From NCBI RefSeq assembly GCF_900107215.1, contig NZ_FNPD01000004.1, forward strand, positions 109,184 through 173,183: a stretch of DNA of 64,000 bases, in the 5' to 3' direction. Within the stretch, counting starts at the first letter, position 1, and the number at the start of each line of letters is the position of its first letter. Below, one piece after another: positions 1-64,000 of the stretch. The notes beneath the pieces were generated by a model. The model saw only the letters and a list, made by a program, of their open reading frames with translations. It was not told where the DNA came from and made no database searches. The position numbers were made by a program, and so were the translations under genes. Origin of the DNA: Acetomicrobium thermoterrenum DSM 13490 (lineage in GTDB: Bacteria; Synergistota; Synergistia; Synergistales; Acetomicrobiaceae).

Positions 1-59
1 ATTATTATCAAACAGTTATAATACAATACATAACCATGACTATTATAATAATGAACAAT

Positions 60-96
60 AGCCAAACTATCGCTAGTCCTCAGTGATAATTTGGCT
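60..96 (-). terminator. possible terminator hairpin
   Basis: An inverted repeat pairs AGCCAAA at 60-66 with TTTGGCT at 90-96 and continues inward with one mismatch and a G-U pair to about 14 base pairs around a 9-base loop. It lies about 70 bases past the stop of the L,D-transpeptidase gene read on the minus strand. The following T tract is weak, so termination is an inference from position and symmetry. The rest of bases 1-166 is AT-rich with no gene that I can see. Confidence 0.35.
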
Positions 97-166
97 AGAA
101 ACAACGTATGTTCATTAAGAAAACCAATCTATATTGATAATTAATTAATGCGGTTTTGAGTGGAAT

Positions 167-823
167 TTAATTTAGTGACTTCAGGATAATTACCTTTTGG
201 CCTTTCTTGCTCATGCTCACGACTTTCAACAGATCGTCGTTCGCCATCCTTATGCATCCGTGGCTTGCGTCCGTTCCTATTTCATGCAGATGTTCATCGT
301 CGGTTCCGTGAATTCCTATCCCTTTCCACCCCGCTTCAAGGCGAATAAAATAGGGCCCATACCCTATCCGCTCTTTTGTGGCTTTATCGACGTAGCTACC
401 CCAACCGCTGGAATCCTCGATAGATTTTACGTAAAAAACACCTTCAGGAGTACGCATATCCCCTACTTTAAGCTTTTGCCCAGGATTTCTTCCCGTTGCC
501 ACCATCCATCCGCCGTATATCACTTTATCAGTTTCAGAGAGAGCCAGTAAAACATGCTCTTTCTTCGAACATATCCATGTTATTTTAGCTAAATCACCAG
601 TAGGAACGTTTAGCGACAGCATAACTTCCGAAGGCTCGACGGCAGAAGTGCCTTGCATTAGAGAAAAATAATTTATTGCCATTTGGATTAAATCATTTTC
701 GGCAAACCTATATGTGGCCTCCGCATTGGACACATTACATAACGTAAACATACACAAAAATAAACATATTATTAAAGATTTTAAAAATAAACAATAAGTC
801 ATTTTTATTTTTTTACACTGCAT
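167..823 (-). CDS. L,D-transpeptidase (YkuD family)
   Basis: A 218-residue exported protein. The N-terminus has a short basic stretch and a hydrophobic run (LKSLIICLFLCMFTL) ending near NAEA, which looks like a signal peptide. The YkuD catalytic signature is complete near the C-terminus: His172 in IHGTDDEH, then SHGCIRM with Cys190 as the acyl-enzyme nucleophile. Enzymes of this family form 3-3 peptidoglycan cross-links or attach proteins to the wall in the periplasm. About 50 residues of linker precede the catalytic domain and there is no LysM repeat. There is no good ribosome site at the first ATG; an in-frame ATG seven codons later is equally possible. It is read in the same direction as the kinase gene upstream, with 34 bases between them. 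Confidence 0.85.
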   Translation of the reverse strand: MQCKKIKMTYCLFLKSLIICLFLCMFTLCNVSNAEATYRFAENDLIQMAINYFSLMQGTSAVEPSEVMLSLNVPTGDLAKITWICSKKEHVLLALSETDKVIYGGWMVATGRNPGQKLKVGDMRTPEGVFYVKSIEDSSGWGSYVDKATKERIGYGPYFIRLEAGWKGIGIHGTDDEHLHEIGTDASHGCIRMANDDLLKVVSMSKKGQKVIILKSLN

Positions 824-857
824 TATTATGTATTATATTAATATAAATGGATTTTTA

Positions 858-2504
858 TTAAATCGTCTCAAAGCAGCTTCCTCCTATGAACTCCCGTATT
901 ATCGAATTATTAGGAACGCCATCGGCAGGCATGAAGGGTACATAATGCAAAAAGGTCAACAATCTTTGCGCTTCGCCGAACATGGGCGAATCCTCATGAA
1001 TATTTCTAAGCAAAGGTTCGGCATAACCTTTCAATACGGCAAGTTCATATACGGTAGCGGAATTGAACATAACATGAGCTCTCTCTTGATAGGGAAATAT
1101 ATGTTTTTGTGCTCCCCTTATAACCGATGGCCATTGGATTAAGGTCACTTCGGGGCTCTTGCCCCTTGTCCGATAATCCCTGACCAATCGCCTTATAAGT
1201 CTGTTATCTGTCGTACTTGTCCTATTGTGGCGATCAAGATTAATCCCCGTTAAGGGGGAAACGTATATCCTCCACTTATTGTACTCAGGGATGCTTTTGG
1301 TGACCATTTCATTCAAGCCGTGAATCCCCTCAATAACTATGATGTCACCATCTTTAATACGCATTCGTCTTCCACTTTCTCTTTTGCCCGTGAAAAAGTT
1401 AAATTTAGGGATTTCGACTTCTTCGCCATCGAAGAGCTTAACTAAGCTTTCGTTTATCAAATCCAAGTCAAGGGCTTCGATAGCTTCGAAATCATAATTG
1501 CCCTTTTCATCCTTAGGTGTTTTTTCTCTCTCAACAAAATAATCGTCCAGGGAAATTATAAACACCCGCTTACCAAACACCTGAAGTTGAATGCGCAACC
1601 GATGAGCAGATGTGGTCTTGCCTGAAGCCGAAGGTCCGGCGATACAGATCAACCTTATATTGTCATTTTCCGCAATATTTTTAGCCAATTGCGACAACCA
1701 CTGGGAATGCAACGCTTCCGATATTTGTATTACATCATTGGATTCACCCTTTGAAACCAAGGCGTGAAGGTTTTCCATGGTATTTATTCCTAAGATATCA
1801 AGCCATCTTGCATATACAGTAAAAACTTCTGCCAAACGCTTAGAGGGCATAAAGGGCGGAAGCCCCTGAGGGTAGGCAACTGTCGGAAACCTCAATATCA
1901 TGCCATGGTCGTATGGTATGAGATCATAGGTTTTCATATAACCAGTAGACGGCGCAAGGGGCGCGTAAAAATAACCGTAGGTATTATCGCTTCTATAAAC
2001 CTCTATAGGATCGACAGCTGCCCACCTCAACAAGTTGGCCTTATCCATATTTCCTTGACGGGTAAATATTCTCTTGGCTTTGTCGCCCGATATTACCTCT
2101 CGTTTTATGGGAATGTCGGCTTTAACCAGTCTATCCAATTCACGTTTTATGGCATCTAACTTTTTCTCCGTGACTGGACCGGATTCCAGCTCGCAGTAAT
2201 AGCCGTCGCTAATCGAGTGCCTGATGAATACGTCTTCCGACAAAGCGTTCATACAGGCAAGAACCAGCAAAAAACTGAGGCTTCTTCTGTATACTTCCAT
2301 CCCCTCAAAGCTTGAGGTGTCCACAAACTCTATGCAACTATCGTCATCCACGACCCAATCCAAAGGGCGCAGGTAGCGATTTACTCTCCAAGCCACTATA
2401 TTGGACTCGTGCCCCTTGCCACAGGCAACAAGCACGTCCTGCCCCTTTACAGGTCGCTCAAAAACCAGCCTATTTCCCCTCTTTACCTCGACGACAAAGC
2501 TCAT
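858..2504 (-). CDS. nucleoside (uridine-type) kinase with ThrRS-like N-terminal half
   Basis: A 548-residue fusion. Residues 1-280 resemble the TGS and second-additional (SAD) editing region of threonyl-tRNA synthetase; HSISDGYYCE at 96-105 matches the SAD-type motif. The C-terminal half is a uridine kinase/phosphoribulokinase domain with Walker A GPSASGKTT at 290-298, followed by ISLDDYF and an EGIHGLN segment typical of this kinase family. The family is annotated as phosphorylating nucleosides, probably uridine or cytidine; the substrate cannot be told from sequence. The synthetase-like half has no catalytic tRNA synthetase core, so the protein is not a ThrRS. The length fits the TGS-Udk fusions of Thermotogae, Firmicutes and Synergistota. 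Confidence 0.8.
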   Translation of the reverse strand: MSFVVEVKRGNRLVFERPVKGQDVLVACGKGHESNIVAWRVNRYLRPLDWVVDDDSCIEFVDTSSFEGMEVYRRSLSFLLVLACMNALSEDVFIRHSISDGYYCELESGPVTEKKLDAIKRELDRLVKADIPIKREVISGDKAKRIFTRQGNMDKANLLRWAAVDPIEVYRSDNTYGYFYAPLAPSTGYMKTYDLIPYDHGMILRFPTVAYPQGLPPFMPSKRLAEVFTVYARWLDILGINTMENLHALVSKGESNDVIQISEALHSQWLSQLAKNIAENDNIRLICIAGPSASGKTTSAHRLRIQLQVFGKRVFIISLDDYFVEREKTPKDEKGNYDFEAIEALDLDLINESLVKLFDGEEVEIPKFNFFTGKRESGRRMRIKDGDIIVIEGIHGLNEMVTKSIPEYNKWRIYVSPLTGINLDRHNRTSTTDNRLIRRLVRDYRTRGKSPEVTLIQWPSVIRGAQKHIFPYQERAHVMFNSATVYELAVLKGYAEPLLRNIHEDSPMFGEAQRLLTFLHYVPFMPADGVPNNSIIREFIGGSCFETI

Positions 2505-2637
2505 GCTATGTTTTTACCTCCACTACGTCTTTATTGTGCAATCGTCTATATCATACGAAAATCCCGCTAGTTTTATATTTTAGCATGGGATAATTTTCAA
2601 AGGAAGAAGCTTTTAAATAATAGTTTTCCGATTATCC

Positions 2638-3486
2638 TTACCTGGGCGGCTCCCATTTCTTAGCTATGGACTGAGTCACCCTATCGATAACTATAGCCAT
2701 CACAACAACTGACAACCCCGCTTCAAATCCTCTGCCTATATCTATTCGATTTATGGAGAGCAACACCTCCTGACCTAGTCCCCTGGCCCCGATCATCGAG
2801 GCAACGACAACCATGGCTAAAGCCATCATTGTAGTTTGATTGACACCGGTAAGAATAGAAGGCATTGCCAGCGGAATCCTTACTTCCTTGAGCAGTTGCC
2901 ACTTCGTTGCGCCATAAGCCAAAGCGGCCTCTTCTATGTTTTTAGGCACATGCCTCAAACCCATATTCGTCAGCCTTATTACAGGTGGTAACGAATATAT
3001 CAAGGTGGCCAAAACCGCAGGCACCTTGCCAAGGCCAAAGAGCATCATGGCCGGTATTAAATACACGAAGCTCGGCATGGTCTGCATCCCATCCAAAATT
3101 GGCCTTATGACCACCGCAAAGGAGTTGATCTCTGCCATCAATATCCCTATGGGAATACCTATCAGCAGTGAAATTATAACCGCCGTCAGCACCACGGCCA
3201 GCGATTCCATCGCCAATGCCCATAATCCGAAAGCGCCGATTAGCAAAGGCAGGATAGCCAAGGTCAAAGAAGCGATGAGCTTTTTCGTGGTTGTAAAGAG
3301 CACCACAAAAACAATTATCATATACAACCACCAGGGGACCATCAGCAGTATTTCGTTTATCCTTAGCAACATAGTAAGGATACCGGTAGAAATAGCGTCA
3401 AAGACAGGTGCATATGAGTCTAGCAACCAATCTACGAAATTATTGACTTGTTCGGCTACATGAAAAGTGAAATGCTCTGGAAACAT
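2638..3486 (-). CDS. opuAB: glycine betaine/proline ABC transporter permease
   Basis: A 282-residue inner-membrane permease of the ProW/OpuAB type with about six hydrophobic segments. The cytoplasmic coupling loop that contacts the ATPase is clear: EEAALAYGATKWQLLKEV, an EAA motif. A good ribosome site (GGAGGTGAAGAG) precedes the ATG. It is the last gene of a three-gene operon: binding protein, ATPase, permease, with 18 bases between ATPase and permease. The system imports quaternary ammonium osmolytes; which one is not decidable here. No terminator that I can recognise follows it in the 134-base gap to the kinase gene. Confidence 0.92.
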   Translation of the reverse strand: MFPEHFTFHVAEQVNNFVDWLLDSYAPVFDAISTGILTMLLRINEILLMVPWWLYMIIVFVVLFTTTKKLIASLTLAILPLLIGAFGLWALAMESLAVVLTAVIISLLIGIPIGILMAEINSFAVVIRPILDGMQTMPSFVYLIPAMMLFGLGKVPAVLATLIYSLPPVIRLTNMGLRHVPKNIEEAALAYGATKWQLLKEVRIPLAMPSILTGVNQTTMMALAMVVVASMIGARGLGQEVLLSINRIDIGRGFEAGLSVVVMAIVIDRVTQSIAKKWEPPR

Positions 3487-3504
3487 ATTCTCTTCACCTC
3501 CTCG

Positions 3505-4419
3505 TTACGAGCTTGCAGGCGTACTTACAAGCTTGTTGCCCAGGCTCAGTTTCGTCTTTTCCAGCGTCCGTCTTTCGTCAGCAACGAAAGCAGCTACGTA
3601 GTCATCCGCCGGATTCGAAACGATCTCATCCGGTGTCCCGATTTGAACTATACTTCCCTTTCTCATGATGGCCATTCTGTCGCCTAACCGCAAAGCTTCC
3701 GATAAATCATGGGTAACAAACATTATGCTTTTTTTCATCTCTTCTTGCAGCCTCAACAGTTCGTCCTGCAATTGTCTGCTGATAAGAGGATCCAGGCCGC
3801 TAAAAGGCTCGTCCATAAGAAGAACAGGGGCATCCATGACCAGCGCACGGGCTATTCCGACCCTTTGCTGCATTCCGCCGGACAATGCGGCAGGATAATA
3901 ATTCTCCCATCCTTTCAACCCCACTCTTTCTATTGCAGCTTTTGCCTTTTTATATCTCTCCTCTTTCGGTTCATCTCGAAGCTTTAAGCCGAAGGCAACG
4001 TTATCCAGCACTGTTTTGTGGGGAAGTAAACCATAGTGCTGGAAAACCATCGCGGCTTGATATCTTCTGTGCTTAACCAATTCCTTTTTGCTCAAAGAGG
4101 TGATATCGAGATCATTGATTTTAATCGTTCCTGCCGTAACTTCTATCAATCTCATGAGACAGCGTATAAGGGTTGACTTTCCGCTGCCGGACAACCCCAT
4201 GACGATAAAAATCTCTCCTGGATATATTTCGAATGAGACATCCCTCACGGCCACCACAACTTTGCCGTCTTTTTCCATCTGTGAAATCGTTACTTCATCG
4301 TGAACGTCGATATTTAATGTTTTCTTCCCTTTTGAGCGTTGTCCTTTAGCAAACACCTTCCACAGGTTTTTTACTTCAACAACCGGAGAAATAGTATTTA
4401 TAGACTTAATCTCACTCAT
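3505..4419 (-). CDS. opuAA: glycine betaine/proline ABC transporter ATP-binding protein
   Basis: The ATPase of the osmolyte importer. Walker A is GLSGSGKST, the ABC signature is LSGGMQQRVGIARAL, Walker B is VLLMDEP, and the switch histidine lies in FVTHDLSEAL. The start is placed at MSEIKS, because GGGAGGG sits just upstream of it; an ATG five codons earlier overlaps that site. At about 304 residues the protein ends soon after the ABC domain, so it lacks the tandem CBS domains that sense ionic strength or c-di-AMP in ProV and OpuAA of many bacteria. Control of transport by those domains is therefore not expected here. Confidence 0.92.
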   Translation of the reverse strand: MSEIKSINTISPVVEVKNLWKVFAKGQRSKGKKTLNIDVHDEVTISQMEKDGKVVVAVRDVSFEIYPGEIFIVMGLSGSGKSTLIRCLMRLIEVTAGTIKINDLDITSLSKKELVKHRRYQAAMVFQHYGLLPHKTVLDNVAFGLKLRDEPKEERYKKAKAAIERVGLKGWENYYPAALSGGMQQRVGIARALVMDAPVLLMDEPFSGLDPLISRQLQDELLRLQEEMKKSIMFVTHDLSEALRLGDRMAIMRKGSIVQIGTPDEIVSNPADDYVAAFVADERRTLEKTKLSLGNKLVSTPASS

Positions 4420-4621
4420 CCACATCCCTCCCATTTTCGTGGACTTTCAAAAACAAATAGGGATAAAATTTGACCAAAATAATCGATCAAACTCTATCCC
4501 ACCCAAACCACCCAAGTACTTTTATAAAATTTACATATTGTATTAAACTAGAAAATCCGCCTCTTTCAACCGAAATTTAAGTTTTTAACCGAAATCTAAC
4601 TCGATCAACGAATTTTAAGAT

Positions 4622-5653
4622 CTATTCCTTAACGACCTCTTTATCTAATGCCTCTTTCAGCTTGTCTATATGAGGATCGCCAGAAATTGGAAACCACTGC
4701 TCCCATTGCTCGGGAAATTTTTTCAAAAACCATATGGCAGCATCTTTAGGTCGCAACTCATTCTGCCACATGTAGGCAAGTGCTTCGTTTGTCTGTTCGA
4801 TCGTCGCTTCATAATTTGCTAAAAACGATATGACAAAGGGATCTTTCTGCAGTAATTTTGCGCTAGCTCCTACATGGACTTTTGATTTAGGGAAATCACA
4901 TCTGTAGCCGTTTTCTTCGTTCCATAATTTGATATCATATGGCGGTTCCTCGATTTTAGTCATGTCAAAAAGGCCAAGAATCGGTGTAGGCTCCCAATAG
5001 TAGAAAAATATGGGCTCACCTTTTCGATAGGCACTTACTATTGCAGTGGATAAAGCTGCGTCAGAGCCTGGCTCAAAAGATTGATAATACTTATCCAATC
5101 CATATGATTGAAGTTTTTCCATATTTATAGAGCTAACCACCCAACCTGTGGGGCCATTGTAAAATCTACCCTTATTAGGATTTTCAGGATCCTTAAAAAG
5201 TTCCCAATATTTAGGAAGATCCTCAATGCTTTTGAGGTCCGGCGCCATTGGCTCTATGCCTCTTTCGGGATCGCCCTTAATTACATATGTGGGTACATAC
5301 CAACCCTGGCCGGCATCTGAATAGGTCGGACCTAAATCCAAACATTCGCCGCTTTCCACATATTTACCCCATGCCTCAATATTGTCAGACCATATTTCCA
5401 TGGATACATCTACATCGCCTCGCGCCATCCCCAATAACAAGGGAAGACTTTCTCCAAAGCTATAGGAAACGCGATATCCATAGGCCTTTTCCAATACATA
5501 ACCGGCAATACGATTATGAATTTGCACACTATCCCAACTAAAATCCCCAAAGGTGATGCTTTTCGCTTTGGCAAATGATATTGCAGGTGAAGAGAGAAGA
5601 AAGAAAAAACATACTACTATCACTGTCAGCACAGTAATTGCCTTTCTAAACAT
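4622..5653 (-). CDS. opuAC: glycine betaine ABC transporter substrate-binding protein
   Basis: A 343-residue OpuAC/ProX-family periplasmic binding protein and the first gene of the operon. Residues 1-28 form a signal peptide (hydrophobic ITVLTVIVVCFFFLLSS, cleavage near SFAKA). The body starts with ITFGDFSWDSVQIHNRIAGY, typical of the family, and contains several conserved Trp and Tyr residues that in relatives build the aromatic cage for the trimethylammonium head. There is no lipobox Cys, so it is probably soluble in the periplasm. The ribosome site AAGGGGGT lies 7 bases before ATG. A 188-base gap separates it from the ATPase gene. Confidence 0.9.
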   Translation of the reverse strand: MFRKAITVLTVIVVCFFFLLSSPAISFAKAKSITFGDFSWDSVQIHNRIAGYVLEKAYGYRVSYSFGESLPLLLGMARGDVDVSMEIWSDNIEAWGKYVESGECLDLGPTYSDAGQGWYVPTYVIKGDPERGIEPMAPDLKSIEDLPKYWELFKDPENPNKGRFYNGPTGWVVSSINMEKLQSYGLDKYYQSFEPGSDAALSTAIVSAYRKGEPIFFYYWEPTPILGLFDMTKIEEPPYDIKLWNEENGYRCDFPKSKVHVGASAKLLQKDPFVISFLANYEATIEQTNEALAYMWQNELRPKDAAIWFLKKFPEQWEQWFPISGDPHIDKLKEALDKEVVKE

Positions 5654-6053
5654 GCAAATACCCCCTTAATTCATGCAAAATCTCGAATCCTTTGATTCGA
5701 AAGCGACGGATAAAGGATTATCGGTTGCTGAATATTTGAACTTTTGTTTCGTCCACTGTAATATATGCGGTTTTTATATCTGGCCAGACTCAATTGAAAG
5801 TGGATTTGATTACGATCACGTATTTTAAAATACAATAATATTAATATTTGTCAAGTTAAATGTATACATTTTATTGCCAATATATGAATACAAGAAAATA
5901 ATAAATCCCTTTATATATGAGCCAAAATCAGACATTATGGATGAAATAACGTCAAAGAAAAAATTTTAAAATACTGTACACAAACCTTCGAACGAGATTA
6001 GATACAATAAAAGCATCAAACTCGCTTTGGCACACTGTAACCCAAAAAACTTA
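5654..6053. other. 400-base AT-rich intergenic region before opuAC
   Basis: No gene seen. It holds the probable opuAC promoter (5827-5854) and, in the transcribed leader, a perfect 7-bp hairpin TCGAATC-CTTT-GATTCGA at 5683-5700 just upstream of the opuAC ribosome site. The half nearest tupC is AT-rich with no recognisable element. Confidence 0.6.
5827..5854 (-). promoter_or_regulatory. probable sigma-70 promoter of opuAC-AA-AB
   Basis: On the minus strand TTGACA (5849-5854) is followed after 16 bases by TATTTT (5827-5832). This would give a leader of roughly 165 bases before opuAC. The -35 box is perfect; the -10 box is a moderate match. Confidence 0.5.
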
Positions 6054-7067
6054 TCATAACCATTTCGCAGCTGTGGCCTTAAATACTACATATATATTCA
6101 TCCCGGGGCTTAATTTGAGTTCCCTGGCAGCTTCATCGGTAATTAAGGCAACCAAGCTTATCTCCCCTATAGATAGGGTAACCCTTATCTGGCTGCCATT
6201 ACAATAGGCCATCTCTCTAATAAAACCATATAACAAATTACGGGCAGAGGTCCTTTCAGGATATTCAGCCAAAAGTATCTCCGATGGGCTAATCGACACA
6301 ACGCCCGATTGCGATGGGGCTCCGGAAACATAAATCTTTTGACCATCCCTCAACCTTTTACAGTGCAAGCCGTTCTCAAGCTTTTCCCAAGGGCCGGGGA
6401 TTATGTTCTCAGGCCCCTGATGCACAATGCGACCTCCCCAAAGCGAAAGGATCTCATCGGCAGTGCTGTAAAGCCATCCCAGATCATGGCTTACCATGAT
6501 AATAGTTGTTTTCCACTCTTTTTTTGCCTTGATCACTGCCTGATTTATCAAGGCTTCCGATACTTTGTCGACATTTGCCGTCGGCTCATCGAGCAATAAA
6601 ACATCGGGCCTTAAAGCAAGACGCGCTGCCAAGGCTACGCGCTGAGCTTCGCCTCCCGAGAGCTCATACCAGGCTCTGTTTAAAAAATCTTTTGGCTGCA
6701 AACCAACCATTTCAAGCGCTTCCACAACCCTGGTCTTAACGGTCTTCGAATCATATCCGCGTAATTTCAAGCCATAGGATACATTGTCCTTTACCTTTCG
6801 AGTCAATAGACGTGCATTTTGTAAAAGCATTGTTACTTCTTGGCGGAAAAGTGAGGCGTTTTGCGACGTAACGGAAGAGCCTTTATATATAATTTGGCCT
6901 TCGCTCGGCTCATCTAAGAATGCCAAAATTCTGAGCAATGTCGTCTTACCGCTCCCGTTCGGGCCGACCAGGCCGTAAATCTTACCCCCTTCCATAGCCA
7001 AACGATCTACAGAGAGAGCGCATCTGTCGTTGTAAAAACGTTTAACATCTCTTAACTCATAAAGCAT
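6054..7067 (-). CDS. tupC: tungstate ABC transporter ATP-binding protein
   Basis: A 337-residue ATPase: Walker A GPNGSGKTT, signature LSGGEAQRVALAARLAL, Walker B VLLLDEP, switch region MVSHDLGWL. After the ABC domain (about 1-230) comes a C-terminal extension of about 100 residues containing SARNLLYGFIREM and later VALITDEAARELKLSPGM, typical of a TOBE/molybdate-binding-like domain that senses oxyanion in ModC/WtpC/TupC proteins. It is the third gene of the tup cluster, 6 bases after tupB. The tungstate rather than molybdate assignment rests on the binding protein TupA and on gene order. Confidence 0.88.
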   Translation of the reverse strand: MLYELRDVKRFYNDRCALSVDRLAMEGGKIYGLVGPNGSGKTTLLRILAFLDEPSEGQIIYKGSSVTSQNASLFRQEVTMLLQNARLLTRKVKDNVSYGLKLRGYDSKTVKTRVVEALEMVGLQPKDFLNRAWYELSGGEAQRVALAARLALRPDVLLLDEPTANVDKVSEALINQAVIKAKKEWKTTIIMVSHDLGWLYSTADEILSLWGGRIVHQGPENIIPGPWEKLENGLHCKRLRDGQKIYVSGAPSQSGVVSISPSEILLAEYPERTSARNLLYGFIREMAYCNGSQIRVTLSIGEISLVALITDEAARELKLSPGMNIYVVFKATAAKWL

Positions 7068-7073
7068 GTCTGT

Positions 7074-7772
7074 TCACCTTGTCTGCCTTCTTCGCTTAGC
7101 ATATGATAGTGTGCTGTTGACTATAAAGGCTATCAACAGCAAGATCATCCCCAAGGCTATCCCCATGGCAAATTGACCCTTGTTTGTTTCAAATGCCATT
7201 GCCGTGGTAATTGTTCTCGTTCTCCATTTTATGTTTCCGCCTAACATTGTAGCAGCACCAACCTCAGATATAACGCGTCCATATGCGGTAATTGCTGCCA
7301 TAAGCATCCCATATCTCGCCTCCCACATGATGTCAAATAACAGCCTTTTTCCGCTGGACCCTAGCGTTAAAAGGGTGTCCCTTACCGACAAATCCAGCTC
7401 TTCGATGGATTGTGCCGAAAGGGCAATCACAATAGGCAGGGCCAGGACCACTTCGCCCACTATAACGCCTTTAAGAGTAAAAAGCAGATTCATACCGCCC
7501 AATGGTCCGCGATTCGAGATAAAGGCATACACCCATAGTCCGACCAATACTGTGGGAAGGGCAAGCAATGCATCGAAAACGGATCTAAAAAACCGTCTGC
7601 CTGGAAAATCGAAGTAACCCAACAAAAAACCCAAAGGAAGACCTATAACCAGAGAAATTATTATCGCAGCGGTAGAAGCCCTCAATGTAGCGGAGACGGC
7701 GGAATATACCTCTTCATCTCCTTTTAAAAGCAACACAAAGGCTTCCGCTATTCCAGAAAGGATATATTCCAT
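7074..7772 (-). CDS. tupB: tungstate ABC transporter permease
   Basis: About 232 residues with five to six membrane segments and a binding-protein-dependent permease loop (TLLTLGSSGKRLLFDIMWEARYG region). The start is set at MEYILSG, because GAGGGAGGTAAC sits directly before this ATG; the open frame extends 22 codons further upstream without a ribosome site and into the terminator-like hairpin. TupB with TupA and TupC forms a high-affinity tungstate importer of the inner membrane. Spacing to tupC is 6 bases, so they are co-translated. Confidence 0.9.
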   Translation of the reverse strand: MEYILSGIAEAFVLLLKGDEEVYSAVSATLRASTAAIIISLVIGLPLGFLLGYFDFPGRRFFRSVFDALLALPTVLVGLWVYAFISNRGPLGGMNLLFTLKGVIVGEVVLALPIVIALSAQSIEELDLSVRDTLLTLGSSGKRLLFDIMWEARYGMLMAAITAYGRVISEVGAATMLGGNIKWRTRTITTAMAFETNKGQFAMGIALGMILLLIAFIVNSTLSYAKRRRQTR

Positions 7773-7828
7773 GATGTTACCTCCCTCGAAAGTTGCGATG
7801 CTCAAAAAAATATTATATACACAAATAT

Positions 7829-7869
7829 AAAAAAACAATAAGCCGCCACAGGGGGATGCGGCGGCTTAT
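7829..7869 (-). terminator. hairpin with T tract between tupA and tupB
   Basis: ATAAGCCGCC (7838-7847 complement) and GGCGGCTTAT (7860-7869) form a perfect 10-bp GC-rich stem; read on the minus strand it is followed by seven T residues (7829-7835). It lies downstream of tupA and upstream of tupB, so it probably terminates part of the transcripts, raising binding protein over transporter, or protects the tupA message 3' end. Confidence 0.75.
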
Positions 7870-7917
7870 ATGGGGGATTGGAGCATCTATATAAAACTTA
7901 AAGAGCGCAGGATGTCA

Positions 7918-8778
7918 TTAATTAGCCCCAGAAGCAGTATTTGCGTTCGGGAAGAAAAGTTGTTTGCCCATGAGCCTGAAATCGGCTATTGCTTGCTGGG
8001 CTTTTGGAGAAACAATCCATTCAATAAACTTCTTTGCCAAATCGTATTTGACATTGGGGCAATTCTCAGGATTTACCGCAATTACACTATATTGATTCAT
8101 CAAGAAAGGATCCCCTTCGGATAGAATGACGAGTGGAGGATTCCCTTCGTGGTTAGCTTCATATCTAATGTAGGTGCCTCTGTCGGTTAGCGTATAGCCT
8201 CCCTTTTCGGCGGCTACGTTAATCGTCACTAACATACCTTGACCTGTCTGCACATACCATTCTTCTTTGTCAGGAATAGCCAAACCCGCCTGCACCCAAA
8301 TAAATTTCTCCTTTGCATGAGTGCCCGATTCATCGGCTCTGCTGACAAATACACCCTTCTTTTCGGCAATCTTCTTTAATGCTTCAGTAGAAGACAACCC
8401 CTTTATACCAGCCGGATCATCCTCTGGGCCAATTATCACAAAGTCATTGTACATTACTTGAGTCCTATCAACTCCGTATCCGGCTTCTATAAATTTCTCC
8501 TCAGAATCAGGATCGTGAACCAGCAGAACATCTACATCGCAATTTTCTCCCAACTTTAAAGCCTTCCCAGTACCCGTAGCCGTCCATTGAAGAGTTATTC
8601 CCGTATCTTCTTTGAACATCGGTGCAAGATAATCGAGAAGACCGGTATCGTCGGTACTTGTTGTAGTTGCCATTAAAAGGACGTCTTCTGCTTCTGCGAA
8701 CCCTCGCCCAAGAGAAAAAATCAGCAATATAGCTACAAAAACAATCAGCAACCGCGAGGTCAACCTTTTCATGTCCAT
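7918..8778 (-). CDS. tupA: tungstate-binding periplasmic protein
   Basis: About 286 residues. A signal peptide (SRLLIVFVAILLIFSLGRGFAEA) precedes a mature protein that opens with LLMATTTSTDDTGLLDYLAP. The TTTST...TGLLDYL block is the signature of TupA/WtpA-type tungstate-binding proteins and distinguishes them from ModA. The start is placed at MDMKRL, preceded by AAGGGAGGAATTGTC; a longer frame starting 10 codons earlier would overlap this ribosome site. It is the first gene after a riboswitch-like leader with an intrinsic terminator, which fits repression when tungsten/molybdenum cofactor is plentiful. Confidence 0.92.
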   Translation of the reverse strand: MDMKRLTSRLLIVFVAILLIFSLGRGFAEAEDVLLMATTTSTDDTGLLDYLAPMFKEDTGITLQWTATGTGKALKLGENCDVDVLLVHDPDSEEKFIEAGYGVDRTQVMYNDFVIIGPEDDPAGIKGLSSTEALKKIAEKKGVFVSRADESGTHAKEKFIWVQAGLAIPDKEEWYVQTGQGMLVTINVAAEKGGYTLTDRGTYIRYEANHEGNPPLVILSEGDPFLMNQYSVIAVNPENCPNVKYDLAKKFIEWIVSPKAQQAIADFRLMGKQLFFPNANTASGAN

Positions 8779-8807
8779 GACAATTCCTCCCTTGCTTAAT
8801 TTTTTCA

Positions 8808-8850
8808 CAAAAAATTAGTCCCCTCCCACCGGGAAAAGGACTAATGTTCT
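8808..8850 (-). terminator. leader terminator (attenuator) of tupA
   Basis: On the minus strand ATTAGTCC and GGACTAAT flank a GC-rich loop region and are followed by six T residues and then the tupA ribosome site. The position directly between the riboswitch-like element and tupA indicates attenuation. Confidence 0.7.
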
Positions 8851-8962
8851 TTCTCCTCCTTTCCGAGCGGGAGGCCCTTTCGTTTCCGAAAAGACCCTAT
8901 CGGCCAACGTTCATAGGCCACATAGACCCTTAGAATCGTTGACTCGGAGGTCGCACTATTAT
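8845..8962 (-). promoter_or_regulatory. Moco/Tuco-type riboswitch upstream of tupA
   Basis: The minus-strand leader contains, in order, ACCTCCGAGTC, then GGCCTATGAACG, then GGCCGATAGG, then GGCCTCCCGCTCGGAAAGG. CTCCGAG can pair with CTCGG of the last block, and CCTAT with ATAGG. From memory these blocks resemble the molybdenum/tungsten cofactor (Moco) RNA motif, and the genetic setting, a tungstate importer, is one of its known targets. A terminator follows at once, so a ligand-dependent transcriptional OFF switch is inferred. I could not run a covariance model. Confidence 0.68.
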
Positions 8963-9030
8963 CTAAATTATATTATTGCCTTACTGACATTGTTAATAAT
9001 ACTAAACATAAAAATAAATGTCAACAAAGG

Positions 9031-10485
9031 TCATTCCCATACCCTTATTACTGCTTTCACCGATGGTTTAGAGAGATAACTGGTCACGATAAATACGACA
9101 AATGTTACGACAAAAGTAGGCACGATAGGATGTAACCCGTGAAGCAAAAAGGCATATTTGCTCAATGCAATAAATAGGATTACGCCGGTTATCATGGAGG
9201 CCAGAGCTCCTGAAGCAGTTGCGCGTTTCCAATAAAGGCCCATCACAATCGGCCAGAAAAATACGGCCTCAAGCCCCCCAAAGGCAAAAAGATTAATCCA
9301 CACTATCAGGCTTGGAGGCTTAAAGGCCACGAGAAATACCGTTACTCCTATGATGGTCGTAATTAAAAGGCTGATGCGCCTGATCTTTTTGTCGTCATGT
9401 GCAGCGTCAGGATTAATATAGCCAACGTACAGATCATTTATAATTGCTGCCGAGGCCAATATAAGTTGAGAATCTACCGTGGACATAATGGATGCCATGG
9501 GCCCCGCTAAAAAGATCCCGGCAAAAATCGGAGGAAGGACTTCGACCGTTAAAGTCGGTATAACGGAATCGACTGCTTCTATGTTGGGCAGTACCGCCCT
9601 CCCCAAGGCGCCAGCCAGATGCATGCCCAGCATTAGAAAACCGGTCACGAATGTGCCAATTACTATTGCCCTATGCATGGATTTGGAATCTTTATAACCA
9701 ATACACCTGACAGCGGTGTGAGGTAAGCCAATTATTCCAAAGCACACCAATATCCAAAAAGATAAGATGAAAGGCTTTGTGATAAATCCGTCGACCCCGA
9801 AAGGCGTCAATAAATCCGGGTTTATCTCCATCAATTTGGCGCTTATGGCATTCATCCCGCCTGCTGCCTTTGTAATTCCAAACACCAACGCCAAAGTCCC
9901 CAACATCATGACAATGCCCTGAAAGGCATCTGTCAATACCACGGCCCTAAATCCTCCTATTACCGTATAAAATATTACGGTAATGGCAAATATAGCGAGA
10001 CCTACCTCGTAAGGAAGGCCTATAGCTTCAAACAACCTGGCGCCTCCTATGAATTGTGCGACAATAGCTGCAGTGAAAAATAATAACAAACTGATTGATG
10101 CCATAATCACTATTGGTGTGCTTTCATATCTGGCTCTCAGGAAATCGTTAATTGTTATAGCATTAATCTTACGCGCAACAATAGCAAACTTTTTGCCCAA
10201 AAAGCCAAGAGTAAGATATGCCGTTGGAACTTGAATCATCGCAAGCAACACCCAGCCCAGCCCCATCTTATAGGCCATCCCCGGGCCACCCACAAAGCTG
10301 CTTGCGCTAACATAGGAAGCAACCAACGTCATGGCAAGTACAAAACCGCCCATTGAACGACTACCTATAAAGTATTCACTAAGAAAGGACCCCTTTGTTT
10401 CCGACATTTTCCTGTTTGCAATATAACCAATCCCGCATATTATAATAAGATAAAGCGCTAATGTAACTGCAATATCGACATTCAT
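9031..10485 (-). CDS. panF: sodium:solute symporter, pantothenate permease type
   Basis: A 484-residue SSS-family protein with about 13 membrane segments. The conserved segment around AMTLVASYVSASSFVGGPG and the GPMASIMSTVDSQLI segment are characteristic of the family's sodium site and core. Its partner 10492-10800 is a YhdT-like small membrane protein, the pair known as yhdT-panF in E. coli, which is the reason for the pantothenate assignment. It is co-transcribed with ilvD, whose product is the precursor of both valine and pantoate, so a link to pantothenate supply is reasonable, but another carboxylate substrate is possible. A 6-base gap separates it from the small gene. Confidence 0.82.
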   Translation of the reverse strand: MNVDIAVTLALYLIIICGIGYIANRKMSETKGSFLSEYFIGSRSMGGFVLAMTLVASYVSASSFVGGPGMAYKMGLGWVLLAMIQVPTAYLTLGFLGKKFAIVARKINAITINDFLRARYESTPIVIMASISLLLFFTAAIVAQFIGGARLFEAIGLPYEVGLAIFAITVIFYTVIGGFRAVVLTDAFQGIVMMLGTLALVFGITKAAGGMNAISAKLMEINPDLLTPFGVDGFITKPFILSFWILVCFGIIGLPHTAVRCIGYKDSKSMHRAIVIGTFVTGFLMLGMHLAGALGRAVLPNIEAVDSVIPTLTVEVLPPIFAGIFLAGPMASIMSTVDSQLILASAAIINDLYVGYINPDAAHDDKKIRRISLLITTIIGVTVFLVAFKPPSLIVWINLFAFGGLEAVFFWPIVMGLYWKRATASGALASMITGVILFIALSKYAFLLHGLHPIVPTFVVTFVVFIVTSYLSKPSVKAVIRVWE

Positions 10486-10491
10486 AATTCC

Positions 10492-10800
10492 TCACCTTAC
10501 CTTAAGGTCATCTCTCCCGTCCGTCTCGAGAGACATGTCCTGAAAGAAAAATTTAACCAAAAACCAGGAGGCGAAAGAAAAGACTATGAACCCTACGACA
10601 CAACTCCAAAAGAACCAGCTTGGCAAACCCATAACGAACTTATAGCCAGATAGAGGTTTTGACCCCATGCCATAGGCGAACCCATACCACCAAACAAAGT
10701 AAAGCAGGGTCAATATTATCGAGTATAGAGCCTCCCTCTTCGCTGACTTATAACGCTTGTCTTCTCCGATATCTTCTAAATCAACAATCTTCACAACCAC
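10492..10800 (-). CDS. yhdT: YhdT-like small membrane protein (DUF997)
   Basis: About 102 residues with two membrane segments ([20 protein letters not shown] and [19 protein letters not shown]). The [16 protein letters not shown] stretch between them is characteristic of the DUF997/YhdT family encoded next to sodium-pantothenate symporters. It may be an accessory subunit of the symporter; the function is not known. The start overlaps the 3' end of ilvD by about 20 bases; GGAGGTGA in the ilvD tail is the ribosome site, and a GTG two codons after the first ATG has the better spacing. Confidence 0.78.
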
Positions 10801-12469
10801 CGTCATTCACCTCCAAAACTGCTCCTTTAGCTCCCGAAGTGACAAAAGCGCGGTACCGCTCCAAAAAAGGGCTGTCAAGCTTTCGAAGAAGAGGTTTCCA
10901 TCCTTCTTTTCTAGAATTTAAATCTTCTTCGCTAATGTTAACATCTAGTTTACGGGCCGGAATGTCTATTATTATCTCGTCCCCCTCTTTGAGAAGTCCT
11001 ATTGGCCCACCGTCAGCAGCCTCAGGAGACACATGCCCAATGGAAGCTCCCCTTGTGGCCCCGCTGAAACGGCCGTCAGTAATGAGGGCCACATGCTTAT
11101 CCAGTCCCATGCCTGCCAATGCGGAGGTCGGACCCAACATCTCTCTCATTCCCGGCCCTCCTTTGGGCCCCTCATACCTTATGACCACTACATCGCCCTT
11201 TTTTATTTCGCCGGAAAAAATGGCTTTTGTGGCCGCTTCTTCTGAGTCGAAAACCCTGGCAGGACCCTTATGGTTCATCATTTCAGGAGAAACGGCAGAT
11301 TGTTTTACGACAGCTCCGTCAGGTGCCAGGTTTCCGCGAAGGACGGCAATGCCGCCTTCCCGATGATAAGGTCTGTCTACGGGTCGAATAACCTCGTCAT
11401 CAAAAACATTAACATCCTTGAGATTGTCAGCAACTGTATTTGTCGTTACGGTCATAACGCTGCCGTCGATGAGACCTGCATCGGATAACCTTTTCATGAC
11501 TGCAGGGACTCCTCCAGCAAAATACAGATCTTCAACGTGATCGCTGCCTCCGGGGCTCATGTTGCATAAATGAGGACACTTTTTACTCATATCATCAAAG
11601 ACGGAAAGGGGGAGATTCAGGCCTGCCGCCCAGGCAATGGCAGGCAGATGCAAAGTGGTATTGGTAGACCCCCCCAACGCCATATCGACAGCAATTGCGT
11701 TTAAGAAGGAGGCCTTTGTCAGAATTTGTCGAGGCGTAATTCCTTTCTCGACTAACTTCATAACCGCCCTTCCCGTCTCCTTTGCCAATCTAATTCTCTC
11801 GGAAAATACCGACGGTATAGTTCCGTTGCCCGGCAAAGCAAGTCCTAAAGCCTCCATCATGCAATTCATCGTATTGGCCGTAAACATTCCGGCACAGGAC
11901 CCACAGGTAGGGCAAGCAGATTTTTCAAGTTTAATCAACTCGGCATCCGTCAATGTTCCTGCTGCATGTTTTCCTACTGCTTCAAACATAGAAGAAAGAT
12001 CTAAGGTTTTTCCTCCGTCGACCTTTCCGGTCAGCATCGGGCCACCGCTCAAAACAACGGACGGAATATCCAAACGGGCAGCGGCCATAGCCATACCTGG
12101 TACTATCTTGTCGCAATTCGTCACCAACACAAGGGCATCGATCCCGTGAGCTCTTGTCATTATCTCGACGGAATCCATTATATGTTCCCTGCTGGTCAAA
12201 GAGTATTTCATGCCTTCGTGATTCATCGCCAGCCCGTCGCAAACCCCAATAGCCGGAAACTCAAGCGGTAATCCTCCAGCTGCATACACTCCAGCCTTAA
12301 CGGCTTCGACTAGTGTCCTCAAATGGATATGGCCGGGGATTATTGCATTATAGGCATTGACAACTCCTATCCATGGTCTTTCGATCTCCCATTTTTCATA
12401 CCCTGCTGCCATTAAAAGCGACCTATGAGGCGCTCTGGAAACCCCTTTTTTTACCGTATCACTACGCAT
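10781..12469 (-). CDS. ilvD: dihydroxy-acid dehydratase
   Basis: A 562-residue IlvD, full length. It converts 2,3-dihydroxy-isovalerate and 2,3-dihydroxy-3-methylvalerate into the 2-oxo acids of the valine and isoleucine pathways. Fe-S ligands are visible in [16 protein letters not shown] and [19 protein letters not shown]; the C-terminal [20 protein letters not shown] motif is complete. The gene overlaps the upstream aminotransferase by 8 bases (ATGCGTAG) and its own end overlaps the yhdT start, so the four genes 9031-13625 look like one operon. No other ilv genes are in the window. Confidence 0.95.
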
Positions 12470-13625
12470 TATTCATTTCTCCTTCCTTTTTTTTCAAGAA
12501 ATTAGACAATGATTTTAGCCCCTCTTGCAATACTTCGCTGGCGCAGGCATAACCTATCCTTGCCCAACCGTTAAATTCCGGGCCAAATGCACTCCCCGGC
12601 ACCAAAAAAGCTCCCGTCTCAGCCAACAAACCTTCGCAAAAAACGCTTGATGGAATGCCATAGTCGCTAAAATTCAAAAAAGCTGTCGTTCCCGCTTTCG
12701 GCGGAACCCATCTCACCCTCTTTTCATCGTCAACCCACGAAGACAACATCTCATAATTTTTCCGCACTATCCCCAAATTCCTCTCCAAGAGCTTATCTTT
12801 GTTTTTTAAAGCTATAAGTGCAAGGCATTCATCCACGCGCCCACAGCTTATGGTCATGTAATCACGATGGGAAAAACATTGCTTTACGACCTCTGGAGAC
12901 CCAACTATCCAGCCCAACCTTAATCCGGCAAGAGAAAACACTTTAGACATGCTTCCGGTACTAATCCCTTTTTCGTATAAATCGACTATTGAAGGAGTCT
13001 TAAAACTTGCTTCGTGTTCCAAACCCCTATAGACTTCGTCGCACAAAATATAAGCATCGTATCTTTTTGCTATATCCACTATGCGCTTTAAAAATTCAAT
13101 ATCCATTAAGGCGCCAGTAGGGTTATTCGGATTGTTTAGACAGATCATCTTAAGATTCCTGGCGTTTTTAGCAATTTCCTCGAGCTCATTCAGATCGGGT
13201 AAGAAATTGTTTTCCGGACGTAAAGGTAAAAGATGAACGGACGCCCCAAATGACTTTGGAACGCTATATAACTGTTGGTATGTAGGATAGACAGATATGA
13301 CACCATCGCCGGGATTTACAAGTGAAAATTGCGTTAAAAAATTCGCTCCTATTCCGCCCTGTGTAATCAACACATTGTCTTCATTCATACTTTTATATAA
13401 CGAAGCAACGGCCTTTCGTAATTCCCCCGAGCCGAGTATTTCCCCGTAAGTAAGTTTAATTTCCGCAATATTCCTCATAGCTCCAGCTGGATCTTGTGAT
13501 AAATTCAAAAGCTCTTCCACTTTGAGCGATTCCACACAAGTTTCGGCAATATTGTACTTGGCCTTAGTCTCGTACCTGTTCATCCACTCTTCAACACCGA
13601 AGGGTTCAATATGCAACTCGATCAT
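12462..13625 (-). CDS. PLP-dependent aminotransferase class I/II
   Basis: A 387-residue fold-type I aminotransferase. Recognisable parts are LNNPNNPTG (cofactor and substrate region), [10 protein letters not shown] (Asp and Tyr that contact PLP), and [15 protein letters not shown] with the lysine that binds PLP. It resembles the branch of aspartate/aromatic aminotransferase-like enzymes that begin [13 protein letters not shown]. The substrate is unknown; adjacency to ilvD makes a branched-chain or related 2-oxo acid acceptor possible but that is inference. The ribosome site AAAGGG lies just ahead of the ATG. Confidence 0.85.
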
Positions 13626-13633
13626 CCCTTTCT

Positions 13634-14161
13634 TTAGTCCTGTTGTTTACAGATAAAACGATAAGCACACTTATAACACCTTCCGTCCCCTTCTTCCAGT
13701 GGGGGAGGAGGAAAATCTTTAGAGAGCACATCTAAAGCTTCATCTGCAATTTGCATCAAATACCCTTTCGTCCTCTTATTCCAGCGTATTTTGAACTTTT
13801 TCCCTCGATATTGCAATAGCCCGTAGGGCACTTTGAAACCTGCCTCTTCCAACAGGAAGCAATAACACAAAAGTTGTAATCTGTGGCTTTCCGTTGGTTC
13901 ATCGTAATTTGAGCTTTTATACTCTATCGGTATGTGCCAGGGGCCCTTCTTTATTACCGCATCGGGCCTACCCGTAAAAATTTGCCCCTTCCACAATTTC
14001 GAATCGATGCTTACGGGAATTTCCCTCATCCACCAAACGTAAATTCCCAATATGCAGATTGCAGCGATTGCAATGCCAGCTATTTCAATATCAGATACAA
14101 ACAAAGCAAGGCCCCTCCAACAGCGATGAGAAAAAAGACAGTCCTCCAGACACTGCTCCAA
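13634..14161 (-). pseudogene. Cas4-like nuclease, C-terminal part (split gene)
   Basis: 175 codons from a TTG, carrying a hydrophobic segment (EIAGIAIAAICILGIYVWWM), then the PD-(D/E)XK core of the Cas4/Dna2/RecB family: FTGRPDAV (metal Asp), PIEYKS (E-x-K), QLLCYCFLLEE (motif III Gln and Tyr), and at the end C-x2-C-x5-C (RCYKCAYRFIC), the three C-terminal ligands of the Cas4 [4Fe-4S] cluster. The fourth cysteine and the motif I histidine are in the overlapping frame 14080-14331. A -1 shift near 14090 (TTG AAA TAG read as TTG AAA ATA) joins the two into one continuous protein with two adjacent membrane segments. The TTG start has no good ribosome site, so I favour a broken or frameshifted single gene over two genes. 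No CRISPR array or other cas gene is nearby. Confidence 0.65.
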
Positions 14162-14331
14162 AAACCTTTAAGCTTTTCCAGGAAGCCAAACCATCTATGG
14201 GCCCTTTTCCCCTTTTGAAGGGCTTTTCCGCCACCGTTGCCCTGGGGGGTAAAACCATGGGCCCTATACCATGCCGCACGGGGGCAATATACGTATTGTG
14301 CGAGTAATGATGCGCTTATTCTATCTTTCAT
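14080..14331 (-). pseudogene. Cas4-like nuclease, N-terminal part (split gene)
   Basis: 83 codons from an ATG. It begins SASLLAQYVYCPRAAWY, the N-terminal Cas4-type segment whose Cys is the first Fe-S ligand, followed by KALQKGKRAHRWF with the motif I histidine, then a hydrophobic run (VFFLIAVGGALLCLYLIL) and a stop. The nuclease residues follow in the overlapping -1 frame (13634-14161). In ordinary Cas4 the region between histidine and the catalytic Asp has no membrane span, so the intact protein would be a membrane-anchored variant. The gene is divergent from the thioesterase at 14405. Confidence 0.65.
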
Positions 14332-14404
14332 GTAAATTTAAAACCCCCTAAAATAAAGAGTATTATTTACCTGTAATCGATGTTATCACAAAGGGGGATT
14401 GAAA

Positions 14405-14821
14405 ATGAGCCTTGTAAAACTGCAGGGAACGCCATCGTGTTTTGTATGTGGAAACGAAAATGATAATCCTCGAAGTCTCGGACTGAACATCTTTTGGGAC
14501 AATGAATCAAGGTACACATTTATAAGTTTCATTCCCGACGAGAGCTGGTGTGGTTACGAAGGAATGGTTCACGGCGGACTACTTGCTGCTATTATAGACG
14601 ATGCCATGGCATGGTCAATAAAAGCGTCGGATGATGACATCTATGTTACTGGAAAACTAACCATATCCTTTAGAAAGGAGGTGCGCTGCGGGAAAAAATA
14701 CGTGGCCCACGGTTTCCTCGAAAGAAAGGAGGGCAGAAGAGCTTATACTTCTGCCGTTATCAAGGATGAAGAAGGAAACACTTGCGTCGAAGGCGGGGCC
14801 ATTTTCATACGTGTAAAATGA
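14405..14821 (+). CDS. PaaI-family hotdog thioesterase
   Basis: About 138 residues. The hotdog core shows EGMVHGGLLAAIIDDAMAW, where the HGG and the Asp at the helix are the PaaI/4HBT-type active site, and a middle strand VTGKLTISFRKEV. An N-terminal CFVCGNEN pair of cysteines is typical of a PaaI subgroup. These enzymes hydrolyse acyl-CoA thioesters; the acyl group is unknown. The ATG is preceded by AGGGGGATTGAAA; a TTG two codons earlier is less likely. First of four plus-strand genes. Confidence 0.8.
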   Translation: MSLVKLQGTPSCFVCGNENDNPRSLGLNIFWDNESRYTFISFIPDESWCGYEGMVHGGLLAAIIDDAMAWSIKASDDDIYVTGKLTISFRKEVRCGKKYVAHGFLERKEGRRAYTSAVIKDEEGNTCVEGGAIFIRVK

Positions 14822-14860
14822 AAAAGGGAATAAAAATTTCATTTTAAAGGGGGGCCTGCG

Positions 14861-15376
14861 TTGGAGATTAAAATAACGACCAAGACAGGAGACCAAGGCA
14901 TGACTAGCCTTGGCAATGGAGAAAGAGTTCCCAAGGATCATCCAAGGGTTGAGTTATATGGAACCTTAGATGAATGTCAGGCACACATCGGAATGGCGCG
15001 TGCTACTTGCAAAAACGAAGAAATAAAGGATACGCTGTTGCGATTGGAAAGGGATTTAAGCTGCTTTATGGGTTACTTGGCTTTATTTCCCGACTTAAGC
15101 GCTCCCGACGTCATTTGGCTGGAAGAAATTATTTCAAAGGTATTACGTTCTATTTCGAAGGACAAACCGAGCTTTGTATTGCCCGGCGAATCCATATCGG
15201 AAGCAGCTCTCCATATAGCACGCACAGTGGCCAGAAGAGCAGAAAGGATAGCCGTAAAGTTATTGAGAAACAAAGAAATAAAGGAAAACGCCTATGTTTT
15301 TATCAATAGGCTATCTGATGCGTTATATGCCTTAGCATTGTGGACGAACAACGATTTACAAAATAGGGAGAATTAA
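14861..15376 (+). CDS. cob(I)alamin adenosyltransferase, PduO type
   Basis: A 171-residue ATP:co(I)rrinoid adenosyltransferase. The signature TKTGDQGMTSLGNGERVPKD at the N-terminus binds ATP, and VELYGTLDECQAHIG, ISEAALHIARTVARRAER and VFINRLSDALYALALW match the helical-bundle fold of the family. It makes adenosylcobalamin for B12-dependent enzymes. TTG start, 8 bases after AAAGGGGGG. Some family members act as B12 chaperones for a mutase, but no B12-dependent enzyme is in the window. Confidence 0.88.
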   Translation: MEIKITTKTGDQGMTSLGNGERVPKDHPRVELYGTLDECQAHIGMARATCKNEEIKDTLLRLERDLSCFMGYLALFPDLSAPDVIWLEEIISKVLRSISKDKPSFVLPGESISEAALHIARTVARRAERIAVKLLRNKEIKENAYVFINRLSDALYALALWTNNDLQNREN

Positions 15377-15423
15377 GTATACTTTGTAAAAAATAAATAC
15401 GACCTTTAAGGAGGAAAAGCTAT

Positions 15424-16101
15424 ATGACAAGTAATCCGCTTACTCCCGCTGAAAGTACCGATTTGAGACAAATAGTTTATAACAAGATAAGGGACGCAAT
15501 AATAATGGGAATCATCAAGCCGGGAGCAAAACTCTCCGAGACCGAATTGGCACAAACTTTAGCGGTATCCAGAACCCCAATACGAGAGGCCATAAGGCAG
15601 CTGGCGCAAACCGGAATTGTAAGGCTCGTCCCAAGGAAGGGAGCTTTTGTTACCCTTCCCACGGAAAAAGACGTAAACGACCTTTACGAAGTAAGGATCG
15701 CTCTGGAAACTATAGCTGTAAAAAGGATTTGTAAGAAGGGACCGAAGGAGGAACTACTCCGCTTTAGAGAATACTTCGCCTCTGTTGATCATAGCACCGA
15801 CCCCAACGCTTTTTTGTTACAAGACACAGCCTTTCATTCCTTCCTGCGCAACTCATGCGATAATAGATTTCTAAACCAATTTTTAATGGAGACATATGAT
15901 CTAATTCAGCTTTATAGACACTATTCCATAAAGGGTGTAGACCTTAAGGAATCGTCAATGGAACATGTCAGGTTAATAGATGCCATATTGGAAAAAGACG
16001 AAGAAGGGGCCATTAGGTTGTTGCAAAATCATTTGGAAGGCGCCCGGGATGCTCTCTTGGCCTTTCTAAAAGATGCCTCACCTGCAGGTGAACCGGATTA
16101 G
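15424..16101 (+). CDS. GntR-family transcriptional regulator (FCD type)
   Basis: 225 residues. An N-terminal winged helix with LSETELAQTLAVSRTPIREAIRQLAQTG (helix-turn-helix, about 36-63) is followed by an all-helical FCD ligand domain with FHSFLRNSCDN and the HVRLIDAILEKDEEGAIRLLQ histidine region, residues that in this family often hold a metal used for binding organic acids. The ribosome site AAGGAGG is strong. Its target is unknown; the neighbouring thioesterase operon is a candidate. Confidence 0.88.
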   Translation: MTSNPLTPAESTDLRQIVYNKIRDAIIMGIIKPGAKLSETELAQTLAVSRTPIREAIRQLAQTGIVRLVPRKGAFVTLPTEKDVNDLYEVRIALETIAVKRICKKGPKEELLRFREYFASVDHSTDPNAFLLQDTAFHSFLRNSCDNRFLNQFLMETYDLIQLYRHYSIKGVDLKESSMEHVRLIDAILEKDEEGAIRLLQNHLEGARDALLAFLKDASPAGEPD

Positions 16102-16128
16102 CATAGAATAATGCGGAAATGCTATGCT
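16100..16128 (+). repeat. inverted repeat spanning the start of the YdcF-like gene
   Basis: AGCATAG (16100-16106) and CTATGCT (16122-16128) are perfect complements with a 15-base loop. The second arm contains the ATG at 16124 and the first overlaps the end of the GntR gene, so folding could hide the start codon. Confidence 0.35.
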
Positions 16129-16888
16129 TTTTACACTTTATAAAATTATAGGTTCCTTCGTCGTACCTCCGGGAATATTGGTCTTGCTATTGTTTATCGC
16201 CTCTTTATTGGCCTTTAAGAGGCCTAGAAAGGTTTTTCTCGGATGCCTTTTGCTTTTGATTGCCCTTAGTTTTTACCTTTTAAGCACGCCTATCACCTCC
16301 AGAATTGCACTAGGCAGATTGGAGAATATGGTTGCACCTTCTCTGCCTGCAGATAAAGCAGCGATCGTGGTGCTTGGTGGAGGGCAGCGCAGGACCTCGG
16401 ACCCCGATAAAGCAGAAGTATCGCCACATACATTAATGCGCCTGTTCGGAGGCATAGAGTTGGCCGTGAAGTTCAATTGGCCAATTTTACTGTGTGGCGG
16501 ATCGTACTCACAGGAAGTACCTGAGGCAATAACGATGTCAAAAAAGGTTAAGGAGCTTTTTCCGGATTTACTGATCTACGAAGAGTCGCAATCAAGAACG
16601 ACTTGGGAAAATATAGAAAATGCCTCGTCCATTTTGAGGTCTTTGGAACTTAAACATGCGGTCCTCGTCACGCACGGATATCATATGCCTCGGGCACATT
16701 TAATCGCCAAGGGGTTGGCTCCCGAAATTAATTGGCACCCCTGTCCCGTGGGCAAAATGGCAGATAACGCTCCGTTGTCGCTTATTGACTTCTTGCCCGG
16801 TGCCTCGAGCTTGCATATCAATAGCTTGGCCTTAAAAGAGCATGTTGGAATAATAGCTTATCGAATTAAGCTATTTATTGAACGATGA
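16124..16888 (+). CDS. YdcF/SanA-like DUF218 membrane protein
   Basis: 254 residues. Two N-terminal hydrophobic segments (about 10-30 and 35-58) precede a DUF218 domain with AIVVLGGGQRR near residue 80, PILLCGGSYSQE and VLVTHGYHMPRA, which are the family's nucleotide-fold motifs. E. coli ElyC and SanA of this family affect envelope integrity; the chemistry is unsettled. It ends 16 bases before the convergent end of rarA. There is no clear ribosome site, and translation may be coupled to the GntR gene 22 bases upstream. Confidence 0.78.
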   Translation: MLFTLYKIIGSFVVPPGILVLLLFIASLLAFKRPRKVFLGCLLLLIALSFYLLSTPITSRIALGRLENMVAPSLPADKAAIVVLGGGQRRTSDPDKAEVSPHTLMRLFGGIELAVKFNWPILLCGGSYSQEVPEAITMSKKVKELFPDLLIYEESQSRTTWENIENASSILRSLELKHAVLVTHGYHMPRAHLIAKGLAPEINWHPCPVGKMADNAPLSLIDFLPGASSLHINSLALKEHVGIIAYRIKLFIER

Positions 16889-16904
16889 TTAAAGGAAAAT
16901 CGGT

Positions 16905-18248
16905 CTAATTTCGATCGCCATCGTTTTTATTGGAATATCTCTTCCATAATTTCTGCAATCTCTTGGAAATGCTCCATTCGTGACCTACATTGCCCGGAAA
17001 ATAAAAACGCTTTGGAACAGTCATGTACTTTTGGGGAACCCAATGTCTCGGGTCGTCGTGGGGATACACATATCCTTCGCCATGGGATTTAAGATGGAGT
17101 GGGACTTCTTGGATTTCGCCCTTTTCTATAGCGTTTAAGGCAGAATCGATGGCCTTGTAAGAACTGTTGCTCTTCTCGGCGCAGGCAAGATAGATTGCAC
17201 ATTCAGACAATATAATCCTCGCCTCGGGCAATCCGACATGGTCCACCGCGCTTGCCGCAGCTTCTGCCAACACCAATGCAAATGGGTTTGCCAACCCAAC
17301 ATCCTCGGCAGCAAATATAAGCATTCTTCTAGCTATAAATCTGATATCCTCTCCGCCGGCCACCATCCTGGCAAGCCAGTAAACGGCTGCATCGGGGTCG
17401 GAACCTCTCATGCTTTTTATAAAGGCTGAAATGATATCATAATGCTTGTCCGAGGACTTATCGTATATTTGCAAGGACTTTGGCGCCAATTGAACAACAT
17501 CTTCCAATGTTACCCTCTTTTTTCCCGAAGCTACAGATGCCAAAACGACCGACTCCAATCGCAGAAGCGCTTGTCTCGCATCGCCACCAGCAGCGCGGGA
17601 AATGAAGGCAACAGCCTGCTCGTCTACTTCTACGTCAAACATCCCCACACCCTTTTCTTTATCCCGAAGGGCCCTATATAGAATGCGCTCGATGTCTCGT
17701 GGAGCAAGGGGCTTAAGCTCGAATACGATCGCCCTCGAAAGAAGGGTCTTGTTTATTTCAAAATAAGGATTTTCAGTAGTAGTGCCCACTAAAATCAAAT
17801 CTCCCTTCTCAACTGAAGGGAGCAGGGCGTTTTGTTGTTGTTTGTTGAAATGATAAATTTCATCAATAAAAACTATTGCCGATTTTCCTGCGCGTCTTTT
17901 TAGGTTTCTCGCTGTATCAACCACGTCCCGCAGTTGAGCTACTTTAGCAGTTACGGCATTAATTTCGAACAATTTTCTTCCCGTTACGGAAGCCATTACC
18001 CTTACTAACGTCGTTTTTCCGCTTCCGGGAGGACCGTAGAGGATACAACTTGGCACCTGTCCGGCTTCGAGCAATCGTCTGAGCGGTTTATCTTTTCCCA
18101 GAAGGTGTTCCTGACCGACAAAATCCTCTAACTTGGCAGGACGCATCCTTTCTGCCAAAGGGACCTCTAATCCTCGATCTCCACCGCTTTTATCTTCAAT
18201 AATATTGCCGACGTAATCTTCAAATAGATCTTTTTGCATTTGACTCAT
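16905..18248 (-). CDS. rarA: replication-associated recombination protein A (AAA+ ATPase)
   Basis: 447 residues, normal for RarA/MgsA. Near residue 30 is PLAERMRPAKLEDFVGQEHL, then Walker A GPPGSGKTT, Walker B IVFIDEIYHF and sensor 1 VGTTTENPYFE, with the C-terminal tetramerisation and helical region (GGEDIRFIARRM and HYDIISAFIKSMRGSDPDAA). It acts at stalled forks. ATGA overlap with the HAD gene upstream shows co-translation. The short N-terminal QKDLFEDYV resembles a clamp-binding type leader. Confidence 0.92.
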   Translation of the reverse strand: MSQMQKDLFEDYVGNIIEDKSGGDRGLEVPLAERMRPAKLEDFVGQEHLLGKDKPLRRLLEAGQVPSCILYGPPGSGKTTLVRVMASVTGRKLFEINAVTAKVAQLRDVVDTARNLKRRAGKSAIVFIDEIYHFNKQQQNALLPSVEKGDLILVGTTTENPYFEINKTLLSRAIVFELKPLAPRDIERILYRALRDKEKGVGMFDVEVDEQAVAFISRAAGGDARQALLRLESVVLASVASGKKRVTLEDVVQLAPKSLQIYDKSSDKHYDIISAFIKSMRGSDPDAAVYWLARMVAGGEDIRFIARRMLIFAAEDVGLANPFALVLAEAAASAVDHVGLPEARIILSECAIYLACAEKSNSSYKAIDSALNAIEKGEIQEVPLHLKSHGEGYVYPHDDPRHWVPQKYMTVPKRFYFPGNVGHEWSISKRLQKLWKRYSNKNDGDRN

Positions 18249-19219
18249 CGAGACAACAACTCCTCGATGAAGGAAATGCTTTCCGACACCCCGTCTGGCA
18301 AGTCCAGAGCCTCCCCATCGCTCACAACCTTAGCCAGAGGAAAACGCTTTATGAGAAAATCACTCACAACCTTATCCAAGGGCTCCCAAAGATATTTGGG
18401 GTCGATGTAAGGGCTATTTCGCCAACGATCAGCCTCAAGCCTAACCTCATTGTCTATACAAAAGGAGCCTACTCCCATCGGCGCCAGCTTGGTAAGGATT
18501 TCAAAAGCGTCATCTCCGACAAGTTTTACCGTCAACCCAAAAGCCCTTTCAAGCCATTTAAAACCCCTTTTACGTACGACAGGCTGGTATTCCCATGGTA
18601 TTAAAGGTTGCGGATCCCCCAGTGCGTAAAATAAATCTATAACTTCGTTGTATGCTACATCTGCCCAGTTACTCCATTCTTCGTTGGCTCGTCTAACGAG
18701 AACAGCCCTCATACATGCACGTCTAGCGCCCACAATATCATACAAAAAATCTCCTATAACGACACATTGATACCACGGTATCTCGAGAAGCTCTGAAGCT
18801 TTTAAAAAAACTTGCGGGTCCGGCTTCAATAAGCCGTCATCTCTGGTAATTACGATCGGGGGGAGTTTAATGGAAGCCCTTTTAGCCGCCATGGCGACGC
18901 ACTTTTTGGTGTTTCGGCTCACTACAGCCCAGGGAATATCATTTTTTTCAAGCCATGATATCAATTCCAAAGCCCCTAAAACCGGTTTGGCTTTTTCAGC
19001 GCCCTCAACTTCTATCTTTTCTATTGCCTCATAAAGCGCGGCTCTCTCTGTCGCAGGAAGTCTTGCCGCTTCTTCTAAAATCATAACCCTTTTACCCCCA
19101 AAAAAGCGATCGTATATGGGAGTAAAATCCAGTTTCGTTTCAGCCAGGACCCCATCCCAATCGAGTATAAAACCTCTTTGATTAGCCGGATGCCAGTAGG
19201 GACCGCTAAAAGACTGCAA
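18245..19219 (-). CDS. HAD-family hydrolase with C-terminal extension
   Basis: About 324 residues. The HAD motifs are GFILDWDGVLAE (nucleophile Asp), AVVSRNTKK (motif II), KPDPQVFLKA (motif III Lys) and VVIGDFLYDIVGA (motif IV), giving a phosphatase or phosphoglycolate-phosphatase-like fold. About 110 further residues follow that I do not recognise. The start is set at a TTG (19219) preceded by GGGAG, because the longer frame would begin inside the RNA gene 19260-19441. It is translated into rarA by ATGA overlap. The substrate is unknown. Confidence 0.72.
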   Translation of the reverse strand: MQSFSGPYWHPANQRGFILDWDGVLAETKLDFTPIYDRFFGGKRVMILEEAARLPATERAALYEAIEKIEVEGAEKAKPVLGALELISWLEKNDIPWAVVSRNTKKCVAMAAKRASIKLPPIVITRDDGLLKPDPQVFLKASELLEIPWYQCVVIGDFLYDIVGARRACMRAVLVRRANEEWSNWADVAYNEVIDLFYALGDPQPLIPWEYQPVVRKRGFKWLERAFGLTVKLVGDDAFEILTKLAPMGVGSFCIDNEVRLEADRWRNSPYIDPKYLWEPLDKVVSDFLIKRFPLAKVVSDGEALDLPDGVSESISFIEELLSR

Positions 19220-19259
19220 ATTACCAGCTCCCAAAAATGATATTAAAAATAAAATATTA

Positions 19260-19441
19260 GAAAAACCCCGCAATGCCGTGCCAAGAAGGCCTTGACCCGA
19301 TCCTCACCTATTGGTGAGGCCTCCCCGTCCTTAACTTTGGTGACCCTTTAAGGTCTCCTCAGCCGGACAGGAGTCAGCCTCGATCGGTTTTAGTGTTGGC
19401 TCAAGGCTCTTCGGCATAGCACGAACACCGCAGGGTTTTTG
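19260..19441 (-). ncRNA. ssrS: probable 6S RNA
   Basis: About 180 bases of gene-free, highly structured sequence. The two ends pair (AAAAACCCTGC with GCGGGGTTTTT), followed by a second long pairing of GAAGAGCCTTGAGCC with GGTCAAGGCCTTC. An open middle region carries a small hairpin CCTCACC-AAT-AGGTGAGG on the 3' side, and an inner stem joins CCTTAA with TTAAGG. Length, a closing stem, a central bubble with a small 3' hairpin, and position upstream of rarA (as in Bacillus bsrA) fit 6S RNA, the regulator that binds sigma-70 RNA polymerase. I find no SRP, tmRNA or RNase P core motif. The T run makes the closing stem a terminator too. Confidence 0.62.
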
Positions 19442-19448
19442 CACCTAT

Positions 19449-19475
19449 ATTATAGCACAAAATGTTCAACAGAAA
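19449..19475 (-). promoter_or_regulatory. promoter of the probable 6S RNA
   Basis: A perfect TATAAT (19449-19454 on the minus strand) lies 7-8 bases before the inferred RNA 5' end. A -35 candidate TTTCTG at correct distance is weak. Confidence 0.5.
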
Positions 19476-19921
19476 TTATCTGTAAAATACTTTTTAAAAC
19501 CCTCCAATGCTTTGTTAAACCTTTCCATACATATACAGCTCAATGATTCACCAAAATCGAAGTCAACGCCGGAAACAGACACCATGACCATTTTGGGCAT
19601 ATCAATTCCCATCTGTGCAGCCAAATGTTTTATCCATCCGGGAGTGCAGGTGTGAAGGTTAAGCCCATCGATATCGGCGGAGGGCGTAACTTCGGCTATA
19701 TTGTAACCATCGGAATATTGATCCACAGACGCATCGACGAAGATGGCGAGATCCTTTCCTTCCAATTCAATTGCTACCTCAGGAAGCAATTGGTGCCCAA
19801 CCCAAGTAGTTGCTTCATGTCCAATTTCGTTCAGCCATTCAGCAATGGCATGCGCTCCCCTATGCCCTACGCCATCATCCCTCCTGAAGGAATTGCCGTA
19901 GCCCAATACGATCACGTTCAT
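19466..19921 (-). CDS. [NiFe] hydrogenase maturation endopeptidase
   Basis: About 151 residues. The family start VIVLGYGNSFRRDDGVGHR, with the first acidic nickel ligand replaced in position by DDGVG, and DLAIFVDASVD (metal Asp) followed by LHTCTPGW identify a HybD/HoxW-type protease. It removes the C-terminal tail of the hydrogenase large subunit after nickel insertion. Its substrate gene ends 7 bases upstream, and the large subunit does carry a cleavable tail. ATG at 19921 is favoured over a TTG two codons earlier by spacing to GAGGGG. Confidence 0.85.
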   Translation of the reverse strand: MNVIVLGYGNSFRRDDGVGHRGAHAIAEWLNEIGHEATTWVGHQLLPEVAIELEGKDLAIFVDASVDQYSDGYNIAEVTPSADIDGLNLHTCTPGWIKHLAAQMGIDMPKMVMVSVSGVDFDFGESLSCICMERFNKALEGFKKYFTDNFC

Positions 19922-19927
19922 CGGCAA

Positions 19928-21355
19928 TTAGCCCCTCACGACCTCTTTAATTACCTCACCAGCGGATGATATCAACTCTAATTTTAACGGCATCTTGCCC
20001 ACTGCGTGAGTGGAACAGGATAAACAGGGATCGTAAGCACGGATAACATGCTCCAATCTGTTAAACACACCCTCCGGTATATCTCTGCCCTTGATGTATT
20101 TCTTGGCCACCGCTTCGACGCCTTTATTCATGGCATAGTTGTTATGGCCAGTCGCTACGATCAAGTTAACCTTCGTGATAACTCCGCTCTCGTTCACCCA
20201 ATAATGATGAATAAGGGTTCCCCTGGGAGCCTCTATAACTCCTATTCCTTCAGGGTTGATCTCCTTGGATGTAACCCTGAGATCGCTAGATGTAATCTCG
20301 GGGTCGGAAAGCAACTGCTCGATACGTTCTATGCCGTAAAGGGCTTCTATCAGTCTTGCGTAGTGGTAGTAAAGCGTATAAGGCACTATGCCGTCATCAC
20401 TAATTTGCTTGTATAGCGCGTACTCCTCGGAAGCCTGCGGCGTATCGATATTATCTGCAGCATTTAACCTTGCAAGGGGCCCAACCCTATAGGAACCGTG
20501 GGGAAATCCCAAAGATTTGTAGAAAGGAAATTTTAAGTAGCTCCAGGGTTCAACGTGCTCTCCTATATATTTAAGATAATCCTTTGGATCGAACTCATCC
20601 AAAATCCTTCCTCTTGGCGCTTTAATCCTGATGTTTCCGTCGTAAAGCTCAAGTTTTCCGTCTCGAACCAGGCCCATATAGGCAGTTTCTACAGTTGCAA
20701 ACTCCTTCGCCTCTTCCTTCCCTTCTTCCAGATAACCTTTAATTAACTTAATCGCTTCCAGCGCTATTGATTTCATTTCGGGAATTTGAGCGGCTATATT
20801 ATCCCGCTCTTGGGGCGTCAGGCTCCTGTTTACACCGCCAGGAATGCTGTGCCATGGGTGAACTTTTTTGCCTCCCAAAGTTTTTATTATTTCCTGACCA
20901 AACTTGCGAAGCAATATCCCCTTTTTCGCAAGCTCCGGATAGCGTTCCGCCAAACCGACCACATTTCTTATCTTCACAGGAGCATCAAAACCTAGCAAAA
21001 TATCGGGGCTAGACAAATGAAAGAAACTCAGGGCGTGGGATTGAACAATTTGCCCCATATGCATGAGCTCCCTTAGCTTGTGGGCTGCAGGCGTAATGGT
21101 AACGCCTAAAATATCGTCGCATGCTTTAGCGGATGCCAAATGATGCGATACAGGGCAGATGCCGCAAATTCGCGGAGTTATCACCGGCATCTCCCTGAAA
21201 TCCCTTCCTTTGGTAAAGACTTCAAACCCTCTATACTGGGTTACATGAAACCTGGCTTCTTTCACCTCCCCCGCCTCATCAAGCATTACGGTTATCTTCC
21301 CGTGTCCTTCTATCCTTGTTACCGGATTAATCTCTAACTTGTAGACCTCAGTCAT
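19928..21355 (-). CDS. hydL: electron-bifurcating [NiFe] hydrogenase large subunit
   Basis: About 475 residues. The four nickel-iron ligands are present: PRICGICPVSHH near residue 66-69 and DPCLSCSTH near 446-449. After the histidine a tail of 25 residues follows, to be cut by the neighbouring protease. The family is group 3 (cytoplasmic, NAD(P)- or F420-linked) by overall form, with no twin-arginine partner. Together with HydS, HydA, HydB and HydC it matches the five-subunit [NiFe]-HydABCSL described from Acetomicrobium mobile, which couples NADH and ferredoxin to H2. The start at the second ATG has the better spacing to GGGGAGG. Confidence 0.92.
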   Translation of the reverse strand: MTEVYKLEINPVTRIEGHGKITVMLDEAGEVKEARFHVTQYRGFEVFTKGRDFREMPVITPRICGICPVSHHLASAKACDDILGVTITPAAHKLRELMHMGQIVQSHALSFFHLSSPDILLGFDAPVKIRNVVGLAERYPELAKKGILLRKFGQEIIKTLGGKKVHPWHSIPGGVNRSLTPQERDNIAAQIPEMKSIALEAIKLIKGYLEEGKEEAKEFATVETAYMGLVRDGKLELYDGNIRIKAPRGRILDEFDPKDYLKYIGEHVEPWSYLKFPFYKSLGFPHGSYRVGPLARLNAADNIDTPQASEEYALYKQISDDGIVPYTLYYHYARLIEALYGIERIEQLLSDPEITSSDLRVTSKEINPEGIGVIEAPRGTLIHHYWVNESGVITKVNLIVATGHNNYAMNKGVEAVAKKYIKGRDIPEGVFNRLEHVIRAYDPCLSCSTHAVGKMPLKLELISSAGEVIKEVVRG

Positions 21356-21375
21356 GGCCATTTCCTCCCCTTCCT

Positions 21376-21915
21376 CTAATCGTAACGCATCATTTCCGAG
21401 GGAACTTTAGGAACACGCCCTGCTAAGAGCTCTTTGAAGACGTAGTATATAGTATCTGCATCAGGCGGACATCCGGGCACGTAAACGTCGACCTTCACCT
21501 CATAATCTAAAGGTAATGCCCTTGGAAGCAATTCGGGGATATCCTCGTTAGGTATTATTCCTTCAGGATTAACGGTGCTGGCAGTGTCGATATAGCCCTC
21601 TTTTAAAACCCTATCCTTCGGTATAAAATTGCGCATACAATTAATGCCGCCGAATACAGCGCAATCTCCCCATGCAACCAAATACTTACATCTTTCTCTC
21701 ATTTTTCTGGCTATTTCTAATTCCTCAACGTTACCCAAACCGCCGGATAGCACTCCCACATCGATATCGGGAATGTCCTTTGCGTCTACTATAGGGGAAT
21801 AAAGTATTTCTACGTTTTTGAATAAATCGACCAATCTTTCATCTATGTCAAGGAAAGACATATGACATCCTGCGCACGCTTCTAACCAATATGTCGCAAC
21901 TTTTGCCTTAGCCAT
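21376..21915 (-). CDS. hydS: electron-bifurcating [NiFe] hydrogenase small subunit
   Basis: 179 residues. The proximal [4Fe-4S] ligands are seen in LEACAGCHMSFLDID at the N-terminus, YLVAWGDCAVFGGINCMRN in the middle and DVYVPGCPPDADTIYY near the end. Short length and absence of a signal peptide place it with HoxY-like small subunits, which have only one Fe-S cluster. It bridges HydL and the Fe-S domains of HydA. Good ribosome site (GGGAGGTGAAG) and 15-20 bases to the next gene. Confidence 0.92.
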   Translation of the reverse strand: MAKAKVATYWLEACAGCHMSFLDIDERLVDLFKNVEILYSPIVDAKDIPDIDVGVLSGGLGNVEELEIARKMRERCKYLVAWGDCAVFGGINCMRNFIPKDRVLKEGYIDTASTVNPEGIIPNEDIPELLPRALPLDYEVKVDVYVPGCPPDADTIYYVFKELLAGRVPKVPSEMMRYD

Positions 21916-21936
21916 GGAACTTCACCTCCCAAAAAA

Positions 21937-24018
21937 CTAATTTAATGGAATTATGCGAGCCTCGCTGGCCCGAGCTTGCGATTTAAAAACCTCTTCGCAA
22001 GGAGACGTTTCCGGCTTCCCAAGCTTCACGCCCAGCTTCTTTGCAAATTCATCCATCACATAATGCAGCCCCTTTAGATCGCCTTTTGGAGGAACGATTG
22101 TATTAAGCTTTCTGCGCTCTCCCTCGATGGTGCAGTAATGACCGCTTCTTTCGTACCACGCAGGTGCTGGCAGAAGTATGTCTGCAAGGTTGACCAAGGG
22201 CCTAACTTTAAAAGGAGTTTGGACCACAACAAATCGCGTTGCAGAAATGGCAGCCAAAATTTCTTCCTCCTCGGGAACCATGCCCGTGGAAAAGACGTAC
22301 ATGAAATCCCTTTTTTCTTTGGTAACCCAAGGATCCTCGCTTACTACGGTGTTTCGAGCTCCCAAGCTGTTGGCACTCACCAACAACGGCACCACCCCTA
22401 ATCCATCCTCGTAGAAAGCCTTCGATGCTATTGCGAGATTGCAGGCTGCGGTAACTAATTCGTGCGATTTCGTTGCCCTGCCTCCAACTACGAAGACGGG
22501 TTTCTTAGACGATATAAGCATCAGGGCAACCTCTTCGGCAATCTTCGGATCAAGCCCCATGGCTCTGGCACTTTCTTCTATAGATTCCCTGTAGGACGAT
22601 AAAGCAGATTCGGCTCCGCTTTCATATTCGCCAAAACCGGCCATTTCAGACGGTCCAGCACTGATCTTGCTGATTATTTCGGCCAAATTTGAGAGGGCCT
22701 TTGGAAGCGCCTGTCCCTCGGGCAATTGAACATCCAAATCGACCAAACCGGGGAATTGTGATGCTCCAAAGGAAATATTCAGCAATTTTGCATTCTTGTG
22801 CAGGCAAGCAACTCGGATGTAACTTGCAACCACGGGAGCCTCCTTCTGAGGGTCGGCGAACATTGTAACAACAAGATCGCTATCTAAGATGTGATGCGCT
22901 GCGGTAAATGGCCTTACACCCTGGTCTTTGAAGGGCATGAATCCCTTGATAAAACCACGGATCACGTCTCCGTCAAAGGAATCGGTATACTTCATCTTCA
23001 ATGCATCCTTAAAAAGGGTGGAAAAGAGCGTCAACTCCTCGTCCGTACACAGGCTTGAAAGGATCGCTCCGGCTTTCTCCTCTTTATACGCCTTTTTAAA
23101 CTCTGACGCCGCCAGCTCTAATGCCTCTTCCCATGTTGCCTCACGGTATGTGGCACCCTCTCTTATCAACGGCGTTGTAACCCTTTCCCGTTCCGTCGAT
23201 TCGGGCAACCACCAACGACCCATGTGACAAAGCTGCCCGCCGTCCGGTTCATCTTGAGCGGTACCTTCAACTCTGACTATGCTGCCCGTGCGGACATAAG
23301 TCTTTATCTTGCAACCAACGGCACATAAAGGGCAGACGCTGTCCACCATGGCATCGCAATCGCTACGCCTTCCCCTGTAGGCAAAATCTCTGATAGTGAT
23401 GGTGCCGGTCGGGCAAGATTGAGCACAGGCTCCACAATTTACGCAGGTGTCGCTTTCCGCCAACCTGTTTCCCAGATCCGCTATAACTTTTGCCTGCCAG
23501 CCTCGACGCTCGAGGTCCAAAGCGTGGGCACCAACGATTTCAGAACAAGTCCTGATGCATCTTTGACACAGTATGCAACGGTTATGGTCCATCATCAAAT
23601 CCGCATCGGTAGCATCTACCTCGAAATCTGAATAAAGGTAGGGAAATCTCACCGAATCCATTTCATGTTCAATGGCCAGTCGCTGCAATTCACAATCGCC
23701 ACTTTGCGAGCAGAACATACAAAAATGATTTCTTCCTGCAAACAGAAGTTCGAGAACCTGGCGCCTATAGTCTTTTAGCTTTTCGTTTTTCGTAATGACA
23801 ACCATGCCCTCTTGAGCAGGCGTAGTGCAAGATGGCAACATTTTGGGATTGCCCTCAAGCTGAACTACGCACATCCTGCAGGCTCCTATAGGTGTTAAAC
23901 CTTTTTGGAAGCATAGGGTGGGAATATAGACGTCGTTCTTGTTAGCGACATCCAATATCGTATCCCCCTGTACTCCCTTGCATTCCTTCCCATCTATGAT
24001 CAATGTTATCTCTTTCAT
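21937..24018 (-). CDS. hydA: hydrogenase Fe-S subunit, NuoG-like
   Basis: About 693 residues. In order: a plant-type [2Fe-2S] domain (CFQKGLTPIGACRMCVVQ, then CTTPA), a His-Cys cluster domain (HFCMFCSQSGDCELQ), two [4Fe-4S] sets (CILCQRCIRTCSEI and CVNCGACAQSCPTGTI), another cluster (CPLCAVGCKI), and a large C-terminal molybdopterin-oxidoreductase-like domain without any obvious cofactor-binding Cys. It has no [FeFe] H-cluster, unlike HydA of the Thermotoga type. Start set at MKEITLII, preceded by CGGAGGAGG; the frame extends 22 codons further without support. It conducts electrons between HydB and HydS. Confidence 0.9.
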   Translation of the reverse strand: MKEITLIIDGKECKGVQGDTILDVANKNDVYIPTLCFQKGLTPIGACRMCVVQLEGNPKMLPSCTTPAQEGMVVITKNEKLKDYRRQVLELLFAGRNHFCMFCSQSGDCELQRLAIEHEMDSVRFPYLYSDFEVDATDADLMMDHNRCILCQRCIRTCSEIVGAHALDLERRGWQAKVIADLGNRLAESDTCVNCGACAQSCPTGTITIRDFAYRGRRSDCDAMVDSVCPLCAVGCKIKTYVRTGSIVRVEGTAQDEPDGGQLCHMGRWWLPESTERERVTTPLIREGATYREATWEEALELAASEFKKAYKEEKAGAILSSLCTDEELTLFSTLFKDALKMKYTDSFDGDVIRGFIKGFMPFKDQGVRPFTAAHHILDSDLVVTMFADPQKEAPVVASYIRVACLHKNAKLLNISFGASQFPGLVDLDVQLPEGQALPKALSNLAEIISKISAGPSEMAGFGEYESGAESALSSYRESIEESARAMGLDPKIAEEVALMLISSKKPVFVVGGRATKSHELVTAACNLAIASKAFYEDGLGVVPLLVSANSLGARNTVVSEDPWVTKEKRDFMYVFSTGMVPEEEEILAAISATRFVVVQTPFKVRPLVNLADILLPAPAWYERSGHYCTIEGERRKLNTIVPPKGDLKGLHYVMDEFAKKLGVKLGKPETSPCEEVFKSQARASEARIIPLN

Positions 24019-24034
24019 GCCAATCCTCCTCCGG

Positions 24035-25828
24035 CTATACTTTTGCGATAGCGCCAAATGGGCAGACCTGCATGCAAGTCCCACATTTGATGCATTTTTC
24101 TTGATCTATAAAATAAGGGGTCTGTCGATCACCGCTAATGCATTTGACAGGGCAATTTCTGGCACATAAACCGCACTTTCGACATTTATCTGGATCTACC
24201 ACGTACTTGATCAACGCCGGACAGACCTTGGCAGGGCAACGTTTTTCCTCTATGTGAGCAAGGTATTCGTCCCGAAAATAGCGAATCGTAGTTATTACAG
24301 GGTTTGGAGCTGTTTGCCCTAATCCGCACAGTGAAGTTTCTTTGACCATGTAGGCCAGCTCTTCAAGTTTGCTCAAATCCTCCAACGTTCCCTCGCCTTT
24401 GCAAATCTTCTCGAGCATTAACAACATTTGCTTCGTGCCCTCTCTGCAGGGAACGCATTTTCCGCAGGATTCTCGTTGGGTAAATTCCAGGAAAAATCTG
24501 GCCACATCTACCATGCAGGTATCTTCGTCCATGACCACCAAACCGCCCGACCCCATAATGGCTCCGGCGCCGGTCAAGGATTCATAATCTATTGGCAGAT
24601 CGAGATGTTCTTTAGTCAAACAACCTCCGGAGGGACCTCCAATCTGAACGGCTTTAAACTCTTTTCCGTTCAGGATACCGCCACCCAACTCGTATATGAT
24701 CTCTTTAATGGTTATACCCATTGGAACTTCTATCAAACCGGTGTTCGTTATTTTGCCGGTTAGGGCAAATATCTTGGTTCCTTTAGATTTTTCCGTCCCC
24801 ATCGAGGCAAACCAATCTGCGCCGTTCAAGATAATTTTGGGGACGTTTGCCCAGGTTTCCACATTGTTTATATTTGTAGGCTTGCCCCACAAACCATGTT
24901 GCGCCGGAAACGGCGGCCTTGGCCGAGGCATGCCCCTACGACCTTCGATCGAAGCCATTAAAGCGGTTTCTTCACCGCAGACGAAAGCTCCTGCTCCTTC
25001 CTTTAAATGCAGATGAAAGGAAAAATTGGTGCCCATTATGTTATCTCCGAGCAACCCCATCTCCTCGGCCTGAGCAATTGCTATTTTAAGTCTTTTAATG
25101 GCAAGGGGATACTCGGCACGACAATAGATATAACCTTCATCAGCACCAATAGCATATGCCCCTAGCGCCATACCTTCTATTACAGAGTGGGGGTCTCCCT
25201 CTAAAGTTGACCGGTCCATAAAAGCACCCGGGTCACCCTCGTCGGCATTGCATATGACATATTTTTTATTCCCAGGGGCTTTGCGAGCAAATTCCCACTT
25301 CAACCCAGTAGGAAACCCTGCGCCACCCCTGCCTCTCAAACCGGATTTTTTCACTTCATCCAAAACTTCCTCCGGCGTCATTTCCAGGAGAGCCTTCCCC
25401 AGGGCTATATAACCATCGCGAGCTATATATTCCTCTATTTTTTCCGGATCTATATAACCACAGTTGCTGAGCACTATGCGATGCTGCTTGCTGTAAAAAG
25501 GTATATCTCTATAATACGGAACTTTTTCCATATCTTGGGGCACTGTATAGAGCAACCTTTGAACGATTCGCCCCTTATAGAGATGCTCTTCCACTATTTC
25601 GGGCACATCTTCAGGCATTACTCTGCAGTAAAAGGCCCCCTCGGGATAAACGACGACCACGGGCCCCATTTCGCACATACCGTGACAACCCGTCTCTACC
25701 AACATCACTTCCCTGTCTAAGCCCTTTTTGACAAGTTCGTCCTTGAAGGCCTTCATTACGCTTGGAGCGCCACTGGCAGTACAGCCTGTTCCCCTGCAAA
25801 CCAACACATGAGCACGATAAATAGCCAT
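24035..25828 (-). CDS. hydB: hydrogenase flavin subunit, NuoF-like (electron bifurcation)
   Basis: About 597 residues. An N-terminal thioredoxin-like [2Fe-2S] domain ([13 protein letters not shown] and [11 protein letters not shown]), the NuoF core with FMN/NADH glycine-rich motif [17 protein letters not shown], an [4Fe-4S] set [15 protein letters not shown], and a C-terminal pair of ferredoxin clusters ([16 protein letters not shown] and [16 protein letters not shown]). This domain order is that of HydB of bifurcating hydrogenases, where the flavin splits electrons between NAD and ferredoxin. ATG at 25828 follows AGGGGGAGTTGATC. Confidence 0.92.
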
Positions 25829-25840
25829 GATCAACTCCCC

Positions 25841-26212
25841 CTAATCCGTTCTGCCGATAACTTTTTCCCAAACTATATTGCCATTAATCATATGTTCAGC
25901 AATAATTCGGGATACGTCTTCGGGTTTTATGTTTCCGTATGTAACCCTTGGCTCGCCCGGCCTGATTATGTCAACCAGCGGTTCGTATTGGCACATGCCT
26001 ATACAGCCGGTTGTCTCGACGGCTACGTCTTTGATACCGCGTTTGTCAAGCTCGGTTAAGATAGCAGTGAGGACCTCCCTTGCTCCTGCTGCTATTCCGC
26101 AAGTGCCCATGCCCACTATTATCTTCTTTTTGCCGCCCGATCGCGCCGAAGTCAGGTCTTTCGATTCTTCTTTAATTTTCCTCAGATCGTCAAGATTTTT
26201 GATCTTAGGCAA
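25841..26212 (-). CDS. thioredoxin-like [2Fe-2S] ferredoxin
   Basis: 123 residues. A thioredoxin-fold [2Fe-2S] domain: GMGTCGIAAGAREV supplies the first pair of ligands, though only one Cys is visible there, and TTGCIGMCQYEPLV supplies two. It resembles the small HndB-like protein coded with NADP/NAD-reducing hydrogenases in Desulfovibrio and others. The first ligand pair normally is C-x4-C; here the second is an alanine position (CGIAAGA), so a three-cysteine or no cluster is possible. The gene overlaps the ATPase gene upstream by 8 bases. It is not one of the five known core subunits. Confidence 0.78.
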   Translation of the reverse strand: MPKIKNLDDLRKIKEESKDLTSARSGGKKKIIVGMGTCGIAAGAREVLTAILTELDKRGIKDVAVETTGCIGMCQYEPLVDIIRPGEPRVTYGNIKPEDVSRIIAEHMINGNIVWEKVIGRTD

Positions 26213-26777
26213 TGTCTTCGCCTCCTTTTTTCTGATTCAATAAATCTATATTTTCCTGAATGTAATCCTTAATCCACAAAACTACCTTGGGAGATTTTAA
26301 CAATTCTCTATCGCCAAGATGTTCGAGCAAATCATCAAGGTCAAGCATGAAAGAATTTCCGTCAACGTTATACCTAAAGATCCAACGACATTCGGGCCAT
26401 CCTATGATCAATGTAGCTATAGTGGCCGCAACATCCCCCAATGGCGGGCAATCTATGTGGTCCTTTCTAAAGCCGGCTTCGATTACGGTACCTTCTCCCC
26501 TTTTTGATTTGATATCAAAGAAGCCCTCGCAAGCCAAAGCTGCCTGCTTTAAAAAGGGAATCCCAAGCCCAACCTTTCGTTCTTTTCTCGTAGTTGTAAA
26601 AGGATCTTCTACTTTGCGCAAAAATTCCTCGTCCATACCGCATCCGTCATCGGACACCCTTAAAACAATCGATTTGTTCCTATTGTCGATCGTAAGCTCA
26701 ATTAAGACCTTCTTAGCCTTTGCCTTTGCGGAATTTTCGGCGATATCAAGGATATATTGAGAAAGATCCTCCAGCAT
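26205..26777 (-). CDS. GHKL ATPase, histidine-kinase-like
   Basis: 190 residues. A bare HATPase_c domain: N box ILDIAENSAKAKAKK, G1 VSDDGCGMD, and G2 KVGLGIPFLKQAA, with no membrane span, sensor or phosphoacceptor His domain. Such stand-alone ATPases sit in hydrogenase operons of Thermotoga, Clostridia and relatives next to the HndB-like ferredoxin. A role in regulation by protein phosphorylation or as an anti-sigma-type kinase is inferred only. Overlap with neighbours shows strict co-translation. Confidence 0.82.
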   Translation of the reverse strand: MLEDLSQYILDIAENSAKAKAKKVLIELTIDNRNKSIVLRVSDDGCGMDEEFLRKVEDPFTTTRKERKVGLGIPFLKQAALACEGFFDIKSKRGEGTVIEAGFRKDHIDCPPLGDVAATIATLIIGWPECRWIFRYNVDGNSFMLDLDDLLEHLGDRELLKSPKVVLWIKDYIQENIDLLNQKKGGEDIA

Positions 26778-26783
26778 GGAAGC

Positions 26784-27269
26784 TTATTCGTACCGATCCA
26801 AAATAGACTGTATCTTATCGGGAGTCATGCGCCCGTGCGTATCCTCGTCCACCATCATGACAGGAGCAAGACCGCATGCCCCAAGGCAAGCCACAGGTTC
26901 CAGGGTAAAGCGCAAGTCCTCGGTTGTTTCGTTCTCTTCTATCCCCAATGTCTGTTTGATTTTTTCCAAAATCTGCAAACTTCCCCTTACATGACAAGCG
27001 GTTCCGCGGCAAACGCGAATTATATGACGCCCCCTGGGTTTTAAATGAAATTGGGCATAAAATGTCGCTACTCCGTAAATCTCGGCTTTTGGCATTTTCA
27101 ACTCCCTAGATATCGTGAGCAACGCATCTTCAGGCAGATAACCGAATTCCCGCTGAACTTCCTGCAATATGGGAATCAAACCACCCTGTTTACCCTTCCA
27201 CGGAGCCACTATTTCTTTAGTCTTTTCAACAACATCCACAGTGCCTAATGCCACGATCATCACCACCAT
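26784..27269 (-). CDS. hydC: hydrogenase [2Fe-2S] subunit, NuoE-like
   Basis: 161 residues. The NuoE/HydC [2Fe-2S] ligands are VCRGTACHVRGS (C-x4-C type) and EPVACLGACGLAPVM (C-x3-C). The N-terminal helical part (LIPILQEVQREFGYLPEDAL) is standard. It is the first gene of the hydrogenase cluster. Several starts are possible (ATG at 27269 or 27260, GTG at 27254) in a GGTGGTGATGATCGTGG stretch. Confidence 0.92.
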   Translation of the reverse strand: MVVMIVALGTVDVVEKTKEIVAPWKGKQGGLIPILQEVQREFGYLPEDALLTISRELKMPKAEIYGVATFYAQFHLKPRGRHIIRVCRGTACHVRGSLQILEKIKQTLGIEENETTEDLRFTLEPVACLGACGLAPVMMVDEDTHGRMTPDKIQSILDRYE

Positions 27270-27347
27270 TGTATATATTTTTTAAAATCATTTCTCTCCA
27301 CTTTGTGATGGATATCATATTCCCAAAAAAGAGTCAAGTAGAAAATG

Positions 27348-28097
27348 TTACGACCACGGCCACTTCACCCTCCTATCATTATATCTATGTAAAGCAAAAA
27401 AAACGTCATTAAACGAAGGTTGCTCCAAATAGATGGGCGTCGAGTGACATCTTTGGATGTCGTTAAGTCGATGAGCATCAGAGGATCTGATAATAGAATA
27501 ATCTAAAACACTTTCCTTCCAGTATAAAGCCTCCTGAGCAGTCAACCTCGCTGACAGCTCCACGGCATCTATATTCATATTAGGATGCAACATCCCGAGC
27601 ACTGCAAGATACGAATATGCCGGCCTGTCGACGTGGGCTAAAATCGCAATTCCTCCCATGCACTTTGTCTTCTCTATAACATCGTCCACAGATGCATCTA
27701 TTCCCTGTAGCAGGAGAGTGTCAACTTCTTCCAGTATATTGTTCTCATGATCAATTACTAACTGAAACCCAAACAAATCGGGGTCGTTTTTCACCGGAGC
27801 CAATCGTGCCCACACCCAATCCTGGAAAGCAAAAGCCTCCTCGACAGTTTTAAAAAGACATAAGGTATGAATGTCTTCGCGAGATTGAACTTCCAACGCC
27901 GGCAAAACTGTCAGCGGCTTATCTTTGGCTGCGTTAATTACAGCGACTGAATTTGCCGCCGCATTATGATCAGCTATAGCTATTATATCAATCCCTTCAT
28001 CCAAACACCTGCCTACTATATCCGCTGCTCCCATCTCAAGTTCGGCACAAGGCGATAATACAGTATGAACATGCAGGTCCATCCAATAAAGGTGCAT
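27348..28097 (-). CDS. PHP-domain metal-dependent phosphoesterase
   Basis: 249 residues. The metal-binding PHP motifs are MDLHVHTVLSPCAELEM near the N-terminus, IIAIADHNA, AILAHVDRPAYSY and SSDAHRLND near residue 220. PHP proteins of this short form (like YciV relatives) hydrolyse phosphoesters. It is the distal gene of a five-gene module 27348-30560 and follows the DRTGG gene by 4 bases. Its occurrence next to Fe-S hydrogenase-like sensor genes is a recurrent genome pattern, but the substrate is unknown. Confidence 0.85.
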   Translation of the reverse strand: MHLYWMDLHVHTVLSPCAELEMGAADIVGRCLDEGIDIIAIADHNAAANSVAVINAAKDKPLTVLPALEVQSREDIHTLCLFKTVEEAFAFQDWVWARLAPVKNDPDLFGFQLVIDHENNILEEVDTLLLQGIDASVDDVIEKTKCMGGIAILAHVDRPAYSYLAVLGMLHPNMNIDAVELSARLTAQEALYWKESVLDYSIIRSSDAHRLNDIQRCHSTPIYLEQPSFNDVFFALHRYNDRRVKWPWS

Positions 28098-28101
28098 GAC
28101 T

Positions 28102-28437
28102 TCAATCTTTTATTCCCAGCTCGTACAGCTTGCCGCAAAGATTGAATGCATCCTGTTTGGAAGATGTAAGAGTAATATTTTCCTTCCGACAGCTGTCTAT
28201 AAGTTCTTGAAGCGGTTCACGTCCTGATGCTAGCACGATGAATGGGATGTCTTTCAAAACAGCGACAGCAGCCACGTTAACATGGTTTTGAATAGTAACC
28301 CACACTGCTCCCTCCGGTGCCGTTCTCATTATAAAGCTCAAAAGATCTCCAACAACCCCCTGATGCACTTCTTTGTCAAGGTCGCCTTGAACATGCACAT
28401 TCAATTCTAACTTTTCGCATATTTCCTTCACCTTCAT
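28102..28437 (-). CDS. DRTGG-domain protein
   Basis: About 111 residues, start at MKVKEIC, preceded by CCGGAGGGGAAATC; ATGA overlap with the sensor gene upstream supports it. The DRTGG fold is a small nucleotide or phosphate-like-ligand sensing domain also seen in phosphotransacetylase and CBS-PPase proteins. In this protein GVVGDLLSFIMRT and VAVLKDIPFIVLASGREP are visible. A second DRTGG-like gene lies at 30195, so the module has two. Confidence 0.78.
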   Translation of the reverse strand: MKVKEICEKLELNVHVQGDLDKEVHQGVVGDLLSFIMRTAPEGAVWVTIQNHVNVAAVAVLKDIPFIVLASGREPLQELIDSCRKENITLTSSKQDAFNLCGKLYELGIKD

Positions 28438-29762
28438 GATTTCCCCTCCGGCGTCATTGTATGTACCAACCTCTTTGAAAGGTCGTAAATTTCCTTGGAC
28501 AAATCTGCAATGCGTTCTTTTAATCTGAAGATGCAATCATCGAGCGAACCTTCGCCCTTTACGATATCTTCAGCCATAACCCTGCATGAGGGTCTGCCGC
28601 AGGTCCCGCAATCGAGGTGTGGGAGATCAGCGTAGACAGCGTGTAGTTGCTTCAATCTTTCCATAGCCTTTGCCAGATCCTCTCCTAAAGGCATCTGTTC
28701 AATGGGAACAATTCTTTCTCTGAGAGACCAAATCTTCGCATCGTAGATCGACTCGAGCTCCTCCCTGTTTTCCTCATTAAAATCAAAATCAATTTCCATG
28801 TTATCAATCTTGATACGGCTCAAAAAACGAGATTCGGCATTTCCTATGCCGCCTATGCATCCCAAATCGCAAACCCTGGCTTCGATGTAGTCGATACCTC
28901 TGAGTTTTCCCAATTCCATTTCCTGAAAAAGGTTAATCACGTTTCGCAACCCATCCACTTCAAGAGTTTTAATGGGCCTGCTTGAAAAACTGCGGACGTG
29001 CATTGACTCACCTCCGGTCTTAGCCCATGCTATCCAGCGTGGAGCATGGAATGGATAATCGACGGACACCTTTTTGGATGGGTCACCAGAGCCTATTAAC
29101 ACCTCTCGGGCAAGTTTAGACGTGGAAATGGCAAATTCAGCAGAACTTATATCCCTTCCAACGGGAGAACGTACCATGGCAATTCGCGCAGGACAGGATG
29201 AAACCAAGGTAACGGGGTCTCGCCTTTTCGACCTCGCTCTCCAAAGATCTATGCTCGTCTCTAGGGGAGATTCTACCTGCACGAGATGGGGAATAAGTTC
29301 ATGGAATTTGATCTGAATCAACCTGACAACGGCAGGACAGTAAGTTGAAATAAGAGGCCTCAGGTTATCTGAAGAACTTTCTATGGCTCTTGCTACAGCC
29401 AAAGCCGTGACATCGTAAGCCGCTTCATATTCGTCAAAGATCGGCTCGAAGTTCAATTCAAATAGGGCTTGTGCCATCAACTCAGGGATGGGCGGCCAAG
29501 AAAACTGCGTGCAGAAGGAAGGGTCTGTAACCAACGTCATGGGGCGTTTGCTCAGTATATAATCCCATTCATCCTCCTCAAGCAATAATGCTCTATGCGT
29601 GCATCGTCTCAGACACTCGCCGCAAGCAATACAAATTTCGCTTAAAATACGAACTTTACCCTCTATGACCCTCATGGCCTCAGTGGGACATGATTTAATA
29701 CAGTTGACACATCCTCTACAGGATGTTTCTACGATTTTCACGCCGTGAGCCAAATAACTCAC
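28434..29762 (-). CDS. [FeFe]-hydrogenase-like ferredoxin protein, probable redox/H2 sensor
   Basis: 442 residues. Two N-terminal [4Fe-4S] ferredoxin motifs (CRGCVNCIKSCPTEAM and CIACGECLRRCTHRAL), a central [FeFe]-hydrogenase large-subunit-like domain, and a C-terminal Fe-S domain (LDCGTCGRPSCRVMAEDIV plus a later Cys). The three H-cluster motifs are degenerate: STYCPAV for TSCCP, VSSCPARIA for MPCxxK, and RVCDLGCIGGIGNA for MACxGxCxxGGG; the proton-transfer Cys is gone. Cysteines that could hold a cluster remain. Thus it probably senses redox state or H2 rather than produces it. GTG start in a GTGA overlap with the kinase gene. Confidence 0.85.
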   Translation of the reverse strand: MSYLAHGVKIVETSCRGCVNCIKSCPTEAMRVIEGKVRILSEICIACGECLRRCTHRALLLEEDEWDYILSKRPMTLVTDPSFCTQFSWPPIPELMAQALFELNFEPIFDEYEAAYDVTALAVARAIESSSDNLRPLISTYCPAVVRLIQIKFHELIPHLVQVESPLETSIDLWRARSKRRDPVTLVSSCPARIAMVRSPVGRDISSAEFAISTSKLAREVLIGSGDPSKKVSVDYPFHAPRWIAWAKTGGESMHVRSFSSRPIKTLEVDGLRNVINLFQEMELGKLRGIDYIEARVCDLGCIGGIGNAESRFLSRIKIDNMEIDFDFNEENREELESIYDAKIWSLRERIVPIEQMPLGEDLAKAMERLKQLHAVYADLPHLDCGTCGRPSCRVMAEDIVKGEGSLDDCIFRLKERIADLSKEIYDLSKRLVHTMTPEGKS

Positions 29763-30193
29763 CGTCCTTTATTAAGGTATATAACTGCACGTAATTTTGT
29801 ACCCTTCCCCGGCACTGTGTCTATATACAATTCATCGGCATTTCTTTTGATATTGGGCAGGCCCATTCCTGCTCCGAAGCCCATTTCCCTTATAAAGTCG
29901 GGGGCAGAAGAATAACCTTCCTGCATCGCCAACTCCAGGTCCTCGATTCCCGGGCCCTCGTCTTCAGCCATTATGGTAACTTTATCCTCCTCAACTTGGA
30001 GGCGCATAACTCCACCGCCGCCATGTATCACAATGTTCATTTCCGCTTCGTAAACGACGATAGCTGCCCTACGGCAAATTTCGGGAGGCAATCCGAGAGA
30101 TTTTAACGTTTCCTTAAACTGGGTGGCTGTTTCTCCTGCAGCCAGAAAATCCAGGGGCTTAACTTCTAACTCCAACACTAGCGGTTCGCTCAA
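29759..30193 (-). CDS. anti-sigma-factor-type serine kinase (GHKL)
   Basis: 144 residues. A SpoIIAB/RsbW-like ATPase: YEAEMNIVIHGGGG (N box), EDEGPGIEDL (G1), and MGFGAGMGLPNIKRNADEL (G2). Such proteins phosphorylate anti-anti-sigma partners or act as switches. Here it is joined by overlap to the [FeFe]-hydrogenase-like sensor downstream. No STAS partner is in the window. TTG start with AAGGAGTCGAG ahead. Confidence 0.85.
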   Translation of the reverse strand: MSEPLVLELEVKPLDFLAAGETATQFKETLKSLGLPPEICRRAAIVVYEAEMNIVIHGGGGVMRLQVEEDKVTIMAEDEGPGIEDLELAMQEGYSSAPDFIREMGFGAGMGLPNIKRNADELYIDTVPGKGTKLRAVIYLNKGR

Positions 30194-30194
30194 T

Positions 30195-30560
30195 TTAACT
30201 CGACTCCTTGTGAAGAATAGGACATGGTTTTAAACCGGCTTGATATAATAATCCGCAGGTTTCAAACATGCTCTTCTGACATAATAAAATAGGTATATCT
30301 AGCTTTTTGGCTAGGACAACCGCCTCTTCCAAGGGCCTCTTATTTCTTACAAACACAATACCGGTCATATCCAACATTGTCGCCGTCCGGATGATTTGAA
30401 TATTTGTTAAGCCCGTTATTAAAAGCGAAGTTGCCAACGCAAAGGCAAGGACATCGCTCATTAGATCCGATGCAAAGGCATACTCGACTTCGCTATCCAT
30501 TGCTGCAGTGTCAAATAATCTACTGGCCTGCAATATTTTTTCGATTTCGGATATCTTCAT
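30195..30560 (-). CDS. DRTGG-domain protein (first gene of the sensor module)
   Basis: 121 residues with the DRTGG-like pattern: FASDLMSDVLAFAL, LLITGLTNIQIIRTATMLDMTGIVFVRNKRP and ILLCQKSMFETCGLLYQAGL. It is the first gene of the module and is divergent from glgP. The two DRTGG proteins in the module share the CGLLY/CGKLYELGIK tail, so they are paralogues by eye. Confidence 0.8.
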   Translation of the reverse strand: MKISEIEKILQASRLFDTAAMDSEVEYAFASDLMSDVLAFALATSLLITGLTNIQIIRTATMLDMTGIVFVRNKRPLEEAVVLAKKLDIPILLCQKSMFETCGLLYQAGLKPCPILHKESS

Positions 30561-30754
30561 CCAATCTGACCTCCCGGAGGCAATTGAAATGTTAATGTTA
30601 TAGTAATAACTATAGCATAATTTTTGGCCTGAGTGTATTTAATATCAAAGGGGCAAAAGCGACTTACTATATCCCCACATGATATAATTCTTGAGTCTAT
30701 GTTAATAATCGTTTTATACTTTCTACGCAATCAGAGTGAAGGAGTGGTAGATTA

Positions 30755-32512
30755 ATGGTTGAATCTTACAGCAGAAATGACGCAATGAATTACAATATAC
30801 CCGTAGGCTCATCGCTTACACATCTGATGGAAATGGACCCTGCCTTTAGAACCGTTGCCTATTTTTCAATGGAAATTGGCGTCATGAACGACATTCCCAC
30901 CTATGCGGGCGGATTGGGAATTTTAGCCGGCGATGTGCTGAAAAGTGCAGCCGACCTCGGAGTACCTATTGTAGGGGTTACGCTCCTATATAAACAGGGA
31001 TATTTCAAACAAAGGATCGACGAACAGGGACGACAAATTGAGGAACCCTTTCAATGGGAACCAGGTAAAAATCTAACCTTACTTCCTAATGAAGTAAACG
31101 TCGATATAGAGGGCAATTCGGTATACGTACGTGTTTGGGTATATGAAATTGTCGGGGAGACGGGGTATGTTGTACCTGTCTATTTTCTCGATACCGATTA
31201 TGAAAAAAATGCCCCCGAGTATAGAAACCTTACTTGGTATTTGTACGGAGGAGACCTCAGATACAGATTGTGCCAAGAGATGATTTTAGGAATAGGGGGT
31301 CTAAGAATCCTAAGAGATCTGGGTTACAATAATATAAAGACTTTTCATCTTAATGAAGGTCATGCAGGCTTTCTGGCTTTAGAACTTCTTAGAGAACAGG
31401 GTTATATCGATTTCGAAAAAATTAAGGAACAGGTGGTCTTCACTTCGCATACTCCAGTGGCAGCAGGACACGATTATTTTTCCTTTGACCTAATAGAGAG
31501 AACCATGTCGCCAGTATTCGTAGATTATTTAAAACAGATGATGCCTAACGGCGGCGTTTCAATGGTCGATTTCGGACTCAAGTACAGCAAATACATAAAT
31601 GGTGTATCAAAAAAACACAGAGACGTAAGCAGAAAGCTTTATAATACCGAAAACATAGACTACATAACCAACGGCGTTCATTCAAAAAGCTGGACATCTT
31701 CAAGTATGCAAAGGATTTTTGACCAAAACATTCCGGGGTGGAGAAATGACCCGTCCAGATTGGTCATGGCAAGCAAATTGGGCGATAATGAAATTTGGAA
31801 AGCCCATCAGGCAAACAAAATGCATCTTCTATCCAAGGTGCTCGAGAAAACCGGAATAGAGCTGGACACTGAAATCCTCACTATAGGCTTCGCCAGAAGA
31901 GCAGTAGCGTACAAAAGAGCCGATCTCATCTTTAAAGACATAAATAGATTAATTGACATATGCGCCGGCAAAGTACAACTAATATTCTCGGGAAAGGCGC
32001 ATCCTTCCGACGAAGACGGCAAAAAAATGATACAGCGCGTGATAGAGATCTCTAAAGAGATTTCCGATAGAATCCCGGTAGTTTTCTTGGATAATTACGA
32101 CATGGAGCTGGCCGCTCTGCTCACCTCCGGGGTTGACGTATGGCTCAACACGCCCATTAGACCCCGTGAAGCTTCGGGAACTAGCGGAATGAAGTGTTCC
32201 CATAACGGAGTATTAAATTTATCCATATTGGACGGATGGTGGGTTGAAGGTTGGATAGAAGACATAACGGGGTGGGCAATAGGGCCTGAACCAAAAGAAG
32301 TGGAGCTTGTAAATTACGACGAGTCCCAAGACGCGGATGCGTTATACAAAGTGCTTGAGCAAAAGGTCATTCCATTGTATTATCAAAATAAAGACAAATG
32401 GATTTCAATGATGAAAAATACGATTTCCTTAAATGCCAGCTATTTCAATACTCATCGAGTTGTAAGAGAATATTGCGAAAAAGCCTATGGCATACACCCA
32501 AAATATTACTAA
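30755..32512 (+). CDS. glgP: alpha-glucan phosphorylase
   Basis: 585 residues, the short phosphorylase type rather than the 800-residue GlgP of E. coli. VAYFSMEIGVMNDIPTYAGGLGILAGD at the N-terminus, FHLNEGHAGFLALELLRE, and the C-terminal PLP region with GTSGMKCSHNGVLNLSILDGWW are diagnostic. It releases glucose-1-phosphate from glycogen. It leads a plus-strand glycogen operon with glgA (21 bases on) and glgC. The ribosome site GAAGGAG is strong. Confidence 0.92.
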   Translation: MVESYSRNDAMNYNIPVGSSLTHLMEMDPAFRTVAYFSMEIGVMNDIPTYAGGLGILAGDVLKSAADLGVPIVGVTLLYKQGYFKQRIDEQGRQIEEPFQWEPGKNLTLLPNEVNVDIEGNSVYVRVWVYEIVGETGYVVPVYFLDTDYEKNAPEYRNLTWYLYGGDLRYRLCQEMILGIGGLRILRDLGYNNIKTFHLNEGHAGFLALELLREQGYIDFEKIKEQVVFTSHTPVAAGHDYFSFDLIERTMSPVFVDYLKQMMPNGGVSMVDFGLKYSKYINGVSKKHRDVSRKLYNTENIDYITNGVHSKSWTSSSMQRIFDQNIPGWRNDPSRLVMASKLGDNEIWKAHQANKMHLLSKVLEKTGIELDTEILTIGFARRAVAYKRADLIFKDINRLIDICAGKVQLIFSGKAHPSDEDGKKMIQRVIEISKEISDRIPVVFLDNYDMELAALLTSGVDVWLNTPIRPREASGTSGMKCSHNGVLNLSILDGWWVEGWIEDITGWAIGPEPKEVELVNYDESQDADALYKVLEQKVIPLYYQNKDKWISMMKNTISLNASYFNTHRVVREYCEKAYGIHPKYY

Positions 32513-32533
32513 ATTAAAGTGAAGTGGTAAGAG

Positions 32534-34021
32534 GTGTCTTCGCCTTTCAAAAAAATAAAAGTGCTTCACGTTGCTTCAGAAATGCACCCCCTCGCAAAAA
32601 AAGGAGGACTGGGCGACGTCGTCGGCTCCCTACCCAAAGCACAAAGAGAACTTGGCATCGACAGCAGGGTTTTGTTGCCCCTCTACCCCGGAGTTATGGA
32701 TCGCATCATTGGGAAGGCAAAAAAATTACCGCGCAAGCTTTATCTTCCTTTAGAGTGGAGGGTATTTCCTGCCCGACTATGGCATACCGATGTCCAGGAG
32801 GTCCCTGTCTACCTTCTGGACATCGAAGATATATCCTTTTCGGCAGATGTATATCCAAATCAATTGGACATGAACTCGGTAAGACCTTTTTTCCTTCTCT
32901 CCTTGGCTGCAATGGAATTTAAAAAGGCAACCAACTGGAATCCACATATATTTCACATTCACGATTGGCCTACCTCTATGGTAGCAACTGTTCTTAAATG
33001 GCACATGTATTATTCGACATTATCCAACCATTATGATACCGTTCTCACAATACACAACCTTGCTCACCAAGGAATCGTTCAGGAAACGAACTTAATTCAA
33101 TGGGGAATCCCAAAAGAGGCTTTTAATATAGAAGGGTTGGAATACTACGGAATGACCAACTTTTTAAAGGGCGGAATTATAGCTTCCGACATGGTCACGA
33201 CAGTCTCGCCCCGCTATTCCTGGGAAATACAGACTAGGGAATATGGAATGGGCTTGGATGGTGTTTTAAAAAAGTACAACAGTAAGCTAAAGGGCATACT
33301 CAACGGGATCGATTACTCCTATTGGAATCCCAAAACAGATCCTCTTATTCCAGCACATTACGACGTGAACGACATTGCCCCGAAAAGAGAATGCAAAAAA
33401 TCCTTATTATCCCGATGCGGCTGGGAAGACGATGGTTCACCAATTTTAATATATATAGGCAGACTCGCGGAACAAAAGGGCTTGGATATATTATTGCCCT
33501 CCATAGAAGCCATTCCGGGTCATGGTTGCAAGTTGATCGTTTTAGGCGAAGGAAGCGAAATTTACGAAAGAGCTCTATTGGATATGTGCTTGCAATTTCC
33601 AGACAGCCTATTCGTTAAAATAGGATATGATGAGGAGCTATCGCACCTCATGTATGCAGGAGGAGATATGCTCGTAATGCCTTCATATTTCGAACCCTGC
33701 GGTTTATCTCAATTAATTGCCATGCGATATGGAACAGTTCCCATTTGTCGTGCTACAGGAGGGCTTGCAGACACAGTTATAGATGCCGATTCCGCATCGG
33801 ATGGAACCGGTTTTTTATTCAGTTCTTACGATAGCGAGGCTTTCTTGCGAGCTATTGGAAGGGCTTTGGCGTCTTGGAACTCTCCAAATCATTGGAATCG
33901 AATTATATCAAACTGCATGAAAGTCGACTTTTCTTGGTCCAAATCCTCACGAGAATACGCAAATCTATACCTCGAACTGCTGGGAGTCCCGGAAGGCGAA
34001 AACAAAAATCTATTGCTTTAG
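32534..34021 (+). CDS. glgA: glycogen synthase (ADP-glucose type)
   Basis: 495 residues, family GT5. The ADP-glucose site KKGGLGDVVGSLPKA is near residue 22, IHNLAHQG follows, and the C-terminal half shows GRLAEQKGLDILL and MPSYFEPCGLSQLIAMRYG. GTG start (SSPFKKIKVLHVASEMHPL) after AAGAG. Works with glgC, two genes down the operon, to make glycogen. No branching enzyme gene lies in the window. Confidence 0.92.
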   Translation: MSSPFKKIKVLHVASEMHPLAKKGGLGDVVGSLPKAQRELGIDSRVLLPLYPGVMDRIIGKAKKLPRKLYLPLEWRVFPARLWHTDVQEVPVYLLDIEDISFSADVYPNQLDMNSVRPFFLLSLAAMEFKKATNWNPHIFHIHDWPTSMVATVLKWHMYYSTLSNHYDTVLTIHNLAHQGIVQETNLIQWGIPKEAFNIEGLEYYGMTNFLKGGIIASDMVTTVSPRYSWEIQTREYGMGLDGVLKKYNSKLKGILNGIDYSYWNPKTDPLIPAHYDVNDIAPKRECKKSLLSRCGWEDDGSPILIYIGRLAEQKGLDILLPSIEAIPGHGCKLIVLGEGSEIYERALLDMCLQFPDSLFVKIGYDEELSHLMYAGGDMLVMPSYFEPCGLSQLIAMRYGTVPICRATGGLADTVIDADSASDGTGFLFSSYDSEAFLRAIGRALASWNSPNHWNRIISNCMKVDFSWSKSSREYANLYLELLGVPEGENKNLLL

Positions 34022-34102
34022 TCTTGTCATATAACCTAATAACAGGGTATAGTTATAAGCATATATAGTACACCTTAGAAATTATTTATGGGGGTGGCAT
34101 TT

Positions 34103-35377
34103 TTGATCTATGGAAAGTACGGGAGGGTGTTGGGCATAGTTCTAGCAGGTGGTCGAGGCCAGAGACTTTCCCCCTTGACAAGACACCGCGCAAAGCCGGC
34201 AGTTCATTTTGCAGCCAAATATAGGATAGTAGATTTCGCCCTTTCCAACTTAGTTAACAGCGGAGTCTTCTCCATATACGTCCTCGTCCAATTTCGAAGC
34301 CAGTCATTGAACGAGCACATTGAAAGAGGGTGGCAGTTTGGAGGCGCCTTGAGAGGCAGAGACTTCTTTATAACTGTTGTACCCGCGCAAATGTGGACCG
34401 GCGAGCATTGGTACAAAGGAACGGCCGATGCCGTCTTTCAAAATCTACACCTGATCACCATTTACAATGCCGACCGTATTTGCGTATTCGCCGCCGATCA
34501 TGTATATAAGATGGACATAGAACAAATGATGCAAAAACATATAGAACAAAAGGCGGATTGCACGGTAGCCGCTTACGAAGTGCCGGTCGGCGAAGCGTCT
34601 GCCTTTGGATGCCTGAAAACGGACGAAGATGGTTTTGTCGTAGAATTCCTGGAAAAGCCGAAGAACCCGCCCGAAATTCCAAACCGGCCCGGATTTAGCT
34701 TTGTTTCCATGGGCAATTACATCTTCGAAAGGGAAATTTTAGAAGAAGTATTAGTTGAAGATGCAAATGATCCCGACAGCAGTCATGATTTCGGAAAAGA
34801 TATATTGCCGAAACTATACAAAAACCATAAAGTATTGTCCTACGATTTTAAAACAAATGCCATCCCGGGAAATGATAAGCCATATTGGAAAGACGTAGGA
34901 ACGATCAAAACTTACTGGCAGGCGCATATGGACCTGCTCAAGGAAAATGCGGATTTAAATCTTTTCAACCCGCAATGGCCGATCAGAACCGTATCCTATG
35001 CCGACCCTCCAGGGTTCACCTTCTCCGTGGACAACTCCTCAAGCAGCGTGGAAGACGCGCTTCGCGCGGAGGGAAGTCAAGTAATCGGGGCAACCGTAAA
35101 AAGATCGGTTTTGTCGAGAAACTGCGTTATAAAGCCCGGCGCCTACGTTGAGGAATGTATAATAGGAAGAGGAGTAGTCATTGGGGAACGGTGTCGATTG
35201 AGAAGGGTCATTGTGGATGCCCAAAACGTTATCCCCCCGGACACTGAAATAGGATTTGATGAAAATTTGGATCGTCAAAGATATCACGTCGACCCCTCGG
35301 GTATAGTGGTCGTCCCGATGCCCGCCATACAACTTAGAGCAAAGGTGAATTTCCCCTACCCAGATTCAGGAATTTAA
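34103..35377 (+). CDS. glgC: glucose-1-phosphate adenylyltransferase
   Basis: About 424 residues. Nucleotidyltransferase motif VLGIVLAGGRGQRLSPLT, KPAVHFAAKYRIVDFALSN, and WYKGTADAVFQN identify GlgC; the C-terminal left-handed beta-helix follows (ATVKRSVLSRNCVIKPGAYVEE region). The enzyme makes ADP-glucose. TTG at 34103 is preferred because GGGGGTGG sits 5 bases upstream; an ATG at 34088 overlaps that sequence. Lack of a second GlgC/GlgD-like gene implies a homotetramer. Confidence 0.9.
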   Translation: MIYGKYGRVLGIVLAGGRGQRLSPLTRHRAKPAVHFAAKYRIVDFALSNLVNSGVFSIYVLVQFRSQSLNEHIERGWQFGGALRGRDFFITVVPAQMWTGEHWYKGTADAVFQNLHLITIYNADRICVFAADHVYKMDIEQMMQKHIEQKADCTVAAYEVPVGEASAFGCLKTDEDGFVVEFLEKPKNPPEIPNRPGFSFVSMGNYIFEREILEEVLVEDANDPDSSHDFGKDILPKLYKNHKVLSYDFKTNAIPGNDKPYWKDVGTIKTYWQAHMDLLKENADLNLFNPQWPIRTVSYADPPGFTFSVDNSSSSVEDALRAEGSQVIGATVKRSVLSRNCVIKPGAYVEECIIGRGVVIGERCRLRRVIVDAQNVIPPDTEIGFDENLDRQRYHVDPSGIVVVPMPAIQLRAKVNFPYPDSGI

Positions 35378-35417
35378 TATATACTACCCGAGTAAATTTT
35401 TTATAGGAGGAAGATTA

Positions 35418-36341
35418 ATGACACAGAGGAACACCTGCGAAGAAGTAAAAAAACTTTTGGATATGGCTAATTCAACAGACAACCATGAGGAAGCAACAAG
35501 GCTTGCAAATAAAGTCCTCGAGCTGGCCCCGACAAATTGCGAGGCTTTGCTGTTACTGGCAGATAATGCCATATCCGATGGCGATATGGAAAAGAATCGC
35601 TTTTATCTCAACCGGATAATCGAAAACTACGAGAAAGGACAATCCAAAGACAATACGAGAGATACGGAAGATGCGAATGACGAAATTTACCTTTCCGCCC
35701 TTGAAAGGCTTGCCTTTTCGCTTTCCTTCGACGATCGCCACGAAGAAGCAATGTCGGTTGCCCAAAAATTGCTAGAGATAGATGTAGAAGGAAAAACTAC
35801 GGCCAAAGATACGATTTATCGGTCGTTGTTGATGATGGACCGCTACAGAGAAATATTGGAGATGATCTGCCAGGAGGAAAACCCTTCAGCCGTTGCTCTG
35901 CACGCAAAGGCGATAGCTCTATATCAATTGGACGGAATGAGCTGGAACTCTTACGAAGCCTTGGTCAGCGCATTGGAAGGTGATCCGGATGCTCCTTTCT
36001 ATGCTTTGGGCATTTGGGATGAGCCTGAGGAACCTGACGAAGAGGAAGTTCAATCCATGCTGACAGCATTGTATATAGTAGAACCATGGGCCAAATCTGA
36101 CGAACTCATCGACTGGATAACCCATATTACCATCGCCTTCGGTTTTTTCACCCAACGTCTTCCGGAGGATTTTCTCCAGGTTATGGAATTAAGCGAAACC
36201 GGAAGTATGGCAAGGCAAGAATTAGACGAATTAAAGGAAATAATCGACGAAATGCAAAAAGTGGAAGCCGTAAGGGATCACGACTTCAAAGGTATAGATC
36301 GCATAGTCTTCGATGCCCTGCGCTTCAGACGTAAATATTAA
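35418..36341 (+). CDS. acidic TPR-like protein
   Basis: 307 residues, strongly acidic, with helical repeats. The first 50 residues look like a TPR unit (EEATRLANKVLELAPTNCEALLLLADNAISDG), and a second appears around 100-150 (SALERLAFSLSFDDRHEEAMSVA). I do not recognise a catalytic motif, signal peptide or membrane span. It follows glgC by 40 bases with its own ribosome site, so it may scaffold glycogen enzymes or simply be co-transcribed; no function is claimed. Confidence 0.7.
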   Translation: MTQRNTCEEVKKLLDMANSTDNHEEATRLANKVLELAPTNCEALLLLADNAISDGDMEKNRFYLNRIIENYEKGQSKDNTRDTEDANDEIYLSALERLAFSLSFDDRHEEAMSVAQKLLEIDVEGKTTAKDTIYRSLLMMDRYREILEMICQEENPSAVALHAKAIALYQLDGMSWNSYEALVSALEGDPDAPFYALGIWDEPEEPDEEEVQSMLTALYIVEPWAKSDELIDWITHITIAFGFFTQRLPEDFLQVMELSETGSMARQELDELKEIIDEMQKVEAVRDHDFKGIDRIVFDALRFRRKY

Positions 36342-36355
36342 AACCCAAAAAAGGA

Positions 36356-37084
36356 TTAAACCGTTATAGCAGGCAAATTATTCCACAGGGTAAGCCGTGG
36401 AATCGTATGGCTTTCGTCAATACGGGAAGCGTATTCAACGTCGTTCCATAGGCCCAAATCCTTCAAGCTTAATGCGTGCTCTGCATCCGTCAGGGCACGC
36501 ATTAAATTTTTATCGTAATATTCCCAAGTGGCTATCGCTATCTTTGCTCCATCGTTTAACTTCAAACTTTGGATTTTATTCTTTGTAATTTCCGCCATCA
36601 TACCGGCACAGGCGGTGTCATCTATCATTGCTCGGTTGAACCTGCCGGCGCAAAGTATGCCTATTTTGTTGCCCCTTTCGATAGCAGCTTCAACTACAGC
36701 GGTGGCGTTTCTGGAGCAGCCTGCAAACACGATATCCGAAGAAGCCGCAGCGCGTAACAATGCTTTAGTTCCGTTGGTAGTCGTCATTATGGCCCCGTGA
36801 AAATCTCTTAGGTTATATCGAAGCAATTCAATCGGAGAATTGCCGCAATCGAAACCGGGAGGAGGAAGGCTTTTTCTTTCTCCCATTAAAAGCCATTTTC
36901 CGCCAAGTTTAGACTTTAGGCTGTAGGCCTCTTCTACATCTTCTACAGGCAAAAGGACCTTGCCGCCCATCTCAAAAAATGTCACTATTGTCGTGGTAGC
37001 CCGTAAGATATCGACCACGATCCAAGTATCTATGCGATCCAGGTCACCGGAGGGGTTTAGCACAACCGTCAGTTGAACCGACAT
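36356..37084 (-). CDS. comB: 2-phosphosulfolactate phosphatase (ComB family)
   Basis: About 242 residues. The family pattern is visible: DTWIVVDILRATTTIVTFFEMGG, MGERKSLPPPGFDCGNSPIEL, MTTTNGTKALLRAA, and CAGRFNRAMIDDTACAGMMAE. ComB proteins hydrolyse 2-phosphosulfolactate in coenzyme M synthesis in archaea, but bacterial relatives occur outside that pathway and their substrate is uncertain. The start MSVQLTV is set by the ribosome site CAGGAGAT. It converges with the TPR gene and is divergent from ptsI. Confidence 0.85.
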   Translation of the reverse strand: MSVQLTVVLNPSGDLDRIDTWIVVDILRATTTIVTFFEMGGKVLLPVEDVEEAYSLKSKLGGKWLLMGERKSLPPPGFDCGNSPIELLRYNLRDFHGAIMTTTNGTKALLRAAASSDIVFAGCSRNATAVVEAAIERGNKIGILCAGRFNRAMIDDTACAGMMAEITKNKIQSLKLNDGAKIAIATWEYYDKNLMRALTDAEHALSLKDLGLWNDVEYASRIDESHTIPRLTLWNNLPAITV

Positions 37085-37172
37085 TTTTAATCTCCTGTGC
37101 AACAAATTTGTTTATTTTTACCTTCGCTTGTAACATAATACAGATATCACATAAATAACAGGAGGGTCAATC

Positions 37173-38891
37173 ATGGCAGAAATTAAATTAAAGGGTACTC
37201 CCCTATCTCCTGGTCTTTCCTATGGATACGCTTTTACATACACGACCATACCCTTTGAGCAAAGAAACATCGTCATTAAAACCGAAGACATCGAAAAAGA
37301 GCTATCCCGCCTAAAGGAAGCCATTAAAAAAACGAGGGAATCCCTCGAAAAACTGAAGGATAGAACCAAAAAGAAGCTGGGAGAGGAGAAGGCGGGAATT
37401 ATAGAGGCTCACATGCTGATGCTTGAAGACCCCATGTTCATTCAAGAAATTGAAAACACCATAAAAGAAGGCCATTCTGCAGAGGACGCCGTTTACACGG
37501 CCACTATGAAGATAAAAAAGATGTTTGAAGATATACCTGACCCCTATTTAAGAGAAAGGGCTGCAGACGTAGAAGATGTGGGCAGCAGGCTATTCAGAAA
37601 CTTATTGGGAGCAAAAGATCTTGAATCGATGGGACGAGAGGAATCAACTATAGTCGTCGCCAGCGACCTGGCTCCCTCGGAATTAATCGCCATATCGGGA
37701 AACAATGTCGTCGGCTTAGTGCTCCTACACGGAGGCCCAACATCTCACATGGCCATAATAGCCAAGTCATTAGATTTGCCGGCTGTATCCGGAATAGATA
37801 TAAGCACAATCTCCGACAATAACGTTATCATAATCGACGGCACAAAAGGGGAAGTAACGATAAATCCCTCTCCTGAAACGCTTTCGCAGGTCAAAAGAAA
37901 GGTAGAGGAACTCAAAAAAGAGCAAGAGGAAGCCATGAGCCTAAAAGATGCTCCTGCAATCACCTCAGACGGTTTCAAGCTAGAGTTGTGGGGCAACATA
38001 GCTCATCCAAACGAGGTGAGCAGCGTTTTATCCTTTGGAGGAAAGGGTATAGGTTTATTCCGAACGGAATTTCTTTTCATGAACAGAAACAATCCTCCCG
38101 GTGAAGATGAGCAATTTGAAGCCTATAGCAAGGCTTTGGCGGAAATGAACCCCAACCCTGTAGTAATCAGAACGATGGATGCCGGCGGTGATAAGGAGAT
38201 TCCATATCTCAACATACCGAAGGAAGACAATCCCTTTTTGGGCTATCGCGCCATTCGGATTGGCATCACCGAGGAAGGTTTGCTTTTGACACAACTCCGG
38301 GCTTTACTGAGAAGCGCAACCTACGGAAATCTTTACATAATGTTCCCTATGATCTCTTCTCTATGGGAGGTAAAAAGGGCAAAAGACCTGCTCCGAAAAG
38401 CAGCCCGACAACTGAAGGAGGAGGGAATAGAACAGGGATCGGCAAAAATAGGAATAATGATAGAAATACCCTCCGCAGCTCTTATGGCAGATGAGCTTGC
38501 AAAGGAGGTTGACTTCTTCTCCATTGGAACCAACGATTTAACTCAATATACATTGGCAGTGGACAGAGGAAACGCGAAGATATCCCGATGGTACGATCAC
38601 CTGCATCCTGCAGTTCTCAAGCTTATCGACATGACTGCAAAGGCAGCAAAAAAACACAAAATTGAGCTTGGAATGTGTGGCGAAATGGCCGGCGACCCTT
38701 TAGCTCTTCCAATACTCATTGGGATGGAGTTCGACGAACTTTCTATGTCACCTCCGGCAATTCCAAAGATCAAAAGACTTACACGAAAAACCAGCTTGGG
38801 AAGAGCTAAAGAGATTACGCAAAAAGCTTTGTTGATGAAAGATGCAACAGAAGTGCGCACCTTTCTTGAGGAGATGACATCTCAATTATGA
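37173..38891 (+). CDS. ptsI: PTS enzyme I (phosphoenolpyruvate-protein phosphotransferase)
   Basis: 572 residues, standard length. The phosphohistidine site LLHGGPTSHMAIIAKSLDLPAV is intact near residue 190, the linker and PEP-binding barrel have GIGLFRTEFLFMNRN, PVVIRTMDAGGDKE and FFSIGTNDLTQYTLAVDR, and the C-terminal Cys is in ELGMCGEMAGD. It phosphorylates HPr with PEP. Neither HPr nor a permease EII is in the window, so partners lie elsewhere. ATGA overlap with the next gene. Confidence 0.94.
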   Translation: MAEIKLKGTPLSPGLSYGYAFTYTTIPFEQRNIVIKTEDIEKELSRLKEAIKKTRESLEKLKDRTKKKLGEEKAGIIEAHMLMLEDPMFIQEIENTIKEGHSAEDAVYTATMKIKKMFEDIPDPYLRERAADVEDVGSRLFRNLLGAKDLESMGREESTIVVASDLAPSELIAISGNNVVGLVLLHGGPTSHMAIIAKSLDLPAVSGIDISTISDNNVIIIDGTKGEVTINPSPETLSQVKRKVEELKKEQEEAMSLKDAPAITSDGFKLELWGNIAHPNEVSSVLSFGGKGIGLFRTEFLFMNRNNPPGEDEQFEAYSKALAEMNPNPVVIRTMDAGGDKEIPYLNIPKEDNPFLGYRAIRIGITEEGLLLTQLRALLRSATYGNLYIMFPMISSLWEVKRAKDLLRKAARQLKEEGIEQGSAKIGIMIEIPSAALMADELAKEVDFFSIGTNDLTQYTLAVDRGNAKISRWYDHLHPAVLKLIDMTAKAAKKHKIELGMCGEMAGDPLALPILIGMEFDELSMSPPAIPKIKRLTRKTSLGRAKEITQKALLMKDATEVRTFLEEMTSQL

Positions 38892-39721
38892 CCGAAAAAA
38901 TGGAGATCATATCTCATTGCGCGCGAGGATCTTTCGGAGACAAAAGGGTCTTGATCCAGGGGTACATTATTTCAAAGTCATTTCCCCTGGTCTTGCTTTT
39001 GCACGGAGTGCACGGCTGCGCCAATCTGGCAGAGGGAAACAAATACGGCGTTCTGGCACGCTTGCTTGCGCAGGAATCCATAAATGTCCTGACCATTGAA
39101 ACCAGCAGAAAAACCAGAGACAGGGATGCCTATGGCAACGATAGAAACAGATGGATAATGGATGCCTTTAAGGGAAAAACCTATGCCATGGACTTATTTG
39201 ACGTGGCGAGTGCTATTTCGTTCATACATGATGATCTCAGATGGCCTGAGTTATGGCTATGGGGTTTTTCTCTGGGAGGTTTGCATTTTCTGATTTTGAC
39301 GGGCGGAATTTATAAAAAAGTTTTAGAACGGGCTGGCCTGAAAAACCCTATAACCACCTTTCCCAAGATCGAAGGTTTGATACTCTCCGGGAGCGGAGAC
39401 GAGATACGCCCGGAAAACGGGCCGTCGTTTCACGAGCCTATTTTGGACTCTCTGCCCTGTCAAGAAATGCTTCTGGAGGCAGCGAAAAATACGAATGCGG
39501 AAAATGTCTATGCCTTTTACGGCAGCCTTGATGAAACCTTTGCTAAGGAAGCATGTAGGAGGCTGTTTGAATTAACGCCCACAAAACGAGACTTCATCGT
39601 CCTCGAAGGAGTTGACCATTCTTTTAGAACTGTTAACGGCATTCCTTCGATATCGCCTTTAATCGATATGGTAAATTACCTAAAGAAGCATATTCTAAAA
39701 AATCCAGGGCCAACCCGGTGA
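38888..39721 (+). CDS. alpha/beta hydrolase-like protein
   Basis: 277 residues. An alpha/beta-hydrolase fold is suggested by PLVLLLHGVHGCANLA (oxyanion region), LWLWGFSLGGLHFLIL with a G-x-S-x-G nucleophile elbow, and DHSF near the end as the catalytic His candidate (GVDHSFRT). The pattern recalls dienelactone hydrolase or prolyl-oligopeptidase-like esterases. ATGA overlap with ptsI suggests they are co-translated. Its 3' end overlaps the end of the convergent prepilin peptidase by 27 bases. Substrate unknown. Confidence 0.72.
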   Translation: MTEKMEIISHCARGSFGDKRVLIQGYIISKSFPLVLLLHGVHGCANLAEGNKYGVLARLLAQESINVLTIETSRKTRDRDAYGNDRNRWIMDAFKGKTYAMDLFDVASAISFIHDDLRWPELWLWGFSLGGLHFLILTGGIYKKVLERAGLKNPITTFPKIEGLILSGSGDEIRPENGPSFHEPILDSLPCQEMLLEAAKNTNAENVYAFYGSLDETFAKEACRRLFELTPTKRDFIVLEGVDHSFRTVNGIPSISPLIDMVNYLKKHILKNPGPTR

Positions 39722-40480
39722 AATGTCAAGAAAAGCCAATATTTTGGCTCCAAAAAGGAAGGTGCAAAAGGAGCCGATAGCAAAAAAGGGGACCATGGGG
39801 AGATGATCTTTTCTTCCGACTTTATGTACAAGCAATAACGATAAGGCTGTCAAACCGCCGCACATGAAACTTATGTAGAGCGCAAGACAACCCATCCATG
39901 TCCCCATTGCCCCGCCAATTGCAGCAGCAACTATCGCATCGCCCGAACCCATGCCGCCTTTGCTGACGTACATAATAAGTAGGATCAAAAAACCACATAT
40001 GCAAGCACCTAATATGCCGTTCCAAAAAATTTGCCAACTCACAAAAACCCTCAAGAGCAATCCAATTGCAAAAAAGGGCAAAACCAGCCAGTCGTAAACA
40101 TAACCCGAATACATGTCTGTCAAAGAAGATAGAAAAAGGCAGCTCCAAAGCACAAAAGACAATATAAAAGCATAGGTAGGCCCATAAAGCCAGGCTAAAA
40201 CAAGCATCGAAAATCCCATTATCAATTCGACCAACAAATAACTAATCCCGATCTTTGCATTACATCCTCTACATCTACCTTTGAGAAATACATAAGACAA
40301 TAGGGGGATTAAATCCATAAAGCTGAGCGTTCTGCCACAGCTTTCGCAGACAGAACGCTCCCTTCCCCACCACTTCTTCCCCTCAATAGTCCTCTGTGCT
40401 ACTACATTCAAAAAGGAACCGTATGCCAATCCAAAGATAAAACTCGTCAAACGGAACATCCCAATCATTAAGCTATCCAC
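39695..40480 (-). CDS. type IV prepilin peptidase
   Basis: 261 residues, A24 family. The cytoplasmic zinc ribbon has CESCGRTLSFMDLIPLLSY and GRCRGCNAKI, and the two catalytic Asp residues lie in SLTDMYSGYVYDW and GMGSGDAIVAAA (GxGD). About seven membrane segments. It cleaves prepilin leader peptides and N-methylates the new terminus. No pilin, secretin or pilB gene is in this window. Confidence 0.9.
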   Translation of the reverse strand: MDSLMIGMFRLTSFIFGLAYGSFLNVVAQRTIEGKKWWGRERSVCESCGRTLSFMDLIPLLSYVFLKGRCRGCNAKIGISYLLVELIMGFSMLVLAWLYGPTYAFILSFVLWSCLFLSSLTDMYSGYVYDWLVLPFFAIGLLLRVFVSWQIFWNGILGACICGFLILLIMYVSKGGMGSGDAIVAAAIGGAMGTWMGCLALYISFMCGGLTALSLLLVHKVGRKDHLPMVPFFAIGSFCTFLFGAKILAFLDISPGWPWIF

Positions 40481-40545
40481 CTAATCTATCGCTAAAATCT
40501 ATTTTACAGAAAAAGTTTACATCAAACTTGTTCAGCAACGTAACA

Positions 40546-41643
40546 TCACTTTATGACGTATAGGGTACCTCTCATCGTAGCAAAAACGACTGCTCCCTCT
40601 CCCAAAGACGGATCGGCCACGATGTCACTGTCCGCTTCATACTTCCACAGCAAATCTCCGCTATTGGAATCTATAGCGTAAAAATAGCCATCGTTGCTCC
40701 CGAAGAAAAGCACGCCGCCAGCATATACGGGCGAAGAGTTTATCGGGCTACCAACTTCGTAGCTCCATACAACGTCACCCTTATCTGCGCTCACGGCATA
40801 TAATTTTCCATCCTGACCTCCTATGTATAATGTTCCCCTAACGTATGCCGGAGAAGAGCCGAGGGGTGCCCCAATGTACTTATGCCATAGAGGCACGACA
40901 CCCTTTAATTTTACGGCACGAACATAACCGTTATCGGTTATATAATAGACCTTTCCGTCAACATATAGAGGGGCTCCCTTCATTGCTCCCTCTGTATTGC
41001 CTCCCCAACGCTCGCTGCCGCTTTTTGGGTCTAGCGCATGAAATCGTCCTCCAAAGCTTCCCACAAACACAAATCCTTCAGCTATTGCCGGAATACTTTG
41101 AAAGCCCCTATAAGCTTGAAACTGCCATTTATATCCTCCATTTTGGGAATTAAGAGCGTAGAAACTGCCTTCGTTGCATCCGACGTAAACGGTATCGCCA
41201 AAGACAAAAGTTCCCGACATCACAGGGCCATCTACCTTAGCATTCCAAATGAAAATGCCGGACTTTTTGTCGAGAGCATACACATTTCCAGCGAAGGTTC
41301 CCACATATACTTTTTTATCATCGGTGGAAACAGGTCCCAGAATGGAACCATCGCACTGGTATTTCCATTTTACCTCTCCGCTATTAAGAGATATAGCATA
41401 CACTTCTCCATTATGGTTCCCTACATATATAGTTCCGCTATCCACGACAGGGGCACCCGTTATCTTTGATCCCGTTTCCAGCTTCCATGAGAATATGCCT
41501 TTCGGAAGTTCTTTTATTGGGAAATTGCCGGTATTTTGCAAATCACCCCTGGCCGGAAAAGCAAAGACGCTTCCTGCATTGCCCAATATGAACATCAAAG
41601 AAATCACCAAGGCGATCGTCCAAGTCACACTTATTTTTTTCAT
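40546..41643 (-). CDS. exported PQQ-repeat beta-propeller protein
   Basis: 365 residues. A signal peptide (ISVTWTIALVISLMFILG, cleavage near VFAFPA) precedes seven or eight repeats of the form G-x-x-Y-x-G-x-x-x-G-x-x-Y-A-x-x-x-x-x-G, for example GTIYVGNHNGEVYAISLNSG and GTLYIGGQDGKLYAVSADKG. This is the PQQ/BamB-type propeller. It may be periplasmic and interact with other proteins; it lacks a lipobox Cys and the quinoprotein active site. No catalytic role is claimed. Confidence 0.82.
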   Translation of the reverse strand: MKKISVTWTIALVISLMFILGNAGSVFAFPARGDLQNTGNFPIKELPKGIFSWKLETGSKITGAPVVDSGTIYVGNHNGEVYAISLNSGEVKWKYQCDGSILGPVSTDDKKVYVGTFAGNVYALDKKSGIFIWNAKVDGPVMSGTFVFGDTVYVGCNEGSFYALNSQNGGYKWQFQAYRGFQSIPAIAEGFVFVGSFGGRFHALDPKSGSERWGGNTEGAMKGAPLYVDGKVYYITDNGYVRAVKLKGVVPLWHKYIGAPLGSSPAYVRGTLYIGGQDGKLYAVSADKGDVVWSYEVGSPINSSPVYAGGVLFFGSNDGYFYAIDSNSGDLLWKYEADSDIVADPSLGEGAVVFATMRGTLYVIK

Positions 41644-41834
41644 AACCCATCACCCCTTTTGAAAGGATATTTTGATATATATGCTACTCTATCCAACTTA
41701 CTTTTTTATTTTAAATTATACTTTACAAAACACATCGGTCAATTTAATTAATTTGTAGCTACGATATATTGACATAATGTTATGCCGCCCGTTGTCCCTG
41801 AAGAGAGATCAACGCAATAATTTCAACTAAGCTC

Positions 41835-41864
41835 TTGTCTGACCGGGGTAGTATGTGATATAAG
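41835..41864 (+). promoter_or_regulatory. possible promoter of glnN
   Basis: TTGTCT (41835-41840), 18 bases, TATAAG (41859-41864), about 36 bases before the glnN ATG. The match is fair only. Confidence 0.35.
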
Positions 41865-41900
41865 TTTTATTTATATTGTTACTCTTTGGAGGTGTAGTAC

Positions 41901-44009
41901 ATGGAAAGGCCAACTTCTTATTTTGGACATCATGTCTTCAATGAAAAAGTAATGCGCGAACGTTTGCCCAAGAACGTCTTCGAACAACTGACCAGCGCCA
42001 TTAACGGAGGACCACATAAACTTAACATTAAAATTGCAGATGTAGTGGCAGCTGCCATGAAGGAGTGGGCTACGTCGCTTGGAGCAACGCATTATGCCCA
42101 TTGGTTTCATCCAAGGACAGAACTCACGGCCGAAAAACATATGGCATTTCTTTCGTTAGACGATAAAGGGGCTCCACTTGAGGCTTTTACGGGAAGCGAG
42201 CTTATACAAAGCGAACCTGACGCGTCATCTCTCCCCTCTGGAGGAATGAGAAGCACCTTTGAGGCAAGGGGCTACACCGCCTGGGACCCCACCAGCCCGG
42301 CTTTCGTCATGCTCACCGAAAAGGGAGGTACGCTTTGCATACCATCTATTTTCCTTTCTTGGGACGGGACGCCTCTGGACATGAAAATGCCCCTCCTTAA
42401 AGCAATAGCCGCCATAGAAACGAGAGCTATTCGTTTGCTCAGATTATTCGGCAACAGGGGAGTTCATTGGGTAAAAGTAACCGTCGGTGCCGAACAGGAG
42501 TTTTTTTTGGTAGAAGACAGCCTGGCCAGGAAACGCCCAGATTTAGTATTGTGCGGACGCACGTTATTGGGATGTCCCCCACCCAAAGGACAACAGCTGG
42601 AAGACCACTATTTTGGAGCAATTCATCCCCGAGTGTTGACTTACATGGAAGATGTCGAGGCTGAACTACACAAACTTGGCATTGCCATAAAAACCAGACA
42701 CGACGAGGTGGCACCATGTCAATTCGAATTTGCTCCCCAATTCACGGATGCTAATCTAGCTACCGATCAAAATCAGCTAATGATGACCGTCATGAAACGA
42801 ATAGCACCTCATCATGGATTTAAATTACTCTTGCACGAAAAGCCCTTCGCAGGAATAAACGGCAGCGGAAAGCATACCAATATATCTTTGATGGATAGCG
42901 ATGGTTATAACCTATTGGAACCAACCAACAACCAAAGAAAAAACGTGCAATTTCTGGCTTTCGTGGGAGCTCTTATACTTGGAATTTCCAAATACAGCTC
43001 TTTGCTCAGGGCATCCGTAGCCTCTCCCGGCAACATGCACAGACTAGGCGGATTCGAGGCACCCCCTGCTATTATGAGCGTATATCTCGGAAGCACACTG
43101 ACAAACGTCTTGGAACGTCTGGAGGAAGGTTTTCCGGAAGAGATACCGACGAGTGGAATTATTGATCTAGGTCTGGCAAAACTCCCCACGCTGAAAAAGG
43201 AGAATTCCGATCGTAACCGAACAGCTCCCCTTGCATTTACGGGAAACAAATTTGAGTTTCGCGCCACAGGGGCATCCCAATCTATAGCAGGTCCGCTGAC
43301 AATGCTCCTCGCCGTATGGGCTTGGGGGATAGAGGAGGTATCCAACAGAATAGAAAGTCGACTCGGAAATAGTGACATAACGGATGCCACCTTAGACGTG
43401 ATGCGCGATATAGCTAAAGAAAGCGCTAAAGTGCGTTTTGAAGGCAATTGTTACGACAAGGCATGGCACGACGAAGCTGTGCGTCGCGACCTTCCCATTG
43501 CCACCACAACTCCCGACGCTTTATCCTACTATTTAATTCCCGAAAATAGAGCACTGCTTTCCAGTCTTTCTATCATGACCGACAGGGAAATAGTTGCTTA
43601 TTACGAAACAAGACTTGAACAATATGTTAAAACGCTAGATGTCGAAATGGCCGTCATGGAAGACATGATACGACATGCAATACTTCCCTCTATCTCAAAG
43701 CAGGTAGCGCTGGAAGGAAAGGCATTTGAAAAAGCAACTTCCATACTCGACGGCAATTTCGAAAGCTGGAAGGGTAAGATCAAATCATTGTGTGACGCTA
43801 AAGAACAACTTTACCATAGGCTTGAGCAATTAAGAAATCTTCGATATAGAATTTCGAATTGTAGCCTCGAAGAAAGTTCTTCTTTGATAACCAACGAGGG
43901 AATTTCTTTGATGAATGAAATACGTTCACTGAGCGATGCCGCAGAACTTTGGATCGATGATATGATTCAGCCCTATCCCTCCTATCGCGATTTGCTTGTG
44001 ATACAATAA
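41901..44009 (+). CDS. glnN: glutamine synthetase type III
   Basis: 702 residues, the length of GSIII and about 250 longer than GSI. Motifs include VGAEQEFFLVE (metal ligands), EVAPCQFEFAPQF, FAGINGSGKHTNISLMD and NKFEFRATGASQS. A long helical C-terminal extension with many charged residues is normal for the type. It makes glutamine from glutamate, ammonia and ATP in the cytoplasm as a dodecamer. It is the only ammonia-assimilation gene in the window. Strong ribosome site (TTGGAGGTG). The USP gene follows by 45 bases. Confidence 0.93.
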   Translation: MERPTSYFGHHVFNEKVMRERLPKNVFEQLTSAINGGPHKLNIKIADVVAAAMKEWATSLGATHYAHWFHPRTELTAEKHMAFLSLDDKGAPLEAFTGSELIQSEPDASSLPSGGMRSTFEARGYTAWDPTSPAFVMLTEKGGTLCIPSIFLSWDGTPLDMKMPLLKAIAAIETRAIRLLRLFGNRGVHWVKVTVGAEQEFFLVEDSLARKRPDLVLCGRTLLGCPPPKGQQLEDHYFGAIHPRVLTYMEDVEAELHKLGIAIKTRHDEVAPCQFEFAPQFTDANLATDQNQLMMTVMKRIAPHHGFKLLLHEKPFAGINGSGKHTNISLMDSDGYNLLEPTNNQRKNVQFLAFVGALILGISKYSSLLRASVASPGNMHRLGGFEAPPAIMSVYLGSTLTNVLERLEEGFPEEIPTSGIIDLGLAKLPTLKKENSDRNRTAPLAFTGNKFEFRATGASQSIAGPLTMLLAVWAWGIEEVSNRIESRLGNSDITDATLDVMRDIAKESAKVRFEGNCYDKAWHDEAVRRDLPIATTTPDALSYYLIPENRALLSSLSIMTDREIVAYYETRLEQYVKTLDVEMAVMEDMIRHAILPSISKQVALEGKAFEKATSILDGNFESWKGKIKSLCDAKEQLYHRLEQLRNLRYRISNCSLEESSSLITNEGISLMNEIRSLSDAAELWIDDMIQPYPSYRDLLVIQ

Positions 44010-44053
44010 CTACGATAGGAAAGTTCTAATCTATAAAACAGGCGGTGATACTG

Positions 44054-44515
44054 ATGACGAAAAAAATATTAGTTGGAGTAGACCTGAGTAAAATGTCAGA
44101 ATCTTTGATAACGTACTCTCATAACATTGCGCACAGACTCAATGACGAAATAATCTATCTTCATGTCCTGCCTCGCCTGTCTTCCATATGGCGCGGTTAT
44201 GAGCCGTGGATACCGCCACAGATAGGAGATGAAGTCAAACAAATAGCCCACAAAAAAATCTCCTACTGGATCCAGAAAGCCGAGGCACAAATTAAAGATA
44301 TCCCTTCTCATGAGCACACCATATTAATTGAGGAGGGATCGCCCGGGGAAGTTATCATAAGCAAAGCCCGTGAAATGGGAGTTTCTCTTATAATCGTGGG
44401 GTACAAAGGACACAGCACTATGGAACACATCTTGGTCGGGAGCACAACTACAGCTATCGCACGCCATGCGCCCTGTTCAGTCTTGATCTACAGACCTGGT
44501 TTCGAAGTAATTTAA
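44054..44515 (+). CDS. universal stress protein
   Basis: About 153 residues, UspA family. N-terminal ILVGVDLSKMSE and the ATP-type motif VGYKGHSTMEHILVGSTTTAIARHAPCSVLIYR (G-x2-G-x9-G-S-T) are clear, suggesting an ATP-binding form. ATG at 44054 has GGCGGTGAT upstream; a GTG three codons earlier is possible. Its role is not specified by the neighbours. Confidence 0.87.
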   Translation: MTKKILVGVDLSKMSESLITYSHNIAHRLNDEIIYLHVLPRLSSIWRGYEPWIPPQIGDEVKQIAHKKISYWIQKAEAQIKDIPSHEHTILIEEGSPGEVIISKAREMGVSLIIVGYKGHSTMEHILVGSTTTAIARHAPCSVLIYRPGFEVI

Positions 44516-44548
44516 GGCAAATCAATTAGCGTACGTGAAGCAGGGATA

Positions 44549-44884
44549 TCATCTGATATTCTTCAACCGTCGCGAAATACCTTCCTCTTCTTTTATCATC
44601 TGAAGGATATCCTCGGCAGACATCTTTTCTAAATATATTGCTTCTTCTAAACTATCGGCTATGTCTTGTGCAATCTCGTCCAAAGAGGCATCTTCGCTAA
44701 TTGCAATTTGATCCCAAAATACGGGAGGCTGGGACTCGAAAAATGAGCATACCCTATTCATCGCGAGGGCTTCATCGAAATCCTCCTGACGGCCTCCCTT
44801 GCTTAAGAATTCCTCTCGCAAACGCGGTACCATTGCCTTTGCAGCCTTTTTTACCAAGTCCTTTTTTATGCCCTGTATCGTCAT
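44549..44884 (-). CDS. hypothetical helical protein
   Basis: 111 residues, unrecognised, mostly helical and acidic with no membrane span or signal peptide. Visible pieces are MTIQGIKKDLVKKAAKAM at the N-terminus and SEDASLDEIAQDIADSLEEA toward the end. It has a good ribosome site (GGAGTGAATTG) and is downstream of the epimerase gene by 20 bases, hence probably co-transcribed. It converges with the universal stress gene, leaving 33 bases. Confidence 0.65.
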   Translation of the reverse strand: MTIQGIKKDLVKKAAKAMVPRLREEFLSKGGRQEDFDEALAMNRVCSFFESQPPVFWDQIAISEDASLDEIAQDIADSLEEAIYLEKMSAEDILQMIKEEEGISRRLKNIR

Positions 44885-44903
44885 TTCAATTCACTCCCGA
44901 ATC

Positions 44904-45860
44904 CTAATGCAAATCTGATCTATCAAAATAAGCTAATGTCCTCTCCAAGCCGTCTCGCAAAGAAACAGAGGGAACAAACCCTAATTCTTCCTTTGCTTTA
45001 TCGATACTTAAATAGGTCTTATACAATTCTCCCTTTCTCGGCGCATCGTGCCTCGCCATTTTTTGAAAGCTAATTATATCGCTTAAGATATCATACAATT
45101 CGTTGACCGACGTTCCTATGGATGTTCCAATATTATATGCGTGGTCATCTATCGATGAGGGAGCCCTCGTTTCTTTTAAACGCTGTAAAGACAGGAGATT
45201 CGCGATTGCAACATCGCCAACATAGACATAATCTCTCACCTGTGTTCCATCTCCATATATGGTGGGCACTTCCCCTTTAAGCATTTTATTAGAAAATATA
45301 GCCACCACACCTGCTTCTCCCATTGGATCTTGCCTTGGCCCATAGACATTAGCATATCGAAGTGCTATATAGGGCAGTCCGAACACTTTATTATAATAAT
45401 ATAAATAATACTCCGACGAAAGCTTACTCACCCCATATGGAGAAAGAGGCCCCTTTGGGTGGGTTTCAGAAACGGGAAGGTGCGTCGGCTCTCCGTAAAC
45501 AACGCCTCCAGATGAAGCAAATATTACCCCCTTTACACCTGTCCTGATTGCGCAGGATAAGATATTCAAAAGGCCTTTGATATTTACTTCGGCATCGTAC
45601 ATGGGATTTACCACTGACTTTCTAACGTCAATTTGCGCCGCATGATGACAAACGTAATCGGGGTGAACTTCGTCGAAAACTTCGCTCATGCGAGAATCGC
45701 ATATGTCGAGTTTGTAAAACCCGGCCTTTGAATTGAGATTCTCCAATTTGCCCTGAGACAAATTATCGATAACGATAACCCTGTGGCCTTCTTTTATAAA
45801 GGCATCAACTAGATGAGATCCTATAAAACCTGCGCCTCCTGTAACCAGGACGGTAGCCAT
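44904..45860 (-). CDS. galE: UDP-glucose 4-epimerase-like NAD-dependent epimerase
   Basis: 318 residues, extended short-chain dehydrogenase. Rossmann motif VTGGAGFIGSHLVDAF at the N-terminus, ASSGGVVYGEP, and SPYGVSKLSSEYYLYYY with the Y-x3-K pair; YGPRQDPMGEAGVVAIF and DYVYVGDVA complete the family pattern. It is typical of UDP-galactose or UDP-GalNAc 4-epimerases for envelope glycans; the substrate is inferred. Well-formed ribosome site. Confidence 0.85.
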   Translation of the reverse strand: MATVLVTGGAGFIGSHLVDAFIKEGHRVIVIDNLSQGKLENLNSKAGFYKLDICDSRMSEVFDEVHPDYVCHHAAQIDVRKSVVNPMYDAEVNIKGLLNILSCAIRTGVKGVIFASSGGVVYGEPTHLPVSETHPKGPLSPYGVSKLSSEYYLYYYNKVFGLPYIALRYANVYGPRQDPMGEAGVVAIFSNKMLKGEVPTIYGDGTQVRDYVYVGDVAIANLLSLQRLKETRAPSSIDDHAYNIGTSIGTSVNELYDILSDIISFQKMARHDAPRKGELYKTYLSIDKAKEELGFVPSVSLRDGLERTLAYFDRSDLH

Positions 45861-46361
45861 ATTAATTACCTTCCTTTCTCTTTCAACATTATCCGCAGCT
45901 TACATGTAGTATATCTTTTTTAAAGCGACCTATCCACCACATAAGAAAAACCGGCTTCAATTCCGATGCAACAAACCTTCGCCTTTTGCGCGACAAAAAG
46001 TGAGTGAAGCCAACGTTTTAATAATAGGTACTCTCGCTCAAAAGAAAACCTTATTCTTACCTATTTACTTGAATGCCTATCATTCGATGGGTAATTTTCG
46101 CCCCATCCATTTCGTCATTTGTAATGGTTTCGACTTACTTAAATACTATTTTTGCCAATCCAAGCAACGCTATAAGATTTGGGATGACCATCATCGTTGA
46201 AGGTATCCGCCAATTCCCATGATATCCCCACCGAATCCAAAGCTGGCAGTAAATGCCTTTTGTGCGAGAGCAATCCCTGTAGTTTGTCCGTCAATAGATC
46301 AAAGTCAAGGAGATTCGTAATGTTTTTATTTTCAGACAACGGGAAGCCAATTTATAAAGAT
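45861..46361. other. intergenic region with possible gene relic
   Basis: About 500 bases upstream of the epimerase and downstream of tRNA-Leu. Apart from the epimerase promoter area and the short minus-strand frame at 46139-46339, I see nothing here that I can name. Confidence 0.5.
46139..46339 (-). pseudogene. short unidentified frame, possible 3' relic of a gene
   Basis: 66 codons from TTG with no ribosome site. The sequence after residue 12, from FDLLTDKLQGLLSHKRHLL to SYSVAWIGK, reads like real protein, unlike the antisense frames in the same stretch. It may be the C-terminal remnant of a lost gene. I do not recognise the family. Confidence 0.25.
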
Positions 46362-46400
46362 AAAAGCCCCTTACTCGTTAAGTCAGAGTAAGGGGCTTTT
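46362..46400. terminator. strong symmetrical terminator after tRNA-Leu
   Basis: AAAAGCCCCTTACTC (46362-46376) and its exact complement at 46386-46400 enclose a 9-base loop. It is flanked by runs of A/T in both directions and lies 9 bases past the tRNA-Leu 3' end, so it ends the tRNA transcript and could also work from the other side. Confidence 0.85.
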
Positions 46401-46409
46401 AGTTATTAC

Positions 46410-46497
46410 TGGTGCCGGGGGCGGGACTCGAACCCGCACAGTACCGAGTACCGGTGGATTTTGAGTCCACTGCGTCTACCAATTCCGCCACCCCGGC
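46410..46497 (-). tRNA. tRNA-Leu (CAA)
   Basis: 88 bases including encoded CCA. Acceptor GCCGGGG pairs with CCCCGGC, discriminator A. The anticodon stem GTGGA/TCCAC holds the loop CTCAAAA with anticodon CAA, reading UUG. A long variable arm follows, as expected for tRNA-Leu, and GCGGGTTCGAGTCCCGC is the T arm. Confidence 0.96.
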
Positions 46498-46556
46498 TTT
46501 GCGATGATTAAGATACCATAATATTGTTAAGGCGTCTAGATCTATTCTGCTTTATT

Positions 46557-47717
46557 TTACATACTTTCTTCAACAAAACCTCTTTGTAGTATCCCCAGCG
46601 CCTTGCCCGGCTCCAGTTTAATTCCACTGCGCATAGCAGCCCTCTCTATTGACGCCACTGCTGAAATCAATATGTGTTTATCGATGTTGCCCATATGCCC
46701 CATCCTGAATCCCTTTCCTGCATAATCTCCAAGACAACCGGCAATATAGGCACCTTCCTCTGCCACAAGAGATCTGAATTTGGAGTCATCTATGTTAAAC
46801 TCGCCGGGATATAGGTAAACCGACAACGTTGGAGCTCGATAGCCCTCGTGGGCCAATATCGAAAATCCCATTGAAGAAATGGCCTCATCAAAAAGGGCAG
46901 CATGCCTAACATGGCGAGCATATCTTTCCTTGATCCCCTCCGATTTTATTATTTCAAGAGATTGTTTTAAGGCCCATATCAAATTAATGGGAGGAGTACC
47001 CCAATATTTGGAAGGGTCTTCCATCACCGGCAACCATTTCTCAAAATCCATATACGAATCAATTATTGTTCCCAGGCTTTTTCGTTTATCCAGCGCCTTT
47101 TTTGAAGCCCACAACAGAGCTAAACCAGGAGCAACCCCAAAGGCCTTTTGAGAACAGCTTATCAACACATCAATGCCCATAGGATCGACGTACTCCTCTG
47201 CTCCGCCTGATGCAGCTACGCCATCGACCACAAATATGGCTCCATGATCTTGAACAACCTTGCCTATCTCCCCTATCGGCGCCATAACACCTGTCGATGT
47301 CTCAACATGGGTAACAGTAACTAGGTCGTATTTTTCTTTAGACAGTCTTTCTTTAACTTCCCCAGAGGTTACAGAGCTTCCCCACCGTGCCTTAATCACA
47401 TCGACATTAAGGCCGCGCTTTTTGCATATTTCGGCAAATCTATCGCCAAAAAAGCCGTTTGAACACACAAGTGCCTTGTCTCCAGATTTAGAGACGTTCG
47501 CTACAGCCATTTCCATGGCCAACGAACCTGACCCAGCAATAACAAAGGCCTGCCCGCTGCACTGCCAGAGTTCGCGCAAATCCTTTACCACGTTTTTAAA
47601 ATCTTCAATAAAGTCGGGGTCTCCAAAAGCTACCGTCTCGCGTCCCATTTGATCCTGAATAGAGCGCACAACTGGAGTAGGTCCGGGTATCATCACCAGT
47701 TTTTGTGGTTTTAGCAT
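46557..47717 (-). CDS. class V aminotransferase (alanine-glyoxylate/serine-pyruvate type)
   Basis: 386 residues. MIPGPTPVVRSIQDQMGRET near the start is typical of the serine-pyruvate/alanine-glyoxylate branch; AIFVVDGVAASGG contains the PLP Asp, and CSQKAFGVAPGLALLW has the PLP lysine (about 196). Family members convert serine, alanine or phosphonate-type amines with an oxo acid; which one is not clear. It stands alone between two tRNA genes with its own ribosome site (AGGGAGG). Confidence 0.87.
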   Translation of the reverse strand: MLKPQKLVMIPGPTPVVRSIQDQMGRETVAFGDPDFIEDFKNVVKDLRELWQCSGQAFVIAGSGSLAMEMAVANVSKSGDKALVCSNGFFGDRFAEICKKRGLNVDVIKARWGSSVTSGEVKERLSKEKYDLVTVTHVETSTGVMAPIGEIGKVVQDHGAIFVVDGVAASGGAEEYVDPMGIDVLISCSQKAFGVAPGLALLWASKKALDKRKSLGTIIDSYMDFEKWLPVMEDPSKYWGTPPINLIWALKQSLEIIKSEGIKERYARHVRHAALFDEAISSMGFSILAHEGYRAPTLSVYLYPGEFNIDDSKFRSLVAEEGAYIAGCLGDYAGKGFRMGHMGNIDKHILISAVASIERAAMRSGIKLEPGKALGILQRGFVEESM

Positions 47718-47837
47718 ATTAAACCCTCCCTATAAGTAAACATAAATTTATAGAAAAATAACTTCACTTTGACAGGCACGTTTCTATATTATTACCCGAT
47801 CACCTAAAATACAACAGAGTTTGGATTAAAAAAAAAT

Positions 47838-47871
47838 AAAAAGAGCAATCAACTCACTGATTGCTCTTTTT
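47838..47871. terminator. strong symmetrical terminator after tRNA-Thr
   Basis: AAAAAGAGCAATCA (47838-47851) and TGATTGCTCTTTTT (47858-47871) are exact complements with a 6-base loop and A/T runs on each side. It lies 10 bases past the tRNA-Thr gene. Confidence 0.85.
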
Positions 47872-47881
47872 GCCAATTCTT

Positions 47882-47957
47882 TGGAGCCGGCGGGCGGACT
47901 TGAACCGCCAACCTGCTGATTACAAGTCAGCTGCTCTGCCGATTGAGCTACACCGGC
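47882..47957 (-). tRNA. tRNA-Thr (TGT)
   Basis: 76 bases with encoded CCA. Acceptor GCCGGTG pairs with CGCCGGC with one G-U; discriminator T. The anticodon stem GCTGA/TCAGC holds loop CTTGTAA, anticodon TGT, reading ACA. D arm TAGCTCAATCGGCAGAGCA and T arm GGCGGTTCAAGTCCGCC are standard. Confidence 0.96.
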
Positions 47958-47969
47958 CCTCGGGGAAAA

Positions 47970-48266
47970 TTATACCATAAGCTCTCCATCTTGCACAAAG
48001 ACACGTAAACCGGCATGATGAATCGCTCGTCGTTGCTTCATCTTCTTAAGCTCTTCGGTTAAATACCAAGCCTTTCCGGCATTTTCCACTACGAGTATGG
48101 CCCAATTCTCACCCGGCCAAACTGCATCGGCCCAATGTGTACGACATCCGCGGTGATGGCCCAAAACATGTCTCCATACAGTATAGCCATCGACTTCAAT
48201 CGACTCCAGTAATTCGATTATTTCGGGAGCTATGCTTTGATTGCAAAATATCCAAACGAACTTCAT
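47970..48266 (-). CDS. small PII-like protein coupled to an RND pump
   Basis: 98 residues of an alpha/beta pattern: a first strand FVWIFCNQSI, a helix APEIIELLESI, then VDGYTVWRHVLGHHRGCRTHWADAVWPG and a strand NWAILVVE. The pattern (ferredoxin-like beta-alpha-beta with GYT and a His/Cys-rich loop) resembles PII-like and CutA1/DUF3240-type proteins, but it lacks the classic T-loop. The loop HHRGCRTHWADAVW could bind a metal. The gene's ATGA overlap with the RND pump makes co-translation certain, so it may regulate or sense a pump substrate. Family assignment is moderate. Confidence 0.6.
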   Translation of the reverse strand: MKFVWIFCNQSIAPEIIELLESIEVDGYTVWRHVLGHHRGCRTHWADAVWPGENWAILVVENAGKAWYLTEELKKMKQRRAIHHAGLRVFVQDGELMV

Positions 48267-51200
48267 CGTGACGTTCCTCCCTTTGCCTCAACAAACCTTG
48301 GTCGTCGGCGTATCTTTTCCTCGACCAAACTGTATACTACCGGAATCAACACCAGGGTAACCAACGTCGAAAAGGACAAACCGCCAATGACCGATACCGC
48401 CAAGGGCCTCCATATCTCGGCACCCTCTCCCTGACTTAAAGCCATAGGCAACATGCCCAATGCCGTAGTAAGGGTGGTCATTAAAATTGGCCGCAGCCTC
48501 CTTGACCCTCCTTCTACCAAAGCATCGTGCATAACATACCCCCTGGCGCGAAGCAAATTCACGTAATCCACCAAAACTATTGCATTGTTAACCACTGTTC
48601 CTACCAACATGACTATGCCCAGCAGGCCCTGCAACGAAAGATATGACCCGGTTAACAACAACGCTCCTACCGCACCCGTTAAGGCAAAGGGAACGCTAAA
48701 CATTATGATGAATGGGTCCAAAAATGCTTCGTATTGCCCTGCCATTATCATGTAAACCAAGACAACCCCAAGCAAGATCAAAAGACCCATTTGCAAAAAC
48801 GTTTCTCTCATATCTTCAACATCGCCGGCTATTTCCGTCCTCATTCCGGCGGGCAACTCTATTTCTTTAAGTGCATTTTCGATATCCGTAGCAACATTGC
48901 CAACGGAGCGGCCTTCAGCATCAAGCTCTATAGTGATGTAACGTTGCCTGTTCTTTCTGTGAATTTCCGGAGGCCCTAATTCTTCTTTAATTGTTGCCAA
49001 ATTTGTCAAGCGGATCATATCCCCCGTCACCGATGGCACAAGCAACTTATTTAAGGTATCCCAAGAATGTCTTTGATCAGGTTGCAACCGCAGCCACACC
49101 TCGTAGTTATCCTCTCCTTCCCAATAATCTTCATCCAACTGAATGCCATAGTAATAGGCCCTTAGAGCTTGAGCAACGTTACTCGTCGGAACACCCAACA
49201 GCGAAGCCCTTTCTTTGTCTACGTCAACCCAAATTTCCGGCCTGCTTGCTTTTTGGGTAATTTCTATATCTACAGCTCCCGGAATCCCTTCGAGCCTTTT
49301 CTTTATTTCGTCTCCAATTTTGAGCAATTCATTTACATCGTCTCCGTACAACTCAATTACTATCGGTTTGGAACTCCCGCCAGCCATGATAGGCGAACTG
49401 ACGTTTGCGCTTACCGCTTCAAAACCCGCCTTTGCGTTTAAATATTGCCTTACTTGAGCTGCCACTTGAAAGCCCGAGCGCTTTCTTTCCCCCTTAGACA
49501 CGAGCTCGATGCCGATAGTTCCGATATTTGACGATTCTCCCCTTAAAGCACTCATACCGTCTCCGGCGCTGCCGCCGTATATGTAGACGTTTTCAAGCTC
49601 CGGGATATTATCCATAGCATAAGCCATGACATCTTTTGCAACTTTCTCCGTCTCTTCCACCCTCGTACCTTCAGGGAGCCTGAAATTAACGCGTACACTT
49701 CCCGTATCTGACCTTGGTATCAACTCTGTCCCTATACGGGTAAAACCTACAACTGTAAAAACTGCACAGAGCAACGCCAATCCTATGATCTTTTTTCTGT
49801 TGCGCAAAGCCCAATCAATTAACAAAGCGTAATAGCGCTCAAGCAAAGTCAAGATACGCTTGGAATGTCTATGAATGAAGAGCTTGTCTTCTTGAGATTT
49901 AAAAGTCTTACTTCCAACCATCGGTATAAAGCTTAACGAAACAACCAAGGATGACACTATAGCAAGACTCATAACCACCGACAGGGAGGAAAAAAATATG
50001 CCGACTAAGCCTGTGATAAACACCAATGGCAACAGCACAGCCAGAGTCGTCAGTGTGGACGCTATCAAGGCACTTCCCACTTCGCCTGCACCTAACATGG
50101 AAGCTATCTGGCGTTTCTCCCCCATCTCAATGTGATAAATAACCTGATCTGTCGTAACAATTGCGTTGTCGACTACCATGCCGCAAGCAACCGTAAGAGC
50201 CGACAATGTCATTAAATTAACAGTGTATCCTAAGATTCTCATAGCGATAAACGTAGCGATCAACGAAAAGGGAATGGCTCCGCATACCGCAAGCGTTCCC
50301 GGCAATCTGCGTAAAAAGAGATAAGTGACCAGAAAGACTAGTACAACGCCATATAGCAGAGTAGTGGCCAATTGTTTAAGTGAGTTCAGTATAAACTCCG
50401 ATTGATCGTAACCGATGACATAATCCACATCGGAGGGGAATATAGACCCCTTTAACTCCTCCAGGCGGGCCTTTACACCATTACTGACCTGAACAGTATT
50501 GGCATCGGTGTTTTTCGTGATCATCATAACAACGGAACGGGCACCGTCAGCCCATCCAAAGGTTGATGCGTCCTTGTATCCGTCCTCCACGGTCGCTACA
50601 TCCTTGAGATACACGGGCTTACCGTCGGTGGTGCCAACAATGGCGTAACCTATCTCGTTTACAAGTTTATATCTGCCCGGCACTCTTATCTGATATTCCA
50701 ACATTCCTTCCTTAAAGCTTCCTGCAGGTAAATTGAAATGTTCTTGTTGCAATACACTTGCAATCTGTTGAGCTGACAAATTATATGCCTTTAGTTTCTC
50801 TGCATCTAACAGTATCTTTATTTCGCGCTGCTCCCCACCGAAGACCGAAACATCCCCTACTCCCGGAACCTGTTGAACAAGCTTGCTGACATCGTTATCC
50901 ACGAAATGATACAGCCCTGGGAAAGTCGGTCCTGCCTTAAATATGACTAACATGACGGGCATGGCACTGGAAGTTACTTTTATAAGTATTGGATCATCAG
51001 CATCATCGGGAAGCCTTCTTCTTATAATGTTCACCTGATCCCGGGCATCGCCCATCCTGGCATCCAAATCCTCTCCCCACTCAAATCTGAGGACAACGGC
51101 AGAAGCTCCGTCGCTTGAAGTCGAGGTAATCTCGTCAAGGCCTTGAAGAGTGGCCATTCTGTCCTCCACTTCTTCCGTGATTTCCTGTTCGACGTCGCTA

Positions 51201-51367
51201 GCAGCAGCTCCCTCCCAAGTAGTAATGGCAAGAATTACGGGTTGTTCGAATTGGGGCAAAAGATCGACCCTTATTCCGATAAAAGAGACAACTCCCAATA
51301 AGAGCACGGCGACGAAGAACATTAAGGTGGCAGTAGGTCTCTTTACCGCTATTTCCCAAAGGTTCAT
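48263..51367 (-). CDS. RND efflux pump, inner-membrane transporter (AcrB/MdtC type)
   Basis: 1034 residues, full length. The RND features are an N-terminal membrane segment (KRPTATLMFFVAVLLLGVVSF), two large periplasmic loops, and membrane blocks with ACGMVVDNAIVTTDQV containing the Asp pair of the proton relay. Toward the C-terminus is LVGTVVNNAIVLVDYVNLLR. Substrate specificity, drug or metal, is not shown; the metal-type CzcA signature is absent, so a multidrug/bile type is more likely. It is translated with the MFP gene by ATGA overlap. Confidence 0.93.
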   Translation of the reverse strand: MNLWEIAVKRPTATLMFFVAVLLLGVVSFIGIRVDLLPQFEQPVILAITTWEGAAASDVEQEITEEVEDRMATLQGLDEITSTSSDGASAVVLRFEWGEDLDARMGDARDQVNIIRRRLPDDADDPILIKVTSSAMPVMLVIFKAGPTFPGLYHFVDNDVSKLVQQVPGVGDVSVFGGEQREIKILLDAEKLKAYNLSAQQIASVLQQEHFNLPAGSFKEGMLEYQIRVPGRYKLVNEIGYAIVGTTDGKPVYLKDVATVEDGYKDASTFGWADGARSVVMMITKNTDANTVQVSNGVKARLEELKGSIFPSDVDYVIGYDQSEFILNSLKQLATTLLYGVVLVFLVTYLFLRRLPGTLAVCGAIPFSLIATFIAMRILGYTVNLMTLSALTVACGMVVDNAIVTTDQVIYHIEMGEKRQIASMLGAGEVGSALIASTLTTLAVLLPLVFITGLVGIFFSSLSVVMSLAIVSSLVVSLSFIPMVGSKTFKSQEDKLFIHRHSKRILTLLERYYALLIDWALRNRKKIIGLALLCAVFTVVGFTRIGTELIPRSDTGSVRVNFRLPEGTRVEETEKVAKDVMAYAMDNIPELENVYIYGGSAGDGMSALRGESSNIGTIGIELVSKGERKRSGFQVAAQVRQYLNAKAGFEAVSANVSSPIMAGGSSKPIVIELYGDDVNELLKIGDEIKKRLEGIPGAVDIEITQKASRPEIWVDVDKERASLLGVPTSNVAQALRAYYYGIQLDEDYWEGEDNYEVWLRLQPDQRHSWDTLNKLLVPSVTGDMIRLTNLATIKEELGPPEIHRKNRQRYITIELDAEGRSVGNVATDIENALKEIELPAGMRTEIAGDVEDMRETFLQMGLLILLGVVLVYMIMAGQYEAFLDPFIIMFSVPFALTGAVGALLLTGSYLSLQGLLGIVMLVGTVVNNAIVLVDYVNLLRARGYVMHDALVEGGSRRLRPILMTTLTTALGMLPMALSQGEGAEIWRPLAVSVIGGLSFSTLVTLVLIPVVYSLVEEKIRRRPRFVEAKGGTSR

Positions 51368-52518
51368 TGACCTACCACCTCCACGGATACCCCGTCGCCA
51401 ATGGCGCGAACAACAGGCGATATTACATTGTCTTCCGCTTTAATTCCTTCAATAATTTCTACCAAATTACCGCTCTCTATGCCACGTCTAACGAAAACCT
51501 GCTTTGCCTTTTTATCTGGCGTTACAACGAAGCAATACCATTCACCTGTTCCCGGCAATTGTTTTACCGCCTCCCTGGGAAGGGAAAGTCCTTCATGCTT
51601 GCCTACTATGACCTCAGTCCTGGCGAACATCCCTGGCTTTAATATTCCTTCAGCTGAAAGCCACACTTCAACTTCTCCGGTCCTTGTGACCGAATCAAGC
51701 ATTGGGCTAATTCGCACCACTTCGGCCTCAAAAGTCATGTTTGGAAATGCATCTACTTTTACAAGGGCAACTTGCCCTAATTTAATCCTTGGATAGTCGT
51801 TTTCCGTTACCGTCCCAATTATCTTAACTGTTTCCTGCCTTGAAACCGTAAAACAAGTACTCCCGACGCTAACGGTATCGCCAGGATCTATATGCCTTTC
51901 AGCAACAACTCCGTCTACGGGAGAGACTATACTGTGATATTCCTTCATAATTTGAAGCTGCCTCAGCTGGGCCTGGGCCTGATCGAGCTGCCTTTGGGCC
52001 TGCTCGAGTTTGGCCTTTTCCACTTCATACTGTCCTTCTATTTGATCCAACTGCTGGCGACTTATAACTTGCTCCTCATATAAATTTTTATAACGCACAT
52101 AATCTTTCTCAGTGGTCTGCAATTGACTTTTTGCCTGCGATATCGCAGCCCTAGCGGCAGCGACTGCTGCCTTGACCTCTTCAATTTGTCGGTTGACCAG
52201 GCTATCATCTAATTTTGCCAAAGGGTCACCCTTTTTTAATTCCGATCCGACATCAACATAAACTTCTAAAACTGTCACGTTATTGGTCACTTTAGATGTA
52301 ATCATTGCCTTTTCTTGCGGCTCTACCGTTCCAACAAAAGTTATGATATCCTCAAATTCCATTAAAGTTGGCTTGACTACGGAAACGTTTATCGCACTCT
52401 GTTGGGGGGTTGGCACACCAGGCTGCTCGGTCGTTTTGTCATTGCTAAACACCCTCAGACCGATTATTGATGCTAAGGCTACTGCTATTACGGCTATAAC
52501 GACTGTTTTGATCTTCAT
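51364..52518 (-). CDS. RND efflux membrane fusion protein
   Basis: 384 residues. An N-terminal membrane anchor (VVIAVIAVALASIIGLRVF) with no lipobox, a lipoyl-like domain split by a long coiled-coil hairpin (about 110-185, rich in Gln, Ala and Leu such as KLEQAQRQLDQAQAQLRQLQ), then beta-barrel segments (VDGVVAERHIDPGDTVSVG). The family bridges inner pump and outer channel in the periplasm. Overlaps the TolC-like and pump genes by ATGA. Confidence 0.92.
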   Translation of the reverse strand: MKIKTVVIAVIAVALASIIGLRVFSNDKTTEQPGVPTPQQSAINVSVVKPTLMEFEDIITFVGTVEPQEKAMITSKVTNNVTVLEVYVDVGSELKKGDPLAKLDDSLVNRQIEEVKAAVAAARAAISQAKSQLQTTEKDYVRYKNLYEEQVISRQQLDQIEGQYEVEKAKLEQAQRQLDQAQAQLRQLQIMKEYHSIVSPVDGVVAERHIDPGDTVSVGSTCFTVSRQETVKIIGTVTENDYPRIKLGQVALVKVDAFPNMTFEAEVVRISPMLDSVTRTGEVEVWLSAEGILKPGMFARTEVIVGKHEGLSLPREAVKQLPGTGEWYCFVVTPDKKAKQVFVRRGIESGNLVEIIEGIKAEDNVISPVVRAIGDGVSVEVVGQ

Positions 52519-53435
52519 TTAGCTACCTCCCCATTCACTGCTTCATTTTCATTAAGATCGTCAAACACACTTTCATCCATTATGCCCATTGCATAGATCA
52601 GGTCGCTGTAGGATGAATAGGCGTCGTATATTGCATTTACAAAGTTGGTATTGGCATCCGTCAACGCCGTTCTTGCATCTAAAACGTCTATGTTAGTGCC
52701 CACTTGCTCGACATAACGTCTCAACGCCATTCGATAATCCTCTTCTGCTATAGTGACTTGATCCTCGGCTACGCGAACGCTTTGCAACGCCGATTCCAAG
52801 TTCTGCCACGCTGTGGATACCTCTAGACGAATTTGATTCCTGAGATCATCAATCCTGGCAAGTAATTCCCGGGCCATAGCCTTATTTTCCTCTATCTTGT
52901 TCTTTACCTCTCCCCGATCGTACAATCTCCAAGAGGCGATGATCGATACATTCCAGTCGTCCTCATTTGGGAAAAACTCATCTTCGTAATAAGATACCTC
53001 TCCCTGCAGATATATATTAGGCCTTGCCTGGCCCGCAGCAGCTTTGGCCAGCTCCTCTGCTGCTTTTCTCGAGTCTTCCAAGGAAACCAGCTCAGGGCGA
53101 TATTGAAGTGCAATGCTGTAAGGATCTATCTGCGGCAAAGCGAAGGGAGACTCCTCTTCAGGGGATACTTCAGGAACTATTTCGTGGGAAAGGGGAATCC
53201 CGACAGCCTTTTCCAGAGCACTTAAGGCCACCTGTGTACCATTTTTAGCTTGAATCAAATTCAATTCGGCAGACGAAACATCGACTTGAGTTCTAAGGAC
53301 TTCATTGATGGCCACAACACCTTGATTGTAAAGCGATTGCGCCTGTTTTAAATGCTCTAGTGCCAAATCATAGCTTTCCTGAGCAACTTGTAGCTGAGCC
53401 CTCGCTCTCTGCAAATCGTAATAGGCGTTTTGCAC
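52515..53435 (-). pseudogene. TolC-like outer membrane efflux protein, C-terminal fragment
   Basis: 306 codons from a GTG. It holds the second half of a TolC/OprM-type helical barrel: helix-rich repeats such as SYDLALEHLKQAQSLYNQGV, GQARPNIYLQGEVSYYEDEF and SYSDLIYAMGIMD. The true continuation from 53357-53866 is broken at about 53440: the sequence ATA GAA ATG ATG should read ATA GAA AAT GAT GTG CAA, so one A is missing in an A run. Restoring it yields a continuous protein of about 450 residues (52515-53866), the usual length. The last codons overlap the MFP start by ATGA. Confidence 0.85.
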
Positions 53436-53866
53436 ATCATTTCTATTGTTTGTTTAGTGCGTAAGACATCTGCCTCTAAGGCTTGACGATTCAACGTGGC
53501 AGCCCTTAACGAAGCCTCAAGGCCGTCACCGCTGTAGAGAGTATGCGTCAGGGTTAACGCTGCCTTGTAGGTATCTCTGTACTTCGAATCCGTCATACCT
53601 CCTCCGTATTGGTGCATATACGTTAAGCTCGAATCAAGCCTAGGCGCCAATTGGGAGGCACTTTGCAGTTCTTGAGCCCTCACCTGATTGAGCTGCTCCT
53701 GTGCTGCTTTTAGTATGGGATTATGCTCTTCTGCTATTGAAATTAAGTTGTCCAAATTATACTTGACAGCGGATTGAGCATCTTGCCCCCAAGCGTTTTT
53801 GTCCATAACAAGCACCAGGAAAATCAAAGAGCAAAAACCTATTATCAATAAAAAACGTTTTCCCAT
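53357..53866 (-). pseudogene. TolC-like outer membrane efflux protein, N-terminal fragment
   Basis: About 170 codons. A signal peptide (KRFLLIIGFCSLIFLVLVMD, then NAWGQD) and the first TolC-repeat half (NLDNLISIAEEHNPILKAAQ) are intact. Reading runs off frame after VLRTKQTIE into an unrelated tail (MMCKTPITICRERG) and stops. The ATG at 53866 has AAGGTGG ahead; a GTG four codons earlier is possible. Together with the fragment 52515-53435 it forms one gene with a single-base lesion. Confidence 0.85.
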
Positions 53867-53883
53867 GAATTTTGCCACCTTAA

Positions 53884-54444
53884 TTACTCATCTCCCCTCA
53901 TAACCAAATCGACTATTTGTTTCCAGCTATCTATAGCTTCGCCAGTGTCCAAAAGACTACCTTGACATGATAAAAGACCGAACACGACCAAGCGCAACAG
54001 TAAAAATACAGACTCTTGTCTCTCGTCAGCCAAATCGATGCACACTCCTTCGTCCATCGATTTTTTTATACATGAGGCAAGGTCTTTTGCCATATTCTTA
54101 AATTCTTCTTTCCCCCGTTTCGCCTGAATCAAAAGATCCATCCAGATAAGCATGGTCTCGGGGTCTCTTTCAAAGGCCATTAAAATGAGCATGCCTCTTC
54201 TCTGTATAAACTCCTTGGCATCAGTTGCGTCTTCGAAGGTCGACTTAAAAATATCCTTCATTCTATCAATTTCCAACACTAAAACAGTGCTATACAGCTC
54301 AAACTTATCGCTAAAGTGCCAATATAAAGCCCCTTTGCTAACGCCTGCTTTCTTTGCAATGGAATCTACGCTAGTCCCGTGAAATCCCTGTTGTGCAAAC
54401 AAATGGCGCGCTGCGCTTATGATGCAGTCTCTGGTGTCCTTCAA
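53884..54444 (-). CDS. TetR-family regulator of the efflux operon
   Basis: 186 residues. Helix-turn-helix at 20-47 (GFHGTSVDSIAKKAGVSKGALYWHF) is a standard TetR DNA-binding domain of the AcrR/TtgR type; the C-terminal part is a poorly conserved ligand domain. TTG start preceded by GGGAGGTTGAGTA. It is the first gene of the efflux operon and presumably represses it; a palindrome just upstream (54458-54469) is a likely operator. Confidence 0.87.
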   Translation of the reverse strand: MKDTRDCIISAARHLFAQQGFHGTSVDSIAKKAGVSKGALYWHFSDKFELYSTVLVLEIDRMKDIFKSTFEDATDAKEFIQRRGMLILMAFERDPETMLIWMDLLIQAKRGKEEFKNMAKDLASCIKKSMDEGVCIDLADERQESVFLLLRLVVFGLLSCQGSLLDTGEAIDSWKQIVDLVMRGDE

Positions 54445-54457
54445 TACTCAACCTCCC

Positions 54458-54469
54458 GACTATTCAGTC
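54458..54469. promoter_or_regulatory. TetR-type operator palindrome
   Basis: GACTATTCAGTC has 4-bp arms (GACT and AGTC) around a 4-base centre, and lies 14 bases before the regulator start codon. GACT-4-AGTC sequences are frequent operators of TetR regulators, so autorepression of the efflux operon is inferred. Confidence 0.45.
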
Positions 54470-54596
54470 TGGAGAAAAAGGATAATCTATTTGCCGGTTT
54501 TTGTAAAGGGAAAAAATATGAGTTTTAATTTTCAAAATATTGAATTCCAATACATCGATAACTCGATATAAAAAATTAACTTGGTTGCAAAAGATT

Positions 54597-54625
54597 ACAG
54601 ACGGAGAATCACGATCTCCGTCTGT
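54597..54625 (-). terminator. terminator after rpsI
   Basis: ACAGACGGAGA (54597-54607) pairs perfectly with TCTCCGTCTGT (54615-54625) around 7 bases. Read from the rpsI side it is followed by AATCTTTT, a short T run. It sits about 90 bases past the rpsI stop, in the 267-base gap before the TetR gene. Confidence 0.6.
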
Positions 54626-54711
54626 GTGGTTTGTAACTATCGCTACAATATTAATCCTTTGCATCTATCCGTTGACCGCCAAGCCATAAATTGGCGAAAA
54701 ACGAATTAAAT

Positions 54712-55107
54712 TTACCTCTTTGAGTATTGATAAAGTGCCCTTGCCTTTCTTCTCCCGAACTTCTTTCTTTCTACCATTCTAGGATCGCGGGCAAGGAGGT
54801 CTGCTTTTTTCAATACAGGCCTCATTTCAGGATCTAAGGACAACAAAGCTCTGGCTATTCCAAGCCTTACCGCTCCGGCCTGACCGCTTAAACCCCCGCC
54901 TTGAGCTTTAATGAATACATCTATTTTTCCTTCCATTCCGGAAACCTTTAGGGGCTCCAAGGCGTTAAGCCTCCACAATTGCCTTGGAAAATAGTCTTCG
55001 ATGCTTCGCCCATTTATAACAATTTGCCCCTCTCCGGGACGAACACGTACCCTAGCAATTGACTCTTTTCTTCTACCTGTACCCCAATAATACGTTGGTG
55101 ACGGCAA
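54712..55107 (-). CDS. rpsI: 30S ribosomal protein S9
   Basis: 131 residues. [20 protein letters not shown] near the N-terminus, [20 protein letters not shown] in the middle, and the C-terminal basic tail [19 protein letters not shown] are diagnostic of S9. TTG start with AAGGAGGAAGAG ahead. It follows rplM, as in most bacteria. Confidence 0.97.
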
Positions 55108-55166
55108 AGGTCTCTTCCTCCTTTTTAATAAAAACTTTTAAAAAATTACATTAACAAAACAGAAAC

Positions 55167-55604
55167 TTAAATATCCAAAGCTTCTGGTTTCTGCGCTTCG
55201 TGAGGGTGATCGGGACCGGCATATACTTTCAGCTTCCTATGATATTTTAGTTTATTACGAGGCAACATCCCCTTAACGACCCTCTCTACAAGACGCTCTG
55301 GTTTTTTCTCCAGAAGCACACTGTAGGGCGTAGATTTAAGCCCCCCTTTATACCCGCTATAACTATATACAACCGATTGGATACCCTTTTTGCCGGTCAA
55401 TTTTACATTGGCGGCGTTAATGACAATTACAAAATCCCCTGTATCTACATGAGGAGTATAATTCGGCTTATGTTTTCCCATCAATATGGGAGCGATGCAT
55501 GCCGCAAGTCTTCCCAAAGGCACATCGGTAGCGTCTATTACATACCATTTACGCTGTTGTTCCACCTCTTTCGGCTTCGTCATAAAAGTCTTGTATCCTT
55601 GCAT
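55167..55604 (-). CDS. rplM: 50S ribosomal protein L13
   Basis: 145 residues. [39 protein letters not shown] and the segment [20 protein letters not shown] are standard L13 motifs. It has a perfect ribosome site (TAAGGAGGAAC). L13 leads the rplM-rpsI operon with a promoter about 150 bases upstream. Confidence 0.97.
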
Positions 55605-55752
55605 GTGAAGTTCCTCCTTAACTTTCCTCGCAGTAAAAAACCCTCTACGATCGATAATATATTTTATTCGGCTGATACTGACGATACTTTACCAATACAA
55701 CAAACACAAAACGTTTAGTTTCCACAAACGAGGAGCTCTCGACAGCGGAGTT

Positions 55753-55782
55753 ATTCTATCCAACCTTAGCCCCTTATGTCAA
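55753..55782 (-). promoter_or_regulatory. promoter of rplM-rpsI
   Basis: On the minus strand TTGACA (55777-55782) and TAGAAT (55753-55758) stand 18 bases apart. The leader would run about 140 bases to rplM, long enough for an L13-type autoregulatory structure, which I cannot demonstrate. Confidence 0.6.
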
Positions 55783-55832
55783 GAAATACACCACAATCAG
55801 ACCTTGACAGGTTAAACATGGCCTTTGTATCC

Positions 55833-56867
55833 TTACAAAAATCTCCTAAGCCTTGGATTATGCTCTATGCCGGGCAATCTACCCCTTTTCGCGATGGGTT
55901 TTCCGTCGATCATCTTGAGATCCATCGTCATATCTCTCGGAGTTCCATGAGCTATATAACTTCCAACTCCAAAGACATCTGCGCCTGCATGCAAAAGTAA
56001 CTTAATCCTTTCAGGATTGAGGCCACCGGAAACGACAATTTTGACATGGTTAAATCCCTCGACGTCCAATCTCCACCGAACCTCTCGTACCAGAGCAGGC
56101 GATACCCCTCCGCGCTCTCCGGGAGTATCCAAACGTACGCCGTGAAGATCTTTCTTTAATGCTCGCGCAACCAAGAGCGATTCTTCGGCTTCGTCTTTAA
56201 AAGTATCGACCAAAATAATCCTTGATTCTCGCTCAGGCAATATACTATTGTATAATAACGCGGTTTTTACTGTATCTCCCACTATCAACACAGCAGCATG
56301 AGGTATCGTTCCTTGCGGTTCTGCCTTGGCCATCTTTGCTCCCAATATACAACTCGCGCCTGCACAACCTCCGGCATCTAAGGCAACCCTCTCCATAACG
56401 GGGGCAACTGCCGGATGAACATGCCGAGCTCCAAAACATAATACAGGTCTTCCATTTGCTGCTCTAACGCATTCCCTAGCAGCGGTTGCCCACCCGCTCG
56501 ATGCTGCTAAAAATCCCAAAATCACTGTTTCGTACATTCCAAATGCACTGTAGAGACCGTGAATTCTGCACACCACTTCCTTAGGAGAAAAAGACATTCC
56601 CTCATCTAAAGAATAAACTTCTACGCCCTTGCCCCGTAACAAAGACAAAACCTCAGATAGACCGGCAAAAACGCCTGCTTCTTTTGAAAATATTTCCGCA
56701 ACCACCGGCACATCCAAGGTGCCGTTTTCTCGCAGAAGATCCCTTGTTTTGACAAAATAAACGTCGGTCGTATATCCCGCCATAATTTCATCGTGATTGG
56801 CGCTGTAGAAAGGCCTTGAGCCCAACTGCAAAGCGCTTACATCTTCGAAAAATTCTATATTCTTCAT
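55833..56867 (-). CDS. nicotinate phosphoribosyltransferase-like protein
   Basis: About 344 residues; start MKNIEFF after AAGGTGAAGGAT, directly past the secG stop. Motifs YSANHDEIMAGYTTDVYF, GARHVHPAVAPVMERVAL and HVKIVVSGGLNPERIKLL match the NAPRTase fold, residues that bind nicotinate and PRPP. The short form lacks a C-terminal extension present in the 400+-residue enzymes. The reaction would make nicotinate mononucleotide for NAD salvage. Joined to secG by only 6 bases. Confidence 0.82.
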   Translation of the reverse strand: MKNIEFFEDVSALQLGSRPFYSANHDEIMAGYTTDVYFVKTRDLLRENGTLDVPVVAEIFSKEAGVFAGLSEVLSLLRGKGVEVYSLDEGMSFSPKEVVCRIHGLYSAFGMYETVILGFLAASSGWATAARECVRAANGRPVLCFGARHVHPAVAPVMERVALDAGGCAGASCILGAKMAKAEPQGTIPHAAVLIVGDTVKTALLYNSILPERESRIILVDTFKDEAEESLLVARALKKDLHGVRLDTPGERGGVSPALVREVRWRLDVEGFNHVKIVVSGGLNPERIKLLLHAGADVFGVGSYIAHGTPRDMTMDLKMIDGKPIAKRGRLPGIEHNPRLRRFL

Positions 56868-56872
56868 ATCCT

Positions 56873-57106
56873 TCACCTTGCACTCATCATGACCAATATG
56901 AGGGAGGTGACCATGAACGAAGCAAGTAATAGTACTGTTACTTTGCTTAAACCGGAAAGGCGCTGCCACTGCCCGCCTGACATATCAGCTTGAGTGCCGC
57001 CGCCAAATACGCCGGCAAAACCGCTCTGTTTTCTTCGCTGTAACATTACAATTCCTATCAGTGCAACAGCTATCAGTATTTGCAAAAGAGATACGAACAA
57101 AAACAT
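56873..57106 (-). CDS. secG: preprotein translocase subunit SecG
   Basis: 77 residues with two membrane segments (LLQILIAVALIGIVML and VTVLLLASFMVTSLIL), flanking the conserved QRRKQSGFAGVFGGGTQ. Standard size for SecG, the auxiliary subunit of SecYEG. Upstream gap 131 bases to the pyrophosphatase gene, then the NAPRTase gene follows. Confidence 0.93.
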   Translation of the reverse strand: MFLFVSLLQILIAVALIGIVMLQRRKQSGFAGVFGGGTQADMSGGQWQRLSGLSKVTVLLLASFMVTSLILVMMSAR

Positions 57107-57237
57107 CTTTAGTGCCCCCTATGCCTTAACTATGTTTTTATGATATTTTACTTTATAAATACATAACGTTACTTTCACAAGCTCAAACTTTTGAGCCTAC
57201 CACAACGATTTTTATAGCGCAAAAGCCATTCGAATAG

Positions 57238-57831
57238 TTATTTTAGCACACTTCGAGCATTAAGCATATCACAAAGCGCTCTCACGGCAACAGACCTGTG
57301 AGAGACGCGATTTTTAATCCCATGCCCCAGTTCCGCGAATGTTTTATCGTAACCCTTGGGAATAAATATAGGATCGTAACCGAATCCCTCTGCGCCTCGC
57401 CCGGAAAGGGCTATTTGTCCATAACAGAAACCCGACACCAACCATACCTGGTTCGTTCTGGGCAAAACTAACGCCAGAGAAGCGACAAACCGCGCCTTCC
57501 TCTCTTTCATGTCAACCATATTATTTAAGACCCATGCAATTCTGGATTCATCATCTTCTGCCACTCGTGAAGAATAAACTCCAGGACTTTTCCCAAGTGC
57601 ATCTACTTCTAATCCGCTGTCATCGGCCAAGGCCGGCATGCCTAGAGCTTTGGCCCAAACCGAAGCCTTGAGAAGAGCATTTTCCGAATAGGAATTACCG
57701 TACTCCTCAACATCAATGTCCATTAAATCGGGGGCAAATACCAATTCTACAGGCGCTTCACCGAACAAAACGACCATTTCGTTATATTTGCCTTTGTTTT
57801 TGCTTGCAAATACTACTTTATTATTGACCAA
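57238..57831 (-). CDS. rdgB: dITP/XTP pyrophosphatase (Ham1/RdgB family)
   Basis: About 197 residues. VVFASKNKGKYNEM (N-terminal KNKGK), ADDSGLEVDALG, GVYSSRV and SGRGAEGFGYDPIFIPKG identify the Ham1 fold, which removes non-canonical purine nucleotides. The TTG at 57831 follows GGGGGG by 8 bases; an upstream ATG at 57900 lies inside the previous gene and has no site. TTG start is therefore preferred. Confidence 0.9.
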   Translation of the reverse strand: MVNNKVVFASKNKGKYNEMVVLFGEAPVELVFAPDLMDIDVEEYGNSYSENALLKASVWAKALGMPALADDSGLEVDALGKSPGVYSSRVAEDDESRIAWVLNNMVDMKERKARFVASLALVLPRTNQVWLVSGFCYGQIALSGRGAEGFGYDPIFIPKGYDKTFAELGHGIKNRVSHRSVAVRALCDMLNARSVLK

Positions 57832-57875
57832 AGAGCAATCCCCCCAGAGACAAAGGACGTCATAAAAACTTATAA

Positions 57876-58511
57876 TCAAAATTTGGGCGCCAATCGCCAT
57901 GTAACGGAAAGATCCACAGGATCTGTCATTGCGGCATCTTTACCCTCGATCAAAAATTTTACTTCTTTGATTGGATCGAAATTATCTATGACAGTCCGAA
58001 GTAAGGCTGTCATAAAAAGCAATGCTCTCTCTCTGTCGAGCTTTTGCAAAGATGAGTAAAAGGGGGTGTTCATGTCTAAATAAAGAATTTCTCCATTGCG
58101 AAAGACATGAAGGACGCGACTGTTCCCATCGACAAGGCCCTTGGCCGCCATCAGTGACAGCCACTTTTCAACACTGGAGGTGACATTTTCTTCGGGAATA
58201 CTCGGAACTATCCTATAACCGACCACGCTTAGAGAGCCGTTATCCGGCAGAAAAAGCGTTACTTCGGCTATATGGGTCCCAAAGTCATTAATTTCATCGA
58301 ATTTTTGTGCCTGTTCTTCCATGGAAATAGTTTGTTGAACGTTCAATTTCTTGCCAAATATTCTGACAATTAGTCCCGAACCATAATAACCCAAACCAAA
58401 CAAAATCATGATAAGACATGTCCATGCGATTATTCTATATGGTAAGGGAGCTTTTTGGGGAACTTTTTTTTGTTCTCTGTCTCGTCTTCGCGGCAGTTCA
58501 TTATTATCCAT
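57876..58511 (-). CDS. GerMN-domain protein with membrane anchor
   Basis: 211 residues. One N-terminal membrane segment (IIAWTCLIMILFGLGYYGSGLIV) after a basic cytoplasmic leader (LPRRRDREQKKVPQKAPL), then a GerMN domain: AEVTLFLPDNGSLSVVGYRI, NSRVLHVFRNGEILYLDMN and KEVKFLIEGKDAA. The GerMN domain is a lipoprotein or envelope-associated module near peptidoglycan enzymes. It sits directly after the amidase gene (21 bases) and probably acts with it. Confidence 0.78.
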   Translation of the reverse strand: MDNNELPRRRDREQKKVPQKAPLPYRIIAWTCLIMILFGLGYYGSGLIVRIFGKKLNVQQTISMEEQAQKFDEINDFGTHIAEVTLFLPDNGSLSVVGYRIVPSIPEENVTSSVEKWLSLMAAKGLVDGNSRVLHVFRNGEILYLDMNTPFYSSLQKLDRERALLFMTALLRTVIDNFDPIKEVKFLIEGKDAAMTDPVDLSVTWRLAPKF

Positions 58512-58532
58512 GAAAAACGACCCTCCTAAACC

Positions 58533-60170
58533 TCACATATTGCGTAAATACGACTCTATACCATCAGCTAAACTTTCAGCAAGCCTTTTTTGATAATTGG
58601 GATTAGCCAACAAGGCGGCTTCCGATTTATCCGTCAAAAAACCCATTTCAACTAATACTGCCGGCATTGTCGCTCCTCTTAAAACAAAAAAGGGCGCCTG
58701 GGCCACTCGGCGCATATTTAAACCGGAATTTTTGCCCGCCTTAAACAAAACTTCGGCAAAGGATAGGCTCTGCTCTATCTTTACATTTTGCTCCATATCT
58801 CCTAATATTTGTAACAAAAGTTTCGTACGCTTATCGGCTATACTGTTAGCATCCGTAACCCCTTCTCCCAATTCCTTGTTTTCTATAAGTGCAAGTTTCA
58901 TGGCATCCTCGTCGCTAGGCAAGGCCATTATATAAATTTCGATTCCCTTAGCGGTTCTGCCTGCAGGCAGGGCATTGCAATGTAAACTTACAAACAAATC
59001 CCCATCCCAATCGTTTGCCAACTTCGTCCTTTCGTCCAATCGAAGGTATATATCGCGCGAACGAGTGAGGCGAGCGCTAATGCCCCGTTTTTTAAGCACA
59101 TTTGCAAGACCCTCTGCAACTTTAAGGTTTATATCTTTTTCTTTATAGCCGTTTGCAACGGCACCAGGATCCTTGCCCCCATGACCTGCATCTATGACTA
59201 CTACAGGAAACGTCGCTTTTTTATTTGGCGCGTATACTTCAACGCTCTCTTGTGAAGCGGGAGCCAAAGAAGGATTCCCCGAAACTTTAAGAGACGGACT
59301 CTCACCCCTCTTTGTCCCGTAGCCGAAGAAATCCACTACGTATCTGGGTGGAGAAGGAAGACTAAAGTAAGAAATTCTGTCAGATTTATAAAAAATGTCA
59401 ATGACCACCGCACCGCCTTTTTGCTCAACGGCAATCTCAGGAAAATCTCCGCTTTTAATATCGTCTCCGTAAACCTGATCGAGGGTAAATCCTTCAAATC
59501 GAAGAGTCAGCTTGTTAGGGGAACTTCTATCGACAAAGGGCGATGCCTCAGAGGATAAATCGATAACTAACCTCACTCTATCCTCCCACTGTCCCCAGCG
59601 CAATCCTTTAACTTTATTCCGCGATACTATGGTGTTACTGTTTTCTTTAATGACATTTTTCGAAGGCACGTTTGCATCCTTCCCAAGAATAGGGATAACG
59701 GCGGCACTCTGGCCCTTGTCCTCCTCTGACTTGCCAGCCCATTTTAGTTCTTTGTCATCGCCAACCAGAGGCTTCAATAATTTCAACGCAGTATTTGCTT
59801 CCAACCACCAATGCCCTTCTTTGTATAAAGGCATAAAGGGAAGGGGAATAATATTATGACCATTGCTTTTTGCCATAGATGCTCCTATAACTAACTCCAA
59901 TGAACTGCCGTTATTTCGGGCCAAAAAGGTCTTATCGTCAGAACTTATCTTGAAACTCAAGATACTGGCGACTACGTCAATTGGAACCAGATCATGGCCA
60001 TCATCATTTATCACCGGGACATATCCCACGTTCTCAATCCCATGCCACAAAATCCATTTTTCCCCGGCGTATCCAATTGTAGCCAAGGCCAAACAGCAAA
60101 GTATTACGAAAAAATATGTAAAAAAAACCCATTGCTTGTATCTTTTAATCGCCTGCGGTCGACACATCAT
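58533..60170 (-). CDS. N-acetylmuramoyl-L-alanine amidase with AMIN domain
   Basis: 545 residues. An N-terminal hydrophobic segment (VFFTYFFVILCCLALATIGYA), a middle AMIN domain (about 190-290, starting KGLRWGQWEDRVRLVIDLSS), then an Amidase_3 catalytic domain with VVIDAGHGGKDPGAV (zinc His), EKDINLKVAEGLA (Glu), FVSLHCNALP (His) and VLVEMGFLTDKSEA (catalytic Glu). It splits septal peptidoglycan in the periplasm. It overlaps the TldD/PmbA gene by 26 bases with a GTGATCG site. Confidence 0.92.
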   Translation of the reverse strand: MMCRPQAIKRYKQWVFFTYFFVILCCLALATIGYAGEKWILWHGIENVGYVPVINDDGHDLVPIDVVASILSFKISSDDKTFLARNNGSSLELVIGASMAKSNGHNIIPLPFMPLYKEGHWWLEANTALKLLKPLVGDDKELKWAGKSEEDKGQSAAVIPILGKDANVPSKNVIKENSNTIVSRNKVKGLRWGQWEDRVRLVIDLSSEASPFVDRSSPNKLTLRFEGFTLDQVYGDDIKSGDFPEIAVEQKGGAVVIDIFYKSDRISYFSLPSPPRYVVDFFGYGTKRGESPSLKVSGNPSLAPASQESVEVYAPNKKATFPVVVIDAGHGGKDPGAVANGYKEKDINLKVAEGLANVLKKRGISARLTRSRDIYLRLDERTKLANDWDGDLFVSLHCNALPAGRTAKGIEIYIMALPSDEDAMKLALIENKELGEGVTDANSIADKRTKLLLQILGDMEQNVKIEQSLSFAEVLFKAGKNSGLNMRRVAQAPFFVLRGATMPAVLVEMGFLTDKSEAALLANPNYQKRLAESLADGIESYLRNM

Positions 60171-61515
60171 CGATCACCAACGATGGAGACCCAACACTGC
60201 CATAAAATTTCAGATCCTCTCCAACTCTAACTATCCGATTCAAAATATCGTAAATATTACCGGCCACGGTCATCCCGGAAAGGGGCCCATCTATTGATCC
60301 GTTTCTAATATAAGCCCCTTTTATTCCCAAAGACAAGTCTCCCGAAACAGGATCAAAGGTGTGAAGCCCCATCAACTCCGTCACGTAAATTCCAGTGTTT
60401 AAATCTCCATAGAGGTCCCCTGCTTTGCCGATTCCCGGAGTTATGAAGAGATTAGATGCACCCACATATGGTATAGAGGCAGGACTTCGAACGCAATTGC
60501 CCGTTGAGGAAACTCCATCGATTCTCGCATGTTCCAAATTGTATAAAAAACTTGTCACTACTCCCTCAGAGAGCAATGTCGTCCTTTGGGCAGCGACGCC
60601 TTCGCCATCGAAGACATAACTGCCCATACCTCTTTTTATGGTTGCGTCATCCACTAAGCTAATGTGACTCGGAGCTATCATACGTTCCCTTTTATCTGAA
60701 AGCCAAGATTTCCCTTTATGGACATTATCTGCCAAAAAGGAATCTTCCAACATGGAAACCAGAGATGCTGCTGTTAAACTGTCCAGAAAGAGAGTATACT
60801 TACCAGTCTTAAGAGGCTTGCCACCCAGCGTCATGGATGTTCTATGCACGGCATTTTTGGCTATATCAGAGTATTTTAAATCGCTCAGATAACGTTGTTC
60901 TTCACCAAAACCGCCCATCTCTATTTTATCACCATCTTCCATTATCAACGCTACGTCAAGCCTTACGACGCTCTCATCCTGCCACCCAATAGCCCCCACA
61001 CTGGAAAGATAAAGGGTTTCTTCGTAACCTTCTCCGTAAAAAACCTCCCTTATTGACGATACCCTTTCATCCAATTCACGTACTTCAGCGGTAACAACAG
61101 AACATATCTTCTCTCCTCTACTGAAGCTCATGCCGTCAATTACAAGCGGATCAAAAAGGTCGTGGTCCTCTGTAAAATCTAAAATCTCTAAATTCAAACC
61201 GATGTGGGGATTAGGATCGTTGTTCTTACAATTAAAAATTGCCCATTCGATTACCCTGTTTACGGCATCTTTGGACAGATGATTAGAACAGGCAACTCCC
61301 TGTCGACCCTCGGCATCGATTACTCTCACGCCCATAGAAAGATTCTGGCCCTTAATTTTTTCGTCCAGCCTGCCATCCATGAAAGAGATAGAACAGGATG
61401 CATTTGCCCTATACAGTATATCGGCCTCAGCAATGTCCTTTTGGTCGAGCAGTCTTTTCACTGCCCGATAAGCAACCTCCTCTACAAGCTCCCTTTGGGG
61501 CAAACTTTCTTTCAT
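60145..61515 (-). CDS. pmbA: TldD/PmbA-family metalloprotease-like protein
   Basis: 456 residues, in the range of PmbA (TldE). SMGVRVIDAEGRQGVACSNH near residue 80, AHR-type KNAVHRTSMTLGGKPLKTG, and SSTGNCVRSPASIPYVGASN and GIYVTELMGLHTFDPVSGD near the end are typical. TldE lacks the zinc His-x3-His of TldD; I do not see one here. So it is likely the TldE-like half; its partner would be encoded elsewhere. One-base overlap (TGATG) with threonine aldolase. Confidence 0.85.
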   Translation of the reverse strand: MKESLPQRELVEEVAYRAVKRLLDQKDIAEADILYRANASCSISFMDGRLDEKIKGQNLSMGVRVIDAEGRQGVACSNHLSKDAVNRVIEWAIFNCKNNDPNPHIGLNLEILDFTEDHDLFDPLVIDGMSFSRGEKICSVVTAEVRELDERVSSIREVFYGEGYEETLYLSSVGAIGWQDESVVRLDVALIMEDGDKIEMGGFGEEQRYLSDLKYSDIAKNAVHRTSMTLGGKPLKTGKYTLFLDSLTAASLVSMLEDSFLADNVHKGKSWLSDKRERMIAPSHISLVDDATIKRGMGSYVFDGEGVAAQRTTLLSEGVVTSFLYNLEHARIDGVSSTGNCVRSPASIPYVGASNLFITPGIGKAGDLYGDLNTGIYVTELMGLHTFDPVSGDLSLGIKGAYIRNGSIDGPLSGMTVAGNIYDILNRIVRVGEDLKFYGSVGSPSLVIDDVSTAGD

Positions 61516-62537
61516 CAGGACAACTCCTCTAGTATGATTTTGGCAGCCATCTCAACATCTTCAAAGGTTACGTCGCGATGAGTTACGAGCCTGACCCTGG
61601 GAAAAGTAGGATTGAACAATAAACCCCTTCTTTTGCAGCTATTTGCCAGCTGGATAACATCTACATCATCATTCAGATCGAAGTAAACCATATTGGTCGG
61701 TTTGAAAACGTCGACGACCTTTACACCGCCATTTTTCAAGATATCTTTTAGGACTTTAGCTTTTTCGTGGTCATACTTCAAATCTGCATAATTGTTTAAA
61801 GCTATCAGGCCAGCAGCTGCTATAACGCCAGCCTGGCGCAAACCTCCGCCCACTCGTTTTCGCCAGTGCTTGGCTCTGTTTATATAGTCCCTTTTTCCAC
61901 AAATGAGAGAGCCAATCGGAGCCCCCAACCCCTTCGACAAACAAAATTGGACGGAATCAACAATTTCCGTGTATGTTTTAGGTTCAACTCCCCAAGCTAT
62001 TGCAGCGTTGAATATTCTGGCACCATCTAGATGCACCAAAAGACCCTTGCTTCTTGCTAAATCTACCACCGACGAAAATCTATCAGGAGAAATTGCAATG
62101 CCGCCACAGGCATTATGCGTATTTTCCAAGCATAGCAATTTGGCAGGAGTGTAATGTACATTTTCATCCCTGCAGTATGACAATATTTCATTGTGGTCAG
62201 GAATACCTTGATCATCGTTCACGCAAAGAGGAACAAGGCCTCCTAACGCCGACAATCCCCCACCTTCGTTATTATAAATATGGCTTTTAAACCCCAAAAC
62301 GACTCCCTCACCTCGATTGCAATGCGTAAGGAGGGAGACCAAATTTCCCATAGTTCCGGAACAAACGAAGAGCGCCGCTTCGTGACCTGTAATCTCAGCA
62401 GCAAGTTGTTCTAATTCGATTACCGTCGGATCTTCACCATAAACGTCATCCCCGACTTTTGCTTCAGCCATGGCTTTTCTCATTTCATCTGTAGGCTTTG
62501 TAACGGTATCACTCCTCAGGTCGATGGTAGACATCAT
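61515..62537 (-). CDS. ltaE: low-specificity L-threonine aldolase
   Basis: About 340 residues. IDLRSDTVTKPTDEMRKAM at the start, YGEDPTVIELEQLAAE, HLDGARIFNAAIA (PLP Asp) and VQFCLSKGLGAPIGSLICG with the PLP lysine are diagnostic. It splits threonine or allo-threonine into glycine and acetaldehyde. Start MMSTIDL after AAAGGGGAATAT; a further ATG five codons upstream is covered by this site. First gene of a minus-strand series that may reach secG. Confidence 0.92.
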   Translation of the reverse strand: MMSTIDLRSDTVTKPTDEMRKAMAEAKVGDDVYGEDPTVIELEQLAAEITGHEAALFVCSGTMGNLVSLLTHCNRGEGVVLGFKSHIYNNEGGGLSALGGLVPLCVNDDQGIPDHNEILSYCRDENVHYTPAKLLCLENTHNACGGIAISPDRFSSVVDLARSKGLLVHLDGARIFNAAIAWGVEPKTYTEIVDSVQFCLSKGLGAPIGSLICGKRDYINRAKHWRKRVGGGLRQAGVIAAAGLIALNNYADLKYDHEKAKVLKDILKNGGVKVVDVFKPTNMVYFDLNDDVDVIQLANSCKRRGLLFNPTFPRVRLVTHRDVTFEDVEMAAKIILEELS

Positions 62538-62574
62538 ATATTCCCCTTTCATAAAACATGTAAGTTTTTTAAAA

Positions 62575-62603
62575 TTGACTCAAGTCGCAGTATAGGAGAT
62601 AAA
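62575..62603 (+). promoter_or_regulatory. possible promoter of the FdhD-like gene
   Basis: TTGACT (62575-62580), 17 bases, GATAAA (62598-62603), giving a leader of about 80 bases before the TTG start at 62692. Confidence 0.4.
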
Positions 62604-62691
62604 ATCTACGGTAAATATTAATTATAATACATGCTATCGGCATAATTGTCTTCATCATTGAATAACGATACTACCTGCGGAGGGATTAAAC

Positions 62692-63411
62692 TTGTTTAGT
62701 GATGTGAATTATTTTAGATTTTCCGCTAAAGAGAAAGACAGTGCTTGCAAGGTGGACCAGGTCGCGCACGAAAAAGATATTGCAATTTACGTAAACAAAT
62801 CTTACTACACATCCCTACGAGCGACGCTGAATGATACAAAAGAATTGGCCATAGGTCACTTATTCTTTCATGACGTGGTTAAAAGTCATGACAATATAGA
62901 AGATATTGAAAACGAAGACAAGGCAATTGTAAAGGTCGAATTGAAACCTTCTTCATCCTGCCAAAATAATGTGCTCGAATATATAGATGTAAATTGGACA
63001 GTAAGCGCAGATGCGATATATGGTGGTATTGCGCTTCTACAAGAAGCTCCCCTCTATAGAAAGACAGGAGCATTCCACGTAGCTATTTTAATGCACCATA
63101 AAGGTTACAAATATTTTCTATTGGAAGATATAGCAAGGCATAATGTAATAGAAAAGGCTATAGGTAAAGCAATACTTGAAGGTATAAAAAGAGAAGAATA
63201 CATGTTATTGTTTTCAGGAAGACTAATGCATGAATTGGTTAGAAAAATGTTGATCGCTAAAATACCGATAATAGGAGGTATTTCTGCCACTACATGTGAG
63301 GCGATAGACCTGGCACAAAAATACGGAGCTACATTAATCGGTTTTATACGCGAAGGAAGAATGAACGTTTACACTCACCCCGCCAGAATTATCGAGTTTT
63401 TTAAATGCTAA
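62692..63411 (+). CDS. fdhD: FdhD-like protein with reduced cysteine motif
   Basis: 239 residues. The FdhD/NarQ C-terminal pattern is clear: KTGAFHVAILMHHKGYKYFLLEDIARHNVIEKAIGKAI (split at will), LFSGRLMHELVRKM, GISATTCEAIDLAQKYGATLIGFIR, and MNVYTHPARI. FdhD transfers sulfur to the Mo/W-bis-MGD cofactor of formate dehydrogenases through a C-x2-C loop. That loop appears as SSSCQNNVLEY, with one Cys only, so the sulfur-carrier chemistry may differ or the protein may be a paralogue. TTG start after GGAGGGATTAAAC. No formate dehydrogenase is in the window. Confidence 0.8.
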   Translation: MFSDVNYFRFSAKEKDSACKVDQVAHEKDIAIYVNKSYYTSLRATLNDTKELAIGHLFFHDVVKSHDNIEDIENEDKAIVKVELKPSSSCQNNVLEYIDVNWTVSADAIYGGIALLQEAPLYRKTGAFHVAILMHHKGYKYFLLEDIARHNVIEKAIGKAILEGIKREEYMLLFSGRLMHELVRKMLIAKIPIIGGISATTCEAIDLAQKYGATLIGFIREGRMNVYTHPARIIEFFKC

Positions 63412-64000
63412 AAAGGTAAGTTTTCCAGGAATAATATGTTCCGGAACATCAATTCCCATTTCGACATCGGGCCTGTTCTCTCCATGAAAATCGCTTCCCG
63501 CCGTAGGATTTAATCCGAACTTGGCCGCTAATTTTAGAAAACCAAATATTTCCTCGGCACTGTGATGGCTGGAATAACATTCTAACCCCCAAAGCCCCGC
63601 ATCCTTAAGCTTTCTTAACAAAATGTCGAAGGGTTCGGAATCCAGGTAAATTTCCCCGGGATGAGCCAATACCGATATCCCTCCTGCGTTTTGAATTAAA
63701 GCTATACATTCCTCAGGACTCAACGTTTTCCTGGGCACATAAGCCAACGCTCCTTTGCCAATAAGCCTATCGAAGGCTTCTTTAAGGCTTGAAACATACC
63801 CCTTCTTCATAAGAACCCTGGCTATATGTGGTCTTGCAATTACATCCCCTTCGGATTCCCTTATAACTTCCTCAATAGATATGTCATATCCTAGCGTTTT
63901 AAGCTTTGCGCACATCTTTTCATTTCTCTCGTCCCTCAATTTCCTCAGAGCTGTCAACTTCTCCTGAAACTCAGGAGAAGTATAAAACATGCCATACCCT
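63334..64000 (-). CDS. PHP-domain phosphoesterase (partial, runs off the window edge)
   Basis: At least 218 codons, and the frame stays open to base 64000, so the N-terminus with the first metal motif is missing. What remains matches the YciV/RNase AM branch of PHP phosphatases: an inserted helical part (RKLRDERNEKMCAKLKTLG, then IARPHIARVLMKKGYVSS), GGISVLAHPGE (metal His), and GSDFHGENRP near the C-terminus. Related enzymes hydrolyse nucleoside 3',5'-bisphosphates. The stop overlaps the 3' end of the convergent FdhD-like gene by 78 bases. Confidence 0.85.
   Translation of the reverse strand, partial: GYGMFYTSPEFQEKLTALRKLRDERNEKMCAKLKTLGYDISIEEVIRESEGDVIARPHIARVLMKKGYVSSLKEAFDRLIGKGALAYVPRKTLSPEECIALIQNAGGISVLAHPGEIYLDSEPFDILLRKLKDAGLWGLECYSSHHSAEEIFGFLKLAAKFGLNPTAGSDFHGENRPDVEMGIDVPEHIIPGKLTFLAFKKLDNSGGVSVNVHSSFAYKTD

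Follow-up and report, generated by a model that had tools for sequence, protein, structure and literature searches.

Two overlapping genes in the window (the whole 64,000-nucleotide stretch of DNA that was analysed) are a real, conserved, two-gene membrane variant of Cas4. The two genes, A and B, are probably translationally coupled and encode one membrane-anchored Cas4-family nuclease, whose halves would form a single enzyme. Frame B is -1 relative to ORF A and is open from about 14167 down to 13634, and both frames lie where a preliminary description of this DNA had placed them. The features, in window coordinates, are:

14080..14331, minus strand: ORF A, 83 aa, the N-terminal part of Cas4 with a C-terminal transmembrane helix (ORF and profile matches)
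13634..14104, minus strand: ORF B, 156 aa from a predicted TTG, a transmembrane helix and the remaining Cas4 nuclease (profile matches and AlphaFold model)
14102..14104, minus strand: predicted TTG start codon of ORF B, 25 nt ahead of the end of the A stop codon (predicted from sequence)
14112..14118, minus strand: Shine-Dalgarno-like GGAGGGG within ORF A, 7 nt ahead of the B TTG (duplex energy -9.8 kcal/mol)
14086..14142, minus strand: TM1, hydrophobic segment, A residues 64-82 (mean KD 2.58, 19-residue window)
14027..14083, minus strand: TM2, hydrophobic segment, B residues 8-26 (mean KD 2.25, 19-residue window)
14080..14104, minus strand: overlap of the A and B genes, 25 nt from the B start to the end of the A stop, without a conserved slippery heptamer

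The two halves exhibited complementary matches to Cas4 models. A and B cover positions 3-38 and 53-159 of Pfam PF01930, positions 1-40 and 68-179 of TIGR00372, and positions 2-39 and 62-168 of the PADLOC model PDLC01250, respectively, and these matches bear out the Cas4-type nuclease call made in the preliminary description. B passes the curated cut-off of PF01930 (55.9 bits, against a cut-off of 22.7 bits), A alone falls below it at 16.1 bits, and both halves stay under the 65-bit equivalog cut-off of TIGR00372, with 56.6 and 26.8 bits. When compared profile to profile with an alignment of further Synergistota proteins of the Cas4 family, led by the ordinary CRISPR Cas4 of the window genome (G000), both A (E 5e-5) and B (E 9e-14) gave a match.

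The full set of Cas4 residues that had been claimed across the two frames was found, with every named residue in place. ORF A carries Cys16 of the Fe-S module and the motif I His45 (sequence stretches ISASLLAQYVYCPRAAWYRAHG and RAHRW), and ORF B carries Asp48, Glu61-x-Lys63, Gln77, Tyr81, Cys143, Cys146 and Cys152 (motif stretches GRPDAV, IPIEYKS, QLLCYC and RCYKCAYRFIC). The four cysteines of the putative Fe-S module are thus present, one N-terminal in A and three C-terminal in B. The PD-(D/E)xK set (His on A; Asp, ExK and QxxxY on B) is kept in 7/7 genomes that have the pair, and ORF A has 27 invariant residues among relatives that are 42-96% identical. The pair resembles members of the Cas4 family (PF01930/TIGR00372; SSO0001, Pcal_0546, I-C Cas4) in the order of its motifs (Cys, His, Asp, ExK, QxxxY, CxxC-x5-C), in the predicted fold of B, and in that A and B both match the same profiles. 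It differs from them in being encoded by two genes, whereas a Cas4 family member has the whole nuclease on a single polypeptide, and in the two transmembrane helices that separate motif I from the catalytic Asp.

These two helices had been noticed earlier as membrane spans and are seen here as the hydrophobic windows at residues 64-82 of A and 8-26 of B. Mean KD19 values were 1.53-2.58 for A and 2.02-2.37 for B. Basic residues flank TM1 on the N-terminal side of the helix; TM2 has acidic residues ahead of it and Arg behind. On sequence grounds, the charge pattern at both helices fits cytoplasmic domains, with the basic residues cytoplasmic under the topology proposed below. With one hydrophobic helix per half and a positive-inside pattern, the predicted location of both halves is integral to the membrane. 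The AlphaFold model of B (pLDDT 84) has a long N-terminal helix (residues 5-25) followed by a Cas4 core, and its eight best matches in the PDB (all those at E <= 0.001) are Cas4, from the Cas4-Cas1 fusion 7mi4, the I-C Cas4 8d3l, SSO0001 (4ic1) and Pcal_0546 (4r5q). The model of A is of low confidence (pLDDT 66) and consists of one long helix, residues 35-82, that runs through the membrane segment.

The split arrangement recurs in seven genomes of two families (six Acetomicrobium and G019), with B always -1 to A. Copies in G061 (listed as the same species as the window genome), G002 and G003 are 94-99% identical to that of the window, those in G004 and G001 are 60-68% identical, and that in G019, from the other family, is about 42% identical. 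Searches of 188 Synergistota genomes with A only and with B only returned the same seven genomes, leaving uncounted the B matches at E above 1e-10, which are larger or different Cas4-like proteins, and one further A match (G005, E 0.0097). An intact single ORF of about 230 residues had been proposed as something to look for in Synergistota orthologues, but no such form of the pair was present in the 188 genomes. Each remaining Cas4 gene listed for the phylum forms a single ORF of its own, and the A and B searches did not link these genes to the pair. Distribution was assessed within Synergistota, and the single-sequence contig scan reaches only close relatives; no relatives of the pair were found in IMG/VR or among the phages searched, and the plasmid search gave one match only, to an ordinary cas gene.

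Purifying selection acts on both halves. Among close species dN/dS was 0.03-0.19 for B and 0.12-0.42 for A, and in distant comparisons dS was large or saturated, yet 38-72% of protein residues were retained. The catalytic residues and the four cysteines are conserved in relatives at 38-45% identity, so the loss of catalytic residues that would have spoken against the earlier reading was not seen in any relative. A chance origin of the arrangement is excluded by its recurrence in seven genomes of two families.

Two of the copies have features that complicate their recognition. The G001 copy is split over two contigs (L037 and L012) whose ends overlap inside ORF B, and automatic annotation could therefore miss it. 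In G019, a 246-aa single ORF was considered as an intact form of the gene and rejected, as its N-terminal portion is out of frame: the true N-terminus sits in the other frame and ends at its own stop, and the early part of the 246-aa frame is chance openness in GC-rich DNA.

How is B translated? A frame-B NTG codon is present in every copy, as TTG 25 nt (Acetomicrobium) or GTG 22 nt (G019) before the end of the A stop, and in every copy it is preceded by a GGAGG- or GGGGGG-like ribosome-binding site. Across copies, the Shine-Dalgarno duplex energies for B were -9.3 to -13.2 kcal/mol; ten gene starts of the window gave -3.5 to -11.3 kcal/mol, and the B site is as strong as those of neighbouring genes. 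As a control for chance, the amino acids of A were held fixed, its codons were redrawn, and the occurrence of a Shine-Dalgarno and NTG of equal quality was scored. The probability of such a site was 0.23, 0.28, 0.11 and 0.24 in the four lineages, giving a joint value of about 0.002, which ignores shared ancestry, and each lineage alone is weak. Since such sites arise in 11-28% of draws, the support for the B start is moderate rather than decisive, and it gains its weight from the presence of the site in every lineage together with the lack of a frameshift signal. Conservation of frame B, judged by eye, is alike upstream and downstream of the TTG and so does not fix the start, and G004 and G001 also carry an ATG overlapping the A stop, which may be an alternative start for B. 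Overall, an NTG with a Shine-Dalgarno near the upstream stop is retained in the orthologues, which is the predicted signature of a coupled overlapping pair. The preliminary description had viewed the two frames as a single gene to be joined, and had named orthologues in the form of two genes with conserved starts as evidence against its reading; in all lineages the orthologues do have that form, overlapping but separate and with equivalent start sites.

The alternative is a single polypeptide of about 230 residues, a Cas4 with a transmembrane hairpin, made by programmed -1 frameshifting within the overlap, possibly beside a short A product. The -1 relation in all seven genomes, the complementary halves and a lysine AAA codon ahead of the A stop in all Acetomicrobium copies would suit this explanation, but we consider it unlikely, given the sequences at the junction. 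These differ between the window (TTGAAATAG) and divergent relatives (TTGAAATGA, TCAAAATAA, ACGCGCTAG), and the overlaps of the compared lineages have no strict A-frame X XXY YYZ heptamer in common. The T6 (U6) run is limited to the window clade and missing in G004, G001 and G019; the G019 junction reads ACG CGC TAG, and a GGGGGGC heptamer was found in G019 alone. RNA downstream of the A stop was folded in three relatives and gave inconsistent z values against shuffles (-0.8, 0.1 and -3.1). The Shine-Dalgarno of the window lies about 29 nt ahead of the stop, which suits initiation and is beyond the spacing of 10-14 nt in a stimulator of the dnaX type. Thus, a slippery heptamer conserved together with a stimulator was not found, and recoding is disfavoured, as neither the heptamer nor downstream RNA structure is conserved. 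The -1 join near 14090 that had earlier been thought necessary is not supported; an NTG with a strong Shine-Dalgarno is present instead, and no slippery site is shared. The z value of -3.1 comes from G004 (L006 1552-1646), where RNA past the A stop folds better than shuffles; the other two do not.

Two further explanations were weighed. There could be two genes as above, with B, or both halves, having lost or changed the nuclease activity and acting, for instance, as a membrane protein that carries an Fe-S cluster or binds DNA but does not cut it. No neighbour (thioesterase, cobalamin adenosyltransferase, aminotransferase, IlvD) suggests DNA metabolism, which speaks for this reading, but the conservation of all catalytic residues and of the four cysteines at 38-45% identity makes it improbable, somewhat more so than frameshifting. 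The option of a pseudogene or sequence error raised in the preliminary description, here taken as a recently disrupted solo cas4 gene or a faulty assembly, has hardly any probability left. The halves do resemble one gene with an indel, and the occurrence of solo Cas4 among bacteria is known to be patchy (PMC5704561). However, seven assemblies from two families share the architecture, dN/dS is low both before and after the junction, and this conservation and selection on both halves rules such an origin out. A point that counts against two coupled genes is that the pair is carried by two families only.

For the coupled two-gene pair, we infer the start of B and the topology, pairing, cluster, activity and substrate of the products as follows. 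Ribosomes would finish A and stop, and the GGAGG Shine-Dalgarno inside A, with the TTG or GTG, would launch B in the -1 frame. A would be N-in with one membrane helix; B would start outside, cross the membrane once by its helix and place its nuclease core in the cytoplasm. TM1 and TM2 would pair at the position of the short link that joins motif I to the catalytic Asp in an ordinary Cas4, and the split would fall in a would-be hairpin loop outside the membrane, where a break should cost the cytoplasmic fold nothing. A 4Cys Fe-S cluster (one Cys from A, three from B) would hold the halves together, and the active site would be shared, with His from A and Asp, Glu and Lys from B. Like Cas4, the assembled pair is expected to be a metal-dependent exonuclease (5' to 3' in Sso0001), and it would work at the membrane's inner face, on DNA that is coming in or is located there. 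Candidate roles are to defend the cell against incoming DNA, to provide the CRISPR adaptation machinery with DNA ends, or to take part in repair.

AddB and Dna2 are single chains with helicase parts and are not known to have membrane helices. The pair is nevertheless like these 'iron staple' nucleases in that one N-terminal and three C-terminal cysteines join distant parts of the chain (PMC3466216), an arrangement that would suit a split enzyme. In Cas4/AddB, the four cysteines bind a cluster that staples the N- and C-terminal parts, and Cys-to-Ala changes in Sso0001 gave insoluble protein (PMC3466216). Because the cluster staples the ends of the chain, a stable nuclease is not expected from either half by itself, and A and B would assemble via the two membrane helices and the shared cluster. 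We lean towards a naturally split nuclease whose subunits enter the membrane separately and become active only on meeting, with a composite cluster and active site, as a Cas4-type enzyme at the cell membrane.

Full-text literature searches found no split or membrane-anchored Cas4, and neither a split nor a membrane-bound solo-Cas4 is mentioned in the principal survey of this protein family (Hudaiberdiev et al. 2017, PMC5704561). That survey reported solo-Cas4 in Thermoanaerobacterales and Chloroflexi, and found solo-Cas4 and CRISPR-Cas4 in one genome to be extremely rare in bacteria. The pair is like solo-Cas4 in lying outside any cas locus and in being apparently vertical within Acetomicrobium, but unlike it in that co-residence with CRISPR-Cas4 holds in 6/7 genomes. 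If the model is correct, the pair is a DNA nuclease that occurs in nature as two parts sharing an Fe-S cluster, divided at a position where a permanent membrane hairpin would tolerate the cut, and organisms with CRISPR-Cas4 have a further Cas4-type activity at the membrane, the point of arrival of incoming DNA. The pair could then also serve, ready-made by nature, as the starting design for split nucleases that depend on assembly.

On the same contig, about 74 kb from the pair, the genome encodes its own CRISPR-Cas4. It is an ordinary Cas4 (C4:48720-49196) between cas3 and cas1 of a type I-B locus; this type I-B-like CRISPR locus (C4:43000-56000, L034) contains cas6, a cas8b-like gene, cas7, cas5, cas3, cas4, cas1 and cas2, with the cas genes named by eye and by the Cas4 search, and about 3.2 kb past cas2 read as N. 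The ordinary Cas4 belongs to the same family as the pair, but is encoded by one ORF of 176-181 aa, lacks the hydrophobic insertion and stands beside cas genes. Of the seven genomes with the pair, six had a CRISPR-type Cas4 match; since all but one of the seven belong to one genus, the co-residence is only suggestive.

No cas gene was found in the examined window neighbourhood of the pair, in agreement with the preliminary description, nor beside the pair in G004 or G019, and the neighbouring genes in these three genomes give no hint of a target. Thioesterase and cobalamin adenosyltransferase genes are divergent from the pair in the window and in G019, with a GntR gene beyond them. This two-gene neighbourhood is widespread in the order in the absence of the pair: at 15/15 further thioesterase loci, in genomes outside the genus, the pair was absent within 1.5 kb. 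In G004, a TypA/BipA-like GTPase gene (L035 6086-7969) is directly upstream of the pair and replaces the thioesterase. Aminotransferase and IlvD genes lie close behind the pair, downstream, in the window and in G004, but not in G019. The thioesterase and cobalamin adenosyltransferase genes (window 14399-15376) stay close to each other in much of the order, for no obvious reason. The cobalamin adenosyltransferase gene (window 14861) apparently starts with TTG behind GGGGGG, which fits the use of TTG in this genome.
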